Positions 1 through 64,000 of a stretch of DNA of 64,000 nucleotides are shown here, one piece after another. A program made the position numbers and the translations under genes. The notes under the pieces were generated by a model. It was not told the DNA's origin. It searched no databases and was given only the letters and a program-made list of their open reading frames with translations. Source of the stretch: Thermithiobacillus tepidarius DSM 3134 (GTDB lineage: Bacteria > Pseudomonadota > Gammaproteobacteria > Acidithiobacillales > Thermithiobacillaceae); assembly GCF_000423825.1 (NCBI RefSeq), contig NZ_AUIS01000011.1:1-64000 (forward strand), in the 5' to 3' direction. Numbering within the stretch: the first letter of the stretch is position 1; every line of letters starts with the position of its first letter.

Positions 1-302
1 AAGCCCGAGAGCTTGCCGGCCCACGGCGGATCGACCTGGCGGACGCTGCCATCGGGCAGCTTTACCCGGGGGACACGCACTTCCAGGAAGCACTCGTGCT
101 GGAAGAAGTTCAGGTGCCGGTAACGCTTGGCGACGGTGTCGTGAACCGGATGCTGGCCCTCCACGCCAGCCAGCGCGAAGCGGCTGCCGGCAATGAAGTC
201 CACCCGGATGGTGAGCGTCTTGGCCGCCAAATCGAAGTCCGCGCCCGTCACCTGCCACGGCGGAGAGACCCCCAAGGCAGCCTCAAACAGCTTGTCAGTC
301 AT
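1..302 (-). CDS. ISL3-family transposase, N-terminal 100 residues (cut by window edge)
   Basis: Translation of the - strand from the ATG at 302 reads MTDKLFEAALGVSPPWQVTG, continues through VHDT, RHLNFFQHE and VPRVKLPDGSVRQVDPPWAG, and stays open to base 1. This is the conserved N-terminal region of a subgroup of ISL3 transposases that has no CxxC zinc ribbon at this point. The enzyme moves the element by DDE chemistry; the catalytic domain lies outside the window. No frameshift is seen in the visible part, so the copy may be intact. It is read away from the disrupted ligase gene. Confidence 0.82.
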   Translation of the reverse strand, partial: MTDKLFEAALGVSPPWQVTGADFDLAAKTLTIRVDFIAGSRFALAGVEGQHPVHDTVAKRYRHLNFFQHECFLEVRVPRVKLPDGSVRQVDPPWAGKLSG

Positions 303-357
303 ACCCGATCCCGTACCTGCTCAGGTCCAGCTTACCCACTCGAAATTGAAAAGAGGC
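1..357 (-). mobile_element. End of an ISL3-family insertion sequence (left part outside window)
   Basis: The segment holds the 5' end of an ISL3-type transposase gene and about 55 bp of flanking sequence up to the junction with the O-antigen ligase gene. The probable terminal inverted repeat lies near 327-357; read on the - strand it starts close to GCCTCTTTTCAATTTCGAG, which resembles ISL3-family ends as I remember them. The exact tip and target duplication cannot be fixed because the other end is outside the window. Confidence 0.72.
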
Positions 358-364
358 ATTTTTT

Positions 365-1258
365 TTGATGGGAACCGCTGTGGGTGTGCTGGCAGATGTG
401 CTTTTGTCAACTTATCACGGCTTTCAGTTGTTCAATGCGTCCGCGGGTAATATTGAGAGTTTCAGAGGTGGCTTCTATCCGACCAAAATAGTGGATCCGC
501 TGCTGAATGGTCAGCTCTTGATGTTTGCTGCTTTGGCGTTTTTGGCCTTTTATTTCAGGAATGGTCAAAAATATTTCTTGGGCTTTGCCTTGGTCGCTTT
601 GGCTGGATCTGTCGCTTCCGGGTCACGCGGACCCTTGCTCGCTCTCATTCCAGCGCTCCTGCTGCTGATTGCGTTGCACTGGCGCGAATTCGCCCAAGTG
701 CACAAGCGCGGCTTGCTCATGATGATAGGCTTTTGCGTGCTTCTCCTTTTTGCCTCTTATGATTACATCTTTGCAAGATTCCTTTCTGCTTATCAGGATG
801 TGGTGAGTTTCCAAAGCGGCAACTTCAGCACGTCTGTCGGTCAGAGGCTAAAAATGTGGGAGATCAGCCTTGGATTACTGAATGAAAACATGGCGAGCTG
901 GATCTTCGGGGTTGGATTCGATGGCTTTTCCCTGCGCTTGTCGGCATTGGTAGAGCAAGGGGGCTTGCCGGAAAGCATGCTGGAGTTTAACCAGCCGCAC
1001 AATCTGCTTCTGCTCTTGCTCCTACAAGGTGGTGTCCTGCTGCTCGTGATCATGCTGTGGGCAGTGCATAGAATTTATGTGATGGCTCGGCACAGCGTCT
1101 ATAAAAATGCTTTGGCTGGTATGGCTCTCGCGGTTATAGTGAATGGTGTTTCGAGCACTGATGTGGTAGGTCGTCAGCTATTGCTGGGGTGGTTTGCTGT
1201 ATTGTTGGGATTGATGCTCAGCAGTAAATACGCGACAGCCAAGTCAGAGCAGTGCTAG
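365..1258 (+). pseudogene. O-antigen ligase / polymerase (WaaL-Wzy_C type), 5'-truncated by IS
   Basis: The 297 codons encode a hydrophobic polytopic membrane protein with the Wzy_C pattern: GQRLKMW near the middle, then GVGFDGFS and NQPHNLLLLLLL before further membrane helices. Family members are about 400 residues, so some 100-130 N-terminal residues and several helices are missing. The reading frame stays open into the IS end and stops there at 347-349. The TTG at 365 is only the first start-like codon after the junction. WaaL normally joins O-antigen to lipid A core at the periplasmic face. The sequence is visibly more A+T-rich than its neighbours, as is common for O-antigen genes of foreign origin. 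The remnant is probably non-functional. It overlaps the next gene by 7 bp, showing that the two were once an operon. Confidence 0.8.
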
Positions 1259-2010
1259 CACTCTCCGTCGTCTACATCACCCGCAACGCCGCCCGTTGCC
1301 TGCGCCAGAGCCTGGCCAGCGCCAAGGCGCTGGCGGCGGATCTGGTGCTGGTGGACTCGGGCAGCACGGACGAGACGCTGAATATCGCGCAAGACTTCGG
1401 CGCGCGCATCTTCCAGCGCGAGTGGCCGGGCTTCGGGCCGCAGAAGCAGTTCGCGGTGGAGCAGGCGCGGCATGACTGGGTCCTGGTGCTGGACGCGGAC
1501 GAAGTGCTGCTGCCGGAAGCCGTGCCCGCCATCCGGGCGGCGCTGGCGAAGGAGCGCCTGCCGGCCGGCTTCCGGTTGCCGCGGCGCAACTTCTTCCATG
1601 GCAAGCCCATCCGCTTCGGCGACTGGGGGCGGGACCGGGTGCTGCGCCTGGTGGACCGGCGCCAGGGCCGCTTCAGCGCCGATGCGGTGCACGAGCGCTG
1701 GGAAACGGCCGGCCCGGTGGCCGATCTGCATGCGCCGCTGGCCCATTATTCCTTTGAAAACTACAAGGCCATGCTGGCCAAGCTCGATCAGTATTCCGAC
1801 CTCAATGCCGCCAAGCTGGTGGCCCGCGGCCGCCAGGTGCGCCCGCACGAGCCGCTGGCCCATGCCATGGCCGCCTTTTTCAAGGGCTACGTGTTGCGCC
1901 TGGGCTTCCTGGACGGCTCGGAAGGCGCCGGCATCGCCCTGACCACCGCCCTGGGCTCTTTCATGAAATACGCCAAAGCCTTGGAAATGCAGGAGCGCAA
2001 TTCCCGATGA
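1252..2010 (+). CDS. Glycosyltransferase family 2, WaaE/KdtX-like LPS core transferase
   Basis: 252 residues with a GT-A fold start (LSVVYITRNA), the nucleotide-binding stretch VDSGSTDET and the metal-binding LDADE motif around residue 80. The C-terminal half (FHGKPIRFGDWGRDR, then HYSFENY) matches the WaaE/KdtX branch that adds a sugar, often glucose, to LPS core heptose at the cytoplasmic face. The donor and acceptor cannot be read from sequence. It starts at GTG 1252 inside the end of the ligase remnant, and its stop overlaps the waaC start by 4 bp (ATGA), so it is translationally coupled to waaC. Confidence 0.82.
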   Translation: MLALSVVYITRNAARCLRQSLASAKALAADLVLVDSGSTDETLNIAQDFGARIFQREWPGFGPQKQFAVEQARHDWVLVLDADEVLLPEAVPAIRAALAKERLPAGFRLPRRNFFHGKPIRFGDWGRDRVLRLVDRRQGRFSADAVHERWETAGPVADLHAPLAHYSFENYKAMLAKLDQYSDLNAAKLVARGRQVRPHEPLAHAMAAFFKGYVLRLGFLDGSEGAGIALTTALGSFMKYAKALEMQERNSR

Positions 2011-3053
2011 AGCTGCTGGTCGTGAAGCTGTCCTCCCTGGGCGACGTGATTCATCTCCTGCCCGCCTTGACGGACTTGCACCGGCGCCTGCCCGCCGTGC
2101 GGGTGGACTGGCTGGTGGAGCCGGCCTTTGCCGAGATGCCCGGCTGGCACCCGGCGGTGGAGCAGGTCATTCCAATCGGCCTGCGGCAGCTCAAGAAAAG
2201 CTGGTGGCGGGCGCCGGCTGAATTGGCGCGGTTGCGCCGGCGGCTGCGGGCGGCGCGCTACGGGCGCGTGATCGACGCCCAGGGACTGATCAAGAGCGCG
2301 GTGCTGGCGCGCCTGGCCGGCGCGCGCGTGGGTGGGCTCGATGCCCGCAGCGCGCGCGAGCCCCTGGCCGGCCGCCTCTATCACGACGCCTTCCCGGTGT
2401 CCTGGGAGCAGCACGCCATCGAGCGCAACCGCCAACTGCTGGCCCAGGCCTTCGATTACGCGCTGGAGGGCTTGCCCCTGGACTACGGCTTGGATGCCTT
2501 CCGCGGTCGGGCGTTGGCCGAGCCGCTGGAGGAATTGGCGCCCTTCGTGCAGCGGCCCTTTCTGGTCGGCCTGCACGGCACGACCTGGGACACCAAGCAC
2601 TGGCCGGAGATCTACTGGCATCAGCTCGCCAAGATCTGCACCCTGCAAGGATTGCGTTTGCTGCTGCCCTGGGGCAATGCCGCCGAGCGCGAGCGCGCCC
2701 TGCGCATCCAGGCCGCCAATCCCGCCAGCGCCATGGTCCTGCCGCGCCTGCCGCTCGGTCGCCTGGCGCGCCTGCTGGTGCGCGCCGAAGGCTATGTGGG
2801 AGTGGACACGGGTTTGGCCCATCTGGCCGCGGCTCTCGGGGTGCCGGGCGTTTCCCTCTACGGGCCCACGGACCCCGCGCGCACCGGCGTGCGCGGTCCC
2901 GGCCAGGAGCAGTTGGCCAGCACCCTCGAGTGCGCTCCCTGCCTGCGGCGCCGCTGCCCGCTGCCGGCCACCGCCGAGGGCCTGATCCCCTGTCAGGCGG
3001 CTCTGCAGCCCCAGGAGGTCCTCGATGCCCTCAACCGTCTGCTGCTAGATTGA
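2007..3053 (+). CDS. waaC: ADP-heptose:LPS heptosyltransferase I
   Basis: 348 residues of glycosyltransferase family 9. The N-terminal SSLGDVIH (residues 9-16) and C-terminal GVDTGLAHLAAALGVPGVSLYGPTDP are the family hallmarks, and TTWDTKHWP in the middle is typical of WaaC rather than WaaF. The enzyme transfers the first L-glycero-D-manno-heptose from ADP-heptose to Kdo2-lipid A at the cytoplasmic membrane. Length is close to the family norm (about 320-350). It sits between the core glycosyltransferase and waaA, a natural LPS inner-core operon. Confidence 0.92.
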   Translation: MKLLVVKLSSLGDVIHLLPALTDLHRRLPAVRVDWLVEPAFAEMPGWHPAVEQVIPIGLRQLKKSWWRAPAELARLRRRLRAARYGRVIDAQGLIKSAVLARLAGARVGGLDARSAREPLAGRLYHDAFPVSWEQHAIERNRQLLAQAFDYALEGLPLDYGLDAFRGRALAEPLEELAPFVQRPFLVGLHGTTWDTKHWPEIYWHQLAKICTLQGLRLLLPWGNAAERERALRIQAANPASAMVLPRLPLGRLARLLVRAEGYVGVDTGLAHLAAALGVPGVSLYGPTDPARTGVRGPGQEQLASTLECAPCLRRRCPLPATAEGLIPCQAALQPQEVLDALNRLLLD

Positions 3054-3061
3054 GTTTCATC

Positions 3062-3748
3062 ATGCCCAGCAATCCCTTGCCTTTGATGACACCCGCCGAG
3101 CGCCTGCGCGCTCACTTGCGGGTCTTTTTCGTGGACCACGGCATCTTCCGCAGCCTGTTCTACGCCAACTTCCACCGTGTTTCGCCGCGCGCCTTCCGCT
3201 CGGCCCAGCCCTCGCCGCGCCAGCTCCGCCGCTGGCAACGCCGCCACGGCATCCGGACCGTGCTCAACATCCGCGGCAGCGGCTGGCACGAGGCCCACGT
3301 GCGCCTGGAGGCGGAGGTCTGCGATGCCTTGGGCGTGCATCTGGAGTCGGTCCATGGCTTCGGCTCCCGCGATCTGCCCACCCGCGAGGACCTCAACAAG
3401 CTGCCGGCGCTCTTCGAGCGGCTGGAATATCCGGTGCTGTTCCATTGCAAGTCCGGCGCCGACCGCGCCGGCTTCCTGAGCGTGCTGTACCTGCATCTGC
3501 GCGAGGGCGTGCCGCTGGAAGAGGCCCGACGCCAGCTGCGCCTCTTGCCCTTCGGCCACATCAAGCACGCCAACACCGGCATCCTGGACTTCTTCTTCCA
3601 AAGCTATCTCGCCTATGCGGCGCGGCATCCGGGCACCGATTTCCTGACCTGGGTCAACACGGCCTACGAGCGCGAGGCCCTGCTGCGCGCCTTCCGGCCC
3701 TGGTACAGCCTGAACTGGGTCACCGACAAGCTGCTGCGCCGGGAGTGA
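3062..3748 (+). CDS. Protein-tyrosine / dual-specificity phosphatase-like protein of the LPS operon
   Basis: 228 residues from ATG 3062, 8 bp after waaC. The signature HCKSGADRAG (His128-Cys129, Arg135) is the P-loop of cysteine-based phosphatases (HCx5R), and FRSAQPSPRQL near residue 45 matches the N-terminal strand of bacterial DSP-like phosphatases. The preceding frame is open further upstream inside waaC, but that extension has no homology-like features, so the shorter start is chosen. The gene lies between waaC and waaA with tight spacing, which suggests a role tied to LPS core phosphorylation or to a phosphorylated precursor. That role is inference; a protein tyrosine phosphatase regulating glycan assembly is equally possible. 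Confidence 0.75.
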   Translation: MPSNPLPLMTPAERLRAHLRVFFVDHGIFRSLFYANFHRVSPRAFRSAQPSPRQLRRWQRRHGIRTVLNIRGSGWHEAHVRLEAEVCDALGVHLESVHGFGSRDLPTREDLNKLPALFERLEYPVLFHCKSGADRAGFLSVLYLHLREGVPLEEARRQLRLLPFGHIKHANTGILDFFFQSYLAYAARHPGTDFLTWVNTAYEREALLRAFRPWYSLNWVTDKLLRRE

Positions 3749-3761
3749 GCGGCGTGCGCCC

Positions 3762-5015
3762 GTGAACCGCATCACCTACGCCTGGCTCCTGCGCCTGGCC
3801 AGTCCCTTCCTGCTCGTCTATCTCGCCGGCCGCGCGCTGCTGGACCGCCGCTATCGCGACCGCTGGTGGCAGCGCTTCGGCTTCGTGCCGCGCCAGCCGG
3901 GCCCGCTGATCTGGGTGCACGCGGTGAGCGTGGGCGAGGCACTGGCGGCGGTGCCGCTGGTGCGCGCCCTGCGCGAGCGCTATCCGCATCACCAAGTGCT
4001 GATGACCACAGTGACGCCCACGGGGGCGGAGGTGGTGGCGGCGCGCCTGGGCGATGCCGTGCAGCACGTTTACGCGCCCTACGACCTGCCGGGCGCGGTG
4101 CGGCGCTTTCTGCGGCGCACCCGGCCGGCGCTCGGCATCGTCATGGAAACCGAGGTCTGGCCCAACCTGTACCACTACGCCGCCCGCCAAGGCGTGCCCA
4201 TGGCCCTGGCCAATGCCCGCCTGTCCGACCGCTCCACCCGCGGCTATCGACGCTTCATTCGCCTGATCGGCCCGGCCCTGCGGCAATTGAGCCTCATCGC
4301 TGCCCAGAGTGAGGCCGATGCCGAGCGTTACCGCGCTCTGGGCGCCGAGCACGTCTACGTCACCGGCAATCTCAAGTTCGATCTGCCGGACCAGCGCGAG
4401 CACTTCATCCGCGGCCGCGCCCTGCGCCGGCAGTGGGGCGCGCGGCCGGTCTGGGTCTTCGGCTCCACCCACGCCGGGGAAGAAGAATTGGCCCTCGAAG
4501 TGCTGGCCCGGCTGCGCCGGTGCTTCCCGGATCTCCTGCTGGTGCTGGTGCCGCGCCATCCGCAGCGCTTCGACGGCGTGGCCGAGCTGCTCCGGGCGCA
4601 GGCACTGCCTTTCGTGCGCCACAGCCGCCGGGAGGTGCCGGGACCCGGTGATGCCGTGCTGCTGGGCGACACCTTGGGCGAGCTGTCCGATCTCTACGGA
4701 GCGGCGGACGTGGTCACGGTGGGCGGCAGCTTCGTGCCGGTGGGCGGCCACAACGTGCTGGAGGCGGCGGCCCTGGGCAAGCCGGTGAGCTTCGGACCGC
4801 ACATGCACAATTTCCGCGAGATCAGCGCCAAGGTGCTGGCCGCCGGCGCGGGTGCGCAGAGCATGGACGCCGCGGCGCTGGAAAGCCAGTTGGCCCGCTG
4901 GCTCGCCCAGCCGGGCGAGGCGGAGGCGGTCGGCGCGCGGGGGCTGCAGGTGGTGGACGAGAATCGCGGCGCCCTGGCCTGGACCCTGCGGCTCCTGCCG
5001 CTCGCCCCGGACTAG
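3762..5015 (+). CDS. waaA: 3-deoxy-D-manno-octulosonic acid (Kdo) transferase
   Basis: 417 residues starting at GTG 3762, 13 bp after the phosphatase stop. An N-terminal membrane anchor is followed by HAVSVGEALAAVPL, whose Glu (residue 59) corresponds to the catalytic base of WaaA, and by METEVWPNL. The C-terminal GT-B domain shows FGSTHAGEE, GGSFVPVGGHNVLE and GPHMHNF, all typical. The enzyme adds Kdo from CMP-Kdo to lipid IVA at the cytoplasmic face of the inner membrane and is normally essential. It is the last gene of the LPS operon; the hairpin downstream faces the other strand. Confidence 0.95.
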   Translation: MNRITYAWLLRLASPFLLVYLAGRALLDRRYRDRWWQRFGFVPRQPGPLIWVHAVSVGEALAAVPLVRALRERYPHHQVLMTTVTPTGAEVVAARLGDAVQHVYAPYDLPGAVRRFLRRTRPALGIVMETEVWPNLYHYAARQGVPMALANARLSDRSTRGYRRFIRLIGPALRQLSLIAAQSEADAERYRALGAEHVYVTGNLKFDLPDQREHFIRGRALRRQWGARPVWVFGSTHAGEEELALEVLARLRRCFPDLLLVLVPRHPQRFDGVAELLRAQALPFVRHSRREVPGPGDAVLLGDTLGELSDLYGAADVVTVGGSFVPVGGHNVLEAAALGKPVSFGPHMHNFREISAKVLAAGAGAQSMDAAALESQLARWLAQPGEAEAVGARGLQVVDENRGALAWTLRLLPLAPD

Positions 5016-5027
5016 CTCCACAGCATG

Positions 5028-5060
5028 AAAAAGGCCGAGCGTCCACAGGGACGCTCGGCC
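5028..5060 (-). terminator. Intrinsic terminator for the GlsB-type gene
   Basis: A perfect 12-bp stem (5033-5044 with 5049-5060) and a 4-nt loop ACAG. Read on the - strand it is followed by five T residues (5032-5028). On the + strand there is no T tract, so for waaA it would act only as a convergent hairpin. Confidence 0.85.
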
Positions 5061-5087
5061 GGCCGGGAGCCCGAACCCGCGGGCGGG

Positions 5088-5336
5088 TCAGGCGCGCATC
5101 TTGCGGTAGATGAAGAGCAGCAGCAACGCGCCGAGGATGGCGATGACCATGCTGCCTATGGTAAAGCTGTTGGCCGAGCCCAGACCCAGGGCGCTGGCAA
5201 TGAAGCCGCCAATCAGCGCGCCGGCAATGCCCAGCAGTATGGTAATGAAGATGCCGCCGGGGTCACGGCCGGGCATGATCCACTTGGCCAGTGCGCCGAC
5301 GATCAAACCGAAGATAATCCATCCAAGAATGCCCAT
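5088..5336 (-). CDS. GlsB/YeaQ/YmgE-family stress-response membrane protein
   Basis: 82 residues, almost entirely hydrophobic, with three predicted membrane segments: GILGWIIFGLIVGALA, then GGIFITILLGIAGALIGGFI, then GSMVIAILGALLLLFIYR, ending in basic KMRA. Pro-Gly-Arg-Asp-Pro-Gly-Gly after the first helix is the family signature (transglycosylase-associated protein). Members are small inner-membrane proteins induced by envelope or general stress; the biochemical function is unknown. The start is fixed by an excellent Shine-Dalgarno, AAAAGGAGGTGA, 3-4 bases before ATG. Confidence 0.9.
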   Translation of the reverse strand: MGILGWIIFGLIVGALAKWIMPGRDPGGIFITILLGIAGALIGGFIASALGLGSANSFTIGSMVIAILGALLLLFIYRKMRA

Positions 5337-5638
5337 CAGTCACCTCCTTTTCTAGAGAAGCTCGTCTCAGTTCGAAACCGCGTGACTGCCGTGCGTCGCG
5401 GCATGGCCCCTCGGCCGCCAAAACCGCTCTATGCCTTGGAATGGGTTTGTGGAACTGGAGTTCACGAAACCGGCCATAGGGCTGATACGGCCGGCTGCCC
5501 CATCGCCCGCAGGTCGGCATCCCGACACTGCTCAGCATTGCGTCTGTGGCTCTCGTGCGGCGCTGGCTGGAGTCGACGCGCCGTGTCGCCCGGCCGCGCA
5601 TGGCCTGAAAGCCGCATCCGCTGCTCATCAAATGGCGC
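5337..5638. other. 302-bp gap upstream of the GlsB-type gene
   Basis: No convincing gene is seen; the open frames here have no domain-like features. The stretch must hold the - strand promoter of the GlsB-type gene and any downstream signal of the BON-protein gene. I see no clear -35/-10 pair or terminator with a T tract. Confidence 0.5.
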
Positions 5639-6280
5639 CTAATCACCCACTACGTAGACTTCGTCGATCACCTCGGAAACGCCTGGGACGGCCTCGATGC
5701 TTTGCAGCAGGCTGTCGAGCGCTTCCAGGGAGTGGACCTCGCCGCGCACCGTGACAATGTCGTCGACTACCGAAATGTCGAGCTGCTCCTCGTCGAATTC
5801 GCCAGCGGCGCGGACCGCATCGAGCACATCGCGCAGCAGATCCTCGCTCTGCGCCCGGGCCTCGTCAGGCGCGGGCAGCATGTCCTCGCGCTCCAGCCCT
5901 TCGGTTTCCGCCAGGATGACGCCTTCGTCCTGATCCTCGCGCTCGTCGAAATGGGCATCGGGCACCGGGGTCTCGGGCGGCTCGTAGGACAGACCCTCTT
6001 CGGCGGCGGCCAGGTAATTGTCCGTGGTGCCGGAGGGCGGGTCCTCCAGCAGGTCGCCCGTGTCCTCGGATGGCAGCGGCATGCGGCGGCCCGTTTCGTC
6101 GCGCTCGCCCTGGGCCTCCAGCCAGCTGTCGCCGGGCAGGGGCTCGTCGTCCGGCAGGTAGTCCTCATCCTCGGGCAGGTAGTTTTCGTCGCGCGGCAGG
6201 TGGCCGCCGACCACGGCGTTCGGCGCCTCGGGCGTGGTCGGCTCCGGCCGTGAGGGATCCTGGTTGCGTCTCTTGACCAT
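5639..6280 (-). CDS. BON-domain protein with acidic, low-complexity N-terminus
   Basis: 213 residues from the ATG at 6280, which follows GGAAAGGAGC by 5 bases. An open frame extends 25 codons further upstream but lacks an SD. Residues 1-140 are highly acidic and Pro-rich, with repeats of the type RDENYLPEDEDYLPDDE. The last 70 residues form a BON domain (LRDVLDAVRAAG, then LDISVVDDIVTVRGEVHSLEALDSL, then VPGVSEVIDEV). BON domains are thought to bind membranes or ligands and occur in envelope-stress proteins such as OsmY. No signal peptide is visible, so this protein is probably cytoplasmic. It lies near a stress-type membrane protein, which fits a stress role. Confidence 0.75.
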   Translation of the reverse strand: MVKRRNQDPSRPEPTTPEAPNAVVGGHLPRDENYLPEDEDYLPDDEPLPGDSWLEAQGERDETGRRMPLPSEDTGDLLEDPPSGTTDNYLAAAEEGLSYEPPETPVPDAHFDEREDQDEGVILAETEGLEREDMLPAPDEARAQSEDLLRDVLDAVRAAGEFDEEQLDISVVDDIVTVRGEVHSLEALDSLLQSIEAVPGVSEVIDEVYVVGD

Positions 6281-6326
6281 GGCTTGCTCCTTTCCCGTTG
6301 TGTGGATGTGCAAGATGGGTGATGTC

Positions 6327-6354
6327 TTAGGCATCATTCTCAGCACCCGGTTCA
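6327..6354 (-). promoter_or_regulatory. Possible ECF sigma-E-like promoter of the BON-protein gene
   Basis: On the - strand TGAACCG is followed after exactly 16 bases by CCTAA, close to the GAACTT-N16-TCTGA pattern of envelope-stress sigma factors. It lies about 45 bp before the start codon. The match is partial. Confidence 0.3.
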
Positions 6355-6418
6355 TTCTGGCGGCAGTCGCCGCCTTCGGGTATGGGACGATGGATGCAAG
6401 CGACCGCTGGCGCGCGGA

Positions 6419-6976
6419 TCAGCGGATGAGGGCGGAGACAGCCTTAAAGGCGGGATGGCGGGCGTCGCCCAGCCACTCGAAGAGAACGGATTCCAGGTTG
6501 CTGACGATGACCCCGGCCTGGCGCAGGCGGGCCAGGGCGTTGCGCTTGTGCGCCGGGCTGCGGGAAGCGACCGCATCCTCGACCACGAAGGGCGCGTAGC
6601 CCTGCTCTAACAGATGGAGAGCGGTCTGCAGCACGCAGATGTGCGCCTCGACGCCGGCAATGACGACGCAGCGCCGCTGCTCGGCGGCGAAGGCTTGGTC
6701 CACCGCCTCCACGCCGCAGCAGGAAAAGCGGGTCTTGGCTACGGGGGCGGTGGGCAGGTGCGCGCGCAGGGCGGCGGCGGTGGTGCCCAGGCCCTCGGGG
6801 TACTGCTCGGTGCCGAGCACGGGGACATCCAGGAGCCGGGCCGCCTGCGCCAGGATGCCGGCGTGCTGCAGCAAGCTCTGGCGCGTGTCGCGCACGATGC
6901 CGGCGAGCAGCTTGTCCTGCAGGTCGACGAGCAGAAGCAGGGAATCGTCGGCGCGGGCGAGCAGGGGAGCGGCCAT
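6419..6976 (-). CDS. Isochorismatase-family cysteine hydrolase (YcaC-like)
   Basis: 185 residues from ATG 6976. The catalytic triad of the family is visible: Asp18 in LLLLVDLQDK, Lys81 in PVAKTRFSCC and Cys114 in GVEAHICVLQT. The compact size fits the YcaC/YcgM-type hydrolases rather than true isochorismatases, which are larger. The substrate is unknown. The start lies 1 bp after the stop of the rhodanese gene, so the three genes PIMT-like, rhodanese and this hydrolase form one tightly packed - strand operon. A longer frame with extra N-terminal residues exists but would overlap the rhodanese gene. Confidence 0.85.
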   Translation of the reverse strand: MAAPLLARADDSLLLLVDLQDKLLAGIVRDTRQSLLQHAGILAQAARLLDVPVLGTEQYPEGLGTTAAALRAHLPTAPVAKTRFSCCGVEAVDQAFAAEQRRCVVIAGVEAHICVLQTALHLLEQGYAPFVVEDAVASRSPAHKRNALARLRQAGVIVSNLESVLFEWLGDARHPAFKAVSALIR

Positions 6977-6977
6977 G

Positions 6978-7292
6978 TCAGTAGCGCGGGGTGCCGGGGT
7001 CCGCTTCGAGCGACCAGGCATCGATGCCGCCATGCAGGTTGGTCACCTGGAAGCCGTGATGCGCCAGATAATAGGCGACCTGCATGCTGCGCACGCCGTG
7101 ATGGCAGTACACCACCACCTCGCGTTCGCGCGGGATTTCCTCCAGCCGGGCCGGGATCTGGCCCATGGGGATGAGCCGGCTGCCGGGAATGGCGGCCAAC
7201 TGGTGTTCCCAGGGCTCGCGCACGTCCAGCAGGAAGGGAACGTCCGCCTCCTGGAGCCGCTCCCGCAGTTGCGCCGGGCGGATGTGCTGCAT
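6978..7292 (-). CDS. Single-domain rhodanese-like sulfurtransferase
   Basis: 104 residues forming one rhodanese domain: LLDVREPWEH (CH2A-like motif) and the active-site loop YCHHGVRS with Cys63 as the persulfide carrier. The loop of seven residues is the standard size for sulfurtransferases of the GlpE/PspE kind. It probably moves sulfane sulfur in the cytoplasm. Its ATG overlaps the stop of the upstream methyltransferase gene in TGATG, indicating translational coupling. In a sulfur-oxidising host it could serve sulfur trafficking, but this is inference. Confidence 0.9.
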   Translation of the reverse strand: MQHIRPAQLRERLQEADVPFLLDVREPWEHQLAAIPGSRLIPMGQIPARLEEIPREREVVVYCHHGVRSMQVAYYLAHHGFQVTNLHGGIDAWSLEADPGTPRY

Positions 7293-7945
7293 CAGAAGAC
7301 GAAGGCCCGCTCTTCTTCGACGTTGCGCAGGGCGGGGACGTCCGTCTCGAAGAGATCCTCTTCCTCGAAGGCGTGCTCCGCTACGCGCGTGACGCGCTTG
7401 GCGTTCATCACCGGCGACTCGCCGATGATGGCGATCAGCCGGCCGTTGATGGCGAGCGCCTCCCGGAAGGCGGCGGGCAGCCGCGGCATGGAGCCGGTGA
7501 TGACGATGGCGTCGTAGGCGGCATGGAAATCCCAGCCGCGGGCGGCATCGCCGGTCTCCAGGGTGACATTGTCGATGCCGTGGGCCGCCAGTTTGGCCTT
7601 GGCGGACTGGCTGAACTCGGCGACATCATCGACGGAGAACACGTGTCCGGCCAGGCTGGCCAGCAGGGCGGTGAAATAGCCGCTGCCGGTGCCCACCTCC
7701 AGTACCTTGTCGGCGGGGCGCAAGTCGAGCTCCTGCAGGATGCGCGCCTCCAGCTTGGGCGTCCACATCACCTCGCCGTTGCCCAGGGGGATCTGAAAAT
7801 CCGCGAAAGCCATTTTGCGATAGGCGGCCGGCACGAACTCCTCGCGCTTGACCCGGGCGATGGTCTCCAGCACATCGTTGTTCAGCACTTCCCAGGTCCG
7901 GATCTGGGACTCGATCATGTTGCGGCGGGCAAGCTCAAAATCCAT
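7292..7945 (-). CDS. Protein-L-isoaspartate O-methyltransferase family protein
   Basis: 217 residues. The N-terminal MDFELARRNMIESQIRTWEV and the SAM-binding glycine motif VLEVGTGSGYFTALLASL are typical of the PIMT fold; the canonical Pcm residues around the active site are only partly kept. Pcm repairs isoaspartyl residues in aged proteins. Proteins of this subgroup, found next to rhodanese genes in many gammaproteobacteria, are annotated as PIMT but have not generally been shown to have the repair activity. It is the first gene of the three-gene - strand operon, divergent from thiC. Confidence 0.82.
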   Translation of the reverse strand: MDFELARRNMIESQIRTWEVLNNDVLETIARVKREEFVPAAYRKMAFADFQIPLGNGEVMWTPKLEARILQELDLRPADKVLEVGTGSGYFTALLASLAGHVFSVDDVAEFSQSAKAKLAAHGIDNVTLETGDAARGWDFHAAYDAIVITGSMPRLPAAFREALAINGRLIAIIGESPVMNAKRVTRVAEHAFEEEDLFETDVPALRNVEEERAFVF

Positions 7946-8087
7946 GGCACCTTCTCTGAAAATGATTGACGGGATGAAGCTCAGGATGTGCTGCTCGGGC
8001 CAGCATCCCCCATGTTGAAATCCTTGAAATTAAGCATTCGTCCCGCCCAAAAGTCAATGCGCACCCCCGTGCCACCCCTGGATTTTG

Positions 8088-8116
8088 TTGACAGTCATGG
8101 GCGCCTTGAGTACCGT
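8088..8116 (+). promoter_or_regulatory. Promoter of thiC (sigma-70 type)
   Basis: Perfect -35 box TTGACA at 8088-8093, then a 17-bp spacer and a weak -10 TACCGT at 8111-8116. Transcription would start near 8123, exactly where the riboswitch begins. Confidence 0.6.
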
Positions 8117-8123
8117 TTAGCTG

Positions 8124-10179
<2,056 letters not shown>

Positions 10180-10199
10180 CGGTGTTCTCTTGGCTTAGG

Positions 10200-10228
10200 G
10201 CGGGCGCTTTGCGGGCGCCCGCTTTTTT
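10200..10228 (+). terminator. Intrinsic terminator of thiC
   Basis: Stem GCGGGCGC (10200-10207) with GCGCCCGC (10215-10222), loop of 7, followed by six T residues. It lies 20 bp after the thiC stop. Confidence 0.92.
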
Positions 10229-10313
10229 GTTGGAGCCAGGTTTGGAATGGACTGCCTTCGCAAGCCGGGTCTCCCATCCGTCTTGACCTGGAGACCCATG
10301 CGTTGCCGGGATG

Positions 10314-10340
10314 GTAGGAGCGGGCTTGCCCGCGATCCGG
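10314..10340 (+). repeat. REP-like palindromic element, copy A
   Basis: GTAGGAGCGGGCTTGCCCGC followed by GATCCGG. This is close to the REP sequence widespread in Pseudomonas and relatives, with an internal GCGGGC/GCCCGC stem. Confidence 0.8.
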
Positions 10341-10570
10341 TAGGCCGGCTGCGCGCCGCGAAGCCCAACATGGGTTAATCTAAGGAGCGGGCTGCGTCCG
10401 CGAGTGGGTTAGACACCGGAGGCCGCCCGGCGGCAACCTGGTTTCTTTTGCGCGTTCAAAGGAAGCAAAGAAAGCGCAGCTTCGCGAGGCGTAGCCGAGA
10501 GAGATCGCAACGAACGGTAAAACGAGCACAGCGAAGTTTACCGCTGCGCTGTCGGCGCCTGCGGCGCCTC

Positions 10571-10595
10571 ACGAAACGGGCAATGCCCGTTTCGT
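10571..10595. repeat. Perfect 11-bp inverted repeat
   Basis: ACGAAACGGGC (10571-10581), loop AAT, then GCCCGTTTCGT (10585-10595). It has no T tract and leads directly into the first copy of the 42-bp duplication. Confidence 0.75.
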
Positions 10596-10684
10596 GAGCG
10601 CAGCGAAAGCGACCAACGGGAGCGGCAAAACGACCTGCGGGAGTTTCGTGAGCGCAGCGAAAGCGACCAACGGGAGCGGCAAAA
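10589..10684 (+). repeat. Direct repeat of 42 bp, two copies
   Basis: The 42-bp unit beginning GTTTCGTGAGCGCAGCGAAA and ending GGAGCGGCAAAA occurs at 10589-10630 and again, without a mismatch, at 10643-10684. The copies are 12 bp apart. Perfect identity suggests a recent duplication. Confidence 0.9.
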
Positions 10685-10964
10685 GCGCCTCCCGTAGTCC
10701 CGCCCCGCGCCGGCGAGCGCGCGTGGCACGCGCTGCGCTCAGACCGCCGTGCGCTGCTTCCCCGCCGCCCCGGCGCGACAAGGGGGTGGAACGGCAAAAA
10801 CCCCAAATCTATTGGGCTTCGCTGCACTCAGCCCAACCTACCATCTGCACTTTGGGGCAGGCCATGCCCACGCCCCGGCACCCTCTCCTTGCGGGAGAGG
10901 GCAGGGTGAGGGGGCGGCACGGCGAACGCCCGATCACCGCCCTGGGATCGTGCTGCCGCCGGCC

Positions 10965-11034
10965 GTAGGAGCGGGCTTGCCCGCGATTCGGTGGTGGCCG
11001 CTCCCGTCGATCGCGAGCCAGCTCGCTCCTGCAC
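10965..11034. repeat. REP pair in inverted orientation (REPIN/BIME-like), copies B and C
   Basis: Copy B (10965-10991) reads GTAGGAGCGGGCTTGCCCGC plus GATTCGG. Copy C (11008-11034) is the same family on the other strand: its complement reads GTGCAGGAGCGAGCTGGCTC plus GCGAT. Two inverted REP units about 16 bp apart are the usual REPIN arrangement mobilised in trans by RAYT transposases. No RAYT gene is in the window. Confidence 0.75.
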
Positions 11035-11092
11035 GTCCTCACCGGCACCCGCTCAGCATCCCGCGAACAGCTTCTCCCGGCACATCCCGCTG

Positions 11093-12187
11093 CTAGCGGG
11101 GCGCTGCTGCTTCGGATTTTTCGGTTTGCGACAGTTGCGCCAGGCGCTGGCGCAGGAAGGCGGCCACGCCACTGTCGGGGGGCAGGCGGTGCAGTGCCGC
11201 TTGCAGCAGTTCCCGGGCCTCACCGGGGCGATCCAGGTCGGCCAGGGTCAGGCCCAGGCCCATCTGCCACTGCACGTTGCCGGGCGCCAGGCGCAGGGCT
11301 TTTTCGTAGGCGCTGGCCGCCAGCGCCAGTTGGCCCTGCTGGCGGGCCACGGCGCCGAGCAGGCCGTGATAGGCGGGGTTGGCGGCGGGGGCCGGGCTCA
11401 ATGTCGTCAGGATGCGCAGGGCCTCCCGTTCCTGCTGGGTTTCCGCCAGCAGGCGTGCCAGGAGGATGCTCAGCTCGGCGTTCTGCGGCTGCAGTTGCCG
11501 GCCCTGGCGCAGCAGGCGGATGGCGTCATCGCCCTGGCCCTCGCGCCACAGGAACAGGGCCAGCTGGCTGCGAGCACTGGTAAAGTCCGGGTCGAGCGCC
11601 AGGGCGCTTTCCAGTTCCTGGCGGGCGCCCGCCGGATCCACCGCCAGCTTGTCCATGGCGCTGGCGTAAGCCTGCCGAGCCCGGTCGTGGGAAGTTTCCG
11701 ACGGGCGCTCGACGTCCACCGGGATCGGCCCGCTCTGCCGCAGCGGCTTGGCTTCCGCGGCCGCCAGCGGCCGGGGAGCGGCGTGCGGCTGTGCGGCGGA
11801 GGGGCGGGGGCGTGGGGCAGGCGTGGCCGCAGGCCTTGTGCGGGCGACTTTTGCCGGTTTCGGGTCGGCGGCCACTGGGGTAACAGTCGCCGCTTGGTCC
11901 ATTGGCACCGGTGCCGGCTCGGGATTGCTGGCGACGGGCGCCTGGGCCGTGGGCGACCGGATCGCCTGTGCGGGCGCCGGCATGGGATGGGGTGTGGGCC
12001 TCGATCCCTGCCAGAGCCACACGCCGGCCGAGCCGACGACCAGTGCCAGCAGTCCGGCCAGAGCGAATTTCTTGCCGGAACGAGTCCGGGGGAGCGATGC
12101 CTGGGGCGGCAGGCCGGCGGGCAGCGGCCCGCCCTGCGGGGCATTGCGGCGGTCCAGGTCCTTGAGAACGTCGTTGATCAGGCTCAT
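11093..12187 (-). CDS. mshN: MSHA biogenesis protein MshN (TPR, GspB-like)
   Basis: 364 residues from ATG 12187; the GTG two codons earlier is an alternative. The N-terminal MSLINDVLKDLDRR is the family hallmark. A single membrane helix (FALAGLLALVVGSAGVWLW) is followed by a long Pro/Ala-rich periplasmic stretch and then TPR repeats from about residue 180 (YASAMDKLAVDPAGARQEL, ALALDPDFTSARSQLALFLW and further). MshN is thought to help secretin or platform assembly of the MSHA pilus. It is the last gene of the locus; a short hairpin overlaps its stop codon (11086-11100). Confidence 0.85.
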   Translation of the reverse strand: MSLINDVLKDLDRRNAPQGGPLPAGLPPQASLPRTRSGKKFALAGLLALVVGSAGVWLWQGSRPTPHPMPAPAQAIRSPTAQAPVASNPEPAPVPMDQAATVTPVAADPKPAKVARTRPAATPAPRPRPSAAQPHAAPRPLAAAEAKPLRQSGPIPVDVERPSETSHDRARQAYASAMDKLAVDPAGARQELESALALDPDFTSARSQLALFLWREGQGDDAIRLLRQGRQLQPQNAELSILLARLLAETQQEREALRILTTLSPAPAANPAYHGLLGAVARQQGQLALAASAYEKALRLAPGNVQWQMGLGLTLADLDRPGEARELLQAALHRLPPDSGVAAFLRQRLAQLSQTEKSEAAAPR

Positions 12188-12193
12188 GGGCAC

Positions 12194-13039
12194 TCAGAAT
12201 GCGGTGAGGCGCCGCCAGAAGCCGACGGCGTGGGCCTGGGGCGTGTCGTTCAGGGCCTGCAGCAGCTCGCGGCGGCTCACCTGGCGCAGGCCGCGCCCGT
12301 AGGCGGCGAGCAGGGCCTTGTGGCTCAACAGGTTGATCAGGCGCGGGATGCCGCGGCTGGCACGGTGGAGCAGCTTGAGGGCGCCGGGCTGCAGCAGGTT
12401 GCCGCCGCGGTAGCCGGCCAGGCGCAGGCGGTGCTCGATGTAGGCGGCGGTCTCGGCCAGGGTCATGGGCCGCAGGGCGTAGCTGAAGGCGATGCGCTGC
12501 TTGAGCTGGCGGATCTCGGGCTGGTCCAGCCTGGTGTCCAGTTCCGGCTGGCCGAAGAGGATGATTTGCAGGAGCTTGCGCTTTTCCGTTTCCAGGTTGG
12601 ACAGCAGGCGCACCGCTTCCAGGGACTCGGTGGGCAGGGCCTGAGCCTCGTCGATGAGAAGCAGCACCCGGTGCCCGGCCTCGGCGTGCTGGAGCAGGGC
12701 CGTGTTGATGGCTTGCAGGGCGCGGTGGCTGCCCAGGCGCTGGTCCAGCTTGAGGGACAGTTCCTGCGCCACGGCTTGCAGCAGCTCCCGCGGCTCCAGT
12801 TGCGGGTTGAGGATGTAGGCGCTGATGTACTCGGGGCCGAGGTCCTGGAGGAAGTAGCGGCACAGGGTGGTCTTGCCGGTGCCGACCTCGCCGCTGATCT
12901 TGATGAAGCCCTCGCCCGTTTCCAGGGCGAAGCGCAGGGTCTCCAGCGCCCCGCGCCGGCTCTCGTCGGCGAAGAAAAATCCGGTGTCCGGCGTCAGGCC
13001 GAAGGGAAATTCCCGCAGGCCGTAAAACTCCAGATACAT
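12194..13039 (-). CDS. mshM: MSHA biogenesis ATPase MshM (ExeA/GspA-like)
   Basis: 281 residues from ATG 13039, overlapping the mshL stop as TGATG. The start MYLEFYGLREFPFGLTPD is typical of the ExeA/MshM AAA group. Walker A is GEVGTGKTT (residues 50-58) and Walker B is VLLLIDEAQALP. GspA/ExeA proteins use ATP to help secretin insertion through the cell wall; MshM probably does the same for MshL. It lacks the C-terminal peptidoglycan-binding domain of full ExeA. A frame extending 35 codons upstream lies inside mshL and is not used. Confidence 0.92.
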   Translation of the reverse strand: MYLEFYGLREFPFGLTPDTGFFFADESRRGALETLRFALETGEGFIKISGEVGTGKTTLCRYFLQDLGPEYISAYILNPQLEPRELLQAVAQELSLKLDQRLGSHRALQAINTALLQHAEAGHRVLLLIDEAQALPTESLEAVRLLSNLETEKRKLLQIILFGQPELDTRLDQPEIRQLKQRIAFSYALRPMTLAETAAYIEHRLRLAGYRGGNLLQPGALKLLHRASRGIPRLINLLSHKALLAAYGRGLRQVSRRELLQALNDTPQAHAVGFWRRLTAF

Positions 13040-14841
13040 CAGCGCTCGCCCGCCACGCCGAAGGTCTTGGGGAAGCCGCCCAGGTGGAAGCCGGGATCGC
13101 TGTCCTCGAAGCGCGCGCGGGTGGCGCGGATGTCCTCCTCCCACACGCTGGCGTCGTCCACCACTACCGGGCGCAAGAGGATCACCAGTTCGCGCTTGAG
13201 CTTCGACTGCTTGGTATGGCGGAAGGCGGCGCCGATGAAGGGAATGTCGCCCAGCAACGGGGTATAGGCCAGGTTTTCGCGCTGGTCTTCGGTCATCAGG
13301 CCGCCGATCACCACGATCTGGCCGTTGCGGGCACGCACGATGCTGTCCACCTCGCGCACGTCCGAGGCGGCCAGGGGCAGGTTGTAATTGGCGTTGTTGA
13401 TGGTGAAGCTGCGGTTGGCCTCGGTGATGTTGGTGATGGCCGGGTGGACGTGCAGGGTGATGAAGCCGTCCTTGTCGATGCTCGGCGTGACGTCCAGCGA
13501 GATGCCCGAGAACAGGGGGCTCAGCTTGGGCGTGGGCTGGGTGGTCACGGTGCTGCCGATGGCGCTGGTGGCGGTGGAGGTGGTATCGATGTCGGTGACG
13601 AAGAGCCGGTCCGTGCCCACCTTGATCACCGCTTTCTGGTTGTTGACGGTGGCGATGCGCGGGCTCGACAGCACGTGGACCTGACCCTGGCGCGACAGGG
13701 CCTCGATCATGGCGCTGAAGTCGGCGCCGTTCCTGATCACCAGGTTGAAGACGCCGCCGAAGGCCTGAACATTGTTCAGGCTCGGCAGGGTGCCGCCGAT
13801 GTTGCCGGGGTTGTTGGCAGTGGGGGCGGTGCCGTCGCTGCCGGCGAAGAGCCCCGGCCCGCCCACCTGGTTGCCGGTGATCGCGTTGTTGCCGATATTG
13901 CCCATGGCATTCCAGTTGATGCCCGCCTGGAAGCCCTTGTTGAGCTGGACCTCCAGGATCTTGGCTTCCAGGATCACCTGGCGCTCGATGCTGCCCTGGA
14001 TGGCCTGCAGCAGCCGGCCCACGTCGCGCAGCTCCTGCGGCATGGCGCGCACCACCACCACGCCCGACTGGGGGCTCAGAATGACCTGCCGCCCGTCCTT
14101 GTTGCCCACGACGGCATCCAGCGAGTCCCGCAGTCCTTTCCAGAAGTCCGTTTCCGAGCTGGTATTGACGCGGCTGGCTTGCAGGGCGCGGCTGGCGGTC
14201 AGGGCGGCGCCGGACAGGGTGCCCGGTGCCGCCCCGGCGATGGGCGTGGGCATGGCCGTCATGCCGCCGGGATAGGCGCCGGTGCCCGGCGTGCTCAGGC
14301 GGCTGGTGCTGACGTCGTTGGCGTTCACCGACAGGTCGGAGATGCCGCGCCGCTTGATGTCCAGGTAGTTGACCTGAAAGATGCGCGTCTCCAGCTGCGC
14401 CGGCTTGATGATGACGCGCTTGCCCTGCACCTCGTACTCATAGCCGTAGGCCGAGCGGATGCTTTCCAGGGCTTCGGGCAGGGTCACCCGGCGCAGGTTC
14501 AGGGTCAATGTGCCCTTGACCTCCGGCGACACCACGATGCTGTAGTCGGTGCCGTAGGCCAGCCCCATGAAGACCTGCTCCGCCGGCGCATCCTGCATCA
14601 CCAGGTTGAAGCGCGGGAAGCCCTTGCGCGGCGCGGGCGCGGCGGGGGCGAGGCTGCTCAGCGGCGGCAGCAGGGCCCGGTCCACCTCCGCCGGCACGGG
14701 CGCGGCGGACTGGGTGGGCGCGGCGGGAGCCAACGCCTCGCGCACCATGTCCCGGTTCGGGGATTGGGGCAGGCTCTGGCAGCCGCTCAGAAGCAGGGTA
14801 AGGCCGCCCAGGCAGGCGGGCAGGATGCGGGTATGAGTCAT
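13039..14841 (-). CDS. mshL: MSHA pilus secretin MshL (outer-membrane lipoprotein)
   Basis: 600 residues. A lipoprotein signal ends in LLLSGC (Cys21). An N-terminal secretin/TonB short domain follows (FNLVMQDAPAEQVFMGLAYG, then VKGTLTLNLRRVTLPEALE), and the C-terminal half is the secretin barrel (LDVTPSIDKDGFITLHVHP, VRARNGQIVVIGGLM, GDIPFIGAAFR). It forms the gated outer-membrane channel through which the pilus leaves the cell. Its start overlaps the mshK stop by 4 bp. Confidence 0.95.
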   Translation of the reverse strand: MTHTRILPACLGGLTLLLSGCQSLPQSPNRDMVREALAPAAPTQSAAPVPAEVDRALLPPLSSLAPAAPAPRKGFPRFNLVMQDAPAEQVFMGLAYGTDYSIVVSPEVKGTLTLNLRRVTLPEALESIRSAYGYEYEVQGKRVIIKPAQLETRIFQVNYLDIKRRGISDLSVNANDVSTSRLSTPGTGAYPGGMTAMPTPIAGAAPGTLSGAALTASRALQASRVNTSSETDFWKGLRDSLDAVVGNKDGRQVILSPQSGVVVVRAMPQELRDVGRLLQAIQGSIERQVILEAKILEVQLNKGFQAGINWNAMGNIGNNAITGNQVGGPGLFAGSDGTAPTANNPGNIGGTLPSLNNVQAFGGVFNLVIRNGADFSAMIEALSRQGQVHVLSSPRIATVNNQKAVIKVGTDRLFVTDIDTTSTATSAIGSTVTTQPTPKLSPLFSGISLDVTPSIDKDGFITLHVHPAITNITEANRSFTINNANYNLPLAASDVREVDSIVRARNGQIVVIGGLMTEDQRENLAYTPLLGDIPFIGAAFRHTKQSKLKRELVILLRPVVVDDASVWEEDIRATRARFEDSDPGFHLGGFPKTFGVAGER

Positions 14842-15212
14842 GGGGCTTCGCCGGAATGCAATCGGTTGTTGGGCTTCTTGTGTTGCGTCAATTGAGGCCG
14901 GTACTGGAAAGCCGGCACTTGCAGGGTCAGGGCGTCATTGGGACCCTGCAGGCGCACCCAGCCGGGGCCGACGGCGCGGATGCGCAGGCCATTGACCGCG
15001 TCCCCGACGGTGTAGCTTCGGCCATTGATGATGGCTACGGGCCGCTGCCCTCCCAGGAGCGTGCTGCTGAGCTGCAGTGGGGCGGGTACGGCCTGCGCGG
15101 CCGGGACCGCTGGCCGAGCTGCGGGCGGGCGCGTCGGGTCGGTCGGCAGGGTGTCGGCCCAGGCGGGCGCGCTAAAGAGCCCGGCCAGCGCCAGGACGAG
15201 CCAGTTTCTCAT
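14838..15212 (-). CDS. mshK: MSHA biogenesis protein MshK (PilP/GspC-like pilot)
   Basis: 124 residues with a cleavable signal peptide (LVLALAGLFSAPAWA, cut before DTLPTDPTRPP). The DPTRPP start and the core LSSTLLGGQRPVAIINGRSYTVGDAVNG are typical of MshK and related GspC/PilP modules, which link the inner-membrane alignment complex to the secretin. It overlaps both neighbours by 4 bp. Confidence 0.88.
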   Translation of the reverse strand: MRNWLVLALAGLFSAPAWADTLPTDPTRPPAARPAVPAAQAVPAPLQLSSTLLGGQRPVAIINGRSYTVGDAVNGLRIRAVGPGWVRLQGPNDALTLQVPAFQYRPQLTQHKKPNNRLHSGEAP

Positions 15213-15997
15213 GGTGCCCCCGCCACCTGGATCGGTGCCCCGGCCGCATCACGGCGGGCGCTGGCGAAGCCGGGGTCGAGCCTGCGGTCCAGCGTGCCCA
15301 GCGCAGCCCCGCCGTCGCCCGGCGATTGCGCAACGCCGGCCCCGGCCGCCACGTCCGGCCCCAGGATGTAGGTGTAGGCCACCACCCGGACTTCGCCCTG
15401 GGGGTAGGCCTTCGACTGATAATCCAGGCTGCCCCACTCCAGCGGCCAGGGAGATTGCTCCAGGCGCTGGAAATAGCGGTAGGCCGCGGCATAGTTGCCG
15501 AGGAAACGCAGCTCCACGCCCTTGCGGTACAGGGCGGGGCCGCTCGGCGTCGCGGCATTGCCTTGGGGGGCGGGGTAGACCTGCTCGGCGGGCAGGCTGT
15601 CGATGCCGATCACCCGGATGTCCTTGCGCGTTTCCAGCAGTTGCGCCAGCCAGCGCGCCAGCTCCCGGTCGTCCAGGAACTGCTTGCCGCTGGCCTGCAA
15701 TTGGGCGTTGACGTCGGCCAGCGCCGCGCGGGCGTGCTCCAGGCGCTGGCGCAGGGGCGAGCGCTGGTCGTCCGGGTCGTTGCTCAAGAGGGCCTGCATT
15801 TCCGCGGCGACCAGCGCCTGTTGCGCCTGGGTCTCCTGGACTTGGGCACCGAGCTGCTTGATGTGCCGCTGGATGGGGTCGATGGCGAAGTGATAGCCGC
15901 CCAGCAGCAGGGCCGCGGTCAACGCCGCCAGGATGAGCAGGCGTTCGCGCTCGGAGGCGCCGTTCAGGAAGGCTTCCAGGGCCCGCAACTGCTTCAT
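15209..15997 (-). CDS. mshJ: MSHA biogenesis protein MshJ (PilO-like)
   Basis: 262 residues: short cytoplasmic N-terminus, one membrane helix (LLILAALTAALLLGGYHFAI), a coiled coil (residues about 40-110) and a periplasmic ferredoxin-like domain (YRKGVELRFLGNYAAAYRYFQRLEQSPWPLEW). This is the PilO/GspM-like alignment protein of the MSHA system. It overlaps its neighbours by 4 bp on each side. Confidence 0.88.
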   Translation of the reverse strand: MKQLRALEAFLNGASERERLLILAALTAALLLGGYHFAIDPIQRHIKQLGAQVQETQAQQALVAAEMQALLSNDPDDQRSPLRQRLEHARAALADVNAQLQASGKQFLDDRELARWLAQLLETRKDIRVIGIDSLPAEQVYPAPQGNAATPSGPALYRKGVELRFLGNYAAAYRYFQRLEQSPWPLEWGSLDYQSKAYPQGEVRVVAYTYILGPDVAAGAGVAQSPGDGGAALGTLDRRLDPGFASARRDAAGAPIQVAGAP

Positions 15998-16713
15998 GGG
16001 CGGCTACCCGTGCCTGCGGACGGCATCTGTGGCGCCGGCTGCTCCGCGGCCACGCCGCTGGCCAGGCGGAAATGCAGATAGGACGGGCCGACGCCCGGCA
16101 TTGGTCCGCCATCTGCGGCGGGAACCGCCGGTTCGTTGGCGCTGAAGGCGCGGAAGCGGGCCTGCCGGAAGGGGGATTGGGCATTCAGCGCCTCGATGTA
16201 GCCCGGCAGTCGATCCGCCGACAGGGCGCCGCCCTCCAGGATGATTTCCTGCACGCCGCGGGCCGTGTGGATGCGCGTCAGCCAGATCCCCTGGCGGTGG
16301 GCGCCCGCCAGGGCGGCCAAGGTGCGGGCTGGGCTGACCTGATCCCGCTGGAGGCGGGTGTCCAGCAGCTGCAGGATGGCGCGGCGGTCCTGGACCTGTC
16401 CTTCCAGGCGGGCGATCTCCGCTTCCAGGCTGGCGCGCCGGCCGGCGCCCATGCGCGCCTCCAGGGCGGTGAGCTGCGCCTTGTCCTGGGCCAGGGAGGT
16501 CTGCGCCCGCAGCAGGACTGTCTGGGTGCGGGCCTCGGTGCGCTTCAGCAGCACGACGAAGACGCTCAGCACCAGGATCAATCCCACGGCATAGAGCAGC
16601 ATGAAGCGAGCCGAGAAGATGACCGGCTTGGGAACGAAGTTGTCGGTGTAGAGATTGATGTGCTGGCGCAGCTTCAGCCCGGCCAGCGGGCGCAGGACGA
16701 TGACCTCGCTCAT
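15994..16713 (-). CDS. PilN-like MSHA assembly protein (MshI2)
   Basis: 239 residues from ATG 16713. The start MSEVIVLRPLAGLKLRQHIN is followed by one membrane helix (LLYAVGLILVLSVFVVLL), a coiled coil (residues about 65-115) and a periplasmic domain with GIWLTRIH and LPGYIEALNAQSPF. This matches PilN-type partners of PilM and occupies the place of mshI2. An N-terminal extension of the frame lies within mshI and is rejected. It overlaps mshI by 4 bp. Confidence 0.85.
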   Translation of the reverse strand: MSEVIVLRPLAGLKLRQHINLYTDNFVPKPVIFSARFMLLYAVGLILVLSVFVVLLKRTEARTQTVLLRAQTSLAQDKAQLTALEARMGAGRRASLEAEIARLEGQVQDRRAILQLLDTRLQRDQVSPARTLAALAGAHRQGIWLTRIHTARGVQEIILEGGALSADRLPGYIEALNAQSPFRQARFRAFSANEPAVPAADGGPMPGVGPSYLHFRLASGVAAEQPAPQMPSAGTGSRP

Positions 16714-17750
16714 GCCAGCAGCTCCCGCAACGCGGCGCCGTAGCTCAGCAGGCAGCCGGATGGGGTGGCGCCGTGCGCAGGCCTTTCGACGGCCGGGAAG
16801 TCCCGGCACACGGTGCCGGTGAGCGTGCCCAGATAGGCCGCCAGACCGGGGACGTAGAGCCCGTCGAAAATCAGGTAGAGATTGCGCACTGCACCGCGCC
16901 GGAAGCGACTGTCGTAGTAGTCGAGGGAGCGCTGCAGCTCCAAGGCCAGGCGTTCCGTGGCGAAGCGCAGGGCGAGCTGGGCGGCGGGCGGATCTTCGCT
17001 GTTGTCGTCCAGCAGGCCCTGGCCCGCCAGGTAGCTGCGCGCCATGTCGGCGGACAGCTCCGTCTGCTGCATCACCTGCTCCAGCGCCGTATCCAGACCG
17101 AAGGGCAGGGTGCGGCTGAAGAGCAAATCACCCCGGCGGGTGATGGTTAGCAGGGATTCCGTTTCGCCGATCTCCACCACGGCCACGCCCTGCTCGTCTT
17201 CCGGCAGGCGCGCGGCCAGGTTGCGCTGCGCTTTTTCGGCGATGTCGATGTAGGCCGGCTCCAGGCCCGCGCCGCGCAGCAGATCCACCCGCTCCTGGAT
17301 GACGCTCTCGCGGGCCGCGACCACGTAGAGCTGGCGCGCCTCGCCGGCCTGCAGGGGCGGCAGCTCGAAGTAGTCCAGGATGGCCTCGTTCACGGGGAAG
17401 TCGATGAGATCGCCGATTTTCCAACGCAGTGCTGACTGGATCTCGGCTTCCGGCACCTGGGGCGCCTCGGTGAGGAGGAGGGCGTAGTCCGGACGATGCA
17501 GCACCATCACGCAGGGAGTGCCGGCCAGATGGCGTTCCCGCACCACGCGGTCCAGCAGCGCCGCCAGCGCTTCGCGGGAGACCTGCTGGTCCTTGCTGAG
17601 CGGCAGGCGCTCCAGCAGCACGGGCCGGCCCTGCTTGTCCACTTGGCACAGGCACATCTGGGTTGGACGCAGGTCCAAGGCCAGCAGCGATCCGCCCATG
17701 GGCTTGCGCAGCAGTCTGCGCAGATCAATCTTCAAAAAATCCAAGTTCAT
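16710..17750 (-). CDS. mshI: MSHA biogenesis protein MshI (PilM-like actin-fold protein)
   Basis: 346 residues of the PilM/EpsL actin-like fold: SLLALDLRPTQMCLCQV near residue 20, SALRWKIGDLIDFPVNEAILDYFELP near 110, VAVVEIGETESLLTI near 190. It probably forms the cytoplasmic ring that binds the PilN-like MshI2. This gene opens the block I-I2-J-K-L-M-N, placed 66 bp downstream of mshQ; no promoter is obvious in that gap. Confidence 0.9.
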   Translation of the reverse strand: MNLDFLKIDLRRLLRKPMGGSLLALDLRPTQMCLCQVDKQGRPVLLERLPLSKDQQVSREALAALLDRVVRERHLAGTPCVMVLHRPDYALLLTEAPQVPEAEIQSALRWKIGDLIDFPVNEAILDYFELPPLQAGEARQLYVVAARESVIQERVDLLRGAGLEPAYIDIAEKAQRNLAARLPEDEQGVAVVEIGETESLLTITRRGDLLFSRTLPFGLDTALEQVMQQTELSADMARSYLAGQGLLDDNSEDPPAAQLALRFATERLALELQRSLDYYDSRFRRGAVRNLYLIFDGLYVPGLAAYLGTLTGTVCRDFPAVERPAHGATPSGCLLSYGAALRELLA

Positions 17751-17816
17751 CGCCGGAATCGCTCAAACCCACGTGCTGCCGAGATCCGACCAAAGCCGGA
17801 CCTCACTAAGAATAGA

Positions 17817-20432
17817 CTAGTTGAAGACTTCCCGCCAATAAATGACGCGCTTGTTGCCCTGAAAGCGGCCGAAGGAGGCGATGCCCGGCTGGCCGAGCAG
17901 ATAGCTGTGGCCGGCGAAGGCAATCGGGAAGGTGCCGCCCGGGCCGGCGCCGGTGTACCAGAGCAGCCAGCCGCCGGGCGGATGGAGCCGGCCGTTGCCG
18001 CTGCTGTAGTCGAGACTGCTCCAATAGCCGCGGCCGTCGTTGGCGCTGCTTTGGCCGAGCGCGGTTTCCGCAGGCGGCGCGATGGCAAACAGGGTGCAGG
18101 TGTCGCCGGCCATGTCCCGCCAGGCGTTGCTGGCGCTGTCCCAGTACTGGGTGCGCGCCCACATGGGCAGGGGCGCGAGCTCCGAACCGTAGGCGTTGTC
18201 GGCGGCCAGGCGGCCGAAGTAGAGATTGGTGCTGGCGATCGATGTCACCGCCGCCACGCCGACGCCATCCATATCCAGCGGGTTGGCCGTGATCGGGGTG
18301 TTGGGAAAGGGGCCATCGGGCGTGTAGCCGGGCGCGCTGCCGGCGCGCAGCATGCGCAGACTGCTGCGGACAGCGGCCACGCCGCCGCTGAACGTACCCT
18401 GGATGCCGAGGTGCTTGACCCGGCTGGCCAGGGCGGCGCTGCTGGTGCCGAAGCCCCATTCGCCGTCGGCCGGGTTGCCGTTGTCCACGGCGAAGGGCAG
18501 GTGCGCCAGGGCGCCCGCGTAGTTTTGCGTGGTGCCGTTGCCGGCGTTCTGCGCGGTGATGGTGAACAGCGCGTCGAATTGCTCGTCGAGATAGCTGAAA
18601 GGGTTGGCGCAACCGGCGAGGGTGGCGGCGTCGGTGCGGTTCTGGATGCTGCCGGCGCTGATGGCGAAGTGGTCGGGGACGAAGCGGCCGATGTCGAGCG
18701 GATTCGCCGAGAAAATGGTGCGTCTGGCCGCATCGCTCACGGGGTTGGTGTCGTTGGCGTCGGTCTGGGCAAAGGTGCTGTCCGTGATGGCGCCGACGGC
18801 CAGGCGAATCGCGCCCACGTCGCTGTAAGTGGCGTTGAGTGTTTGCGCCACGCCGGTCACGGTGGTCCAGTTGCCGGCGTCGAAAGCACCCAGCACGCCG
18901 CCCGCGGGCGTGAGCAGGCTGATGTTGCTTGCATTCACCAAGGGCGTGGAGCCGGCATAGTTCGCGGTTTTGCCGTCGAGCGCATTGCGGGCTTCCGCGA
19001 AAAGGGCGAAAGGCCGCCCGGCCTTGTGCTTGGGCAGGCCGGAAGTGGCCGTGCTGTTCAGGCTCTCGGCGTTGCCTGCATTTTCCCAGTCCTGGTGCAT
19101 GGCTGTCACGGCAAAGTGGTCTGGGCGGATGGCGAAGTCGTCGCCGGAGCAGGATACCAGCGTCGGCGTGCCCGTCGCCGGGTAGCTGATGCGGACCCTG
19201 GCATGGCGCCAGGCTTCCGGAACGGCGGGAAAACTGGCTGTCACGTAACCGCGGCCGGTGGGAAAGGTGGCGGTGGTGTCATACAGAAGAGTGGCGCCGA
19301 TGGGACAGTTGTTGGCATCCAGGGGCGGAGCGGTGTTGCTGCCCAGGATTTCCACCTTCACATCGCCGCTGAAGGCGGTATTGAGTCCAGTTTTGGCGAT
19401 GTTCAGCGCAACCAGGCGCAAGGGAAAGCCCAGGCCGGCGATCTGGGTGCCGATGTCGCCGGTGATCGCATTGCCGGGCAGGCTGTCTTCGAAGGCGTTG
19501 AAAGCACCGGGCGTGAGCGGCGGTGTCGCATTTGGCGTAAAAGTCAGGATGAGGTCGTCCCAGGAGACGTCGTCGTTGTCGGATGAAGAAATCGCGTTGG
19601 ATGCCACCGCCAAGGTGTGCGTGCCAGGCGCGAGTGCGATATTCGTCGTGAACGTGATGTTTCCATCGGCCAGCTTGCCGATCCGGATGCCGTCGACGAA
19701 CACATCCGCTGACACGGGTCCCCAGCAGAAAAAGAGAATGCACCTCTCGTAGTCCACATCACGGACGCCGTAAAACTGGATCTGGTCCAGCGTGGCGCTC
19801 TGCTGCAGGGTAAAGGGAATCGACAGGGTGTTGCCCTCGGTGGCATCGGGATACCACGACTGGTTGGCAGCGTCGTGGTCGTGGTACCAATCGCTGTCGT
19901 CGTCGCTGTCGCCCACGTGCCGGCGCTGGTTCAGGTTGATGCTCGTGCTGTTGTCCGGGCTGACGAGCGTGATGGCGGAAAAGCCGATGTCGTTCTCGCT
20001 TTGCTGGCCGCCGTTCTTGCAGTCTTCCGGCTTGTTTTCCCTGCTCAGGCAGGCGCCGTCCACGGCGATGGTGTGGATGCCCGCGTCGAGATTCAAGGGA
20101 GCGTACAGCGGAATGACGCTGGTGTTGCCCTCGATCATACCTCTCAGGGTGCCGTCGATGTAGACCCAGAGCTTGGCGCTTTCGCTGCTGCGCTCCCGCA
20201 CCAGATTCTCCAGGCGCACGGCCGTGATGCGGGCGTTGCCGCTCAAATGGAAACGACTCGGATAGGCGCGCATCTCGCTGCGCTGCACCGGGTCGCGCGG
20301 GGTATAGGCTGCCGAGGCCGTATCGCCGATGTGCTGATAGCCCTGGAGAACGATGTCCGCCCGGGCGGCGGAAGCGCCGAGCAGTGCCAGCAGCACCAGG
20401 CAGCCGTATGCGAAGGCGCGGCCCCTGCTCAT
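17817..20432 (-). CDS. mshQ: MSHA-locus protein MshQ (large secreted, DUF6701-type)
   Basis: 871 residues from ATG 20432, overlapping the mshP stop. An N-terminal signal peptide (CLVLLALLGASAARA) precedes beta-rich sequence with little similarity to classical domains. The second half (from about residue 395, AFNAFEDSLPGNAITGDIGTQIAGL, to the end WREVFN) matches the MshQ C-terminal DUF6701 region, with a conserved SCSGDDFAIRPDHFAV. It is probably an extracellular pilus-associated or tip protein. A longer open frame upstream lies inside mshP and has no homology-like content. No membrane anchor is visible at the C-terminus. Confidence 0.85.
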   Translation of the reverse strand: MSRGRAFAYGCLVLLALLGASAARADIVLQGYQHIGDTASAAYTPRDPVQRSEMRAYPSRFHLSGNARITAVRLENLVRERSSESAKLWVYIDGTLRGMIEGNTSVIPLYAPLNLDAGIHTIAVDGACLSRENKPEDCKNGGQQSENDIGFSAITLVSPDNSTSINLNQRRHVGDSDDDSDWYHDHDAANQSWYPDATEGNTLSIPFTLQQSATLDQIQFYGVRDVDYERCILFFCWGPVSADVFVDGIRIGKLADGNITFTTNIALAPGTHTLAVASNAISSSDNDDVSWDDLILTFTPNATPPLTPGAFNAFEDSLPGNAITGDIGTQIAGLGFPLRLVALNIAKTGLNTAFSGDVKVEILGSNTAPPLDANNCPIGATLLYDTTATFPTGRGYVTASFPAVPEAWRHARVRISYPATGTPTLVSCSGDDFAIRPDHFAVTAMHQDWENAGNAESLNSTATSGLPKHKAGRPFALFAEARNALDGKTANYAGSTPLVNASNISLLTPAGGVLGAFDAGNWTTVTGVAQTLNATYSDVGAIRLAVGAITDSTFAQTDANDTNPVSDAARRTIFSANPLDIGRFVPDHFAISAGSIQNRTDAATLAGCANPFSYLDEQFDALFTITAQNAGNGTTQNYAGALAHLPFAVDNGNPADGEWGFGTSSAALASRVKHLGIQGTFSGGVAAVRSSLRMLRAGSAPGYTPDGPFPNTPITANPLDMDGVGVAAVTSIASTNLYFGRLAADNAYGSELAPLPMWARTQYWDSASNAWRDMAGDTCTLFAIAPPAETALGQSSANDGRGYWSSLDYSSGNGRLHPPGGWLLWYTGAGPGGTFPIAFAGHSYLLGQPGIASFGRFQGNKRVIYWREVFN

Positions 20433-20914
20433 GGCGCCACCGCTCCGACTTCGATCTTGCGGGTGGCGCTGTCGGCGCCGGTGCCGCAGGTGCCCGTGCT
20501 GATGAGCCTGAAATGCTTCTGCGAGCTGCCGCCGCTGGCCGTCACCGCCGCGGGGCCGAGACAGCTCACCGTGGCGCTGCAGCCGCCGAGGCCCGCCTGA
20601 TTGAAGCTCAGGGTGCCGCCCGCCGCCGCGCAGCTGCCGCCCCCGCCATTCGGCGGAAAGAGCCGGCTCATGCCCCACTGCGCCCCGCTTTCGGCGGCGT
20701 AGAAGGCTCGGGTGGACAAGACCTCGTAAGCCACCGACTGGCTGCCGGTGGCGATGAGCCGGGTCATGGCCGCGCCCAGCAGGGCCAGCACCACGAGAAT
20801 GAAGATGGCGACCGGCAGCGAGAAGCCGCTTTCGCGCGAAGGGGCCGATGGACGACTGTGGTCCACATGCTGAACCGGGCGTGCATCGACATGGCAGGAC
20901 TTATGCTTTGTCAT
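20429..20914 (-). CDS. mshP: MSHA minor pilin-like protein MshP
   Basis: 161 residues. A prepilin-like segment GFSLPVAIFILVVLALLGAA starts after a 28-residue leader. It lacks the usual Glu5 and has Pro in place of Ile, as in PilX-type proteins, so processing may be atypical. The following FYAAESGAQWGMSRLF is the PilX/MshP hallmark. Probably a minor pilin that primes the pilus tip with MshO and MshQ. Confidence 0.85.
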   Translation of the reverse strand: MTKHKSCHVDARPVQHVDHSRPSAPSRESGFSLPVAIFILVVLALLGAAMTRLIATGSQSVAYEVLSTRAFYAAESGAQWGMSRLFPPNGGGGSCAAAGGTLSFNQAGLGGCSATVSCLGPAAVTASGGSSQKHFRLISTGTCGTGADSATRKIEVGAVAP

Positions 20915-20923
20915 GGGCCACCA

Positions 20924-21823
20924 TCAAGGGGTGTTCCGGATCTGCACTTCGTGCCGCAGCCGTATCCACTCGCCGCCCTGCATGAAGCGCAGGTCCAGGG
21001 CCGCCAGGCCATTGCGGTTCAGGCTGCCCGGCGTGTAGCGGAAAGGCGTCACCGGATTGCCGCCATCGCTCAGTTGCACGCTTTCGGCCAGCAGGTCGCC
21101 GCCGGCGGGCGGGCTGGGTTGGGTGGCCTGGATGCCGTAGCCGCTGTAGCGCCGCAGCTCCCCATTGCCCAGCACGCAGAAGCTCACCGGGTCCTGCGCG
21201 ATGAAGAAGCGCTGAGCCGGGGACTGGCGGGCGAACTGGAATGTGCCGCTCAGCTCGACCCGGGTGACGTTGGCCGGGCGGCCGGCGCCGGTGGTGCCGG
21301 CGAGCGCCGCGCGCGCGCCTGGATTCGCGCCCGCGTAGGGATCGCCGTTGCCGACGCCGGCCACGCCCGGGCCCACGGGATAGACGATCACGTAATAAGC
21401 GCCGCTGCCCGGCGTGAAGCTCAGGTCGAAGGCGTCGAAGCTGCTCGCCGCCGCGGTAAAGCCGCTGACCGGCAGCGGCAGCATGCTTTCCCCGGTGGCG
21501 TAGCTGCCGGCGTTCGCCTGATAGCGGGCGCCGGTGGCCAGCGGCATGAACTCGATGCAGTTGCCGCTCACCCGCACGCTGTTGGGCAGGGCGTTGCGCA
21601 GCTCGCGGCTGATGCGTTCCACCGCGAGCCGGCCCATGGACGCCAGCTGATCCCGCCGCGCCGTGTCCGTGTAGCCCTCCACCCCGTGCACGATGAAGGC
21701 GCTGGTGCCCGCGGCCAGGATGCCGAGGATGACGATGGCGATGATCGCTTCGATCAGGGTGAAGCCGGCCGGCTGCGCATTGCCGCGCGGCGATCCTGGC
21801 CTGGATGAGGGCGGCCGCGTCAT
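20924..21823 (-). CDS. mshO: MSHA minor pilin MshO (PilW-like)
   Basis: 299 residues with a type IV prepilin motif GFTLIEAIIAIVILGILAAG after a 20-residue leader; Glu5 is kept. The stretch RDQLASMGRLAVERISRELRNALPNSVRV is typical of PilW/MshO. It is separated by 9 bp from mshP. Probably a tip-complex minor pilin. Confidence 0.9.
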   Translation of the reverse strand: MTRPPSSRPGSPRGNAQPAGFTLIEAIIAIVILGILAAGTSAFIVHGVEGYTDTARRDQLASMGRLAVERISRELRNALPNSVRVSGNCIEFMPLATGARYQANAGSYATGESMLPLPVSGFTAAASSFDAFDLSFTPGSGAYYVIVYPVGPGVAGVGNGDPYAGANPGARAALAGTTGAGRPANVTRVELSGTFQFARQSPAQRFFIAQDPVSFCVLGNGELRRYSGYGIQATQPSPPAGGDLLAESVQLSDGGNPVTPFRYTPGSLNRNGLAALDLRFMQGGEWIRLRHEVQIRNTP

Positions 21824-21831
21824 GCCCGTTC

Positions 21832-22374
21832 CTAGAAGTTCGTCCGGTACGCCGCGAAGGCGAAGGATTCGCCCTGCGGCGTGGTGATGGTCACGGTGAT
21901 GCGCTTGGCGTCACCGTTGCCGAGGTTTGGCAGCTCGCTGCCCGCGTAGGCCACGCTCACGTCGGCGCGGTAGCCGGCATAGCCGGGGCGGGCATTGCCC
22001 TCGGCATCCAGGGGCGGGTCATCCGACAGGCCGTTGTAGTCATCCACGTCGTCATAGCGGGCGCGGGTTTCCCCGCTTTCCGGGCCGAGGGTGGCGGAGC
22101 AGGGCTGGCTGCCGGGGTCGCTGGAGCCGCAACGGGGCGTCTGGCCGTCGTTGCCGGTGTGCTGGTCGTACTTCTTGGGCAGGATTTCGTCCAGATACGC
22201 CTGCCCGAGTTCGGCGGCGCGGATCTGGATCAGCGGGTCGGCGGAGCGGCTGCTGGCCTGGTTCACCGCGAGCAGCACGCCGCCGATGGCGATGCCGATC
22301 ACGGCGATGAAAACAACGAGCTCGATGAGCGTGAAGCCCGCCTCGGCGCGCAGTGCGTCAGCAGGCATGGGCAT
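21832..22374 (-). CDS. mshD: MSHA minor pilin MshD (PilV-like)
   Basis: 180 residues. Prepilin motif GFTLIELVVFIAVIGIAIGGV, then VNQASSRSADPLIQIRAAELGQAYLDEIL, which is typical of MshD. ATG is possible at 22374 or 22368; both lie inside the end of mshC, giving a 17- or 11-bp overlap. Conserved cysteines in the middle (RCGSSDPGSQPCS) may form a disulfide. Confidence 0.9.
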   Translation of the reverse strand: MPMPADALRAEAGFTLIELVVFIAVIGIAIGGVLLAVNQASSRSADPLIQIRAAELGQAYLDEILPKKYDQHTGNDGQTPRCGSSDPGSQPCSATLGPESGETRARYDDVDDYNGLSDDPPLDAEGNARPGYAGYRADVSVAYAGSELPNLGNGDAKRITVTITTPQGESFAFAAYRTNF

Positions 22375-22819
22375 AGCCGGTTCTCTCGATGCAGACGCGG
22401 CGCTGCTCGTCGCGGCCGGTCAGCGTGACGGCGGCGGACTGATTCACCCCCGCCACCATCGCATCGCCGATCGTCAAAAAGTTGACGGACAGGCTGCTGG
22501 CGCTGACGCCGTTCGGAAAATCGACCGGATAGCGCTCATTGGTGCCCGGCCGGGTGAGCCAGTTGCCGTCCATGCGGATGCCGTAACGGCTGCTCTGCAC
22601 TTCCAATTGCACCGCATGTCCAGTCCCCTTGAGCATGGCCAGCTGCTGGGCATGGCGGGCGGCGGCGATGAGCTCGCTTTGGGCGCTGCGCTCGGCGAAG
22701 GTGCCGGCACCGAAGAAGCGGGGGAGGGCGAAGGCGGCGAGGATGCCCAGGAGCGCGATCACGGTGATCAGTTCCACCAGGGTGAAGCCCGGGCTTTGTC
22801 CCGTGCTGGGATGGAACAT
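22358..22819 (-). CDS. mshC: MSHA minor pilin MshC (GspH/FimT-like)
   Basis: 153 residues from ATG 22819. Prepilin motif GFTLVELITVIALLGILAAF, followed by RFFGAGTFAERSAQSELIAAARHAQQLAM, the GspH/MshC signature. The C-terminus ends RVCIERTGYAHAC. The frame is open far upstream through mshA in a wrong frame, so the start is placed at the only sensible ATG, 10 residues before the prepilin motif. No strong SD is visible; it is separated from mshA by a stable hairpin. Confidence 0.88.
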   Translation of the reverse strand: MFHPSTGQSPGFTLVELITVIALLGILAAFALPRFFGAGTFAERSAQSELIAAARHAQQLAMLKGTGHAVQLEVQSSRYGIRMDGNWLTRPGTNERYPVDFPNGVSASSLSVNFLTIGDAMVAGVNQSAAVTLTGRDEQRRVCIERTGYAHAC

Positions 22820-22851
22820 GGGGAAGGTGCGGTCGGGCAATGGGTGAAGCA

Positions 22852-22876
22852 GCGGGGTGGGCCCTGCCCACCCCGC
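22852..22876 (-). promoter_or_regulatory. Stable hairpin between mshA and mshC
   Basis: Perfect 11-bp stem GCGGGGTGGGC (22852-22862) with GCCCACCCCGC (22866-22876), a 3-nt loop and no T tract. It lies 11 bp after the mshA stop and could stabilise the pilin message or dampen read-through to the minor pilins. Confidence 0.6.
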
Positions 22877-22887
22877 GGGACCACTTG

Positions 22888-23319
22888 TCAGCAGCCGCTG
22901 CTGTTGACGGCGACAGCCGGCGGGGTCGTCGCCGTGCTGTAGGTGACGTTGCAAGTGCCGGTGGTGGAATCGGACGCGAAGGTCACCGTATTGCTGGAGA
23001 CGTTGGCCGTGAAGCCGCTCAGATCCTGCAGCGCTTGGCTGATGGTCCCGGCGGTGGCATAGCCGCTCGCGGCCGTCAGGGTGACGGAGCCGCCTTCGAC
23101 GCTGACGGTGGTGGCGGTGGGGTTGACCAGCGCCTTGGCGTGCACCATGGCGGAGGCGGAGCGCAGGCTGCCCGCCAAGCCGTTCAGCGAGGCGACGCGC
23201 GCCTCGGTCTGCAGGCCCACGAAACGGGGTACGGCAAAGGCGGCCAGGATGCCGAGGATGGTGATGACGACGATCAGTTCGATCAGGGTGAAACCCTGCT
23301 CTTTGGCCTGCATGGACAC
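22888..23319 (-). CDS. mshA: MSHA major pilin (MshA-type prepilin)
   Basis: 143 residues. The short leader ends in KEQ before GFTLIELIVVITILGILAAF, a classical type IVa prepilin with Glu5. The rest of the helix (VPRFVGLQTEARVASLNGLAG) and the C-terminal Cys pair (TGTCNVTY, SSGC) are MshA-like. GTG 23319 has the best SD spacing (AAAGGAG, 8 bases before); ATG 23313 is the alternative. It has its own sigma-54-like promoter and a hairpin behind it, which fits the abundant pilus subunit. Confidence 0.88.
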   Translation of the reverse strand: MSMQAKEQGFTLIELIVVITILGILAAFAVPRFVGLQTEARVASLNGLAGSLRSASAMVHAKALVNPTATTVSVEGGSVTLTAASGYATAGTISQALQDLSGFTANVSSNTVTFASDSTTGTCNVTYSTATTPPAVAVNSSGC

Positions 23320-23381
23320 GGTGCATCTCCTTTGTGATAAGTGACGCTTTATTGGCTGTTCTTGAAAATTTGTTGGTTATG

Positions 23382-23398
23382 AGCAACTTGCATGCCGA
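23382..23398 (-). promoter_or_regulatory. Sigma-54-type promoter of mshA
   Basis: On the - strand TCGGCATGCAAGTTGCT gives the GG-N10-GC spacing of -24/-12 promoters with GGCA and TTGCT matching the consensus. Start of transcription would fall near 23371, leaving a leader of about 50 nt. Type IV pilin genes of the PilSR regulon use sigma-54 promoters. Confidence 0.65.
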
Positions 23399-23504
23399 CC
23401 CCAGAGCCGGGGCTGCGCAGCATCCGACGAAAGTAGCATAGTCGGGCCCCGACACAGCCGCAAGGGATGCGCGCAATTTTTTCAGCCGCCGGTCCGCTCG
23501 CGCG

Positions 23505-24068
23505 TCAGCAACCCGTGATTACCGGCGAGCCGTAGACAGGTGCTTGGCCGCTGGCGGCAGGGGCCCGGTAGGTGAAGCGGCAGTTGGCCGGATTGCTGCC
23601 TCCCGTCACGCGGATGCTGATCGTGGCGCCCGCTCCGCTGCCCCCGCCCGCTGTGGTGAAGCCCTCGGCGGTGTTGATGCGGGCGGTCGCCACGATGCCG
23701 CGGGCATTGGCGGTCGGATAGAGATGGGCCAGCGTGACGGCAACGCCCTCCATGTTGACGCTGGCCGGCACGCCACCCGCACTCAGGGCCTTGAGGTGAG
23801 CCAAGCCGGCAGCGGCCTTGGCGGCGGCCAAGGCGCTGTTCAGCTTGGCGACGCGCGCCTCCTTGCGAAGGTCCGCGAAACGCGGCAGGGCCGCGGCCGC
23901 CAGCAGGCCGACGCAGGCTATGGCGATCAGGAGTTCGATGAGGGTGAATCCCCGGGCTGGAGCGGATGCGATGGAAGCGCGGCTGGCAGGATCGTCCGCA
24001 TGGATGACCGGGATCGTGTTCCGCGGCCGCCTCCGGCGCGCCGCCCCGGGCTTGGGCCTGGCGCTCAA
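23505..24068 (-). CDS. mshB: Second MSHA-type prepilin (MshB-like)
   Basis: 187 residues if translation starts at TTG 24068, which overlaps the mshG stop as TTGA. The prepilin motif is GFTLIELLIAIACVGLLAAAAL with Glu5, followed by LPRFADLRKEARVAKLNSALA. The C-terminal half has a Cys pair (NCRFTYRAP, VITGC) as in MshA. No in-frame ATG or GTG exists between the mshG stop and the motif, so the leader would be about 39 residues, long for a prepilin. The nearby ATG at 24001 is in another frame. The gene symbol rests on position (mshG-mshB-mshA). Confidence 0.75.
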   Translation of the reverse strand: MSARPKPGAARRRRPRNTIPVIHADDPASRASIASAPARGFTLIELLIAIACVGLLAAAALPRFADLRKEARVAKLNSALAAAKAAAGLAHLKALSAGGVPASVNMEGVAVTLAHLYPTANARGIVATARINTAEGFTTAGGGSGAGATISIRVTGGSNPANCRFTYRAPAASGQAPVYGSPVITGC

Positions 24069-25285
24069 TGCACCACCCTGGCCATGTCCCACATGGGCAG
24101 GAAGACGCCCAAGGCGAGCACCAGCACCAGCACGCCCATGATCACCAGCATGATCGGCTCGATGCGGGCCGAGAGGGCGTCGATTTCGTAGCCGGTCTCC
24201 CGCTCGTAGAAATCGGCCACCTCGCCCATGAGCTCGTCGATGCTGCCGGACTCCTCGCCCACGGCGATCATCTGCAGCACCAGGGGCGGGAAGAGGTGGG
24301 TGGCCTGGGCGGTGCGGGTCAGGGATTCGCCGCGTTCGACGCCAATCTTCATGCCCTGCAGGCGCTCGGCGATGAAACGATTGTCGGTGGCCTTGGCGAT
24401 GAGCTCGATGCCGCGCAGGATGGGCACGCCGGCGCGGCCGGTGAGCTGCAGGGTGCGGGCGAAGCGGGCCATGGCGCTTTTGAGGATGATGGAACCGAAG
24501 ACGGGGGCGCGCAGCTTGTGCCGGTCCCAGCGCAGGCGCCCGCGTTCCGTGTTCAGGAAGGCTCTGGCGCCGAACCACAGGCCGGCGCCGGCCAGCAGGA
24601 CCATCCACCAGTAATGGACGCTGAAGTCGCTGACGGCGATGAGCACCCGGGTGAAGACGGGGAGCTCCACGTGGGCGCTCTTGAAGAGCCTGGCGAACTG
24701 CGGGATGACGAAGTAGTTCAGGATGGCCAGCGCCACGGCCAGGGCGAGCAGCACGAAGCTCGGGTAGCGCAGGGCACGGCGCACCCGGCTGGCCGTGTCC
24801 TCGTCCCGCTCCAGATAGCCGGCCAGGGCGAGCAGGGTGGCGTCCAGGTTGCCGGTGTTCTCGCCCACCTCCACCAGGCTGACGAAGAGTTCGCTGAAGG
24901 CCTCCGGATGGCGGGCCAGGGCGGCGGACAGGGAGCGGCCGGCATCCAGATCGCTGCGCACTTCATTCAGGATCAGGCCCAGGCGGTTATCGCTGCCGTA
25001 GGTCTGGCGCAGGCTGTCGATGGCGGACAGCAGCGGCACGCCCGCGTGCAGGAGCGAGTACAGCTGCCGGGCGAACATGATGATGTCCTTGCGCGCCACC
25101 CGGCGCAGGCGCAGGCGCTGCCACCAGAGCTGCAGGGTGCTGGGCGGCGGCGCCTCCCGGATCTCGATGGGAATCAGGCTGTTGTTGCCGAGGAAGGCGG
25201 CCACCGCCGCCGGCCCGCTGGCCTCGACTTGGCCGCTCAGCAGCTCGCCGCGGGGGGTGCGGGCTTTGTAGAGGAATTGGGTCAT
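24065..25285 (-). CDS. mshG: MSHA inner-membrane platform protein MshG (PilC/GspF family)
   Basis: 406 residues with the two GspF domains (about 70-190 and 275-395) and three membrane helices (FVLLALAVALAILNYFVIPQ, WWMVLLAGAGLWFGA, IEPIMLVIMGVLVLVLALGV). Motifs ARQLYSLLHAGVPLL, VEVGENTGNLD and GEESGSIDELM are canonical. It is the polytopic base on which MshE works to add pilins. Confidence 0.95.
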   Translation of the reverse strand: MTQFLYKARTPRGELLSGQVEASGPAAVAAFLGNNSLIPIEIREAPPPSTLQLWWQRLRLRRVARKDIIMFARQLYSLLHAGVPLLSAIDSLRQTYGSDNRLGLILNEVRSDLDAGRSLSAALARHPEAFSELFVSLVEVGENTGNLDATLLALAGYLERDEDTASRVRRALRYPSFVLLALAVALAILNYFVIPQFARLFKSAHVELPVFTRVLIAVSDFSVHYWWMVLLAGAGLWFGARAFLNTERGRLRWDRHKLRAPVFGSIILKSAMARFARTLQLTGRAGVPILRGIELIAKATDNRFIAERLQGMKIGVERGESLTRTAQATHLFPPLVLQMIAVGEESGSIDELMGEVADFYERETGYEIDALSARIEPIMLVIMGVLVLVLALGVFLPMWDMARVVH

Positions 25286-25368
25286 GAATCCGTATGCCGT
25301 TTGATGTGTCGCCGCGCTGTTCGAGGCAGAAACCTGCTTCGCCAGGGAGTCGTCCCGGCGCTTCGGCG

Positions 25369-27072
25369 CTACTCCGTCCCCTCCGCCGTGACCCGCGCCA
25401 CTTCCTCCAGCGTCGTCACGCCCGCCGCCGCCAGGCGCAGGGCCATGATGCGCAGGGGCTGGAATTGGGGTTGCTCGCGGGCGGCGTCAAGGATGGCCTG
25501 GGTTTCGCCGGACTCGATGGCGGCGCGCACCGCGGCATCCACCTGGATGAGCTCGTGGATGGCTTGGCGGCCCTTGTAGCCGGTGTTGTTGCAGGCCAGG
25601 CAGCCGCGCCCCTTGTGGAAGCGCAGATCGTGCACGTCGACGCCGAGCTGGCGGGCGAAGCGGGCGCGCAGCAGCTCGGGCACCGCGGCGTCCTCGGTCT
25701 TGCACTTGTCGCAGATCCTGCGCACCAGGCGCTGGGCCATGACGCCCAGGGCGCTGGAGCTGACCACGAAGGGCTCGACGCCGAGGTCGAGCAGACGCGT
25801 GAGGCTGCTGGCGGCGTCGTTGGTGTGCAGGGTGGACAGCACCAGGTGGCCGGTCAGGGCGGCGCGCATGGCGATCTGCGCCGTTTCCTGGTCGCGGATC
25901 TCGCCGAGCATGACCACGTCGGGGTCCTGGCGCAGCACGGAGCGCAGCACGCGGGCGAAGTCGAGGCCGATGCGCGGATTGACCTGCACCTGGTTGACGA
26001 GATCCAGCTGGTACTCCACCGGATCCTCCACGGTGATGATCTTCTTTTCCACCGAGTTGATTTCATTCAACGCCGCGTAGAGGGTGGTGGTCTTGCCCGA
26101 ACCGGTCGGGCCGGTGACCAGGATCAGGCCGTGAGGCTGGTAGACCATGCCGCGCAGGCTGGCCTCCACGGCGTCGTCCATGCCGAGCTGCTGAAAGCGC
26201 AGGCGCACGCTGGACTGGTCCAGCAGGCGCAGGACGATGGACTCGCCGAAGCGGATGGGCAGGGTGGACATGCGGATGTCGAAGGCCCGGCCCTCGACCG
26301 TCAGATTGAAGCGGCCGTCCTGGGGCAGGCGGCGCTCGGCGATGTCCAGGTTGGCCATCAGCTTGAGCTTGGAGGTGACGGCGGCGGCGATGCGGGCCTC
26401 GCCGGTGACCTGCTCGTGCAGCACGCCGTCGACGCGGAAGCGGACGCGCAGCAGCTTGGCATCCGGCTCGAGGTGCACGTCCGAGGCGCCCATGCGCACC
26501 GCGTCCTTCAGGAGGGCGTTGAGGAAGCGCACCACCGGCGCGTCTTCGGCGCTGGTCTCGGTGAGCAGCTCATCGGGACTGCGGGCGGCGACCTCCTGCA
26601 CCAGCTCCTCGGCCAGGCCCGCCGCCTGGCTGACGCCCTTGTAGAAGCGCGGCAACAGTTCCAGCAGGGCCGCCTCGCTGACTACCGCCGCCTCCACCGG
26701 CTTGCCCAGCAGGCGCGACAGTTCGTCCAAGGCGTAGATGTCGGTGGGGTCGCTGATGCCGACCAGGATGCTGCCGCCCTGGTCCTTGAGCGGGATGGCG
26801 CGGAAGCGGCGGGCGAAGGTCTCCGGCAGGCGGTTGACCAGGGCGGCCTCCACCCGGAACTGGGTCAGGTCGATGTGGGGGATGTTGAGCTGGGTGGCCA
26901 GGAAATTGAGCAGGGACTGCTCCGGCATCAGGCCGCTTTCCACCAGCACCCGGCCCAGCTTGTGGCCGCTCGTTTTTTGCAGGGCCAGGGCCTGTTCCAG
27001 CTGGATGGGGCTGATGACGCCGTTTTGGACCAGCAAGTCGCCCAGGCGGATTTTCTTCAGACGCGCTGCCAT
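25369..27072 (-). CDS. mshE: MSHA pilus assembly ATPase MshE (PilB/GspE family)
   Basis: 567 residues. The N-terminal MshEN domain (LGDLLVQNGVISPIQLEQAL and GISDPTDIYALDEL) binds cyclic di-GMP in characterised MshE proteins. The ATPase core has Walker A GPTGSGKTT (from residue 321), Asp box EDPVEYQLD, Walker B DVVMLGEIRDQETAQIA and His box. Four cysteines of a zinc site are present (CDKC, then CLAC). It drives pilus extension from the cytoplasmic face. It is the first gene of the locus, divergent from the SBBP gene. Confidence 0.95.
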   Translation of the reverse strand: MAARLKKIRLGDLLVQNGVISPIQLEQALALQKTSGHKLGRVLVESGLMPEQSLLNFLATQLNIPHIDLTQFRVEAALVNRLPETFARRFRAIPLKDQGGSILVGISDPTDIYALDELSRLLGKPVEAAVVSEAALLELLPRFYKGVSQAAGLAEELVQEVAARSPDELLTETSAEDAPVVRFLNALLKDAVRMGASDVHLEPDAKLLRVRFRVDGVLHEQVTGEARIAAAVTSKLKLMANLDIAERRLPQDGRFNLTVEGRAFDIRMSTLPIRFGESIVLRLLDQSSVRLRFQQLGMDDAVEASLRGMVYQPHGLILVTGPTGSGKTTTLYAALNEINSVEKKIITVEDPVEYQLDLVNQVQVNPRIGLDFARVLRSVLRQDPDVVMLGEIRDQETAQIAMRAALTGHLVLSTLHTNDAASSLTRLLDLGVEPFVVSSSALGVMAQRLVRRICDKCKTEDAAVPELLRARFARQLGVDVHDLRFHKGRGCLACNNTGYKGRQAIHELIQVDAAVRAAIESGETQAILDAAREQPQFQPLRIMALRLAAAGVTTLEEVARVTAEGTE

Positions 27073-27273
27073 GTGCTTTCCCTCGTGCCGCTCGAACTCC
27101 GGCTCAAGTAGGAGAATATAGTAAATTTTGCCGGGCCGGAAAGATGGGGGCGCGCAGACTGGCCGAAAGTCCCTGTCCCGTGCCTACGGCCGGGGCTAAT
27201 TTATGCTGCTACAACAAGCGGCATCGCCAGGGAGATCTGCCAAGTCGTGCGGAGCTGTCCGCGAGGAGGGGTC

Positions 27274-29538
27274 ATGAAACGCTTCCTGTTCGCCTTGTTG
27301 TGCGCGGCGCCGACCGCGGGATTTGCCGCGGCGCCCGCTGCCTTGCCGCATCCCGCCCAGGAGCCGGCTGGCGCTGCCCGCCCGGATCGCGCCATCCTCC
27401 AGCAATCCCTGGCCGCCGCGCCCCTGCGCTTCGAAGCCAACCGCGGCCAGACGGACCGGCGGGTGCAGTTCCTGGCCCGGGGCACCGGCTACGCGCTGTG
27501 GCTGACCCGGGACGAGGCCGTGATGGCCTTGCCGGCGCCGGCGGGGCAAGGCGCATCCGCCGACGTGTTGCGCATGCGCTTTGCCGGTGCCGGCGCCACG
27601 CCCAAAGTCGACGGGCTGGAGCGCTTGTCCAGCCAGGGCAATTACCTGATCGGTCAGGACAAGCGCCGCTGGCGTAGCCGGGTGGAGCAGTACGCCCGGG
27701 TGCACTACGACAACGTGTATCCGGGCGTCGATCTGGTCTTCTACGGCAATCAGCGGCAGCTCGAATACGACTTCGTCGTGGCGCCGGGCGCCGATCCGCG
27801 GCAGATCCGCCTGGACTTCAGCGGCGCCCGGGAGGTCCGCGTGACGCCCGGCGGCGATCTGATCCTGAAGACCCGCCACGGCGAGCTGGTGCAGCGCAAG
27901 CCGCTCGTGTACCAGATCGAGCGGGGCGCGCGCAAGCCGGTGGCCGGCCGCTATGTCCTGCGCGGCGGGCAGCAGGTCGGATTCCAGGTGGCGCGCTATG
28001 ACGCAGGCAAGCCGCTCGTCATCGACCCGGTGCTGAGCTACTCCACCTATCTCGGCGGCAGCGGCCAGGATCAGGCCAACGGCGTGGCGGTGGACGGCAG
28101 CGGCAACATCTACGTGGCCGGCTACACCTTCTCCAGCGATTTCCCGCTGGCCGCCAACACCGGCCTGGCGGCGCCCGGCATCTCCCGCGACGCCGTGGTG
28201 GCCAAGTTCAACAGCGCCGGCCAGCTGCAGTGGTCCACCTATCTGGGCGGCGCCCTCAACGACGAGGCCAACGACCTGGCTGTGGACAGCCAGGGCAACG
28301 TCTTCGTCGCCGGCGCCACGCGCTCCACCAACTTCCCCGCCGTCAACGCCGCGCAGAGCACCCTGGGCGGCCAGGCCGACGCTTTCGTGGCGCAGCTGAA
28401 CGCCAGCGGCACCGGCTTGGTCTTTTCCACCTATCTCGGCGGCAGCGCCGACGACCAGGCGAGCGGCCTCGGGCGCGACGCCGGCGGCAACGTCTACGTG
28501 GCCGGCTTCACCCAGTCCGCCGACTTCCCGGCGATGCCGGGGGCTTTCCAGGCCGCCTCGGGCGGCGGCACGGATGCCTTCCTGGCCCGCTACTCGCCGG
28601 CTGGCGCCAAGCTGAACGCCACCTATTACGGCGGCAGCGGCGACGACCGGGCGCTCGGCCTGGCGGTGGACGGAGCGGGCAACGCCTATCTCACCGGCAA
28701 CACCAACTCCACCAACCTGGCCGTGCTCAATCCGGTCACCGGGCAAAACACCTTCCACGGCACTCAGGACGCCTTCGCCGCCAAGCTGAATCCGGCGGGC
28801 CAGGCGCTGCTCTACGCCACTTACCTGGGCGGCGCCCTGGCCGATTTCGGCAGCGGCATCGCCGTGGACGCCCAAGGCAACGCCTACGTCACCGGCAGCA
28901 CCAATTCGCCGGACTTCCCGGTCACCGCCGGCGTCTTCCAGGCCAGTTCGGCCGGCTTCATCGACGCCTTCGCGCTCAAGCTGAGCCCGGCCGGCAACAC
29001 GCTTGCGTTCAGCACCTTTCTGGGCGGCGCCGGCAACGATGCCGCCACCCGGGTGGCGGCGGATGACAGTGGCGTCTACCTGGTCGGCGCCACCGATTCC
29101 GCCAACTTCCCGCTGCTCAGCGCCACCCAGGGCACCCTGGGCGGTCGTGCGGATGCCTTCGTGAGCAAGCTCAACCCCACCGGCACCGGACTGCTGTATT
29201 CCACCTACCTGGGCGGGAGCGACGATGATCAGGCGCTCGGCCTGGCGGTGGACGGCAGCCGCAGCGTCTATGTGGCCGGCGAGACCGGGTCCGGCAACTT
29301 CCCGGTGGTCGGCGCCTTCCAAACCACGCTCCGGGGACAGTCGGACGCCTTCGTCAGCAAGTTCACCGACAGCGGCACCACGCCCAGCCCCACTCCGACA
29401 CCGCCGCCGGCCTCGAGCACCGACGACAACGGCGGCTGCACCCTGGGCGCCGGCAGCGCCTTCGACCCGACCCTGCCCAGCCTGCTCCTCGGCGCGCTGC
29501 TCTACCACTGGCTGCGCCGCCGCGTGCGGCGCGGCTGA
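27274..29538 (+). CDS. Secreted SBBP-repeat beta-propeller protein with C-terminal sorting-type tail
   Basis: 754 residues from ATG 27274, behind GAGGAGGGG. A signal peptide (FLFALLCAAPTAGFAAA) leads into a domain common before SBBP repeats (LRFEANRGQTDRRVQFLARG to VIDPVLSYSTYLGG). Then come about seven SBBP repeats of the form STYLGGS-DDQA-AVDGSGNVYVAG-T-S-NFP, expected to fold as a beta-propeller. The end has a Thr/Pro linker, GGCTLGAG, FDPTLP, a short membrane helix and RRRVRRG. Such tails are recognised sorting signals (JDVT- or MYXO-CTERM-like by pattern), so the protein is probably processed and shown on the cell surface. Function unknown; it is divergent from mshE. Confidence 0.82.
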   Translation: MKRFLFALLCAAPTAGFAAAPAALPHPAQEPAGAARPDRAILQQSLAAAPLRFEANRGQTDRRVQFLARGTGYALWLTRDEAVMALPAPAGQGASADVLRMRFAGAGATPKVDGLERLSSQGNYLIGQDKRRWRSRVEQYARVHYDNVYPGVDLVFYGNQRQLEYDFVVAPGADPRQIRLDFSGAREVRVTPGGDLILKTRHGELVQRKPLVYQIERGARKPVAGRYVLRGGQQVGFQVARYDAGKPLVIDPVLSYSTYLGGSGQDQANGVAVDGSGNIYVAGYTFSSDFPLAANTGLAAPGISRDAVVAKFNSAGQLQWSTYLGGALNDEANDLAVDSQGNVFVAGATRSTNFPAVNAAQSTLGGQADAFVAQLNASGTGLVFSTYLGGSADDQASGLGRDAGGNVYVAGFTQSADFPAMPGAFQAASGGGTDAFLARYSPAGAKLNATYYGGSGDDRALGLAVDGAGNAYLTGNTNSTNLAVLNPVTGQNTFHGTQDAFAAKLNPAGQALLYATYLGGALADFGSGIAVDAQGNAYVTGSTNSPDFPVTAGVFQASSAGFIDAFALKLSPAGNTLAFSTFLGGAGNDAATRVAADDSGVYLVGATDSANFPLLSATQGTLGGRADAFVSKLNPTGTGLLYSTYLGGSDDDQALGLAVDGSRSVYVAGETGSGNFPVVGAFQTTLRGQSDAFVSKFTDSGTTPSPTPTPPPASSTDDNGGCTLGAGSAFDPTLPSLLLGALLYHWLRRRVRRG

Positions 29539-29560
29539 GGCGGGAGCCGCCGCCAGCGGA

Positions 29561-29597
29561 AAACAAAATGGCCCGGACGAGAAATCGTCCGGGCCAT
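29561..29597 (-). terminator. Intrinsic terminator of tRNA-Phe
   Basis: Perfect 13-bp stem (29568-29580 with 29585-29597), GAAA loop. On the - strand it is followed by a T-rich tract (complement of AAAACAAA). On the + strand there is no T tract, so for the SBBP gene it is only a convergent hairpin. Confidence 0.85.
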
Positions 29598-29604
29598 GGC
29601 GTCA

Positions 29605-29680
<76 letters not shown>

Positions 29681-29691
29681 AAGAGGGGCAT

Positions 29692-29721
29692 ATTAAACAT
29701 GGGGAGCGTGGGCTTCGTCAA
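29692..29721 (-). promoter_or_regulatory. Promoter of tRNA-Phe
   Basis: On the - strand TTGACG (29721-29716), 18-bp spacer, TTTAAT (29697-29692), about 10 bp before the tRNA 5' end. Confidence 0.55.
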
Positions 29722-29868
29722 GCCAAGGGGGAGGGCGCTCCTGGGTAACCGGCCCGCTTCGCCAGAGCAAAGCGGGCGCGGGATGGACCGTAGCACCAGA
29801 TCGCGGGCCAGCCCTTTGGTCAGGGCGATGGCACGCCGGGCCCGGCGCGCCTCGCGCCCAGCCCGGCC

Positions 29869-30999
29869 TTACTCCTCCACCCGCAGCCCGCCGCTCTGGG
29901 CCGCATCGCCGTTCCTGGGTTCCGGGCGGCCCTGGCGCATGCATTCCAGCTTGATCGCCAGGCGCAGGTCGTTCATGGAGTCGGCGTTGTGCAGGGCGTC
30001 CTCGTAGCTGATCTCGTCTTCCATGTAGAGCTGCAGCAGGGATTGGTCGAAGGTCTGCATGCCCAGTTCGGTGGACTTGGCCATCACTTCCTTGATGCTG
30101 CCCACCTCGCCCTTGTAGATCAGGTCGGCCACGGTGGGGGTGTTGATGAGGATCTCGATGGCGGCCCGCCGGCCCTGGCCCGACTTCCTGGGGACCAGCC
30201 GCTGGGATACCACCGCTTTCAGGTTCAGGGACAGGTCCATGAGCAGTTGGTGGCGCCGGTCCTCGGGGAAGAAGTTGATGATGCGATCCAGGGCCTGGTT
30301 GGCGTTGTTGGCGTGCAGGGTGGACAGGCACAGGTGGCCGGTTTCGGCGAAGGCGACGGCGTGATCCATGGTCTCGCGCGAGCGGATTTCGCCGATGAGG
30401 ATCACGTCCGGGGCTTGGCGCAGGGCGTTTTTCAGGGCCTCCTCGTAGGACTTGGTGTCGATGCCCACCTCGCGCTGATTAACGATGGACTTCTCGTGCT
30501 TGTGAATGAATTCGATGGGGTCCTCGATGGTGAGGATGTGCCCGCCGGCGTTGCGGTTGCGATAGCCGATCATGGCCGCCAGCGAGGTGGACTTGCCGGA
30601 GCCCGTCGCGCCGACGAAGAGCACCAGGCCGCGCGGGGTCATGGCCAGATCCTTGAGGATGGGCGGCAGGCGCAGGGCTTCGAGATCCGGGATTTCGGTC
30701 TTGATGGCGCGCAGCACCATGCCCACTTCGTTGCGCTGATAGAAGGCATTGACGCGGAAGCGGCCCACCTGGGGCACGCTCAGGGCCATGTTCAGCTCCT
30801 TCAGGCTCTCGAATTCGTTCAGTTGCTCCTCGCTCATCATTTCGCGGGCCAGCGCCACCGTTTCCATGGGCTTGAGCGGTGCGCTGCCGACCGGCACGCT
30901 CTTGCCGTCCACCTTGAAAGTCGGCGGCGCGCCGACGGTCAGGTACAAGTCGGAGGCGTTGCGCTGATTCATCAGCACGAGCAGATCTCTAAAACTCAC
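29869..30999 (-). CDS. pilU: Type IV pilus retraction ATPase, PilU type
   Basis: 376 residues from GTG 30999, with GGGAG upstream. Hexameric PilT-family ATPase: Walker A GATGSGKST, Asp box EDPIEFIHKHEKSIVNQREVG, Walker B DVILIGEIRSRETM, His box LCLSTLHANNANQALDR. HKHEKS rather than VHQSK, the position after pilT and the C-terminal extension identify PilU. PilU assists PilT in pilus retraction. It follows pilT by 24 bp and is probably co-transcribed. Confidence 0.93.
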   Translation of the reverse strand: MSFRDLLVLMNQRNASDLYLTVGAPPTFKVDGKSVPVGSAPLKPMETVALAREMMSEEQLNEFESLKELNMALSVPQVGRFRVNAFYQRNEVGMVLRAIKTEIPDLEALRLPPILKDLAMTPRGLVLFVGATGSGKSTSLAAMIGYRNRNAGGHILTIEDPIEFIHKHEKSIVNQREVGIDTKSYEEALKNALRQAPDVILIGEIRSRETMDHAVAFAETGHLCLSTLHANNANQALDRIINFFPEDRRHQLLMDLSLNLKAVVSQRLVPRKSGQGRRAAIEILINTPTVADLIYKGEVGSIKEVMAKSTELGMQTFDQSLLQLYMEDEISYEDALHNADSMNDLRLAIKLECMRQGRPEPRNGDAAQSGGLRVEE

Positions 31000-31023
31000 G
31001 GGGAAAGCTCCCTTGCAGGCTGG

Positions 31024-32079
31024 TTACATGGCGCCGACATTGGCGAAGAGGTCCTTGTTCTGGGCCTTGCGCATGGCATCCTCCGCGCGCACCCGCCGCG
31101 CCTTCACGAGGTCGAGCAGGTTCTGGTCCAGGGTCTGCATGCCGACGGACTGGCCGGTCTGGATGACCGAGACCATTTGCGCGACTTTGGCCTCGCGGAT
31201 GAGATTGCGGATGGCCGGCGTGCCGATCATGATCTCGTGGGCCGCCACCCGGCCCTGGCCGTCGGCGGTCTTGAGCAGGGTCTGCGAGATCACCGCCCGC
31301 AGGGACTCGGACAGCATGGCGCGCACCATGTCCTTTTCGGCCGCCGGGAACACGTCGATGATGCGGTCGATGGTCTTGGGCGCGGAGCTGGTATGCAGGG
31401 TGCCGAAGACCAGGTGGCCGGTTTCCGCGGCGGTCAGGGCCAGGCGGATGGTCTCCAGGTCGCGCATTTCGCCCACCAGGATGATGTCCGGGTCCTCGCG
31501 CAGGGCCGAGCGCAGGGCATTGGCGAAGGAGTGGGTCTGCGGCCCCACTTCGCGCTGGTTGATCAGGCACTTCTTGGACTGGTGCACGAATTCGATGGGG
31601 TCCTCGATGGTGAGGATGTGTTCGTGCCGGTTCTCGTTGACATGATTGATCATGGCCGCCAGGGTGGTGGACTTGCCGGAGCCGGTCGGGCCGGTGACCA
31701 GGATCAGGCCGCGCGGCACGTCGATGATCTGCTTGAAGATCGGCGGGGCGTTCAGGTCCTCCAGGCTCAGCACCTCAGAGGGAATGGTGCGGAAGGCCGC
31801 CGCGGGGCCGCGGTCCTGGTTGAAGGCGTTGACGCGAAAGCGCGCGACGCCGCCGAGATCGATGGAGAAGTCGATTTCCAGGTTCTCCTCGAAGACCTTG
31901 CGCTGCTTGTCGCCCATGATGTCGTAGATCATGGCGTGCACGGCCTTGGCGTCCAGCGGCTCCACATTGAGCCGCTTGATCTCGCCGTTGATGCGCACCA
32001 TGGGCGGCAGGCCCGCCGACAGGTGGGTATCCGACGCTTTGTTCTTGACCGCGAAGGTCAGCAGTTCCGTAATGTCCAT
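31024..32079 (-). CDS. pilT: Type IV pilus retraction ATPase PilT
   Basis: 351 residues from ATG 32079 behind AAAGGAAGC. The start MDITELLTFAVKNKASDTHLSAGLPP is canonical PilT. Walker A GPTGSGKST (130-138), EDPIEFVHQSKKCLINQREVG, Walker B DIILVGEMRDLETI and the C-terminal AIRNLIREAKVAQM are intact. It powers pilus disassembly and thus twitching motility. An open frame 107 codons longer runs across the divergent promoter region and is rejected. The pilT-yggS divergent order is conserved in gammaproteobacteria such as Pseudomonas. Confidence 0.96.
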   Translation of the reverse strand: MDITELLTFAVKNKASDTHLSAGLPPMVRINGEIKRLNVEPLDAKAVHAMIYDIMGDKQRKVFEENLEIDFSIDLGGVARFRVNAFNQDRGPAAAFRTIPSEVLSLEDLNAPPIFKQIIDVPRGLILVTGPTGSGKSTTLAAMINHVNENRHEHILTIEDPIEFVHQSKKCLINQREVGPQTHSFANALRSALREDPDIILVGEMRDLETIRLALTAAETGHLVFGTLHTSSAPKTIDRIIDVFPAAEKDMVRAMLSESLRAVISQTLLKTADGQGRVAAHEIMIGTPAIRNLIREAKVAQMVSVIQTGQSVGMQTLDQNLLDLVKARRVRAEDAMRKAQNKDLFANVGAM

Positions 32080-32257
32080 GTGCTTCCTTTCACCACCCGG
32101 TAGGGATTTTTTGTCTTTATGTCCGCCAGCGGGGCCGTGCCCTGCGCCGGGCAGCGGAGTCGTTTTGGCCCGGCATTGGTGTATATTAGTCAATAAATGA
32201 TTTTTTGTAGTCATGGCGGCACCCGCCGATTTCGAATTCCGGGAGTGCAGAACCCCT

Positions 32258-32989
32258 ATGCCGGTCCCCGCTGAGGCGGACATCGTCCACAATTTGGCCC
32301 GCGTGCGCGCCCGCATCGAGGCCGCGGCCCGCGCCGCCGGCCGCGATCCGGCGGGCATCCGCCTGCTGGCGGTGAGCAAGGGGATCGACAGTACGCGCAT
32401 CCGCCTGGCCGCCCAGGCCGGGCAGCGGCTCTTCGGCGAGAATTACGTGCAGGAAGGCGCGGCCAAGGTCGAGGCTTTGGCGGACCTGCCGGCGCTGGAA
32501 TGGCACTTCATCGGCCCCATTCAGCGCAACAAGACCCAACTGGTCGCCAGCCGCTTCCAGTGGGTGCACAGCCTGGACCGGGCCGTCATCGCCCAGCGCC
32601 TGGGCGAGCAGCGGGATGCCTCGGAGCCCATGAACGTGCTGATCCAGGTCAATGTCAGCGGCGAGGCCAGCAAGTCGGGGGTGGCGCCGGCCCAGATCGA
32701 GGCCCTGGCCGACGCCGTGCTCGCGCAGCCCCGCTTGCGCCTGCGCGGCCTGATGGCGCTGCCCAGCCCCGATGCGGCGGCAGCCCGTTTGCAGTTCCAG
32801 GCCATGGCCGATCATTTTCAGGCGTTGCGCCGCGCCTTGCCGGATCAGGCCATCGACACGCTGTCCATGGGCATGTCCGAGGACCTGGAGGCGGCCATCA
32901 TGACCGGCGCCACCGTGGTGCGGGTAGGCACCGCGATTTTCGGCCCACGCGCGCGCCGCCCGGCGCACGTTGCCGACGGCAGGGCGTAA
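32258..32989 (+). CDS. yggS: YggS/PLPBP-family pyridoxal-phosphate homeostasis protein
   Basis: 243 residues from ATG 32258; an ATG at 32213 would add 15 residues without family similarity. The PLP lysine lies in LLAVSKGID, and GENYVQEG, WHFIGPIQRNK, SMGMSEDLEAAI and VRVGTAIFG are family blocks. The protein binds PLP without known catalysis and balances vitamin B6 and amino-acid pools. It starts the group yggS-proC-yggT-yggU. Confidence 0.93.
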   Translation: MPVPAEADIVHNLARVRARIEAAARAAGRDPAGIRLLAVSKGIDSTRIRLAAQAGQRLFGENYVQEGAAKVEALADLPALEWHFIGPIQRNKTQLVASRFQWVHSLDRAVIAQRLGEQRDASEPMNVLIQVNVSGEASKSGVAPAQIEALADAVLAQPRLRLRGLMALPSPDAAAARLQFQAMADHFQALRRALPDQAIDTLSMGMSEDLEAAIMTGATVVRVGTAIFGPRARRPAHVADGRA

Positions 32990-33061
32990 ACACGCACGGC
33001 GGGTCCCGCCGCGCTTCATGGATTTGCAGCACCCCAAGCAGGCGAGTCAGGAGAATAAGAG

Positions 33062-33949
33062 ATGCCCCACAAGACGAGCAGCAAGACGCCTCCCAAGGGC
33101 AAGTCCCCCGTCACGCCCGTATCCAAGGCGCGGAAGCTGGCCATCATCGGCGGCGGCAACATGGCCAGCAGCCTGATCGGCGGACTCCTGCAGGACGGCT
33201 GGAAGGCCAAGCAGTTCCGGGTGGCCGATCCCAACCCCGCGCAGCGGGATCTGCTGAGCGAGCGCTTCGGCGTGGCCGCCTATGCGGACAACAGTGAGGC
33301 GGTGCAGGGCGCCGACGGCGTGGTGCTGGCAGTCAAGCCGCAGATGCTGGGCGGCGTGGTCGCCGAGCTGGCGCCGGCCTTGCGCAAGACCCGTCCCCTG
33401 ATCATTTCCATTGCCGCCGGGGTGCGCGCGGCCGACATTCAGCGCTGGATCGGCGAGCCCCTGCCGGTGGTGCGCGTCATGCCGAACACGCCGGCTCTGG
33501 TGGCGGCGGGTGCGTCCGGTCTCTACGCCACGCCCGAGGTCAACAATGTCCAGATCGATTTCGCCGAGTCGCTCATGCGCGCCGTGGGGCTGGTGGTCTG
33601 GGTGCAGCAGGAGTCCCTCATGGACGTGGTCACCGGGTTGTCCGGCAGCGGCCCGGCTTATCTCTTCTTGGTCCTGGAGGCGATGGAGGATGCCGCCGTC
33701 GCCCAGGGCCTGGACCGGCGCACGGCGCGCCTGCTGACCTTGCAGACGGTCTTCGGCGCGGCCAAGATGGCCCTGGAGAGCGAGGACACGCCCGCTACTC
33801 TGCGCAGCCACGTCACCAGCCCGGGCGGCACGACCGCCGCCGGCATCCGGGAGCTGGAGCGCGGGCTGCGCAGCCTGTTTTACGAGGCCGTCGACGCCGC
33901 CACGGCGCGCTCGCAGGCCATGGCCAACCACTACGGTGCGGAGGAATAA
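33062..33949 (+). CDS. proC: Pyrroline-5-carboxylate reductase
   Basis: 295 residues. Rossmann motif IIGGGNMASSLIGGL, LAVKPQML, VVRVMPNTPALV and the C-terminal SGSGPAYLF and VTSPGGTTAAG identify ProC, which makes proline from P5C with NAD(P)H. A Lys/Ser/Pro-rich tail of about 24 residues precedes the Rossmann fold; it is unusual, but no later start is available before the fold and the SD AGGAGAATAAG fits this ATG. Confidence 0.95.
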   Translation: MPHKTSSKTPPKGKSPVTPVSKARKLAIIGGGNMASSLIGGLLQDGWKAKQFRVADPNPAQRDLLSERFGVAAYADNSEAVQGADGVVLAVKPQMLGGVVAELAPALRKTRPLIISIAAGVRAADIQRWIGEPLPVVRVMPNTPALVAAGASGLYATPEVNNVQIDFAESLMRAVGLVVWVQQESLMDVVTGLSGSGPAYLFLVLEAMEDAAVAQGLDRRTARLLTLQTVFGAAKMALESEDTPATLRSHVTSPGGTTAAGIRELERGLRSLFYEAVDAATARSQAMANHYGAEE

Positions 33950-33955
33950 AACAAT

Positions 33956-34252
33956 ATGGTAACCAATAGCTTGCTGCTGGCCCTGGCAACCGTCGTCGAT
34001 GTGCTGTTCACCATCTTTTTTTACCTGGTGCTGGTCCGCGCCCTGCTGTCCTGGGTCAATCCCGATCCCTACAACCCGGTCGTGCGCTTCATCGTGCGCG
34101 CCACCGAGCCGGTCATGGCGCCGGCGCGCCGCATCATCCCGCCCATCTCCGGCTTCGACCTGTCGCCCATCGTGGTGCTGCTGCTGATCCAGGTGGTCAA
34201 AAATCTGCTGGTGAACCTGCTCTACAACATGGCCGGTCCGGGCCTGTCGTGA
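33956..34252 (+). CDS. YggT-family membrane protein, single-repeat form
   Basis: 98 residues with two hydrophobic segments (LATVVDVLFTIFFYLVLVRALLSWV and IVVLLLIQVVKNLLVNLLYNMAG) around NPDPYNPVVRFIVRATEPVMAPARRIIPP, the conserved YGGT block. E. coli YggT has two such blocks in about 190 residues; this one is half-size, as in many other bacteria. Role unknown, possibly membrane or osmotic homeostasis. It overlaps the next gene by 4 bp. Confidence 0.9.
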   Translation: MVTNSLLLALATVVDVLFTIFFYLVLVRALLSWVNPDPYNPVVRFIVRATEPVMAPARRIIPPISGFDLSPIVVLLLIQVVKNLLVNLLYNMAGPGLS

Positions 34253-34566
34253 GCCAAGCGGCGCCTGCCCCCTATCGCTGGGTCGCAGGCGATCTGATCC
34301 TCTCGGTGCACGTGCAGCCCGGCGCCAAGCGCACCCAGGTGGCCGGGCTGCACGCCGGCGCCGTCAAGATCCGCTTGCAGGCCCGCCCGGTGGAGGGGGC
34401 CGCCAACGCCGCCCTCATCGCCTTTCTGGCCGAGCAGTTCGGGCTGCCCCGCAAAGCGGTGCAGATCCTCCAAGGCGAGAGCAGCCGGGAAAAGCGCCTG
34501 CGCCTGCGGACACCAGCCCCCGAACGCGTCGCCGCCGTCCTCCAGTCCTGGGTGCTGCAAGCCTAG
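34249..34566 (+). CDS. DUF167/YggU-family protein
   Basis: 105 residues from GTG 34249 (GTGA overlap with yggT). The pattern LSVHVQPGAKRTQVAGLH, then VKIRLQARPVEGAANAALIAFLAEQFGL, then ILQGESSREKRLRL is the DUF167 family. The function is unknown; the gene is conserved next to yggT. Confidence 0.92.
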   Translation: MSQAAPAPYRWVAGDLILSVHVQPGAKRTQVAGLHAGAVKIRLQARPVEGAANAALIAFLAEQFGLPRKAVQILQGESSREKRLRLRTPAPERVAAVLQSWVLQA

Positions 34567-34880
34567 CCTGCACTTCCTGTCGCCTTCCTTTCGCCGCGCC
34601 GCTGGTTGCCGATGCCGCGGATGCTGTCCAGGCACCGCCTGGCGAAATCCAATATTAGAAGAATCGGGAACCGAACGCCGCCGGTGTGGTCGAAGTTTTC
34701 ACACGTGTTGCGCCTTTGCCACAAAGGCGCGCGGCGCAGGCAAGCCTGAACTGGCTGGATTTCGTGGCTTATGCGCCAAGCAGTCAACCCAATGGGGTCT
34801 CGTCCGTTGTAAAGATCAGACAAGCGCCCGTGCATTGTCTTCGGTTCTTGATCACGGACTCTCAACGAAAGGAGACGGTT
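34567..34880. other. 314-bp gap ahead of the outer-membrane protein gene
   Basis: No gene seen. It holds a perfect 9-bp hairpin (34710-34718 with 34722-34730, loop CCA), which has no T tract. The promoter of the barrel gene should lie in the last 150 bp, but no clear boxes are seen. Confidence 0.5.
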
Positions 34881-35438
34881 ATGAAGAAGTTGACTCTTGC
34901 AGTACTGGCTTCCGCTCTGGCCCTGGGTGCCGTTTCCGCTCAGACCGCCAGCGCGCAGACCACAAGCAACTGGAACGGACCTTACGTCGGCGGCAAGCTC
35001 GGCGTCAACAACGCCAAGGCCGACGGCCTGAGCAGCGAAAATGCCTTCACCGGCGGCGTCGAGGCCGGCTACAACTGGAACCTGGGTGGCCCGGTGGTGG
35101 GTGCGGACATCTTCGCCGACTTCAACAGCAAGACCGATCACAGCGTCGGCGGCCCGTTCCCGACCGTGCGCTACGGTTCCACCGTCTGGGGCGTGGACGG
35201 CAAGCTGGGCGTGGATCTGGGCCCGGTGCTGCCCTATGCCAAGGTGGGCATCGCGCAGACCGACCTGACCGGCCTGAGCGGCGACGATTGGGGCTTCCAT
35301 GGCGGTCTGGGCGTGGAGTATAAGGTGATGCCGCAGGTCGGCCTGGCCGGCGAGTGGACCTATTCCGAGGCCACGCCCATCGGCGATTCGAAGTTCAAGA
35401 ACAACAACTTCACCGTGGGCGTGAACTACCACTTCTAA
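34881..35438 (+). CDS. Outer-membrane beta-barrel protein (OmpA/opacity-like porin fold)
   Basis: 185 residues from ATG 34881 behind AAAGGAGACGG; a longer open frame upstream lacks an SD. Signal peptide LAVLASALALGAVSAQTASA. The mature part starts NWNGPYVGGKLGVNNAKA and ends FTVGVNYHF, with alternating strands and a terminal Phe typical of outer-membrane barrels. It resembles small eight-stranded barrels. Function unknown. It is monocistronic with its own terminator. Confidence 0.85.
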   Translation: MKKLTLAVLASALALGAVSAQTASAQTTSNWNGPYVGGKLGVNNAKADGLSSENAFTGGVEAGYNWNLGGPVVGADIFADFNSKTDHSVGGPFPTVRYGSTVWGVDGKLGVDLGPVLPYAKVGIAQTDLTGLSGDDWGFHGGLGVEYKVMPQVGLAGEWTYSEATPIGDSKFKNNNFTVGVNYHF

Positions 35439-35458
35439 GACGCCATCCTCGACTCGCG

Positions 35459-35486
35459 AGCCGGCCCGTATCGGGCCGGCTTTTTT
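35459..35486 (+). terminator. Intrinsic terminator of the outer-membrane protein gene
   Basis: Stem AGCCGGCCC (35459-35467) with GGGCCGGCT (35473-35481), 5-nt loop, T6 tract. It abuts the stop codon of the convergent methyltransferase gene. Confidence 0.92.
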
Positions 35487-35488
35487 GT

Positions 35489-36088
35489 TCAGGCTGCCTT
35501 GCGCAGCCGGATGCGCCGGAACCAGCCGCCGCCCAGCGCCGCTTCGTCGGTCTCCGGGACCAGGTCCGGCACGGCCGCCAGCACTGCCTCGAAGACCACG
35601 TCGGTGCGCGTCGCCAGACGGCCGAGAAGGGGGCTCGCCAAGCGGCGCAGGGGGGCGCGTTCGCCCGGTTTGAGGAACTTGTCCAGGATCAGGATCTGTC
35701 CGCCGGGCTTGAGCACCCGCGCCGCTTCCCGCAGGGCGCGTGCCGGCTCCGGCACCACCGCCAGGATGAGGTGCATGACGATCTGGTCGAAGCTGCCATC
35801 GGCGAAGGGCAGGGCCATGGCATCGCCTTGCACCAGCCGCACCCCGTGCCCGTCGGGCCGCCGCGCCGCCCGCGCCAGCATGGCCCAGGTCAGGTCCACG
35901 CCCACGTAATTCGCGCCCGGCGGCAGGTGGGGATAGTCCAGTCCGGTGCCGATGCCGTCGATGAGGATGCGCTGGCCGGCCACCTCACCCAGCTCCGCCA
36001 GGCTGCGCCGGCGTTGGGCGGCGAAGGCGCGGTCGACGACGAGATCGTAGAGCGGCGCCCAGAGCGTGTAGGCCTGGCGCAGCCCCAT
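35489..36088 (-). CDS. Class I SAM-dependent methyltransferase (UbiE-like)
   Basis: 199 residues. YTLWAPLYDLVVDRAFAAQRR at the start and GIGTGLDYPHLP, VQGDAMALPFADGSFDQIVMH and EAARVLKPGGQILILDKF are the Methyltransf_11 motifs; the opening resembles small-molecule or phosphatidylethanolamine N-methyltransferases. The first SAM motif reads LIDGIGTG rather than LDxGxGxG. Substrate unknown. It follows apaG by 3 bp. Confidence 0.83.
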   Translation of the reverse strand: MGLRQAYTLWAPLYDLVVDRAFAAQRRRSLAELGEVAGQRILIDGIGTGLDYPHLPPGANYVGVDLTWAMLARAARRPDGHGVRLVQGDAMALPFADGSFDQIVMHLILAVVPEPARALREAARVLKPGGQILILDKFLKPGERAPLRRLASPLLGRLATRTDVVFEAVLAAVPDLVPETDEAALGGGWFRRIRLRKAA

Positions 36089-36091
36089 GGC

Positions 36092-36469
36092 TCAGTGCAG
36101 CACGGTGGAGATGGACAGGCGGAAGGGTGGAATGGGCACGTCGAAGGGACGGCCCTCGGCATCGACCATCTGGTAGCTGCCGTGCATGCTGCCCACCGGG
36201 GTTTCCAGCACGCTGCCGCTGGTATATTGGAAGCTCTCGCCGGGGCGCAGGAGCGGCTGCTCGCCGACCACGCCCTCGCCGCGAACCTCCTTCACCTCGC
36301 CGTTGGCGTTGGTGATCACCCAATGGCGGCTGAGCAGCTGGGCCGGCATGTCGCCCTTGTTGGTGATGGTGATGCGGTAGGCGAAGACGTAGTGGTCCAG
36401 CTCGGGCTGCGATTGTTCGTCCAGGTACCGGGTTTCCACCTGAATCTCTATGTCGGGTTGTGCCATCAT
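36092..36469 (-). CDS. apaG: ApaG-family protein
   Basis: 125 residues with the conserved blocks VETRYLDEQSQPE, YRITITNKGDMPAQLLSRHWVITNANG, VVGEQPLLRPGESFQYTSG and GSMHGSYQMV. ApaG is an immunoglobulin-like fold tied by genetics to Co/Mg resistance; its biochemical role is unresolved. The start is MetMet at 36469/36466. It is the first gene of a two-gene unit with the methyltransferase. Confidence 0.95.
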   Translation of the reverse strand: MMAQPDIEIQVETRYLDEQSQPELDHYVFAYRITITNKGDMPAQLLSRHWVITNANGEVKEVRGEGVVGEQPLLRPGESFQYTSGSVLETPVGSMHGSYQMVDAEGRPFDVPIPPFRLSISTVLH

Positions 36470-36559
36470 GCGGACCTCGCTTGCCGCGCCAGTGCAGGCC
36501 TAATCAAAACATAATCCTGCAGCCAAGGCCACCCGGCCCATCTGTCGCGGCGGTCAGCT

Positions 36560-37531
36560 TCAGAAGCTCTCCTGTTCCAGTTCCAGATAGACCCGGTTGA
36601 TGTGCTGGCCGATCACGTCCTGGAAGCCGACCAGGTGCTGGAAGCGGGCCATGTCCGCGATCACCTTGTCCTTCATCTCGAAATCGCTCAATCCCTGCTC
36701 CTGGTACTTTTTCACCGACTGGCGCAGGGTGTCCAGGTAGGCGTGGAAGTCGTCCAGCAGCGGCTTGCCGTCCGTGCGGCCATGGCCGGGCACGATGTGC
36801 TGGTCGGGCAGGTCCTTGACTTTTTCCAGGGCCAGCAGGTTGCCCTTGATGTTGGCGTCGCGCAGGCCGGGCGCGCGTTCCGCGAAGAGGTTGTCGCCCA
36901 TGAGCACCACCTTCTCCTCGGGCACTTCCACCATGATCGAGCCGGGGGTGTGGGCGTGGCCGTAGTAGTGCACGATGAACTGCATGCCGCCGACCTGGAA
37001 GCGGTCTCCGGCCTTGACCGGGTTGTCCGGCACTCGCATCGCCGTACCCGCCGTGGCGCCCTTGGTCATGTCCTGCATCATGTCGATCCACATCTGGCCC
37101 TCGCCGTTCTTGATGGCGGCGATGTCGTCGGCATGGGCGAAGAAGCGGGCCCGCGGCCAGGCGGCGGCGATGGCCTGGTTGCCCAGCCAGTGGTCGCCGT
37201 GCTTGTGCGAATTGAACACGTGGGTCACCGGCTGCTTGGTCACCGACTTGATCTTGCGCACCAGGAACTCGCCGGCCTGCACGCTGGCGCCGGTGTCGAA
37301 GACCACCACCCCCGCCTTGGTCACCACGAAGGCCATGTTGGACATGAAACCCTGGTTCTGCGGGTTGGGCAGTTCGGTGGAGGCGTGGATCACGTAGGTA
37401 TGAGGCGCGATTTTTTCCACCGGGTAATCGGCGCGGATGGGCGGCGCCTTGGCGGCGGGGGCAGCCCAGGCTTGGCCCGAAAGGGCCAGGGTGCCGGCGA
37501 GCAGGGTGGCGGTCAAGGTGGCGCGGGGCAT
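36560..37531 (-). CDS. Exported metallo-beta-lactamase-fold hydrolase
   Basis: 323 residues from ATG 37531 behind CAGGAGAA; a longer upstream frame has no SD. Signal peptide LLAGTLALSGQAWA. The zinc motif is HKHGDH (residues 109-114), with further ligands in YGHAHTPGS, LMGDN and PGHGR. It resembles periplasmic MBL proteins of the SoxH or PQQ-linked alcohol oxidation type. Substrate unknown. It ends 90 bp upstream of apaG and is 26 bp from the epimerase gene. Confidence 0.83.
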   Translation of the reverse strand: MPRATLTATLLAGTLALSGQAWAAPAAKAPPIRADYPVEKIAPHTYVIHASTELPNPQNQGFMSNMAFVVTKAGVVVFDTGASVQAGEFLVRKIKSVTKQPVTHVFNSHKHGDHWLGNQAIAAAWPRARFFAHADDIAAIKNGEGQMWIDMMQDMTKGATAGTAMRVPDNPVKAGDRFQVGGMQFIVHYYGHAHTPGSIMVEVPEEKVVLMGDNLFAERAPGLRDANIKGNLLALEKVKDLPDQHIVPGHGRTDGKPLLDDFHAYLDTLRQSVKKYQEQGLSDFEMKDKVIADMARFQHLVGFQDVIGQHINRVYLELEQESF

Positions 37532-37557
37532 GCAATTCTCCTGAAAAGTGATGGCTG

Positions 37558-38460
37558 TCAAAGGACTTGGGCCTGAACGGGCGGCGTCTGCAGCGCCTCG
37601 ATGCTGAAGCTGCAAGCAAATTCCGCGCCCGGCGCCAGGTTCCGCATGTCGCGCTTTTGCGAAAGGTCACTGGCTTCGTCCATGAAGCTGGCGTGGCCGT
37701 GCCACGGCTCGATGCACAGGAAGGGCGCGCCGCCGGGCTTCGACCAGATGCCCAGGTACGGGAAGCCGGCAAAATCCACCCGGATGCCCAACCCGCCTGC
37801 GCGCGGCTGATAGCGCACCCAGCGCGAAGCCGGGTGGCGCAGCACGATGGCGTCCTCCGTGAACAGCGCTTCATCCAGGGGCAGCACTGGCCCGCGCCAG
37901 GGCACTTCGCCCTGGGCGCCGGTCAGCAGCCCGTCCCGCACCAGATAGCGCCGGCCCGTTTCGGCCTCTTCGAAGAGCAGCACATAGTCGGTTTTGGCGA
38001 ACCGGGGCTCCAGCGGCCAGCGGAAACCGGGGTGGCCGCCGATGGCGAAGGGCATGGCCGCGTGCCCGGCGTTGCGCACCGCGAAGTGGGTTTCGATGCC
38101 GCTGTCCCGCAGGGCATAGCGTACCTGCAGCTCGAAATCGAAGGGGTAATGCCGGCGGCTTTCTCCATCGGCCCGCAGCAACAGCGTGGCCGCGGTGGCG
38201 TCCCGCTCCGTGACCGTGAACACGCGGTCGCGGGCGAAGCCGTGCTGGCCGAGTGCGTAATGCCGGCGATCGTGCGTATAGCTGTCGCCGACCAGGCGGC
38301 CGACCACCGGGAAGAGAATGGGGGCCGAGCGCGGCCAGTGGGCCGCGTCGCCGGGCCACAGCAGCTCGATGCCGCCCGCCAGGCGCAGGGCCTTCAGTTC
38401 CGCCCCCAGAGGGGTGATTTCCGCCTGCAATTGGCCATTGTCCAAAACGATCCGTTCCAT
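37558..38460 (-). CDS. Aldose-1-epimerase-family protein (LacX/YeaD-like)
   Basis: 300 residues from ATG 38460; the open frame continues upstream across the DsrE gene on the other strand and is rejected. ITPLGAELKALRL, GDAAHWPRSAPILFPVVGRL, HGFARDRVF, IGGHPGFRWPL and FLCIEPWHG are the galactose-mutarotase-like motifs; the catalytic His and Glu appear conserved. It probably interconverts sugar anomers. It is divergent from the DsrE gene. Confidence 0.88.
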   Translation of the reverse strand: MERIVLDNGQLQAEITPLGAELKALRLAGGIELLWPGDAAHWPRSAPILFPVVGRLVGDSYTHDRRHYALGQHGFARDRVFTVTERDATAATLLLRADGESRRHYPFDFELQVRYALRDSGIETHFAVRNAGHAAMPFAIGGHPGFRWPLEPRFAKTDYVLLFEEAETGRRYLVRDGLLTGAQGEVPWRGPVLPLDEALFTEDAIVLRHPASRWVRYQPRAGGLGIRVDFAGFPYLGIWSKPGGAPFLCIEPWHGHASFMDEASDLSQKRDMRNLAPGAEFACSFSIEALQTPPVQAQVL

Positions 38461-38547
38461 CCGGGCCCCCTGTGCCGTGCCGCACTTATCAAAATGACGT
38501 CTTTTCCATAAACTAAAGCATTTCGACCGAAGCGCAAAGGATGGAGC

Positions 38548-38925
38548 ATGGCCGACAAGCTGGTGATGATGCTGCTGAATACGACGCCCGACCGGCCGCA
38601 CGAATGCGGCGCGCCGTTTTTCCAGGCCGCCGCCGCGGCGGCGATGGACATCGAGGTGGAGATCTATTTTGCCGGCAAGGCGGCGTCGCTGCTGAAAAAG
38701 GGTGTGGCCGAAAAGCTCTACCCCAGCGACGGCGGCGACAAGTCCATCTATTCCTTCATGCAGGACGCGGCGGAGCTGGGGGTGAAGTTCTATGCCTGCG
38801 GCGGTGCGCTGACCGGCCACGGCATCGGCATGGAAGATCTGATCCCCGAATGCGCGGGCGCCGCCGGCGGCGCGGCCTACATGTCGCGGGTGATGGATGA
38901 CGATTGGAAGGTGCTGAGCTACTGA
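38548..38925 (+). CDS. DsrE-family protein
   Basis: 125 residues: LVMMLLNTTPDRPHECGAPFFQAAAAAAMDIEVEIYF, then GGDKSIYSFMQDAAELGVKFYACGGALTGHG. This is the DsrE/DsrF-like fold with a Cys (ACGG) at the place of the sulfur-carrying cysteine of DsrE. Such proteins carry sulfur in tRNA thiolation or dissimilatory sulfur oxidation. The gene stands alone, with GGATGGAG as SD, so its pathway cannot be named. In a sulfur oxidiser, sulfur traffic is likely. Confidence 0.82.
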   Translation: MADKLVMMLLNTTPDRPHECGAPFFQAAAAAAMDIEVEIYFAGKAASLLKKGVAEKLYPSDGGDKSIYSFMQDAAELGVKFYACGGALTGHGIGMEDLIPECAGAAGGAAYMSRVMDDDWKVLSY

Positions 38926-38955
38926 GCGGCAGGTCGAGTGCCGCGCACGCGGCAC

Positions 38956-40248
38956 TCAGTCTTCATTTCCCCGGAACACCAGTCTCCCTCCCACGTAGGT
39001 CTGCCGTACCACGCCGCGCAGCTCCCAGCCGCCGAAGGGCGTGTTCTTGCCGCGCGAGTGGAAGCGTTGCGGCTGGACGATGAAGCGGGCTTCGGGGTCG
39101 AAGAGGCAGAGGTCGGCGGGGGCGCCCACGGCCAGGGTGCCGGCGGGGATGCCCAGAATGCGCGCCGGCCCCAGCGTGACTCGCTCGATGGCTTGCGCCA
39201 GGCTCAGGACGCCCTCGTCCACCAGGCGCAGCACCAGGGGCAGGAAGGTGTCGAGACCGCTGATGCCGGCGGCGGCATTGTGGAAGGTGTCGCGGCTGGC
39301 GTCCTCGTGCCAGGGCGCGTGGTCGCTGGTGATGGCGCTGATCTGGCCGGTGCGCAGGGCGGCGCGCAGGGCGTCGCGGTCGCGGTGGGTGCGCAGCGGC
39401 GGGCAGGTCTTGGCATGGGTGTTGAAGTAGCCCACGTCATAGTGGGTCAGGTGCAGGTGCGCGACGCTGGCATCGGCGGAAACGGGCAGGCGCAGCAGGG
39501 CGGGGCGCAGCTGGTCCAGGGCGGCGGCGCTGGACAGGTGCTGGAAGTGCACGCGGGCGCCGGTCAGTTCGGCCAGCAGCAGGTCGCGGGCCACGCCGAT
39601 GGCCTCGGCGGCGGCCGGGTGCCCCGGCAGTCCCAGCCGGGTGCTCACCTCGCCCTCGTGCATGTCGCCTTTGCCGAGCTGGGCATCCTCGCTGTGCAGG
39701 AATACGGTGGCCGGCAGGCTGGCGGCGTACTCCAGGGCGCTGCGCAGAATGCCGCTGTGGGCGATGGCCCGATCGCCGTTGCTCACGCCCACCGCGCCCG
39801 CCGCCAGGAGCAGGGCCATCTCCGCCAGATGCTGGCCGGCGAGTCCCTGCGTCAGGGCGGCCAGCGGATGAACGCGCGCCAGCCCCAGTTCCGCCGCGCG
39901 CCCGAGCTGGTGGCGGATGACGCTGACCTGGTCGGCAACCGGCAGGGTGTCCGGCGGGCAGCCCACGCTGGTGATGCCGCCGGCGACAGCGGCGCGCAGT
40001 TCGCTCTGCATGTCGCCGTGCAGCTCTTCGCCCGGTTCGCGCAGGCGGGCGCGCAGATCCACCAGGCCGGGACAGAGCATCAGGCCCCCGGCGTCGATGT
40101 ATTCGTCGGCGGCGAAGCCGGCCGGCGCTTCGCCCCGCCCGGCGATGCGGCCTGCGGCGATGAAGAGGTCCTGCCGCCCTTCGAAGCCGCTGGCGGGGTC
40201 GATGACGTAAGCGTTGGCGATATGGCGCCTGATGGGCTGCTGTTCCAT
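38956..40248 (-). CDS. pyrC': Dihydroorotase-like protein PyrC', probably non-catalytic
   Basis: 430 residues from ATG 40248. The amidohydrolase fold is clear: GGLMLCPGLVDL, AGGITSVGCPPDT, HFQHLSS, ITSDHAPWHEDA and GVVRQTYVGGRLVF. In active dihydroorotase the first metal site is DxHxHxR; here it is DLRARLR (residues 64-70), so both metal-binding histidines are replaced by arginine. In Pseudomonas a similar inactive PyrC' is required as a structural partner of PyrB in a dodecamer. The gene lies 10 bp behind pyrB, which fits that role. Confidence 0.88.
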   Translation of the reverse strand: MEQQPIRRHIANAYVIDPASGFEGRQDLFIAAGRIAGRGEAPAGFAADEYIDAGGLMLCPGLVDLRARLREPGEELHGDMQSELRAAVAGGITSVGCPPDTLPVADQVSVIRHQLGRAAELGLARVHPLAALTQGLAGQHLAEMALLLAAGAVGVSNGDRAIAHSGILRSALEYAASLPATVFLHSEDAQLGKGDMHEGEVSTRLGLPGHPAAAEAIGVARDLLLAELTGARVHFQHLSSAAALDQLRPALLRLPVSADASVAHLHLTHYDVGYFNTHAKTCPPLRTHRDRDALRAALRTGQISAITSDHAPWHEDASRDTFHNAAAGISGLDTFLPLVLRLVDEGVLSLAQAIERVTLGPARILGIPAGTLAVGAPADLCLFDPEARFIVQPQRFHSRGKNTPFGGWELRGVVRQTYVGGRLVFRGNED

Positions 40249-40258
40249 GCTGTCCCTG

Positions 40259-41263
40259 TTACCCGTGATCGCGATGAAGGTCCCGGTCGCGCGCGCCGGC
40301 CAACGAGGTGAGCACTGCCATGCGGATGGCCAGGCCATGGGTCACCTGCGGCAGGATCACCGCGCGCGGGCCGTCGGCCACCACCGAGTCGATTTCCACG
40401 CCGCGGTTCATGGGTCCCGGATGCAGGACGATGGCGTCCGGATCGGCCCGCTCCAGGCGCTTGTCCGTCAGGCCGTACTGCCGGAAGTACTCGTTGGAGC
40501 TGGGCAGCAGATTGGCCTCCATGCGTTCCTGCTGCAGGCGCAGCATGGTCACCACGTCCACCCCCTCCAGGCCCTCGTCCAGGTCATGGAAGACTCGCAC
40601 GCCCAGGTGCTCCACGGCGGCGGGCAGCAGGGTCTTGGGCGCGACCACGCGGATGTCGGGGCAGCCCAGGATGCTGAGGGCATGGATCTGGGAGCGCGCC
40701 ACCCGGGAATGGAGGATGTCGCCGACGATTGCCACCTTCAGCTGATCGACGGGACCCTTGTGGCGCAGGATGGTGAAGACGTCCAGCAGGCCCTGGGTGG
40801 GATGGGCGTGGCGGCCGTCGCCGGCGTTGACCACCCAGGCGTCCTGATCCACGTGGCGGGCGACCAGGTGAGCCGCGCCCGCTTCGCTGTGGCGCATGAC
40901 GAAGCCGTCCACGTGCATGGCCATGAGATTGTCGATGGTGTCCAGCAGGGATTCGCCCTTGTTGTGGCTGCTGGTGGCCACGTTGATGTTGAGCACGTCC
41001 GCGCTCAGGCGCTTGGCAGCCAGCTCGAAGGTGGTGCGGGTGCGCGTGCTGCTCTCGAAGAAGAGGTTCACCACGGTCTTGCCGCGCAGGGTGGGCGTTT
41101 TCTTGACCGCGCGCTCGCCGATCTGCAGAAAGGATTCGGCGGTGTTGAGGATTTCCAGCAGGATGCGCTCGGGCAGGCCCTCGATGCTCAGCAGGTGGCC
41201 CAGGCGGCCGTCGGGCCGGAGCTGGGGGTTGCCGCCCCCCAGGCGCGGGAAGGCCGGACTCAT
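40259..41263 (-). CDS. pyrB: Aspartate carbamoyltransferase catalytic chain
   Basis: 334 residues. The carbamoyl-phosphate loop [13 protein letters not shown], the [11 protein letters not shown] loop, [18 protein letters not shown] and the C-terminal [12 protein letters not shown] are intact. It makes carbamoyl aspartate in pyrimidine synthesis. An N-terminal extension of about 25 residues before the core is typical of the class A enzymes that associate with PyrC'. It overlaps pyrR by 4 bp. Confidence 0.97.
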
Positions 41264-41766
41264 GCCTTGTGCTCCGTCGCGCCGCGGGTGACGAGCTGCA
41301 GGGGCGCGGGGCCGGTCAGTTTGATCTGGGCGCCTGCGGCCAGGCGCCGATGCAAGCCGACCACGTCCGCCTGGATCGGCAGTTCGCGCCCGTCGCGGTC
41401 CACCAGCACGGCCAGGACGATGCGGGCCGGGCGGCCGTAGTCGAAGATCTCGTTCAGAGCGGCGCGAATGGTGCGGCCGGTATGCAGCACGTCATCCACC
41501 AGGATGATCACCCGGTTGTCCACGTCGAAGGGGATGTGGGAGGCGCGCACCTCCGGATGCAGGCCGATGCGGGTGAAGTCGTCCCGGTAGAAGGAGATGT
41601 CCACCTGCCCCAGCTCCGTTTCCAGCCCCAGCCGCTGGTGCAGGGCCTGGGCCACCCAGACGCCGCCCGTATAGATGCCCACCATGGCCGCGTCCTCGGC
41701 GAGCAGCGGGCGCAACTGCGCCGCCATCTGATCCAGAATGGGTTCGATCTCAGGGCTGTCGTTCAT
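41260..41766 (-). CDS. pyrR: PyrR bifunctional pyr-operon regulator / uracil phosphoribosyltransferase
   Basis: 168 residues from ATG 41766. The PRPP loop [19 protein letters not shown] is canonical, and [15 protein letters not shown] and [18 protein letters not shown] are PyrR blocks. In Firmicutes PyrR attenuates the pyr operon; in gammaproteobacteria the role is less clear. It overlaps ruvX by 4 bp. Confidence 0.95.
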
Positions 41767-42218
41767 TCCCTCGTCTCCGGTCCGCAACTGCGCTGGGCAA
41801 GAAAGGTGGCGAGAATCTGCTCGGCCGCCGTCTGGTCGAGGAGTTTAGCACGTTTGGCGGCGGACAATCCGCTCTCGCGCAGGTCCTGCTCCGCCGCGAA
41901 GCTGCTCAGGCGTTCGTCGACCCAGTAGAGGTGCCGGTGGTAGCGCCCGGCCAGGCGATTGCCGAAGCGCCGCGCCAGCGGCGTCACGGGGCCGGGACTG
42001 CCGTCCATGTTGAGCGGCAGGCCCACCACCAGGGCGTCGGGCTCCCAGGCGGCAACGAGCTGGTCCAGGACCTGCCAGTCGGGGCCGCCAGGGCCGTTGC
42101 GCACGGTGCTCAGGCCCTGGGCCCCCGTGCCGATGGCGCTGGCGAAGGCCACGCCGATGCGGCGGGTGCCGAAATCGAAGCCCATGAAGCGCTGGTGCTT
42201 GGCCAGCGGAGCATTCAT
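41763..42218 (-). CDS. ruvX: Holliday-junction resolvase-like protein RuvX (YqgF)
   Basis: 151 residues from ATG 42218; the frame is open further upstream inside yqgE. GFDFGTRRIGVAFA is the RNase H-like start with the catalytic Asp, GLPLNMDG follows, and VDERLSSFAAE and LDQTAAEQILATFL close the site. It acts in 16S rRNA 5'-end maturation and is predicted to resolve junctions. It lies between yqgE and pyrR, as in Pseudomonas. Confidence 0.95.
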   Translation of the reverse strand: MNAPLAKHQRFMGFDFGTRRIGVAFASAIGTGAQGLSTVRNGPGGPDWQVLDQLVAAWEPDALVVGLPLNMDGSPGPVTPLARRFGNRLAGRYHRHLYWVDERLSSFAAEQDLRESGLSAAKRAKLLDQTAAEQILATFLAQRSCGPETRE

Positions 42219-42246
42219 GAATGCACCTGATGTGGCGGGCTGTCGC

Positions 42247-42807
42247 TCAGGCATGCCCCGCTGTGTCCGACAGCAGCAGGGGGTCCACGCCGATGGCTTT
42301 GGCGGCGGCCTCCCAGCGGTGGTCCACCGCATCCTCGAAGAGGATCTGCGTCTGCGCCGGGCCGTGCAGCCAGGCATTTTCCTTGATCTCGTCCTCCAGC
42401 TGCCCGGCCCCCCAGCCGGCATAGCCCAGCGCCAGCAGAAAGCGGCTGGGACCGCGTTGCCGGGCGATGGCTTCGAGGATGTCCCTGGAGGTGCTCAGGC
42501 CGATGGACTCGCTGACCGGCAAGGTCGAGTTCCACGACCCCAGCGGCTCGTGCAGCAGGAAGCCGCGATCCGTCTGCACCGGCCCGCCCCAGTGCACCGG
42601 CAGGACACTGGTGCTGAAGCTGCCTTCGCCCATCTGCAGCTGGCTGAGCACGTCTCCGACGGTCAGGTCCAGCAGGCGATTGATCACGATGCCCATGGCG
42701 CCTTCGGCATTGTGCTCGCAGATGTAGGTCACCGTGTGGCTGAAATTGGGATCCGCCAAGCGCGGCATGGCGATGAGAAAGTGGTTTTTCAAGGATGCGA
42801 AGGACAT
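42247..42807 (-). CDS. yqgE: YqgE/AlgH-family protein
   Basis: 186 residues: LKNHFLIAMPRLADPNFSHTVTYICEHNAEGAMGIVINR, then PVHWGGPVQTDRGFLLH and ALGYAGWGAGQLEDEIKENAWL, the DUF179 pattern. The function is unknown; the name AlgH comes from a proposed role in alginate regulation. It is conserved upstream of ruvX. Confidence 0.96.
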   Translation of the reverse strand: MSFASLKNHFLIAMPRLADPNFSHTVTYICEHNAEGAMGIVINRLLDLTVGDVLSQLQMGEGSFSTSVLPVHWGGPVQTDRGFLLHEPLGSWNSTLPVSESIGLSTSRDILEAIARQRGPSRFLLALGYAGWGAGQLEDEIKENAWLHGPAQTQILFEDAVDHRWEAAAKAIGVDPLLLSDTAGHA

Positions 42808-42966
42808 AGTGCGGCCCGTCCTCTGGCTGGAGCGCTGTTGCGCGAGCGGGTTTGCTTAAATTGAACCATGTTTGGCGCGCGGGGCCAAGTCGCTCGGCGG
42901 CGAGCAGGCCGCAAGGGCGGACAGGCTGGCGACGGCTCGCCCGGGACAGCGGCATGCGTGCCCACC

Positions 42967-43815
42967 TCATTTCAGGCGATTGTTGGCAAAATTCCAGGTT
43001 CGCACGATGTGCAGCACGTCCACTTCCCGACGCATGTCCTCGGGAAAAGGGCTGTAGGGGGCGCCGAGGCGGACGATGCGCTTGGCGGCTTCGTCCAGGA
43101 CCGGCGAGCCGGAGGAGCGCTGCACTTCGATGTCGGCGATGCTGCCGTCGGGTCGCAGGGCCACGTCCAGCACCAGGCTGCCCGCCAAGCCCTGGGCGCG
43201 GGCTTCCTCCGGGTAGTTCAGGTTGCCGATGCGTTCCACCTTGAGGCGCCAAGCCTCCATGTAGGCGGCATAGCGGTATTCGCGGGTGGAGGAATCGATG
43301 ACCTTCTCCCGCAGCGGCTGCCGGTTGCCGGAGCGGCGCATCTCCTGCTCGAGCCGGGCAATGTCCAGGTTGGGGTTCAAGGGCAGGGCGGGCGACGTGG
43401 TGCTTGTGTCTGCCGGGGGTGCGTCAGCGGCCGGGGGGCGCGCTGCCGGTGCTTGCTGGCGCTGGGCACGCAGGCTGCTTTCCGTGTCTGCTTCCGCCCG
43501 GCGCGGCGGCTGGGCTTCCGGCGCGGACGGGGTGGGGCTGGCCGGCGGGCGCGCTGGCGGCTCGCGGCCGGCTGCGCCGCGGCCCTGGTGGTTGGCCTGG
43601 CTGAGCAGATCCGCCTGGGCCGGGGTTTTCTCCGCTTTCGGCAGCGGCGCCAGCACGATCTCGATGGCCTCCGGCTGCGATGGGCGCTTGTCCGGCAGGC
43701 GCTGCTGGAAGCCGATGCCGAGCAGGATGAAAAGATGCACGATGGCGGACAGCAGCAGCCAGGGAAACAGCCGGTCGGCATGGTCGCGGAAAAGTTGGAG
43801 CAGGTTCAGGGTCAT
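42967..43815 (-). CDS. tonB: TonB-family energy transducer
   Basis: 282 residues: a short cytoplasmic start, one membrane helix (LFPWLLLSAIVHLFILLGIGF), a long Pro/Ala-rich periplasmic linker (about 45-150) and a C-terminal TonB domain (YMEAWRLKVERIGNLNYPEEARAQGLAGSLVLDVALRPDGSI). It couples proton-motive force to outer-membrane receptors. Its order with gshB and yqgE matches Pseudomonas, but three genes are inserted between it and gshB. No exbB/exbD is nearby. It overlaps the Gx transporter gene by 4 bp. Confidence 0.92.
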   Translation of the reverse strand: MTLNLLQLFRDHADRLFPWLLLSAIVHLFILLGIGFQQRLPDKRPSQPEAIEIVLAPLPKAEKTPAQADLLSQANHQGRGAAGREPPARPPASPTPSAPEAQPPRRAEADTESSLRAQRQQAPAARPPAADAPPADTSTTSPALPLNPNLDIARLEQEMRRSGNRQPLREKVIDSSTREYRYAAYMEAWRLKVERIGNLNYPEEARAQGLAGSLVLDVALRPDGSIADIEVQRSSGSPVLDEAAKRIVRLGAPYSPFPEDMRREVDVLHIVRTWNFANNRLK

Positions 43816-44354
43816 GGCTGCGGCGCGCTCTCCAGGCGCGTGAGGATCCAGTGGGCGATCAGGCCGTTGCCGATGCCGAAGAAGAGGGCGGCGGCCAGCA
43901 GCGGCGGCAAGAGCCAGAATACACCCGGATGCTGGATGAAGACGAGATAGGCCGTAACGAACTGGGCGCCGATGTTGGCCAGCGCGGCCAGCAGGGAAAA
44001 GCCGACCGGCCCGAAGCCGCGCCCCGGCAGATACTGGGCGGGAAAGAGCACGAGCAGGCTGCCGAGCGCGCCGGACAGGCTGAGCCAGAAGGTCGGGCTG
44101 AACAGGGTGCCCAGGAGCAGGGCGCTGACCAGCACGCGCAACAGGCTGACCCAGGCGGCGGCGGCGAAGCCGTAGCGGCCCAGGGCGACGATGACCACGA
44201 TGTTGGCCAGTCCCGGCTTCAGGCCGGGCAGCAGCGGCGGCAGGGCGCTTTCGATGATGTGCAGGGAGACCGCCAGGGCGGTCAACCGGGCGATGCGGGC
44301 GTCGCCGCCGTCCGGCAGGGCCGCCAGGTTGAGGCGCTCACTCGGCGATGGCAT
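43812..44354 (-). CDS. Gx transporter family membrane protein (heptaprenyl-synthase component I-like)
   Basis: 180 residues from ATG 44354, overlapping the NusG-II gene by 17 bp. Several membrane segments are seen, with LPPLLPGLKPGLANIVVIVALGRYG being the family signature (GLKPGLAN). These proteins are annotated either as heptaprenyl-diphosphate synthase subunit I or as Gx transporters and are often encoded with ApbE and NusG-II proteins. Together they are thought to serve flavin-based extracytoplasmic electron transfer. Confidence 0.85.
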   Translation of the reverse strand: MPSPSERLNLAALPDGGDARIARLTALAVSLHIIESALPPLLPGLKPGLANIVVIVALGRYGFAAAAWVSLLRVLVSALLLGTLFSPTFWLSLSGALGSLLVLFPAQYLPGRGFGPVGFSLLAALANIGAQFVTAYLVFIQHPGVFWLLPPLLAAALFFGIGNGLIAHWILTRLESAPQP

Positions 44355-44736
44355 CGAAGTCCTTGCCGTCTCCGCCGGCATCGCCGGGAATCAGCACCAG
44401 CACGTGGTTGGGCACGCAGGCAGCGCTGTCGTGGGCGTGGGCGAGCCAGCCGGCGCGGATGCACTGCTTGCCCTGGCAGGGGCTGGACAATACCCGCGCT
44501 TGACCGTCGCGGATCTCCACCACGGTGTCGCCGAGCGGGCCCGGCACGTGGATGCGGCGCTCCTGCGCCAGGGGAAGCTCGGCCAGCAGGGTGCGATCCT
44601 GGAAGATCTGCACCGTGCGGCCGGCCGCACGACTCTGGGTGATCCACAGCGCCAGCGGCAGCAGGAGACACAGGGCCAGAATCAATGCGCGGTCGGCCGG
44701 CGTGGTGGCGTCGCGGAGCCACTGGAGTGCGGGCAT
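44338..44736 (-). CDS. NusG domain II-containing membrane-anchored protein
   Basis: 132 residues from ATG 44736. One N-terminal membrane helix (LILALCLLLPLALWI) is followed by a NusG_II domain, recognised by SSPCQGKQCIRAGWLAHAHDSAACVPNHVLVLI. The CxxxxC and further Cys are conserved in this family. It is not a transcription factor; these exported domains accompany ApbE and Gx proteins. Confidence 0.88.
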   Translation of the reverse strand: MPALQWLRDATTPADRALILALCLLLPLALWITQSRAAGRTVQIFQDRTLLAELPLAQERRIHVPGPLGDTVVEIRDGQARVLSSPCQGKQCIRAGWLAHAHDSAACVPNHVLVLIPGDAGGDGKDFDAIAE

Positions 44737-44738
44737 GG

Positions 44739-45833
44739 TCAGGCGGCCGGGCGCTTGGTTTGGCGCGGAGCGGACAGATCCCGGACCTGGGCGCGCACGC
44801 CGGGCGCCAGTTCGAGCAGCGGCTGCAGCGCGGGCGTGACCCAGACCTGACCGCTGTCCTCCACCACCAGCACCTTGTCCACGCCGAGTGCCCGAGCCAC
44901 CTGCGGCCACTGACGGGGGCCGGCGACGAACAGGGCGGTGGAAGCGGCGTCGCCCAGGGTGGCGTTGTCGGTGACCACGGTGACGGAGATCAGGCCGCGG
45001 GCCGGCGCGCCGCTGCGCGGGTGCAGGATATGGTGAAAGCGCTGGCCCTGGTGGATGAAATAGCGCTCGTAGTCGCCCGAGGTGAGCACGCTCATGTCGC
45101 CCTGGTTGCGGATGGCGGCGATGGTGCCGTCGCCGCGCGGCGCGCGGATGCCGATGCGCCAGGGGCTGTCGCCCTTGCTGCCCAGCACCCGCAGGTTGCC
45201 GCCCAGATTGACGATGGCATTCTCGATGCCGGCACGCTCCAGCTGCGCCACCACCCGGTCGACGGCATAGCCCTTGGCGATGGCGCCGAAGTCCAGGGTC
45301 AAGGTCGGGGTGTCGGTGCGGGCCATCAACCCGTGCTGCGGATCCCGGCGCAGTTGCAGATGCTTGACCCCGATGCCCTGGCGCAGGAGGGCGGTGATGC
45401 GGGACGGGATCGGCGGGGCGCGCTCGATGCCCGGCTCCGGCGCTTCGCGGAAGCCCCACAGCGCGGTCAGCTCCCCCAGGCCGGGATCGAAGTTGCCTCG
45501 GCTGGCGCGGCTGAGGCGGAGGGCTTCCAGGAGCAGCGGCTGCAGGTCGGCGGGCACCGGCACCCACTGGCGCGTGTGCAGGGCCTGGTTGAAGCGGGCC
45601 AGGGTGGCGTCCGGCGTCCAGGGGTGCCAAATGTGATTGATCTCGTCCAGGGTGCGGAACGCGGCTTGCAGGGCGGCATCCGTGGCCGTGTTGCGCGGCG
45701 CATAGACGGTGATGGTCGCCAGGGTGCCCATGACCAGGCCCTGTTGGCTCTGCACCTGCTGCGCCTGCCGGCAGCCGCCGAGCAGCGCGGCGAAGAGCAG
45801 GAGGGGCAGCAGGGCGAAAACGCGAGGCTTCAT
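44739..45833 (-). CDS. apbE: ApbE-family FAD:protein FMN transferase (lipoprotein)
   Basis: 364 residues. A lipoprotein signal ends in ALLGGC (Cys21). MGTLATITVYAP, NLGGNLRVLG, APRGDGTIAAIR, TSGDYERYF, HILHPRSGAP and STALFVAG match ApbE. The enzyme attaches FMN from FAD to a Thr/Ser of exported electron-transfer proteins. No NqrC/RnfG-type target is in the window. It is followed by the NusG-II gene after 2 bp. Confidence 0.95.
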   Translation of the reverse strand: MKPRVFALLPLLLFAALLGGCRQAQQVQSQQGLVMGTLATITVYAPRNTATDAALQAAFRTLDEINHIWHPWTPDATLARFNQALHTRQWVPVPADLQPLLLEALRLSRASRGNFDPGLGELTALWGFREAPEPGIERAPPIPSRITALLRQGIGVKHLQLRRDPQHGLMARTDTPTLTLDFGAIAKGYAVDRVVAQLERAGIENAIVNLGGNLRVLGSKGDSPWRIGIRAPRGDGTIAAIRNQGDMSVLTSGDYERYFIHQGQRFHHILHPRSGAPARGLISVTVVTDNATLGDAASTALFVAGPRQWPQVARALGVDKVLVVEDSGQVWVTPALQPLLELAPGVRAQVRDLSAPRQTKRPAA

Positions 45834-45840
45834 GCGGCGC

Positions 45841-46782
45841 TCAGCTCAGGCGCGCCTCGATGACGTCGAAGAGCCGGGCGCAGACGTTGGTCTTGAAGAA
45901 GCGGTCGATCTCCTGCACGCCCGTGGGGCTCGTCACGTTGATCTCGGTGAGATGGCCGCCGATCACGTCCAGGCCGACGAAGACGAGCCCGTCCTGGCGC
46001 AGGCGCGGTCCCACCCGGGCGCAGATCTCCCGGTCGCGCGGCGTGAGCTCGGCGGGCTGGGCGCTGGCGCCGGCCACCATGTTGCCGCGGAAGTCGTCGG
46101 CTGCCGGCACGCGCAGCAGCGCCCCGGCGATCGGCTCGCCGTCGACCATGAGGATGCGCTTGTCGCCGTCGCGCACGGCGGGGATGTAGCGCTGCGCCAT
46201 GACGTAGTGCCGGCCGGTGCCGGTCACCGTCTCCAGGATGCTGCCGACGTTGCGGTCGCCGGTGTGCAGATAAAAGACGCCCTCGCCGCCGCGGCCGTAG
46301 AGCGGCTTGACCACGACCTCGCCTTCCTCGGCCAGGAATTCCCGCAGCTGCGGGATGTGGCGGCTGACCAGGGTGCGCGGCATGAGCTCGGGGAAGTGCA
46401 GGGCATAGAGCTTCTCGTTGGCGTTGCGCAAGCTGACCGGATCGTTGATGACCCAGGTGCCGGCGTGCTCCAGCAGATAGCTGGCGAAGATGTAGTCCAT
46501 GTCGAAGGGCGGGTCCTTGCGCATCAGCAGCGCGTCCATCTCCGCCAGCGGCCGGTGGGCGGGCTCGCCGAGCTGATAGTGGGCACCCGGCTCGCGCTTG
46601 ACGGTCACCGGCCGCAGGCGCCCCCAGGCCTTGCCGTCGCGCACCGACAGGTCGGCCAACTCCAGGTAGTGGCAGCGATGGCCGCGCGCCTGGGCCTCCA
46701 GGAGCATGGCGAAGGTGCTGTCCTTGTGGATGTTGATGCCCCCGATGGGGTCCATGAGAAAGGCGATGTCGAGTGGGCGCAT
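45841..46782 (-). CDS. gshB: Glutathione synthetase
   Basis: 313 residues of the ATP-grasp GshB family: AFLMDPIGGINIHKDSTFAMLLEAQARGH, LMRKDPPFDMDYI, VVKPLYGRGGEGVFYL, and VGLDVIGGHLTEINVTSPTG. It joins gamma-glutamylcysteine and glycine. It lies 4 bp behind gshA, forming a two-gene glutathione operon, and 7 bp before apbE. Confidence 0.97.
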   Translation of the reverse strand: MRPLDIAFLMDPIGGINIHKDSTFAMLLEAQARGHRCHYLELADLSVRDGKAWGRLRPVTVKREPGAHYQLGEPAHRPLAEMDALLMRKDPPFDMDYIFASYLLEHAGTWVINDPVSLRNANEKLYALHFPELMPRTLVSRHIPQLREFLAEEGEVVVKPLYGRGGEGVFYLHTGDRNVGSILETVTGTGRHYVMAQRYIPAVRDGDKRILMVDGEPIAGALLRVPAADDFRGNMVAGASAQPAELTPRDREICARVGPRLRQDGLVFVGLDVIGGHLTEINVTSPTGVQEIDRFFKTNVCARLFDVIEARLS

Positions 46783-46786
46783 GGTC

Positions 46787-48088
46787 TCAGAAGGGTTGGG
46801 CCTTGTGCATTTCCGCCAATTCCCGCGCCGCCGCCACCAGGGCCAGGCGCGCGATGACGCCGTAGGCGTAGAAGCGGTTGGGGCAGTCGTCGGGCTGGCC
46901 CTGGGGGTTGGGCAGCACGCAGCTCTGGGCGAAGGCCAGCGGTTCGAAGTGCATGCCGGGGGCGTTCAGGTTTTCCTCGTCGGTGCGCTGGGTGTGCACC
47001 CGATAGAAGCCGCCCACCACTTGGCTGTCGATCATGTAGACCACCGGCTCCGCGACGGCGCCCTCGATGGTCTCGAAGGTGAAAACCCCTTCCTGGATGA
47101 TGACGTCGCTGACGCTGGCGCCCTCCTTGACCGTGGCCATCTTGGTGCGCTGCTTGCGGTTGAGGTCGCGCAGCTCCTCGCCGCTCTTGACCATCATGAT
47201 GCCCATGCCGTAGGTGCCGGCATCCGCCTTCACCACCACGAAGGGGTCGCGGGTCACGCCGTGCTCGCGGTACTTCTCGCGGATGATGTCCAGGGTCTCG
47301 TCCACGTTCTTGACCAGGCAGTCCAGCCCGCTCTTCTTCATGAAGTCGATGCGGTCGCACTTGCGGAATTCGGGGTCGATGGCCCAGGCATCGATCTCCA
47401 GCAGGGCCGCCAGCTCCTTGGCGGCGGCGCGGTAGTGGGCGAAGTGCATGGATTTGCGCCGCGTGCTCCAGCCGGCCAGCAGGGGCGGGGCGATGGGCTG
47501 CTCCAGGTTCTCCAGGATCTCGGGCCGCCCGCCGGAGAGGTCGTTGTTGAGCAGAATGAGTTCCGGCTCGAAGCCGTCGGTCCGCAGGCGCCGTCCCTCG
47601 CGGACCAATGGCTCCTGCACCAGCCGGTTCCCGGAAGGCAGCTCGAAGGCCGTCGGGGCGCTCACCTCGGGCGACAGGCTGCCCACGCGCACGTCCAGGC
47701 CGGCCAGCTCCAGCAGGCGCTTCAGCTGGAAGACGTTCTCCAGATAGAAGAGGTTGCGGGTATGGCTCTCCGGAATCAGCAGCAGCCGCTCCAGACCCGG
47801 ATTGGTGCGCGCGATGTAGTTCTGGATGGCGGCCACGCACAGGGGATGAAACTCGGCGCCCAGATTGTTGAAGCCCGCCGGAAAGAGATTGGTATCCACC
47901 GGCGCCAGCTTGAAGCCGGCGTTGCGCAAATCCACCGAGGCGTAGAAGGGCGGCGGCGTGGCGCGCCATTGGCAACGGAACCAGTGCTCGATGCGGGCCT
48001 GGTGGGACAGCATCTGTTGTTCCAATTCGTGCAGCGGCCCGACCATGGCCGTCGTCAGGTGGGGCACGTTAGGCAGCATTTCCGGCAT
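46787..48088 (-). CDS. gshA: Glutamate-cysteine ligase
   Basis: 433 residues of the GshA type found in beta- and some gammaproteobacteria and acidithiobacilli, not the E. coli type. Recognisable blocks are APVDTNLFPAGFNNLG, LLLIPESHTRNLFYLENV, LLNNDLSGGRPE, CDRIDFMKKSGLDCLVKNVDETLD and VVKADAGTYGMGIMMVKSG. It catalyses the first step of glutathione synthesis with ATP. First gene of the gshAB unit; ATG 48088. Confidence 0.93.
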   Translation of the reverse strand: MPEMLPNVPHLTTAMVGPLHELEQQMLSHQARIEHWFRCQWRATPPPFYASVDLRNAGFKLAPVDTNLFPAGFNNLGAEFHPLCVAAIQNYIARTNPGLERLLLIPESHTRNLFYLENVFQLKRLLELAGLDVRVGSLSPEVSAPTAFELPSGNRLVQEPLVREGRRLRTDGFEPELILLNNDLSGGRPEILENLEQPIAPPLLAGWSTRRKSMHFAHYRAAAKELAALLEIDAWAIDPEFRKCDRIDFMKKSGLDCLVKNVDETLDIIREKYREHGVTRDPFVVVKADAGTYGMGIMMVKSGEELRDLNRKQRTKMATVKEGASVSDVIIQEGVFTFETIEGAVAEPVVYMIDSQVVGGFYRVHTQRTDEENLNAPGMHFEPLAFAQSCVLPNPQGQPDDCPNRFYAYGVIARLALVAAARELAEMHKAQPF

Positions 48089-48149
48089 AGGCGAATAACC
48101 CCGAATTCTTGTTCAAGCAACCTTAGCAGATGTCCGGTTCCGGCGCACC

Positions 48150-48878
48150 TTACCAGTCGCCCCATAAAGCCTGCAACGCGGCCAGGGCGGCGACCCCGGC
48201 GGTTTCCGTGCGCAGCACCCGCGGGCCCAGGCGCAGCGGCCGGAAGCCCGCGGCTTCGGCGGCGGCGATCTCCGCCGCACTCAGCCCGCCTTCCGGCCCG
48301 ATGAGCAGGGTCACGGGCGCGTCCGGGCGACCGAGATCGCGCAGCCCGGCGGCGGCCTGGCCGTGAAGCACCAGGCGCAGCCCGGCGGTGGCCTGGGTCA
48401 GCGCCTGGGCGAAATCGACGGGCGGCAGCACGGGCGGCACCCGATTGCGGCCGCACTGCTCGCAGGCGGACACGGCGATCTCCTGCCAGTGGGCCCGCCG
48501 CCGCTCGCGCTTGTCGGCGTCCAGGCGCACCACCGTCGCGGCGCAGAACACCGGCTGGATGCCGGCGACCCCCAGTTCGACCGCCTTTTGCACGGTGTAG
48601 TCCATGCGCTCGCCCTTGGAGATGCCGGCCAGCAGATGGACGGCGAGCGGCGACTCGCGATCCGCCGGCCGGCAGTCGGTGATGCGCAGGCGTGCCGCCC
48701 GCGGGTCCGCCGTGTCCAGTATCGCCGCGTATTCCCGGTTGTCGCCGTTGAAGAGGGTGACCGGAGCGCCCGGGCCCTGGCGCAGCACCCGCACCAGGTG
48801 GTTGCTGGCGGCGGGCGGGAGCACGGTTTCGCCGGAAACGGTCAGGGGTTCGGGGGTGTGGATCCGAATGGTGCGCAT
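48150..48878 (-). CDS. rsmE: 16S rRNA (uracil-1498-N3)-methyltransferase
   Basis: 242 residues. SPOUT-class fold: HLVRVLRQGPGAPVTLFNG near the start (PUA-like), then YTVQKAVELGVAGIQPV, and the knotted SAM site LIGPEGGLSAAEIAAAEAAGF, LRLGPRVLRTETAGVAAL. It methylates U1498 of 16S rRNA. It is upstream of gshA on the - strand with a 61-bp gap. Confidence 0.95.
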   Translation of the reverse strand: MRTIRIHTPEPLTVSGETVLPPAASNHLVRVLRQGPGAPVTLFNGDNREYAAILDTADPRAARLRITDCRPADRESPLAVHLLAGISKGERMDYTVQKAVELGVAGIQPVFCAATVVRLDADKRERRRAHWQEIAVSACEQCGRNRVPPVLPPVDFAQALTQATAGLRLVLHGQAAAGLRDLGRPDAPVTLLIGPEGGLSAAEIAAAEAAGFRPLRLGPRVLRTETAGVAALAALQALWGDW

Positions 48879-49058
48879 GGCGGGAATTTAACATACACGC
48901 CCGCACACGGTAAGCCGCGACGGGGCTCCGGCCATGGTCGGACTGCAGCGGCTGACGGCCATCGTTCCCTTGAGCCCGGTCGCTGATGCGGTTAGATTAA
49001 CTGCAAGCACCGGTGTACCGGCGGTCGACGTTTCTTCATTTCGCAAAAAGGGAAGCCC

Positions 49059-49622
49059 ATGGTCAGTTTGGTTACGCCGCCCGGCGAGCTCGGTATGCTC
49101 GCCCCGGATTTCGATCTGCCCGGCGTGGACGGGCGCCGCTACACCCTGGCGGACTTTGCCGGCGCCAAGGCGCTCCTGGTGATGTTTATCTGCAATCACT
49201 GCCCCTACGTCAAGGCCATCGAGGACCGCATCATCCGCGACGCGCGCGAGCTGGCGGCGCACGGCGTGTCGAGCGTGGCCATCAGTGCCAACGACCCCAG
49301 CGACTATCCCGAGGACAGCTTCGAGAGCATGGCGCGCCGCGCCCGCGAGAAAGCCTATCCCTTCCCTTACCTCTTCGACGAGAGCCAGGCGGTGGCCAAG
49401 GCCTACGGCGCGGTGTGCACGCCGGACTTCTTCGGCTTCGATGCGCGGCGGCGCCTGCAGTACCGCGGGCGCCTGGACGCCTCGCGCAAGGAAACGGTGC
49501 CGGATGCCCCGCGCGACCTGTTCCAGGCCATGCTGCAGATCGCCGAGACCGGCCGTGGCCCCGAACAGCAGTGGCCCAGCATGGGCTGCTCCATCAAGTG
49601 GCGCGAGGAGCATGGTGCGTGA
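49059..49622 (+). CDS. Thioredoxin-family (AhpC/TSA-like) redox protein
   Basis: 187 residues. Opening LAPDFDLPGVDGRRYTLADF is redoxin-like; the active site is ICNHCPYVKA, a CxxC motif in the place of the peroxiredoxin catalytic site. GVSSVAISANDPSDYPEDSF and VCTPDFFGFD follow the family pattern. The role is probably a disulfide or peroxide-related redox step in the cytoplasm. SD is weak (AAAAGGGAAG). The next gene overlaps its end. Confidence 0.88.
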   Translation: MVSLVTPPGELGMLAPDFDLPGVDGRRYTLADFAGAKALLVMFICNHCPYVKAIEDRIIRDARELAAHGVSSVAISANDPSDYPEDSFESMARRAREKAYPFPYLFDESQAVAKAYGAVCTPDFFGFDARRRLQYRGRLDASRKETVPDAPRDLFQAMLQIAETGRGPEQQWPSMGCSIKWREEHGA

Positions 49623-50034
49623 GGATTGCCGCCGCCCGCCCGTCTGGGCCGAACGCCCCGGCCGCGTGGCGTCATGGATCTACAACAAGGCGCACCTGCT
49701 GCTGGCGCGCCAGGAGGCGCCGGTCTACGTGCCGTTGCGCTACATCAGCCTGATGGCCATTCTCGACCCTCACGAGTGGGTATTCTGCGATTACATCGGC
49801 GGCCGCGTGGCGGTGACGGTATGGCACCATTTCGATCCGCACGTGCGCCAGTCCCTGGAGGAGCCGGTGCCTTGCCGGATGGATCTCTTCGGCCCGGAGG
49901 GCGAAGCGGTCCTGAAGCGCCTGCCCATGGAATTCGCGCGCGGCCTGGACGCCGCGCTGGCCAAGCTGCCGCACGCCGGGGAGGCGGCGGTCGTTCCCCT
50001 GAAGAGGTCCCATGAGCCATCCGATCCATCCTGA
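49612..50034 (+). CDS. Hypothetical protein upstream of the suhB-like gene
   Basis: 140 residues from ATG 49612, overlapping the preceding gene by 11 bp and the following by 23 bp. I do not recognise a domain. The sequence is soluble, Trp/Pro-rich early (PPVWAERPGRVASWIYNKAH) with ISLMAILDPHEWVFCDYIGGRVAVTVWHHF. A hypothetical gene is known at this position before suhB-cbbF in acidithiobacilli, which together with the overlaps supports a real gene. The longer open frame from 49285 is a shadow of the thioredoxin gene. Confidence 0.75.
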   Translation: MVREDCRRPPVWAERPGRVASWIYNKAHLLLARQEAPVYVPLRYISLMAILDPHEWVFCDYIGGRVAVTVWHHFDPHVRQSLEEPVPCRMDLFGPEGEAVLKRLPMEFARGLDAALAKLPHAGEAAVVPLKRSHEPSDPS

Positions 50035-50848
50035 AGCGGTGTCCGTCAATCCGGAGCGCGTCGGCGAGCTGTTGCGCCAGGCGGCGCGCGAGTGCGTTAT
50101 GCCCCACTACCGCCAGGTGGAAGGCGCCCACAAGCCGGACGGCAGCATCGTCACCGCCGCCGATATCGCGTGTCAGCACTTCCTCGCCCAGGCCTTGGCC
50201 GCCGAGTACCCCGACATCGTGCTCTTTGGCGAGGAAATGGAGGCGGGCGAGCAGGACCGCGTGCTGCGGGCGGGCAGGGGGCGCGCGCTCTGGTTTCTCG
50301 ATCCCATCGACGGCACCAGCAACTTCGCCGCCGGCATCCCCATCTTCGGCACCTCCCTGGCGCTGGTGGTGCAGGGCGAGGCCCGCTACGGCTGGGTCTA
50401 CGATCCCCTGCGGGACGAGCTCTTCTTCGCCGCCCGCGGCCAGGGCGCCTGGGTCAACGGCGAGCGCCTGCGCCGCAAGGCGGGCCCAGCCCTGGGCAGG
50501 GCGGTGAGCGTCGTCGATCTCAAGCGCCTGCCCCAGCCGTTGCTGCAGCGCCTGGCGGTCGACATGCCTTTCCACAGCCAGCGCAGCTTCGGTTCCGCCG
50601 TCATCGAATGGTGCTGGCTCGCGGCCGGGCGTTACCACTTCTATGTCCATGGCGGGCAGCAATTGTGGGACTGGGCGGCCGGCCTGCTGATCCTGCAGGA
50701 GGCCGGCGGCGTTGCCCAGAACCTGCAGGGCGGGGAGCTGGATCTGACCCGCCACGCCAGCCAGTCCGTGCTTGCTTGTCTTGATCCGCAGCTGCTGCAG
50801 GCGTGGCGGGAGTGGCTGGGGGAGGGGGCGGCGAGCATGGGACAATGA
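50012..50848 (+). CDS. Inositol-monophosphatase-family phosphatase
   Basis: 278 residues. Metal sites: LFGEEMEAGE (Glu-Glu), FLDPIDGTSNFAAG and QQLWDWAAGLLILQEAGG. The family includes SuhB, CysQ and HisN; this one is of unknown substrate. It precedes glpX by 213 bp. The neighbourhood suggests a sugar phosphate or bisphosphate as substrate, but no residue decides this. Confidence 0.92.
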   Translation: MSHPIHPEAVSVNPERVGELLRQAARECVMPHYRQVEGAHKPDGSIVTAADIACQHFLAQALAAEYPDIVLFGEEMEAGEQDRVLRAGRGRALWFLDPIDGTSNFAAGIPIFGTSLALVVQGEARYGWVYDPLRDELFFAARGQGAWVNGERLRRKAGPALGRAVSVVDLKRLPQPLLQRLAVDMPFHSQRSFGSAVIEWCWLAAGRYHFYVHGGQQLWDWAAGLLILQEAGGVAQNLQGGELDLTRHASQSVLACLDPQLLQAWREWLGEGAASMGQ

Positions 50849-50962
50849 GGCGGCATCGGCATGGCCCCTCACTGCCTGCCGGCCCCGAACGGGCGCCCGG
50901 CGTCTCCCCTCCGCTGTCGCCGCGCAGGCCACCGCCGTCAATAAGTATTCGGTAAATTTTTC

Positions 50963-50991
50963 TTGCAAAACCACCCTGGTTTTGCTTTATT
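50963..50991 (+). promoter_or_regulatory. Sigma-70-type promoter of the cbb operon
   Basis: -35 TTGCAA (50963-50968), 17-bp spacer, -10 TTTATT (50986-50991), about 70 bp before glpX. The spacer is filled by an inverted repeat. Confidence 0.6.
50965..50985. promoter_or_regulatory. Perfect inverted repeat within the cbb promoter (operator candidate)
   Basis: GCAAAACCA-CCC-TGGTTTTGC, nine-base arms around three bases, overlapping the -35 box and running to the base before the -10. A dimeric repressor bound here would block RNA polymerase. The sequence is not the T-N11-A core expected for CbbR (LysR type), and I know no regulator with this site. Confidence 0.6.
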
Positions 50992-51012
50992 CTTGGCGGT
51001 TGAAAACATAAG

Positions 51013-51040
51013 CGCGCCCGACCCGCGAGGGGCGGGCGCG
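51013..51040 (+). promoter_or_regulatory. Hairpin in the glpX leader
   Basis: CGCGCCCG (51013-51020) pairs with CGGGCGCG (51033-51040) around a 12-nt loop, about 20 bases before the SD. No T tract, so it is not a terminator. Confidence 0.45.
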
Positions 51041-51061
51041 TGCCTTCATTGAGGACGAAAC

Positions 51062-52006
51062 ATGGCGAATATTCAAGACTTGACCCTCCCCCTCGTTGCC
51101 GTAACCGAAGCCGCCGCCCGCGGGGCCAGCGGCTGGATCGGCCGCGGCCAGAAGGAAACCGGCGACGGCGCCGCCGTGGACGCCATGCGCGCGGCCATGC
51201 AGGCCGTTCCCATGCGCGGCGTGGTGGTGATCGGCGAGGGCGAGAAGGACGAGGCCCCCATGCTCTACAACGGCGAAGCCGTGGGCAGCGGGCAGGGGCC
51301 CGAAGTGGATATCGCCGTGGACCCGGTCGAAGGCACCAGCTTCCTCGCCAACGGCATGCCCGGCTCCATCTGCGTCCTGGCCGCCGCCCCCAAGGGCAGC
51401 ATGTTCCGCCCAGGCCCGGCCTTCTACATGGACAAGCTGGTGGTGCCGCCGGCCGCCAAGGGCAAGATCGATCCGGCGGCACCCCTGAAGGACAAGCTGG
51501 CGGCTTTGGCCCGCGCCCTGGGCAAGGAGGTCTCCGAGTTGGTGGTCTTCCTGCTGAAGAAGCCTCGCCACGAGCAGCTGATCGCCGAAATCCAGGCCGC
51601 CGGCGCCATGGTGCGCCTGCAGACCGACGGTGACGTGAGCGGCGGCATCATGGCGACCCTGGGCGACAAGGTGGATGCCATGATGGGCATCGGCGGCACG
51701 CCCGAGGGCGTGATCACCGCCTGCGCCGCCAAGGCCCTGGGCGCCGACATGTTCGGCAGCCTGGCGCCCCAGAAGCCCGACGAGGCCGAGGCGGTGCGCG
51801 CCGCCGGTCTCACGCCCGGCAAGTGGCTGGGCCTCAATGATCTGGTCAGCGGCGACGACGTGCTTTTCGTGGCGACCGGCCTGACCTCCGGCGACATCCT
51901 GAGCGGTGTGCAGAAGAGCGGCGGCAGCGTGACCACCGAGACCCTGGTCATCGCCGGCCACGACGGCAGCCTGCGGCGCATTTTCACCCGTACGCGCCAA
52001 GCCTGA
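51062..52006 (+). CDS. glpX: Class II fructose-1,6-bisphosphatase (possibly also sedoheptulose-bisphosphatase)
   Basis: 314 residues. GlpX-type motifs: VIGEGEKDEAPML, DIAVDPVEGTSFLANGMPGSICVLA and the C-terminal VATGLTSGDILSGV. It is Mn/Mg-dependent and Li-sensitive in the family. As first cbb gene (cbbF role) it regenerates fructose-6-phosphate; in several autotrophs class II enzymes also cleave sedoheptulose-1,7-bisphosphate. SD is TTGAGGACGAAAC. Confidence 0.95.
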   Translation: MANIQDLTLPLVAVTEAAARGASGWIGRGQKETGDGAAVDAMRAAMQAVPMRGVVVIGEGEKDEAPMLYNGEAVGSGQGPEVDIAVDPVEGTSFLANGMPGSICVLAAAPKGSMFRPGPAFYMDKLVVPPAAKGKIDPAAPLKDKLAALARALGKEVSELVVFLLKKPRHEQLIAEIQAAGAMVRLQTDGDVSGGIMATLGDKVDAMMGIGGTPEGVITACAAKALGADMFGSLAPQKPDEAEAVRAAGLTPGKWLGLNDLVSGDDVLFVATGLTSGDILSGVQKSGGSVTTETLVIAGHDGSLRRIFTRTRQA

Positions 52007-52315
52007 AGCTTCGTGCCGGCGCGCAGCGGCGCCCGACCTTGTGCACCATGTGGCTGTGGAATGCGCAGGGGCGGCGTGCCGCAACAGCCGGAATTTTGGA
52101 CAAAAGCGAGCCGTTGCGCCTCGCGCGGCGATCGCCCGAGGCGTTGCCGGCGCCGCGGCGGCGCCCCGGATCGCGCCCAGGCCTCCAGCGGACGGACAGC
52201 GGGCGCCCACTTGCGTCGAGGGCATCCCCCCGCCGGCTCTGGCCCGACCAGTTTTCTTTCTTTCATTTTAGCCGCGCCGCTGGCGAGTGCGATAAGCCTT
52301 TAGGAGATTAGCACC
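52007..52315. other. 309-bp gap between glpX and tkt
   Basis: No gene seen. It contains a hairpin CGCCTCG (52117-52123) with CGAGGCG (52137-52143) that encloses the self-complementary GGCGATCGCC, and a T-rich run near 52252-52270 before the SD. No terminator with a T tract follows glpX, so read-through is possible. Confidence 0.5.
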
Positions 52316-54313
52316 ATGACCGTTACCCGTACCGATCTTGCCAACGCCATTCGGGCCCTCAGCATGGACGCCGTGCAGGCGGCCAAGTCCGGCCACCCCG
52401 GCATGCCCATGGGCATGGCCGACATCGCCGAAGTCCTCTGGAACGACTTCCTGGTGCACAATCCCAAGGATCCCGGCTGGATCAACCGTGACCGCTTCAT
52501 GCTGTCCAACGGCCACGGCTCCATGCTGCATTACTCCTTGCTGCACCTCTCCGGCTACGACCTGCCCATCGAGGAGCTGAAAAACTTCCGCCAATGGGGC
52601 AGCAAGACGCCCGGCCATCCCGAGTACGGCTACACGGCCGGCGTCGAGACGACCACCGGCCCACTGGGCCAGGGTCTGGCCAACGGCGTCGGCATGGCGT
52701 TGGCCGAGCGCCTGCTGGCGGCGCGCTTCAACCGGCCGGGCCACGACGTCATCGATCACCACACCTACGTCTTCCTCGGCGACGGCTGCCTCATGGAGGG
52801 CATCTCCCATGAAGCCTGCTCCCTGGCCGGCACTTGGAAGCTGGGCAAGCTGATCTGCTTCTACGACGACAACGGCATCTCCATCGACGGCCACCTGGAG
52901 CCCTGGTTCACCGACGACACCGCCAAGCGCTTCGAGGCCTACGGCTGGCAGGTGGTCGGCCCGGTGGACGGCCACGATCCCGAGGCGATCAAGGCGGCCA
53001 CCGAGGCGGCCCGCGCCGAACAGCACAAGCCCAGCCTGATCATCTGCAAGACCATCATCGGCCATGGCTCGCCCAATCTGGCCGGCACCCACGACTGCCA
53101 CGGCGCCCCCCTGGGCGAGAACGAGATCTGCCTGACCCGCGAGAACATCGGCTGGCCGCATGAGCCCTTTTCCGTGCCCGAAGAGGTCTACGCCGGCTGG
53201 GATGCCCGCGGCAAGGGCGAGGCGGCGCAGAGCGCCTGGAACCACAAGTTCAAGGCCTACAAGGAGGCCTATCCCGAGGATGCGGCCGAGCTGGAACGCC
53301 GCATGCGCGGCGAGCTGCCGGCTGGCTGGAACGACACGGTCAAGGCGCTGATCGACGGCCTGCGCCAGGAGAAGCCCAACATCGCCACCCGCGTGGCCTC
53401 CGGCAAGGCCATCAACGCCATCGCCCCGACCCTGCCCGAGATCGTCGGCGGTTCCGCCGACCTCACGCCGTCCAACAACACCATCTGGAAGGGCGCGACC
53501 GAGCTGGTGCCGCCGCTGATCAGCGGCAACTACATCCACTACGGCGTGCGCGAGTTCGGCATGGCCACGGTCATGAACGGCCTGTCCCTGCACGGCGGCT
53601 TCCTGCCCTTCGGCGGTACCTTCCTGATCTTCTCCGACTATGCCCGCAACGCGATCCGCATGTCGGCCCTGATGCATCAGCGGGTGATCTACGTGCTGAC
53701 CCACGACTCCATCGGCCTGGGCGAGGACGGCCCCACCCACCAGCCGATCGAGCAGGTCAACAGCCTGCGCCTGATTCCCAACATGACGCTCTGGCGTCCC
53801 TGCGACGCGGTGGAGACCGCCGTGGCCTGGACGCAATCGGTGGAAAACCGCAAGGGCCCGAGCTGCCTCATCCTGAGCCGTCAGAACCTGCCCGCCCAGA
53901 ACCACACGGACGAGACCGTGGCCGGCATCGCCAAGGGCGGCTACATCCTGTCCGAGGCGGCCAACGGCCAGCCCGAGGGCGTGATCATCGCCACCGGCTC
54001 CGAGGTGGCCCTGGCCATGGGCGCCCAAGCCAAGCTGGCCGAGCAGGGCAAGCACGTGCGCGTGGTGTCCATGCCTTCGCTGGAGGTCTTCGAGAAGCAG
54101 GACGCCGCCTACAAGGAAAGCGTGCTGCCCGCCAAGCTCACCAAGCGCCTGGCCGTCGAGGCCGGCTCCACCGGCCTCTGGTACAAGTACGTGGGCCTGA
54201 ACGGCGCCGTCGTTGGCCTCGACCGCTTCGGCGAGTCCGCGCCCGCTCCGGTGCTCTTCGACAAGTTCGGCTTCACCGTGGACAACGTGGTGGCCCGCTA
54301 TCAGGCGCTCTGA
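52316..54313 (+). CDS. tkt: Transketolase
   Basis: 665 residues. [19 protein letters not shown] at the start, the thiamine-diphosphate site [18 protein letters not shown] with NGISIDG, and the pyrimidine domain [31 protein letters not shown]. It moves two-carbon units in the Calvin cycle (cbbT role) and pentose phosphate pathway. SD is TAGGAGATTAGC. Confidence 0.97.
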
Positions 54314-54333
54314 TTTTTCGTGACGCGCGGCTA

Positions 54334-54368
54334 GTGAAGCGCGGCCGGGAAATTCCGGCGCGCTTCAC
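54334..54368 (+). promoter_or_regulatory. Intercistronic hairpin between tkt and gap
   Basis: Outer stem GTGAAGCGCG (54334-54343) with CGCGCTTCAC (54359-54368), inner stem CCGG/CCGG around GAAATT, no T tract. It lies 20 bp after the tkt stop and 52 bp before gap, and could stabilise the gap message. Confidence 0.6.
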
Positions 54369-54420
54369 GAATCGCGCCTCGCCCAAGGATTCTTTCACCA
54401 GCCTTTGAGGAGACTGCAAA

Positions 54421-55437
54421 ATGGCACTTCGTGTAGCGATCAACGGTTATGGCCGCATCGGCCGCAACGTCCTGCGTGCGATCTATGAGAACAACCGCAC
54501 CGACAAGATCCAGATCGTCGCCATCAACGACCTGGGCAGCCCGGAGACCAACGCCCACCTGACCCAGTACGACTCCGTGCACGGCCGCTTCCCCGGCAGC
54601 GTGATCGTCGACGGCGACACCATGCTGGTCAACGGCGATAAGATCAAGGTGCTGGCCGAGCGCGATCCCGCCAAGCTGCCCTGGGGCGACCTGGGTGTGG
54701 ACGTGGTGATGGAGTGCACCGGCTTCTTCACCAAGCGCGACATGGCGGCCAAACACCTGGAAGGCGGCGCCAAGAAGGTGCTGATCTCCGCCCCCGCCGA
54801 CGGTGAGGACATCACGGTCGTTTACGGTGTGAACCATGACAAGCTGGATCCCGCCAAGCACGTCATCGTCTCCAACGCTTCCTGCACCACCAACTGCCTG
54901 GCGCCCTTCGCCAAGGTGCTGCACGAGACCGTCGGCATCAAGCACGGCTTGATGACCACCGTGCACAGCTACACCAACGACCAGGTGCTGCTGGACGTCT
55001 ATCACAAGGATCTGCGCCGCGCCCGCTCCGCGACCCAGAGCATGATCCCGACCTCCACCGGCGCCGCCAAGGCCGTGGGCCTGGTGCTGCCCGAGCTGTC
55101 CGGCCGTCTGGACGGCTTCGCCATGCGCGTGCCCACCCCCAACGTGTCCGTAGTCGACCTCGTCTTCGAAGCCGAGCGCAACACCACCAAGGAAGAGATC
55201 AACGCCGCAGTGAAGGCCGCCGCCGAAGGCGCCATGCTGGGCGTGCTGGGCTACAACGACAAGCCGCTGGTGTCCGTGGACTTCAACCACGACTCCCGCT
55301 CCTCCATCTTCGAGGCGACCCTGACCAAGGTCATGCAGGGCAACATGGTCAAGGTGCTGTCCTGGTACGACAACGAGTGGGGCTTCTCCAACCGCATGGC
55401 CGACACCGCCCTGGCCATGATGGGTCTGCCCCGCTGA
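54421..55437 (+). CDS. gap: Type I glyceraldehyde-3-phosphate dehydrogenase
   Basis: 338 residues. [13 protein letters not shown], the Asp of AINDLG (NAD preference) and catalytic [12 protein letters not shown] with Cys are intact; DFNHDSRSS and [13 protein letters not shown] close the fold. In the cbb context (cbbG role) it reduces 1,3-bisphosphoglycerate. The Asp in position 33-34 suggests NADH rather than NADPH use, although autotrophs vary. SD is GAGGAGACTGC. Confidence 0.96.
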
Positions 55438-55444
55438 GACGCAC

Positions 55445-55471
55445 GGGCGGCGCTTGCGCCGCCCTCTTTTT
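55445..55471 (+). terminator. Terminator-like hairpin between gap and pgk
   Basis: Stem GGGCGGCG (55445-55452) with CGCCGCCC (55457-55464), 4-nt loop CTTG, then TCTTTTT. It lies 7 bp after the gap stop, only 29 bp before the pgk start. It probably works as a partial terminator, reducing pgk relative to gap. Confidence 0.8.
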
Positions 55472-55493
55472 ACCAGGATTTGAGGAGAGAACC

Positions 55494-56699
55494 ATGAAAG
55501 TCATCCGGATGACCGATCTCGACCTGGCCGGCAAGCGCGTGCTGATCCGCGAGGATCTGAACGTGCCGCAGGACGACAATGGCAACGTCACCGACGACAC
55601 CCGCATTCGCGCCAGTCTGCCCACCATCAAGCATGCCATGGCGGCGGGTGCCAAGGTCATGCTCATGTCCCACCTGGGTCGTCCCAAGGAAGGGGAGTAC
55701 GACGAGAAAGCCAGCCTCAAGCCCATTGCCGAGCACTTGGGCAAACTGCTGGGCAAGCCCGTGAAGCTGGTCAAGGACTGGCTTGCCAGCGGCAAGGGCG
55801 AGCTCGAGCAGCTGCAGAACGGCGACGTGGTGGTGCTGGAAAATGTACGTTTCAACAAGGGCGAGGGCAAGGACGACGAAGGCCTGTCCCGGCAGATGGC
55901 TGCCCTGTGCGACGTCTACGTGATGGACGCCTTCGGCACCGCCCATCGCGCCCAGGCCAGCACCCATGGCGTGGCCCGTTTCGCCCCCATCGCGGCGGCC
56001 GGTCCTTTGCTCGTGAAAGAGCTGGAAGCCCTGGGCAAGGCCCTGGAAAGCCCGGCTCGGCCCATGGTGGCCATCGTCGCCGGCTCCAAGGTATCTACCA
56101 AGCTGACCATCCTGAAGAGCCTGGCCGAGAAGGTCGACCAGCTCATCGTCGGCGGCGGCATCGCCAACACCTTCATCCTGGCGGCCGGCCACAAGGTGGG
56201 CAAGTCCCTGGTGGAGGCGGATCTGGTGGGCGAGGCGCAAGCCATTGCCGATGCCGCCAAGGCCAAGGGCGGCAACGTGCCGGTACCCGTCGATGTGGTG
56301 GTGGCCAAAGAGTTCTCCGCCACGGCCCAGGCGCGCACTTGTGACGTCGCCGACGTGCAGGACGACGAGATGATCCTGGACATCGGTCCCAAGACCGCCG
56401 ACATGCTTGCCGACATCTTGAAGAAGGCCGGTACCATCGTCTGGAACGGCCCGGTGGGCGTGTTCGAGTTCGACAATTTCGCCAAGGGTACCGAGGCCAT
56501 GGCCAAGGCCATTGCCGAAAGCCCGGCCTTCTCCATTGCCGGCGGCGGCGACACCATCGCAGCCATCAACAAGTTCGGCATCGAGGATAAGGTCTCCTAT
56601 ATCAGCACCGGCGGCGGTGCCTTCCTGGAGTTCCTGGAAGGCAAGGTGCTGCCGGCGGTGGCCGTCCTCGAAGAGCGCGCCAAGGAGCATAAGGCTTGA
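55494..56699 (+). CDS. pgk: Phosphoglycerate kinase
   Basis: 401 residues from ATG 55494 (SD TGAGGAGAGA); an open frame starting inside gap is rejected. [68 protein letters not shown] and the C-terminal [11 protein letters not shown] are family blocks. It phosphorylates 3-phosphoglycerate in the Calvin cycle (cbbK role). Its stop overlaps the pyk start. Confidence 0.97.
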
Positions 56700-58159
56700 G
56701 ACGTCGCACCAAGATCGTAGCAACGCTGGGCCCGGCCAGCTCGGACGAAAAGACCATCGACCGGCTGATCGAGGCTGGCGTGGACGTGGTCCGGCTGAAC
56801 TTCTCCCACGGCACCGCCGAGGACCACATCAAGCGGGCCGAGCTGGTGCGCAGCAGGGCGCGCGCCCACGGCCGCGCCGTGGGGGTCCTGGCGGATATGC
56901 AGGGGCCCAAAATCCGCATCGGCAAGTTCAAAGACGGCAAGATCCAGCTCAAGGAGGGCGAGCCCTTCATTCTGGACGTGGAGTGCGAGCTGGGTGACGA
57001 ATCCCGCGTGGGCGTCACCTATCCCAACCTCCCCGGCGACGTGGAGCGGGGCGCGACCCTGCTCCTCAACGACGGCATGATCGTGCTGTGGGTGGACAAG
57101 GTGGTCGGCAAGCAGGTCCACACCCGCGTGGTGCAGGGCGGCGAGCTGTCCAACAACAAGGGCATCAACCGCGCCGGCGGCGGCCTGACCGCCCCGGCCC
57201 TGACCGCCAAGGACCGCGAGGACATCCAGACGGCCGCCAAGCTGGAAGCCGACTACGTGGCCATCTCCTTTCCCCGTTCCGCCGAGGACGTCCATGAGGC
57301 GCGGCGCCTGCTGCGCGCCGCCGGCGGGCACGGCGCGATCGTGGCCAAGATCGAGCGCGCCGAGGCCATCGAGGCGATCGAGGAGATCATCGATGCCACC
57401 GACGCCGTGATGGTGGCGCGCGGCGATCTGGGCGTGGAAATCGGCGACGCCGCGGTGCCGCCGGTGCAGAAGCGCATCATCCGTTTGGCGCGGGAGCGCA
57501 ACAAGGTGGTGATCACGGCCACCCAGATGATGGAATCCATGATCACCAATCCCATCCCCACCCGCGCCGAGGTCTCGGACGTGGCCAACGCGGTGCTGGA
57601 CGGCACCGATGCGGTCATGCTCTCGGCCGAGACCGCTTCCGGCAAGTATCCGGTGGAAGCGGTGGCGGCCATGGACCGGGTGTGCCGGGAGACGGAGCGG
57701 CAAGCCACCTGGGATCTGGACGAGGCCATCCTCGGCAACCGCTGGGAACGCATCGACGAGACCATCGCCGGTGCCAGCATCATTGCCGCCAGCCGGCTGG
57801 GGGCCACGGCCATCGCCGCCTTCACCGAAAGCGGCGCGACCACCCTGTGGATGTCGCGCGCCAACACCCACGTGCCCATTTACGCGCTGAGCCCGCAGGT
57901 GCATACCCGCCGCAAGGTCACCCTGTACCGCGGCGTGTACCCGGTCAACTTCCGCTTGAACCGCCATGACGACCCGGCCCAGGTGATGCGCGCCGCCGAG
58001 GACGAACTGCGGCGCCGCGGCACGGTGCGCGATGGCGACATCATCATCATCACCATCGGCGAGCCCATGGCCGCGCCGGGGGGCACCAACACCATGAAGA
58101 TCGTCCGCGTGGGGGACCTGGCCCGGCGCGCGGAAATTGAGGGCGGGGCTCAGCCTTAA
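56696..58159 (+). CDS. pyk: Pyruvate kinase
   Basis: 487 residues starting at TTG 56696, which overlaps the pgk stop (TTGA) and has AAGGAG 8 bases upstream. [67 protein letters not shown] and TQMMESMI identify it. It makes pyruvate and ATP from PEP, channelling fixed carbon to biosynthesis. No ATG in frame is available nearby. Confidence 0.95.
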
Positions 58160-58235
58160 GCGGCTTTGCCCGGCCCCCGTTTATGTCTATAATCACCCAA
58201 ATTCGCTCGTAGTATCATTATTTCAGGAGGCGTAT

Positions 58236-59333
58236 ATGGCGCTCATTTCGATGCGACAACTGCTGGACCACGCGGCGGAGCACGGCTACGGCATTCCCGC
58301 GTTCAACGTCAACAACATGGAGCAGATCCATGCCATCATGGAGGCGGCCAAGGAAGTGGACGCTCCCGTGATCCTGCAGGGTTCCGCGGGCGCCCGCAAG
58401 TATGCCGGTGAGCCCTTCCTGCGTCACCTCGTCATGGCTGCCGTGGAAATGTATCCCGACATTCCCGTTGCCATGCACCAGGACCACGGCGCCAGCCCGG
58501 CCGTGTGCATCCAGGCCATCCGCTCCGGTTTCACCAGCGTGATGATGGACGGCTCCCTGATGGAGGACGCCAAGACCCCCTCCACCTATGACTACAACGT
58601 GGCCGTGACCAGCAAGGTCGTGGAGATGGCCCACGCCGTCGGCGTGTCCGTGGAAGGCGAGCTGGGCTGCCTCGGTTCCCTGGAAAGCGGCATGGGCGAA
58701 AAGGAAGACGGCCATGGCGCCGAGGGCGTGCTGAGCCACGACCAGCTGCTGACCGACCCCGAGGAGGCCGCCCGCTTCGTGGCCGCCACCAAGGTGGACG
58801 CCCTGGCCATCGCGATCGGCACCAGCCACGGCGCCTACAAGTTCTCCCGCAAGCCCACGGGCGACATCCTGGCCATCGAGCGGGTCAAGGAGATCCACGC
58901 CCGCATCCCCGATACCCACCTGGTGATGCACGGCTCCTCCTCCGTGCCGCAGGAATGGCTGGACGTCATCAACGAGTTCGGCGGCGAGATGCCGCAGACC
59001 TACGGCGTGCCCGTCGAAGAGATTCAGCAGGGCATCAAGTTCGGCGTGCGCAAGGTCAACATCGACACCGACCTGCGCATGGCCATGACCGGCGCCATCC
59101 GCAAGCACCTGGCGCAGAACAAGAGCAACTTCGATCCCCGCAAGTTCCTGACGGAGGCCACCAAGGCGGCCAAGGCCATCTGCAAGGCCCGCTACGAGCA
59201 GTTCGGCACTGCCGGCAACGCCAGCAAGATCAAGGTCATTGCCATGGACGACATGGCCGCCCGCTACAAGAAGGGCGAGCTGGATCCGCGCGTGACCGGC
59301 GTGGATGCCGGCAAGCGCGCCGTCGCCAGCTGA
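58236..59333 (+). CDS. fba: Class II fructose-bisphosphate aldolase
   Basis: 365 residues from ATG 58236 (SD CAGGAGG). Zinc site [10 protein letters not shown], then [14 protein letters not shown] and [19 protein letters not shown] closes the active site. This is the CbbA-type class II enzyme of autotrophic proteobacteria, which condenses triose phosphates and may also make sedoheptulose-1,7-bisphosphate. Gap to pyk is 76 bp. Confidence 0.97.
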
Positions 59334-59360
59334 ACCCGATCCTGCCGCAGTTGAACGGCC

Positions 59361-59391
59361 GAGGCCCAACCCCGCGTTGGGCCTCGCTTTT
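59361..59391 (+). terminator. Intrinsic terminator behind fba
   Basis: Stem GAGGCCCAAC (59361-59370) with GTTGGGCCTC (59376-59385), loop CCCGC, then GCTTTT. Short T tract, so termination may be partial. Confidence 0.75.
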
Positions 59392-59399
59392 GCACCACG

Positions 59400-59447
59400 A
59401 AGTGTTTTGCCCCGGGGCAGGCGTGCCTGTCCCGCCACAAGACACTT
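59400..59447 (+). promoter_or_regulatory. Long hairpin in the rpe leader
   Basis: AAGTGTTTTG (59400-59409) pairs with CAAGACACTT (59438-59447), one G-U; an inner stem GGGGCAGGC (59414-59422) pairs with GCCTGTCCC (59425-59433), one G-U. It ends 15 bp before the rpe start and is placed right after the fba terminator. Confidence 0.5.
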
Positions 59448-59462
59448 GCCAGCGAGGTTGAC

Positions 59463-60125
59463 ATGTCCAAGTTCAAGATTGCCCCTTCCATTCTTTCCGC
59501 CGACTTCGCCCGCCTGGGCGAGGAGGTGCGTGCCGTGGACGAGGCGGGTGCCGACTACATCCACGTGGACGTGATGGACAACCACTTCGTACCCAATTTG
59601 ACCATTGGGCCCCTGGTGGCGGCAGCCATCCGGCCGCATACCAAAAAGCCTTTGGACGTGCACCTGATGATCGAGCCGGTGGACGCCATCATCCCCGAAT
59701 TTGCCAAGGCCGGCGCGGACATCATCACCGTGCACCCGGAAGCGACCAGGCATCTCGATCGCACCGTGCAGCTCATCAAGAGCCTGGGCTGCAAAGCCGG
59801 CGTGTCCCTCAATCCGGCCACGCCCCTCAACGCCTTGGACTACATCCTGGAGAAGGTGGATCTGGTGCTGGTGATGAGCGTGAACCCCGGCTTCGGCGGG
59901 CAGAGCTTCATCGAGTACACCCTGCCCAAGATCGAGGCCATCCGCAAGCGCATCGACGCCCTGGGCAAGCCCATCGACCTGGAAGTGGACGGCGGCATCA
60001 AGGTGGACAACGTGCGGCGGGTCGCGGATGCGGGCGCCGACGTTTTCGTGGCCGGCAGCGCCATCTACAACACTCCCGACTACAAGGCCACCATCGCCGC
60101 CTTCCGCCAAGCCCTAGGAGAGTAA
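59463..60125 (+). CDS. rpe: Ribulose-phosphate 3-epimerase
   Basis: 220 residues. [71 protein letters not shown] and [10 protein letters not shown] carry the metal and catalytic residues (two Asp, His). It supplies ribulose-5-phosphate (cbbE role). It is followed after 3 bp by gph. Confidence 0.97.
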
Positions 60126-60128
60126 GCC

Positions 60129-60821
60129 ATGGCAGCCGTGATGAAACCCCGCTTCCAGCCGCCCTTTGTCGCCCGCTCCGTGGTCATCGATCTGGATGGT
60201 ACCCTCATCGACACCGCCGGCGATCTGGCCGCCGCCGCCAACCGCATGTTGGCCGAGCTCGGCCGACCGCAGGTTGAGCTGCCGATTATTCGCGGCTTCA
60301 TCGGCAATGGCGTCAAGGAATTGGTGCGCCGCACCCTGCGTCTCATGGGCGAGCCGTCCAACGAGCTGGTGAACGAGGCTTTTACCATTTACATGAAGCA
60401 TTACAGCGAGCATCTGCACGACAGCAGCCGGCCCTATCCGGGGGTGCTGGAGACCGTGGAAGCCCTGCAGCGACAGGGGCGGGTGCTCGGCTGCATCACC
60501 AACAAGCGCGACGAGCTGACCCAGCCGCTGCTGAAGGCGCTCGGCCTGCACCACTTCTTCGAGATCATCCTGGCGGGCGACACCCTGCCCAAGCGCAAGC
60601 CGGACCCGCTGCCGCTGCTGCACGCCAGCCAGGTGCTCGGCATCCCGGTGGAGGAGATGCTGCTGGTGGGCGACTCCCGCAACGATACCGAAGCCGCCTT
60701 CGGCGCCGGCATGCCGGTGGCGTGCGTCACCTACGGCTACAACGGCGATCAGGACGTGCGCGAGCTGAATCCCGACGCCGTCATCGAGCGCTTCGACGAA
60801 CTTCCCGCTCTGCTGGCCTAA
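60129..60821 (+). CDS. gph: Phosphoglycolate phosphatase
   Basis: 230 residues of the HAD family: [16 protein letters not shown] (nucleophile Asp), [25 protein letters not shown] (Lys) and [17 protein letters not shown]. It hydrolyses 2-phosphoglycolate, the product of RuBisCO oxygenation (cbbZ role); in position it ends the cbb part of the cluster. The next gene starts 4 bp later. Confidence 0.95.
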
Positions 60822-60825
60822 GAAC

Positions 60826-62331
60826 TTGCTGCGCGCCTTTCCCTCCCAGCAGGAATTCGCCACCCTGGCGGCGGCGGGCTACAACCGCATCCCGCTGTGC
60901 CGGGAACTGCTGTCGGACCTGGATACCCCGCTGTCGGCCTACCTCAAGACGGCGGCGGGGCCTTATTCCTTCCTGCTGGAATCGGTGCAGGGCGGCGAGA
61001 AATGGGGCCGCTACTCCATCATCGGCCTGCCGGCCGCCGTGCGCGTGGAAATCGGCGGCGAGCGCTTCCAGGTCTTTCGCGATGACCGCTGCCTCATCGA
61101 CGAGCGCGTCAGTGCGCCCCTGGAGCGGCTGCGCCGCTGGTGGAGCCAGTTCAGGAGCGCGCCCGTGGCCGGCCTGCCGCGCTTCAGCGGCGGGCTGGTG
61201 GGCTACTTCGGCTATGACATCGTCCGCTTCGTCGAGGAGTTGCCGGCGCCGCCCGCCGATGCCTTGGAGGTGCCCGACAGCATCCTGCTGCTGGCCGATG
61301 AGCTCCTGATCTTCGACAACCTGGCCGGACGCATCCTGCTGGTGACCCATGTGGACCCCGGCGAGAGCGGTGCCGAGCAGGCCTTTGCCGCCGGCCAGGC
61401 GCGCCTCGACCATCTGCACCGGCAGTTGCTGCAGCCGTTGCGTCTGCCGCCCAGCCGGCCGGCCCGGCAGCTGCTGGAGGCGGATTTCGTCTCCAGTTTC
61501 CCGCAGGCGGAATTCGAGGCCGCCGTGGCGCGCGCCCAGCGCTACATCCTGGACGGCGACATCATGCAGGTGGTGCTGTCCCAGCGCCTCAGCGCGCCCT
61601 ACGCGGCCGCGCCGCTGGATCTCTACCGTGCCCTGCGCAGCCTCAATCCGTCCCCCTACATGTTCTTCCTGGACCTGGAGCGCTTCCAGGTGGTAGGCGC
61701 CTCGCCGGAGGTGTTGGCGCGCCTGGAGGACGGCGAGGTCACCGTGCGGCCCATCGCCGGCACGCGCCCGCGCGGCCGCACGCCCGCGGAGGATCAGGCC
61801 CTGGAACGCGAGCTGCTGGCCGACCCCAAGGAAATCGCCGAGCACCTGATGCTGCTGGACCTCGGCCGCAACGACGTCGGCCGGGTGGCGGAGACCGGTT
61901 CGGTGCGGGTGACCGACCAGATGGTGATCGAGCGCTACTCGCACGTGATGCACATCGTATCCAACGTCACCGGCCGCGTGCGCAAGGGGCTGGATGCCTT
62001 CGACGTGCTGGCCGCCACCTTCCCGGCGGGCACCGTCAGCGGGGCGCCCAAGGTGCGCGCCATGGAGATCATCGACGAATTGGAGCCCGTCAAGCGCGGC
62101 GTCTACGCCGGCGCCGTGGGCTACATCGGCTGGAACGGTAACATGGACACCGCCATCGCCATCCGCACGGCGGTCCTCAAGGACGGACGCATCCACGTGC
62201 AGGCCGGGGCCGGCATCGTGGCGGATTCCGTGCCCGCCAAGGAGTGGGAAGAGACCATGAACAAGGGCCGCGCCGCCCTGCGTGCCGCCCAGCTTGCCGC
62301 CGCCGGCTTGGATCGCTCGGAGCAGGCCTGA
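60826..62331 (+). CDS. trpE: Anthranilate synthase component I
   Basis: 501 residues starting at TTG 60826; no ATG or GTG precedes the conserved start [21 protein letters not shown]. The tryptophan-feedback motif [10 protein letters not shown] is present, then [44 protein letters not shown] and [16 protein letters not shown]. It converts chorismate to anthranilate with TrpG. The TTG lacks a clear SD, so it probably depends on coupling to gph. Confidence 0.95.
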
Positions 62332-62364
62332 GCGCGAAATATGTGCGTGGAAAGCCGGCACACG

Positions 62365-62373
62365 TGTTAGAAT
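62365..62373 (+). promoter_or_regulatory. Possible extended -10 promoter before trpG
   Basis: TGTTAGAAT fits an extended -10 (TGn-TATAAT, 5 of 6), 30 bp before the trpG ATG. No good -35 is seen. Confidence 0.35.
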
Positions 62374-62403
62374 GTGTCCAGGCGCCATTCTTCGGGTAAT
62401 CCC

Positions 62404-62970
62404 ATGCTGCTGATGATCGACAACTACGACAGCTTCACCTACAACCTGGTCCAGTACTTCGGCGAGCTGGGCGCGGAGGTGGCTGTCTACCGCAACGACA
62501 AGATCACGCTGGAGGCCATCGAGGAGATGGCGCCGGAGCGGATCGTCATCTCGCCCGGGCCCTGCACGCCCAACGAGGCGGGCATCTCCCTGGACGTGAT
62601 CCGCCACTTCGGTGGGCGCCTGCCGCTGCTGGGTGTCTGCCTCGGGCACCAGGCCATCGGCCAAGCCTTCGGCGGCCGGGTGGTGCATGCCCAGCAGGTC
62701 ATGCATGGCAAGGTCTCGGACATTTTTCATACCGGCGAAGGGGTGTTTCGCCACCTGCCCGATCCCTTCGAGGCGACGCGCTACCACTCGCTGGTGGTCG
62801 AGCGCGAGACGCTGCCGGACTGCCTGGAGATCACCGCCTGGACCGAGGAGGGCGAGATCATGGGCCTGCGCCACAGGTCGCTGTCCATCGAGGGCGTGCA
62901 GTTCCATCCCGAGTCCATCATGACCCGGCATGGCAAGGCACTTTTGAACAACTTTCTCCAGCAAGGGTGA
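62404..62970 (+). CDS. trpG: Anthranilate synthase component II (glutamine amidotransferase)
   Basis: 188 residues from ATG 62404; a start 10 codons earlier lacks similarity. Class I amidotransferase: [33 protein letters not shown], catalytic Cys in [12 protein letters not shown], and the His/Glu pair in [11 protein letters not shown]. It provides ammonia for TrpE and may also serve PabB in folate synthesis. The gap to trpE is 72 bp. Confidence 0.96.
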
Positions 62971-63051
62971 AGCGGCGTGCCGTGAAATGTGAGGCCCGAA
63001 GTTGCGTGCTGCGCAGCTCGCGACCTGCCTTTCACCTCTCCCGGAGGTTCC

Positions 63052-64000
63052 ATGATTCAGCAGGCCATTAAAAAAGTCGTCGAACACGAAAGCCTGTCGC
63101 GCCGCGAGGCCAGCGAGGTGTTCCAGCTCATCATGGCCGGCGAGGCCACGCCGGCGCAGATCGCGGCCCTGCTGATCGGCCTGCGCCTGAAAGGGGAAAC
63201 GGTCGAGGAAATCGTCGGTGCCGCCCAGGCCATGCGCGCCGTGGCGACACCGGTGCACGTCCATCTGCCCCATCTGGTGGACACCTGCGGCACGGGGGGC
63301 GACAGCGCCCATACCTTCAATATCTCCACCGCCGCCGCCTTCGTGGCCGCCGCGGGCGGTGCGGCGGTGGCCAAGCACGGCAACCGCTCCGTGTCCTCCA
63401 AGAGCGGCAGCGCCGACGTCCTGGAGGCGGCTGGCGTGCGGCTGGCCCTGACGCCGGAGCAGGTCAAGCGCTGCATCGAGGAGGTCGGCATCGGCTTCCT
63501 CTACGCGCCGGCCCACCACGGCGCCATGCGCCACGCCATCGGTCCGCGCCGCGAGATCGGCGTGCGCACCATCTTCAATCTGCTCGGCCCGCTGACCAAT
63601 CCCGCCGGCGCCCCCAACCAGGTGGTGGGTGTTTACGCCGAACGCTGGCTGACGCCGCTGGCCGAGGTGTTGCGCGAACTGGGCAGCCGGCACGTGCTCG
63701 CGGTGCACGGCGCCGACGGCCTGGACGAAATCAGCATCTCCGGCCCCACGGAAATCGCCGAGCTGCGCGACGGGCAGATCCTGCGCGACCGCATCGAGCC
63801 CGAAGATTTCGGCCTCAAGCGCGCACCCATCGAGGCACTGCGCGTCGCCGATGCTCGCGAGTCTCTGGCGGTGCTGTTGGCCGTGCTGCGCGGCGAACCC
63901 GGCCCGCATCGCGACGTGGTGCTGCTGAATGCCGGCGCCGCGCTCTACGTGGCGGGCCTCAGCGACAGCCTGCAAGCCGGCGTCGCCCAGGCGGAGGCCA
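63052..64000 (+). CDS. trpD: Anthranilate phosphoribosyltransferase (3' end outside window)
   Basis: 316 codons visible of about 340. [17 protein letters not shown] is the PRPP loop, [22 protein letters not shown] and [37 protein letters not shown] follow, and [11 protein letters not shown] is seen near the edge. It moves the phosphoribosyl group to anthranilate. Start ATG 63052 has CCGGAGG upstream. The open frame runs to the window end, so trpC would be expected next. Confidence 0.97.

Follow-up and report, generated by a model that had tools for sequence, protein, structure and literature searches.

The apbE-eetA-eetB cassette of Thermithiobacillus tepidarius, a probable flavinylation unit beside glutathione synthesis genes in a genome with no detected ECF-T

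EetB-dependent export of FAD to ApbE has been demonstrated in Listeria. According to the account of that system, EetB binds FAD, is required for flavinylation when no FAD is added, and acts with the ECF-T protein FmnA and the ATPases EcfA/A' (PMC9973259). S components dock to the ECF module through an AxxxA motif in helix 1 (PMC11109136, PMC4820897). Examples of S components that work alone, with no module, are also known: BtuM of Thiobacillus denitrificans and some BioY proteins transport in this way (PMC6072759, PMC11109136). Our literature search on EetB, EetA or PF07456, judged by titles, returned nothing on EetB without an ECF module, and a search joining flavinylation, ApbE and Gx transporter found no paper.

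We analysed by computation the families, copy numbers, motifs, fold, gene order and co-occurrence of a related locus in T. tepidarius DSM 3134. The locus lies in a window of 64,000 nucleotides, positions 1 to 64,000 of contig NZ_AUIS01000011.1. Its genes form a run on the minus strand at 42967-48088, in the order gshA, gshB, apbE, eetA, eetB, tonB, with the following features (profile and E-value in brackets):

46787..48088, minus strand, gshA (TIGR02049 type), with which the run opens (TIGR02049, 7.6e-186)
45841..46782, minus strand, gshB, glutathione synthase, the kept neighbour upstream of apbE (NF003573, 8.2e-129)
44739..45833, minus strand, apbE, lipoprotein FAD:protein FMN transferase, predicted (PF02424, 5.6e-79)
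44338..44736, minus strand, eetA, NusG domain II protein with a membrane anchor (PF07009, 3.3e-20)
43812..44381, minus strand, eetB, six-helix membrane protein (the GLKPGLAN protein) with an ECF S-component fold (PF07456, 1.3e-36); the ATG at 44354 may be its real start
42967..43815, minus strand, tonB-like gene, downstream of eetB (PF03544, 9.2e-18)

These matches bear out the original prediction, made from the letters of the window, in its naming of the three cassette genes, of the flanking gshB and tonB, and of flavinylation as their theme. It had also called the genes overlapping, which holds for eetA and eetB (and for eetB and tonB, by 4 nt) but not for gshB/apbE or apbE/eetA, which are separated by gaps of 7 and 2 nt. 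From this spacing we infer that the run from gshA to tonB forms one transcript. A scan of positions 42000-49300 found no promoter, and terminator-like sites there did not exceed those of shuffled sequence; both results carry little weight. In the genome (2.96 Mb in 43 contigs, 100% complete), ApbE, NusG_II and PF07456 are each represented by a single gene.

It is likely, in our judgement, that the cassette is the only flavinylation unit of this genome, in which EetB moves FAD out to ApbE and ApbE flavinylates proteins encoded elsewhere. The S-component-like EetB, constantly partnered by the membrane-anchored EetA, would carry cytosol-made FAD across the inner membrane to its outer face. ApbE, a lipoprotein, would take the exported FAD and fix FMN on threonines of periplasmic or membrane proteins. 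FAD is the presumed cargo by analogy with Listeria EetB, and the direction of transport, the part played by EetA and the modification of the targets are likewise predicted.

The locus resembles the EetA/EetB/FmnA/FmnB locus described in Listeria in its PF07456 EetB, the constant neighbour EetA, the ApbE and the proposed delivery of FAD (PMC9973259). Unlike in Listeria, no ECF-T (FmnA) or other ECF gene lies nearby, and the search of the genome for an ECF-T found none. As likely targets, Rnf and an FMN_bind/PepSY pair take the place of PplA (PMC9973259). The proposed linking of EetB and ApbE to Rnf recalls the eetB-associated Rnf systems reported from Clostridia; however, eetB sits among rnf genes in those systems, whereas here it accompanies gshAB and tonB, with rnf on another contig (PMC9973259).

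The only ApbE found by a profile search of the genome matches PF02424 with 265.8 bits (curated cut-off 25.6) and carries a lipobox-like LLGGC. Its closest solved structures are FAD:protein FMN transferases. The catalytic residues given for Vibrio cholerae ApbE are Ser241, His257 and Asp285 (PMC12052999), and the corresponding positions, as read from an alignment, are kept as S252, H268 and D295. By its sequence the protein is a FAD:protein FMN transferase of predicted activity. At residue 271, outside the catalytic triad, the HHILDP motif reads HHILHP, where nine of ten aligned ApbEs have D; this histidine could reflect a one-base change or an error in sequencing. In the ApbE of the sister genus (G001, L005:6850-7992), E stands in place of D295, the triad Asp, and K in place of T299, a Thr close by.

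The motif rule for flavinylation has been given as D-x-x-[S/T]-G-A-[S/T] (PMC12052999). The pattern D-x-x-[ST]-G-A-[ST] is absent from all open stretches of at least 90 residues in the window, and the two FMN_bind (PF04205) matches of the genome both lie off the contig that carries the cassette, in agreement with the earlier statement that no flavinylated target is encoded nearby. The genome-wide search for FMN-binding domains with the motif, which the original prediction had proposed, returned two proteins. One is RnfG, with DQFTGAT and the stronger FMN_bind match, encoded in a locus with the order metG-rnfABCDGE-(138-aa ORF)-nth, the Rnf subunits being identified by Pfam matches and metG and nth by eye. 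The other is a protein of 200 aa with DGISGAT, whose gene is followed by one for a PepSY_TM protein. RnfD carries DAVSQAT, which deviates from the rule at the glycine. The targets would thus be RnfG, probably RnfD, and the FMN_bind protein beside PepSY_TM; covalent FMN on RnfG is predicted from the complete rnfABCDGE set, the FMN_bind match and the motif. This list covers FMN_bind and Rnf proteins and may be incomplete, for example as to DUF2271 and DUF3570 targets. The 138-aa ORF between rnfE and nth (L003:10506-10922) is His-rich and has no Pfam match.

A standard rnf operon elsewhere in need of this ApbE had been named beforehand as what would make the cassette ordinary, and rnfABCDGE-nth, with the RnfG motif and a sole ApbE, is such an operon. 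The cassette might instead chiefly serve the FMN_bind/PepSY_TM pair, perhaps in reduction of iron or another periplasmic substrate, and not Rnf. The adjacency of the DGISGAT gene and the PepSY_TM gene fits this, and PepSY-like flavinylation systems have been tied to iron reduction (PMC8238504). As in those systems, a PepSY_TM gene adjoins a substrate gene in this genome, but the substrate is of the FMN_bind and not the DUF2271 family, with apbE outside the cluster (PMC8238504). We think this alternative improbable: the sole ApbE must serve RnfG too, given its motif and stronger FMN_bind match, and nothing ties the cassette to any single target.

PF07456 is present in 99 of the 370 genomes of the class, and we examined the first 80 of these 99 in listing order. 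ApbE occurs in 79 of the 80, NusG_II in 78 and FMN_bind in 76. The three genes are contiguous as apbE-eetA-eetB in 64; in the other 16 they are mostly on separate contigs, and some of these cases may therefore be assembly breaks. The co-occurrence of the three genes, put forward earlier as a check, is thus found. Furthermore, apbE adjoins gshB in 74 of the 80 (a gshB match starting no more than 1.6 kb from the apbE match), and gshB-apbE-tonB occurs without eetAB in three genomes (G031, G032 and G039) that belong to three other families of the class.

We also inspected 80 named loci, picked by similarity to this EetB and mostly betaproteobacterial. The full order gshA-gshB-apbE-eetA-eetB-tonB recurs there in Gammaproteobacteria MAGs (L017-L021, L024 and L027), and two Methylophilaceae loci (L052 and L088) have gshA-gshB-apbE-eetA-eetB with no tonB match. 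An apbE was matched in 13 of the 80 named loci, most eetAB pairs lying away from apbE. Within 4.5 kb of EetB, 60 of these loci (e.g. L074:9613-11097; L017-L096) carry UbiX, often also rapZ/hprK. This ubiX neighbour, named by eye, we take to be a prenyltransferase using FMN; its place beside betaproteobacterial eetAB is a flavin link without ApbE.

Among 40 relatives, ApbE is present in seven, FMN_bind in six, and PF07456 and NusG_II in two. All 29 sampled genomes of the sister family (f2, G002-G030), which falls in the same order, lack matches to these four families, and the entire flavinylation module is therefore absent there. One relative (G036) has ApbE without FMN_bind, and five of the seven with ApbE lack EetAB, which shows that flavinylation does not always need EetAB.

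The original prediction saw the cassette as inserted between gshB and tonB, and the sister family without ApbE, NusG_II and PF07456 is what a foreign flavinylation cassette recently placed there might leave behind. However, the gshB-apbE adjacency across the class, the gshB-apbE-tonB order without eetAB in three other families and the whole gene order in named Gammaproteobacteria all speak against it, and loss in the sister family accounts for the distribution. Since the gene order is widely shared, we reject insertion by horizontal transfer as very improbable; eetAB on its own may nevertheless have been gained in this family. The earlier picture of an oddity, with an insertion, no target and perhaps a route of electron transfer peculiar to an autotroph, gives way to a conserved gene order and a standard rnf elsewhere. 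The cassette is of a known type, and both it and its conserved position are common among related bacteria. A literature search joining apbE with gshB found nothing relevant, and we know of no functional reason for coupling glutathione synthesis with flavinylation.

EetB matches PF07456 with 126.2 bits (cut-off 30). Its structure model has six helices and a pLDDT of 88.2. Searching with this model in Foldseek returned S components in all of the top 15 rows, although with weak E-values, the best being 7.3e-3. By VIA, the model aligns with RibU, the riboflavin S subunit (5kbw_B), with Z 14.8 over 162 residues at 3.2 A, a comparison to be read with the caveat that middling Z is typical of helical bundles. 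Unrelated membrane folds gave Z of about 10 or lower, and the membrane subunits of methane and ammonia monooxygenases, at about 10, fell under most S components. The EetB profile had no match up to E = 1 among the sequences of solved structures; fold comparison alone matched. A defence role for EetB was considered and dropped, there being no PADLOC match.

The Pfam name of PF07456 suggests a component of heptaprenyl diphosphate synthase, for which the apbE neighbourhood would be incidental. We give this almost no credence in view of the S-component fold with RibU first, the contiguity with apbE in most EetB genomes (64/80), and the FAD binding reported for Listeria EetB of the same family (PMC9973259).

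The equivalent of the AxxxA docking motif in EetB is A31-x3-A35, within a helix modelled at residues 25-46. A search of this genome with PF02361 (ECF-T), a profile that may miss diverged members, gave six candidates, none at E <= 0.001. As to a complete ECF transporter, the AxxxA is present here and an ECF-T was not found. PF02361 is also absent at E <= 0.001 from 47 of the 80 EetB genomes, and above the cut-off from 58. Some ECF-T match occurs in 33, in 11 of these below the cut-off only. In none of the 80 genomes does an ECF-T match come within 20 kb of either eetB or apbE. Genomes without ECF-T hold 40 of the 64 intact cassettes. Fourteen of the ECF-T matches are strong and CbiQ-like, and their role may be in the uptake of cobalt or cobalamin. 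The AxxxA was counted in 78 of the 80 genomes, after dropping one with a split gene (G088) and one with a weak match (G231), and occurs in 42 of the 45 with no ECF-T match and in 31 of the 33 with one. The docking face is therefore kept with or without a known scaffold in the genome. Either a different partner docks there, or a scaffold goes unrecognised, or the alanines serve another purpose.

An unrecognised scaffold would make this an ordinary ECF transporter, in which a diverged ECF-T missed by PF02361 drives FAD export with shared ABC ATPases. An FmnA-type ECF-T may indeed escape the profile, and both the retention of AxxxA in genomes without a match and the 33 genomes with some match are consistent with this. 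On the other hand, none of the six candidates here reaches the threshold, no match lies near eetB or apbE, and the strong CbiQ-like matches may have other work. We regard this explanation as unlikely, though it deserves serious weight. With no ECF-T found and the helix-1 AxxxA nevertheless kept, EetAB may export FAD without an ECF module. In that respect it would be like solitary BtuM and BioY, S-component folds in organisms without a detected ECF module; those proteins import vitamins, whereas EetB would move FAD outward and is constantly paired with EetA (PMC6072759, PMC11109136). We propose tentatively, at somewhat less than even confidence, that EetA-EetB of many Gammaproteobacteria, as GTDB delimits the class, is an ECF-module-free FAD exporter feeding ApbE, with the EetA helix or another partner replacing ECF-T on the AxxxA face.

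EetA matches PF07009 with 72.7 bits (cut-off 29.6), and its model consists of a single membrane helix (residues 13-34) and a NusG domain II fold. Listeria EetA is presumably a NusG_II protein as well. Two cysteines, C92 and C107, and the C-terminal D128 are invariant across 43 EetA sequences. EetA is a natural candidate for the docking partner on helix 1 of EetB because it has one membrane helix, is nearly constantly present, and, as the Listeria study reports, forms a fusion with EetB in 14 genomes (PMC9973259).

Several observations count against our preferred reading, that of a sole flavinylation unit supplied with FAD by EetB. The cassette lies away from its proposed targets, an ECF-T, which Listeria EetB needs along with ECF ATPases, was not found, and deletion of eetA in Listeria is reported to leave electron transfer unaffected (PMC9973259). 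Further points are the ApbE-bearing relatives without EetAB, the H271 of ApbE, and the named loci in which eetAB is mostly away from apbE.

As found, the cassette is an ordinary flavinylation unit. It sharpens the question of how FAD passes the inner membrane where an exporter of the Listeria type lacks its energy module, and the part worth following is this missing module together with a conserved docking face. A second pattern that calls for explanation is the class-wide linkage of the cassette with genes of glutathione synthesis. With three genes, one ApbE and known likely targets, it offers a compact system for testing the role of EetA.
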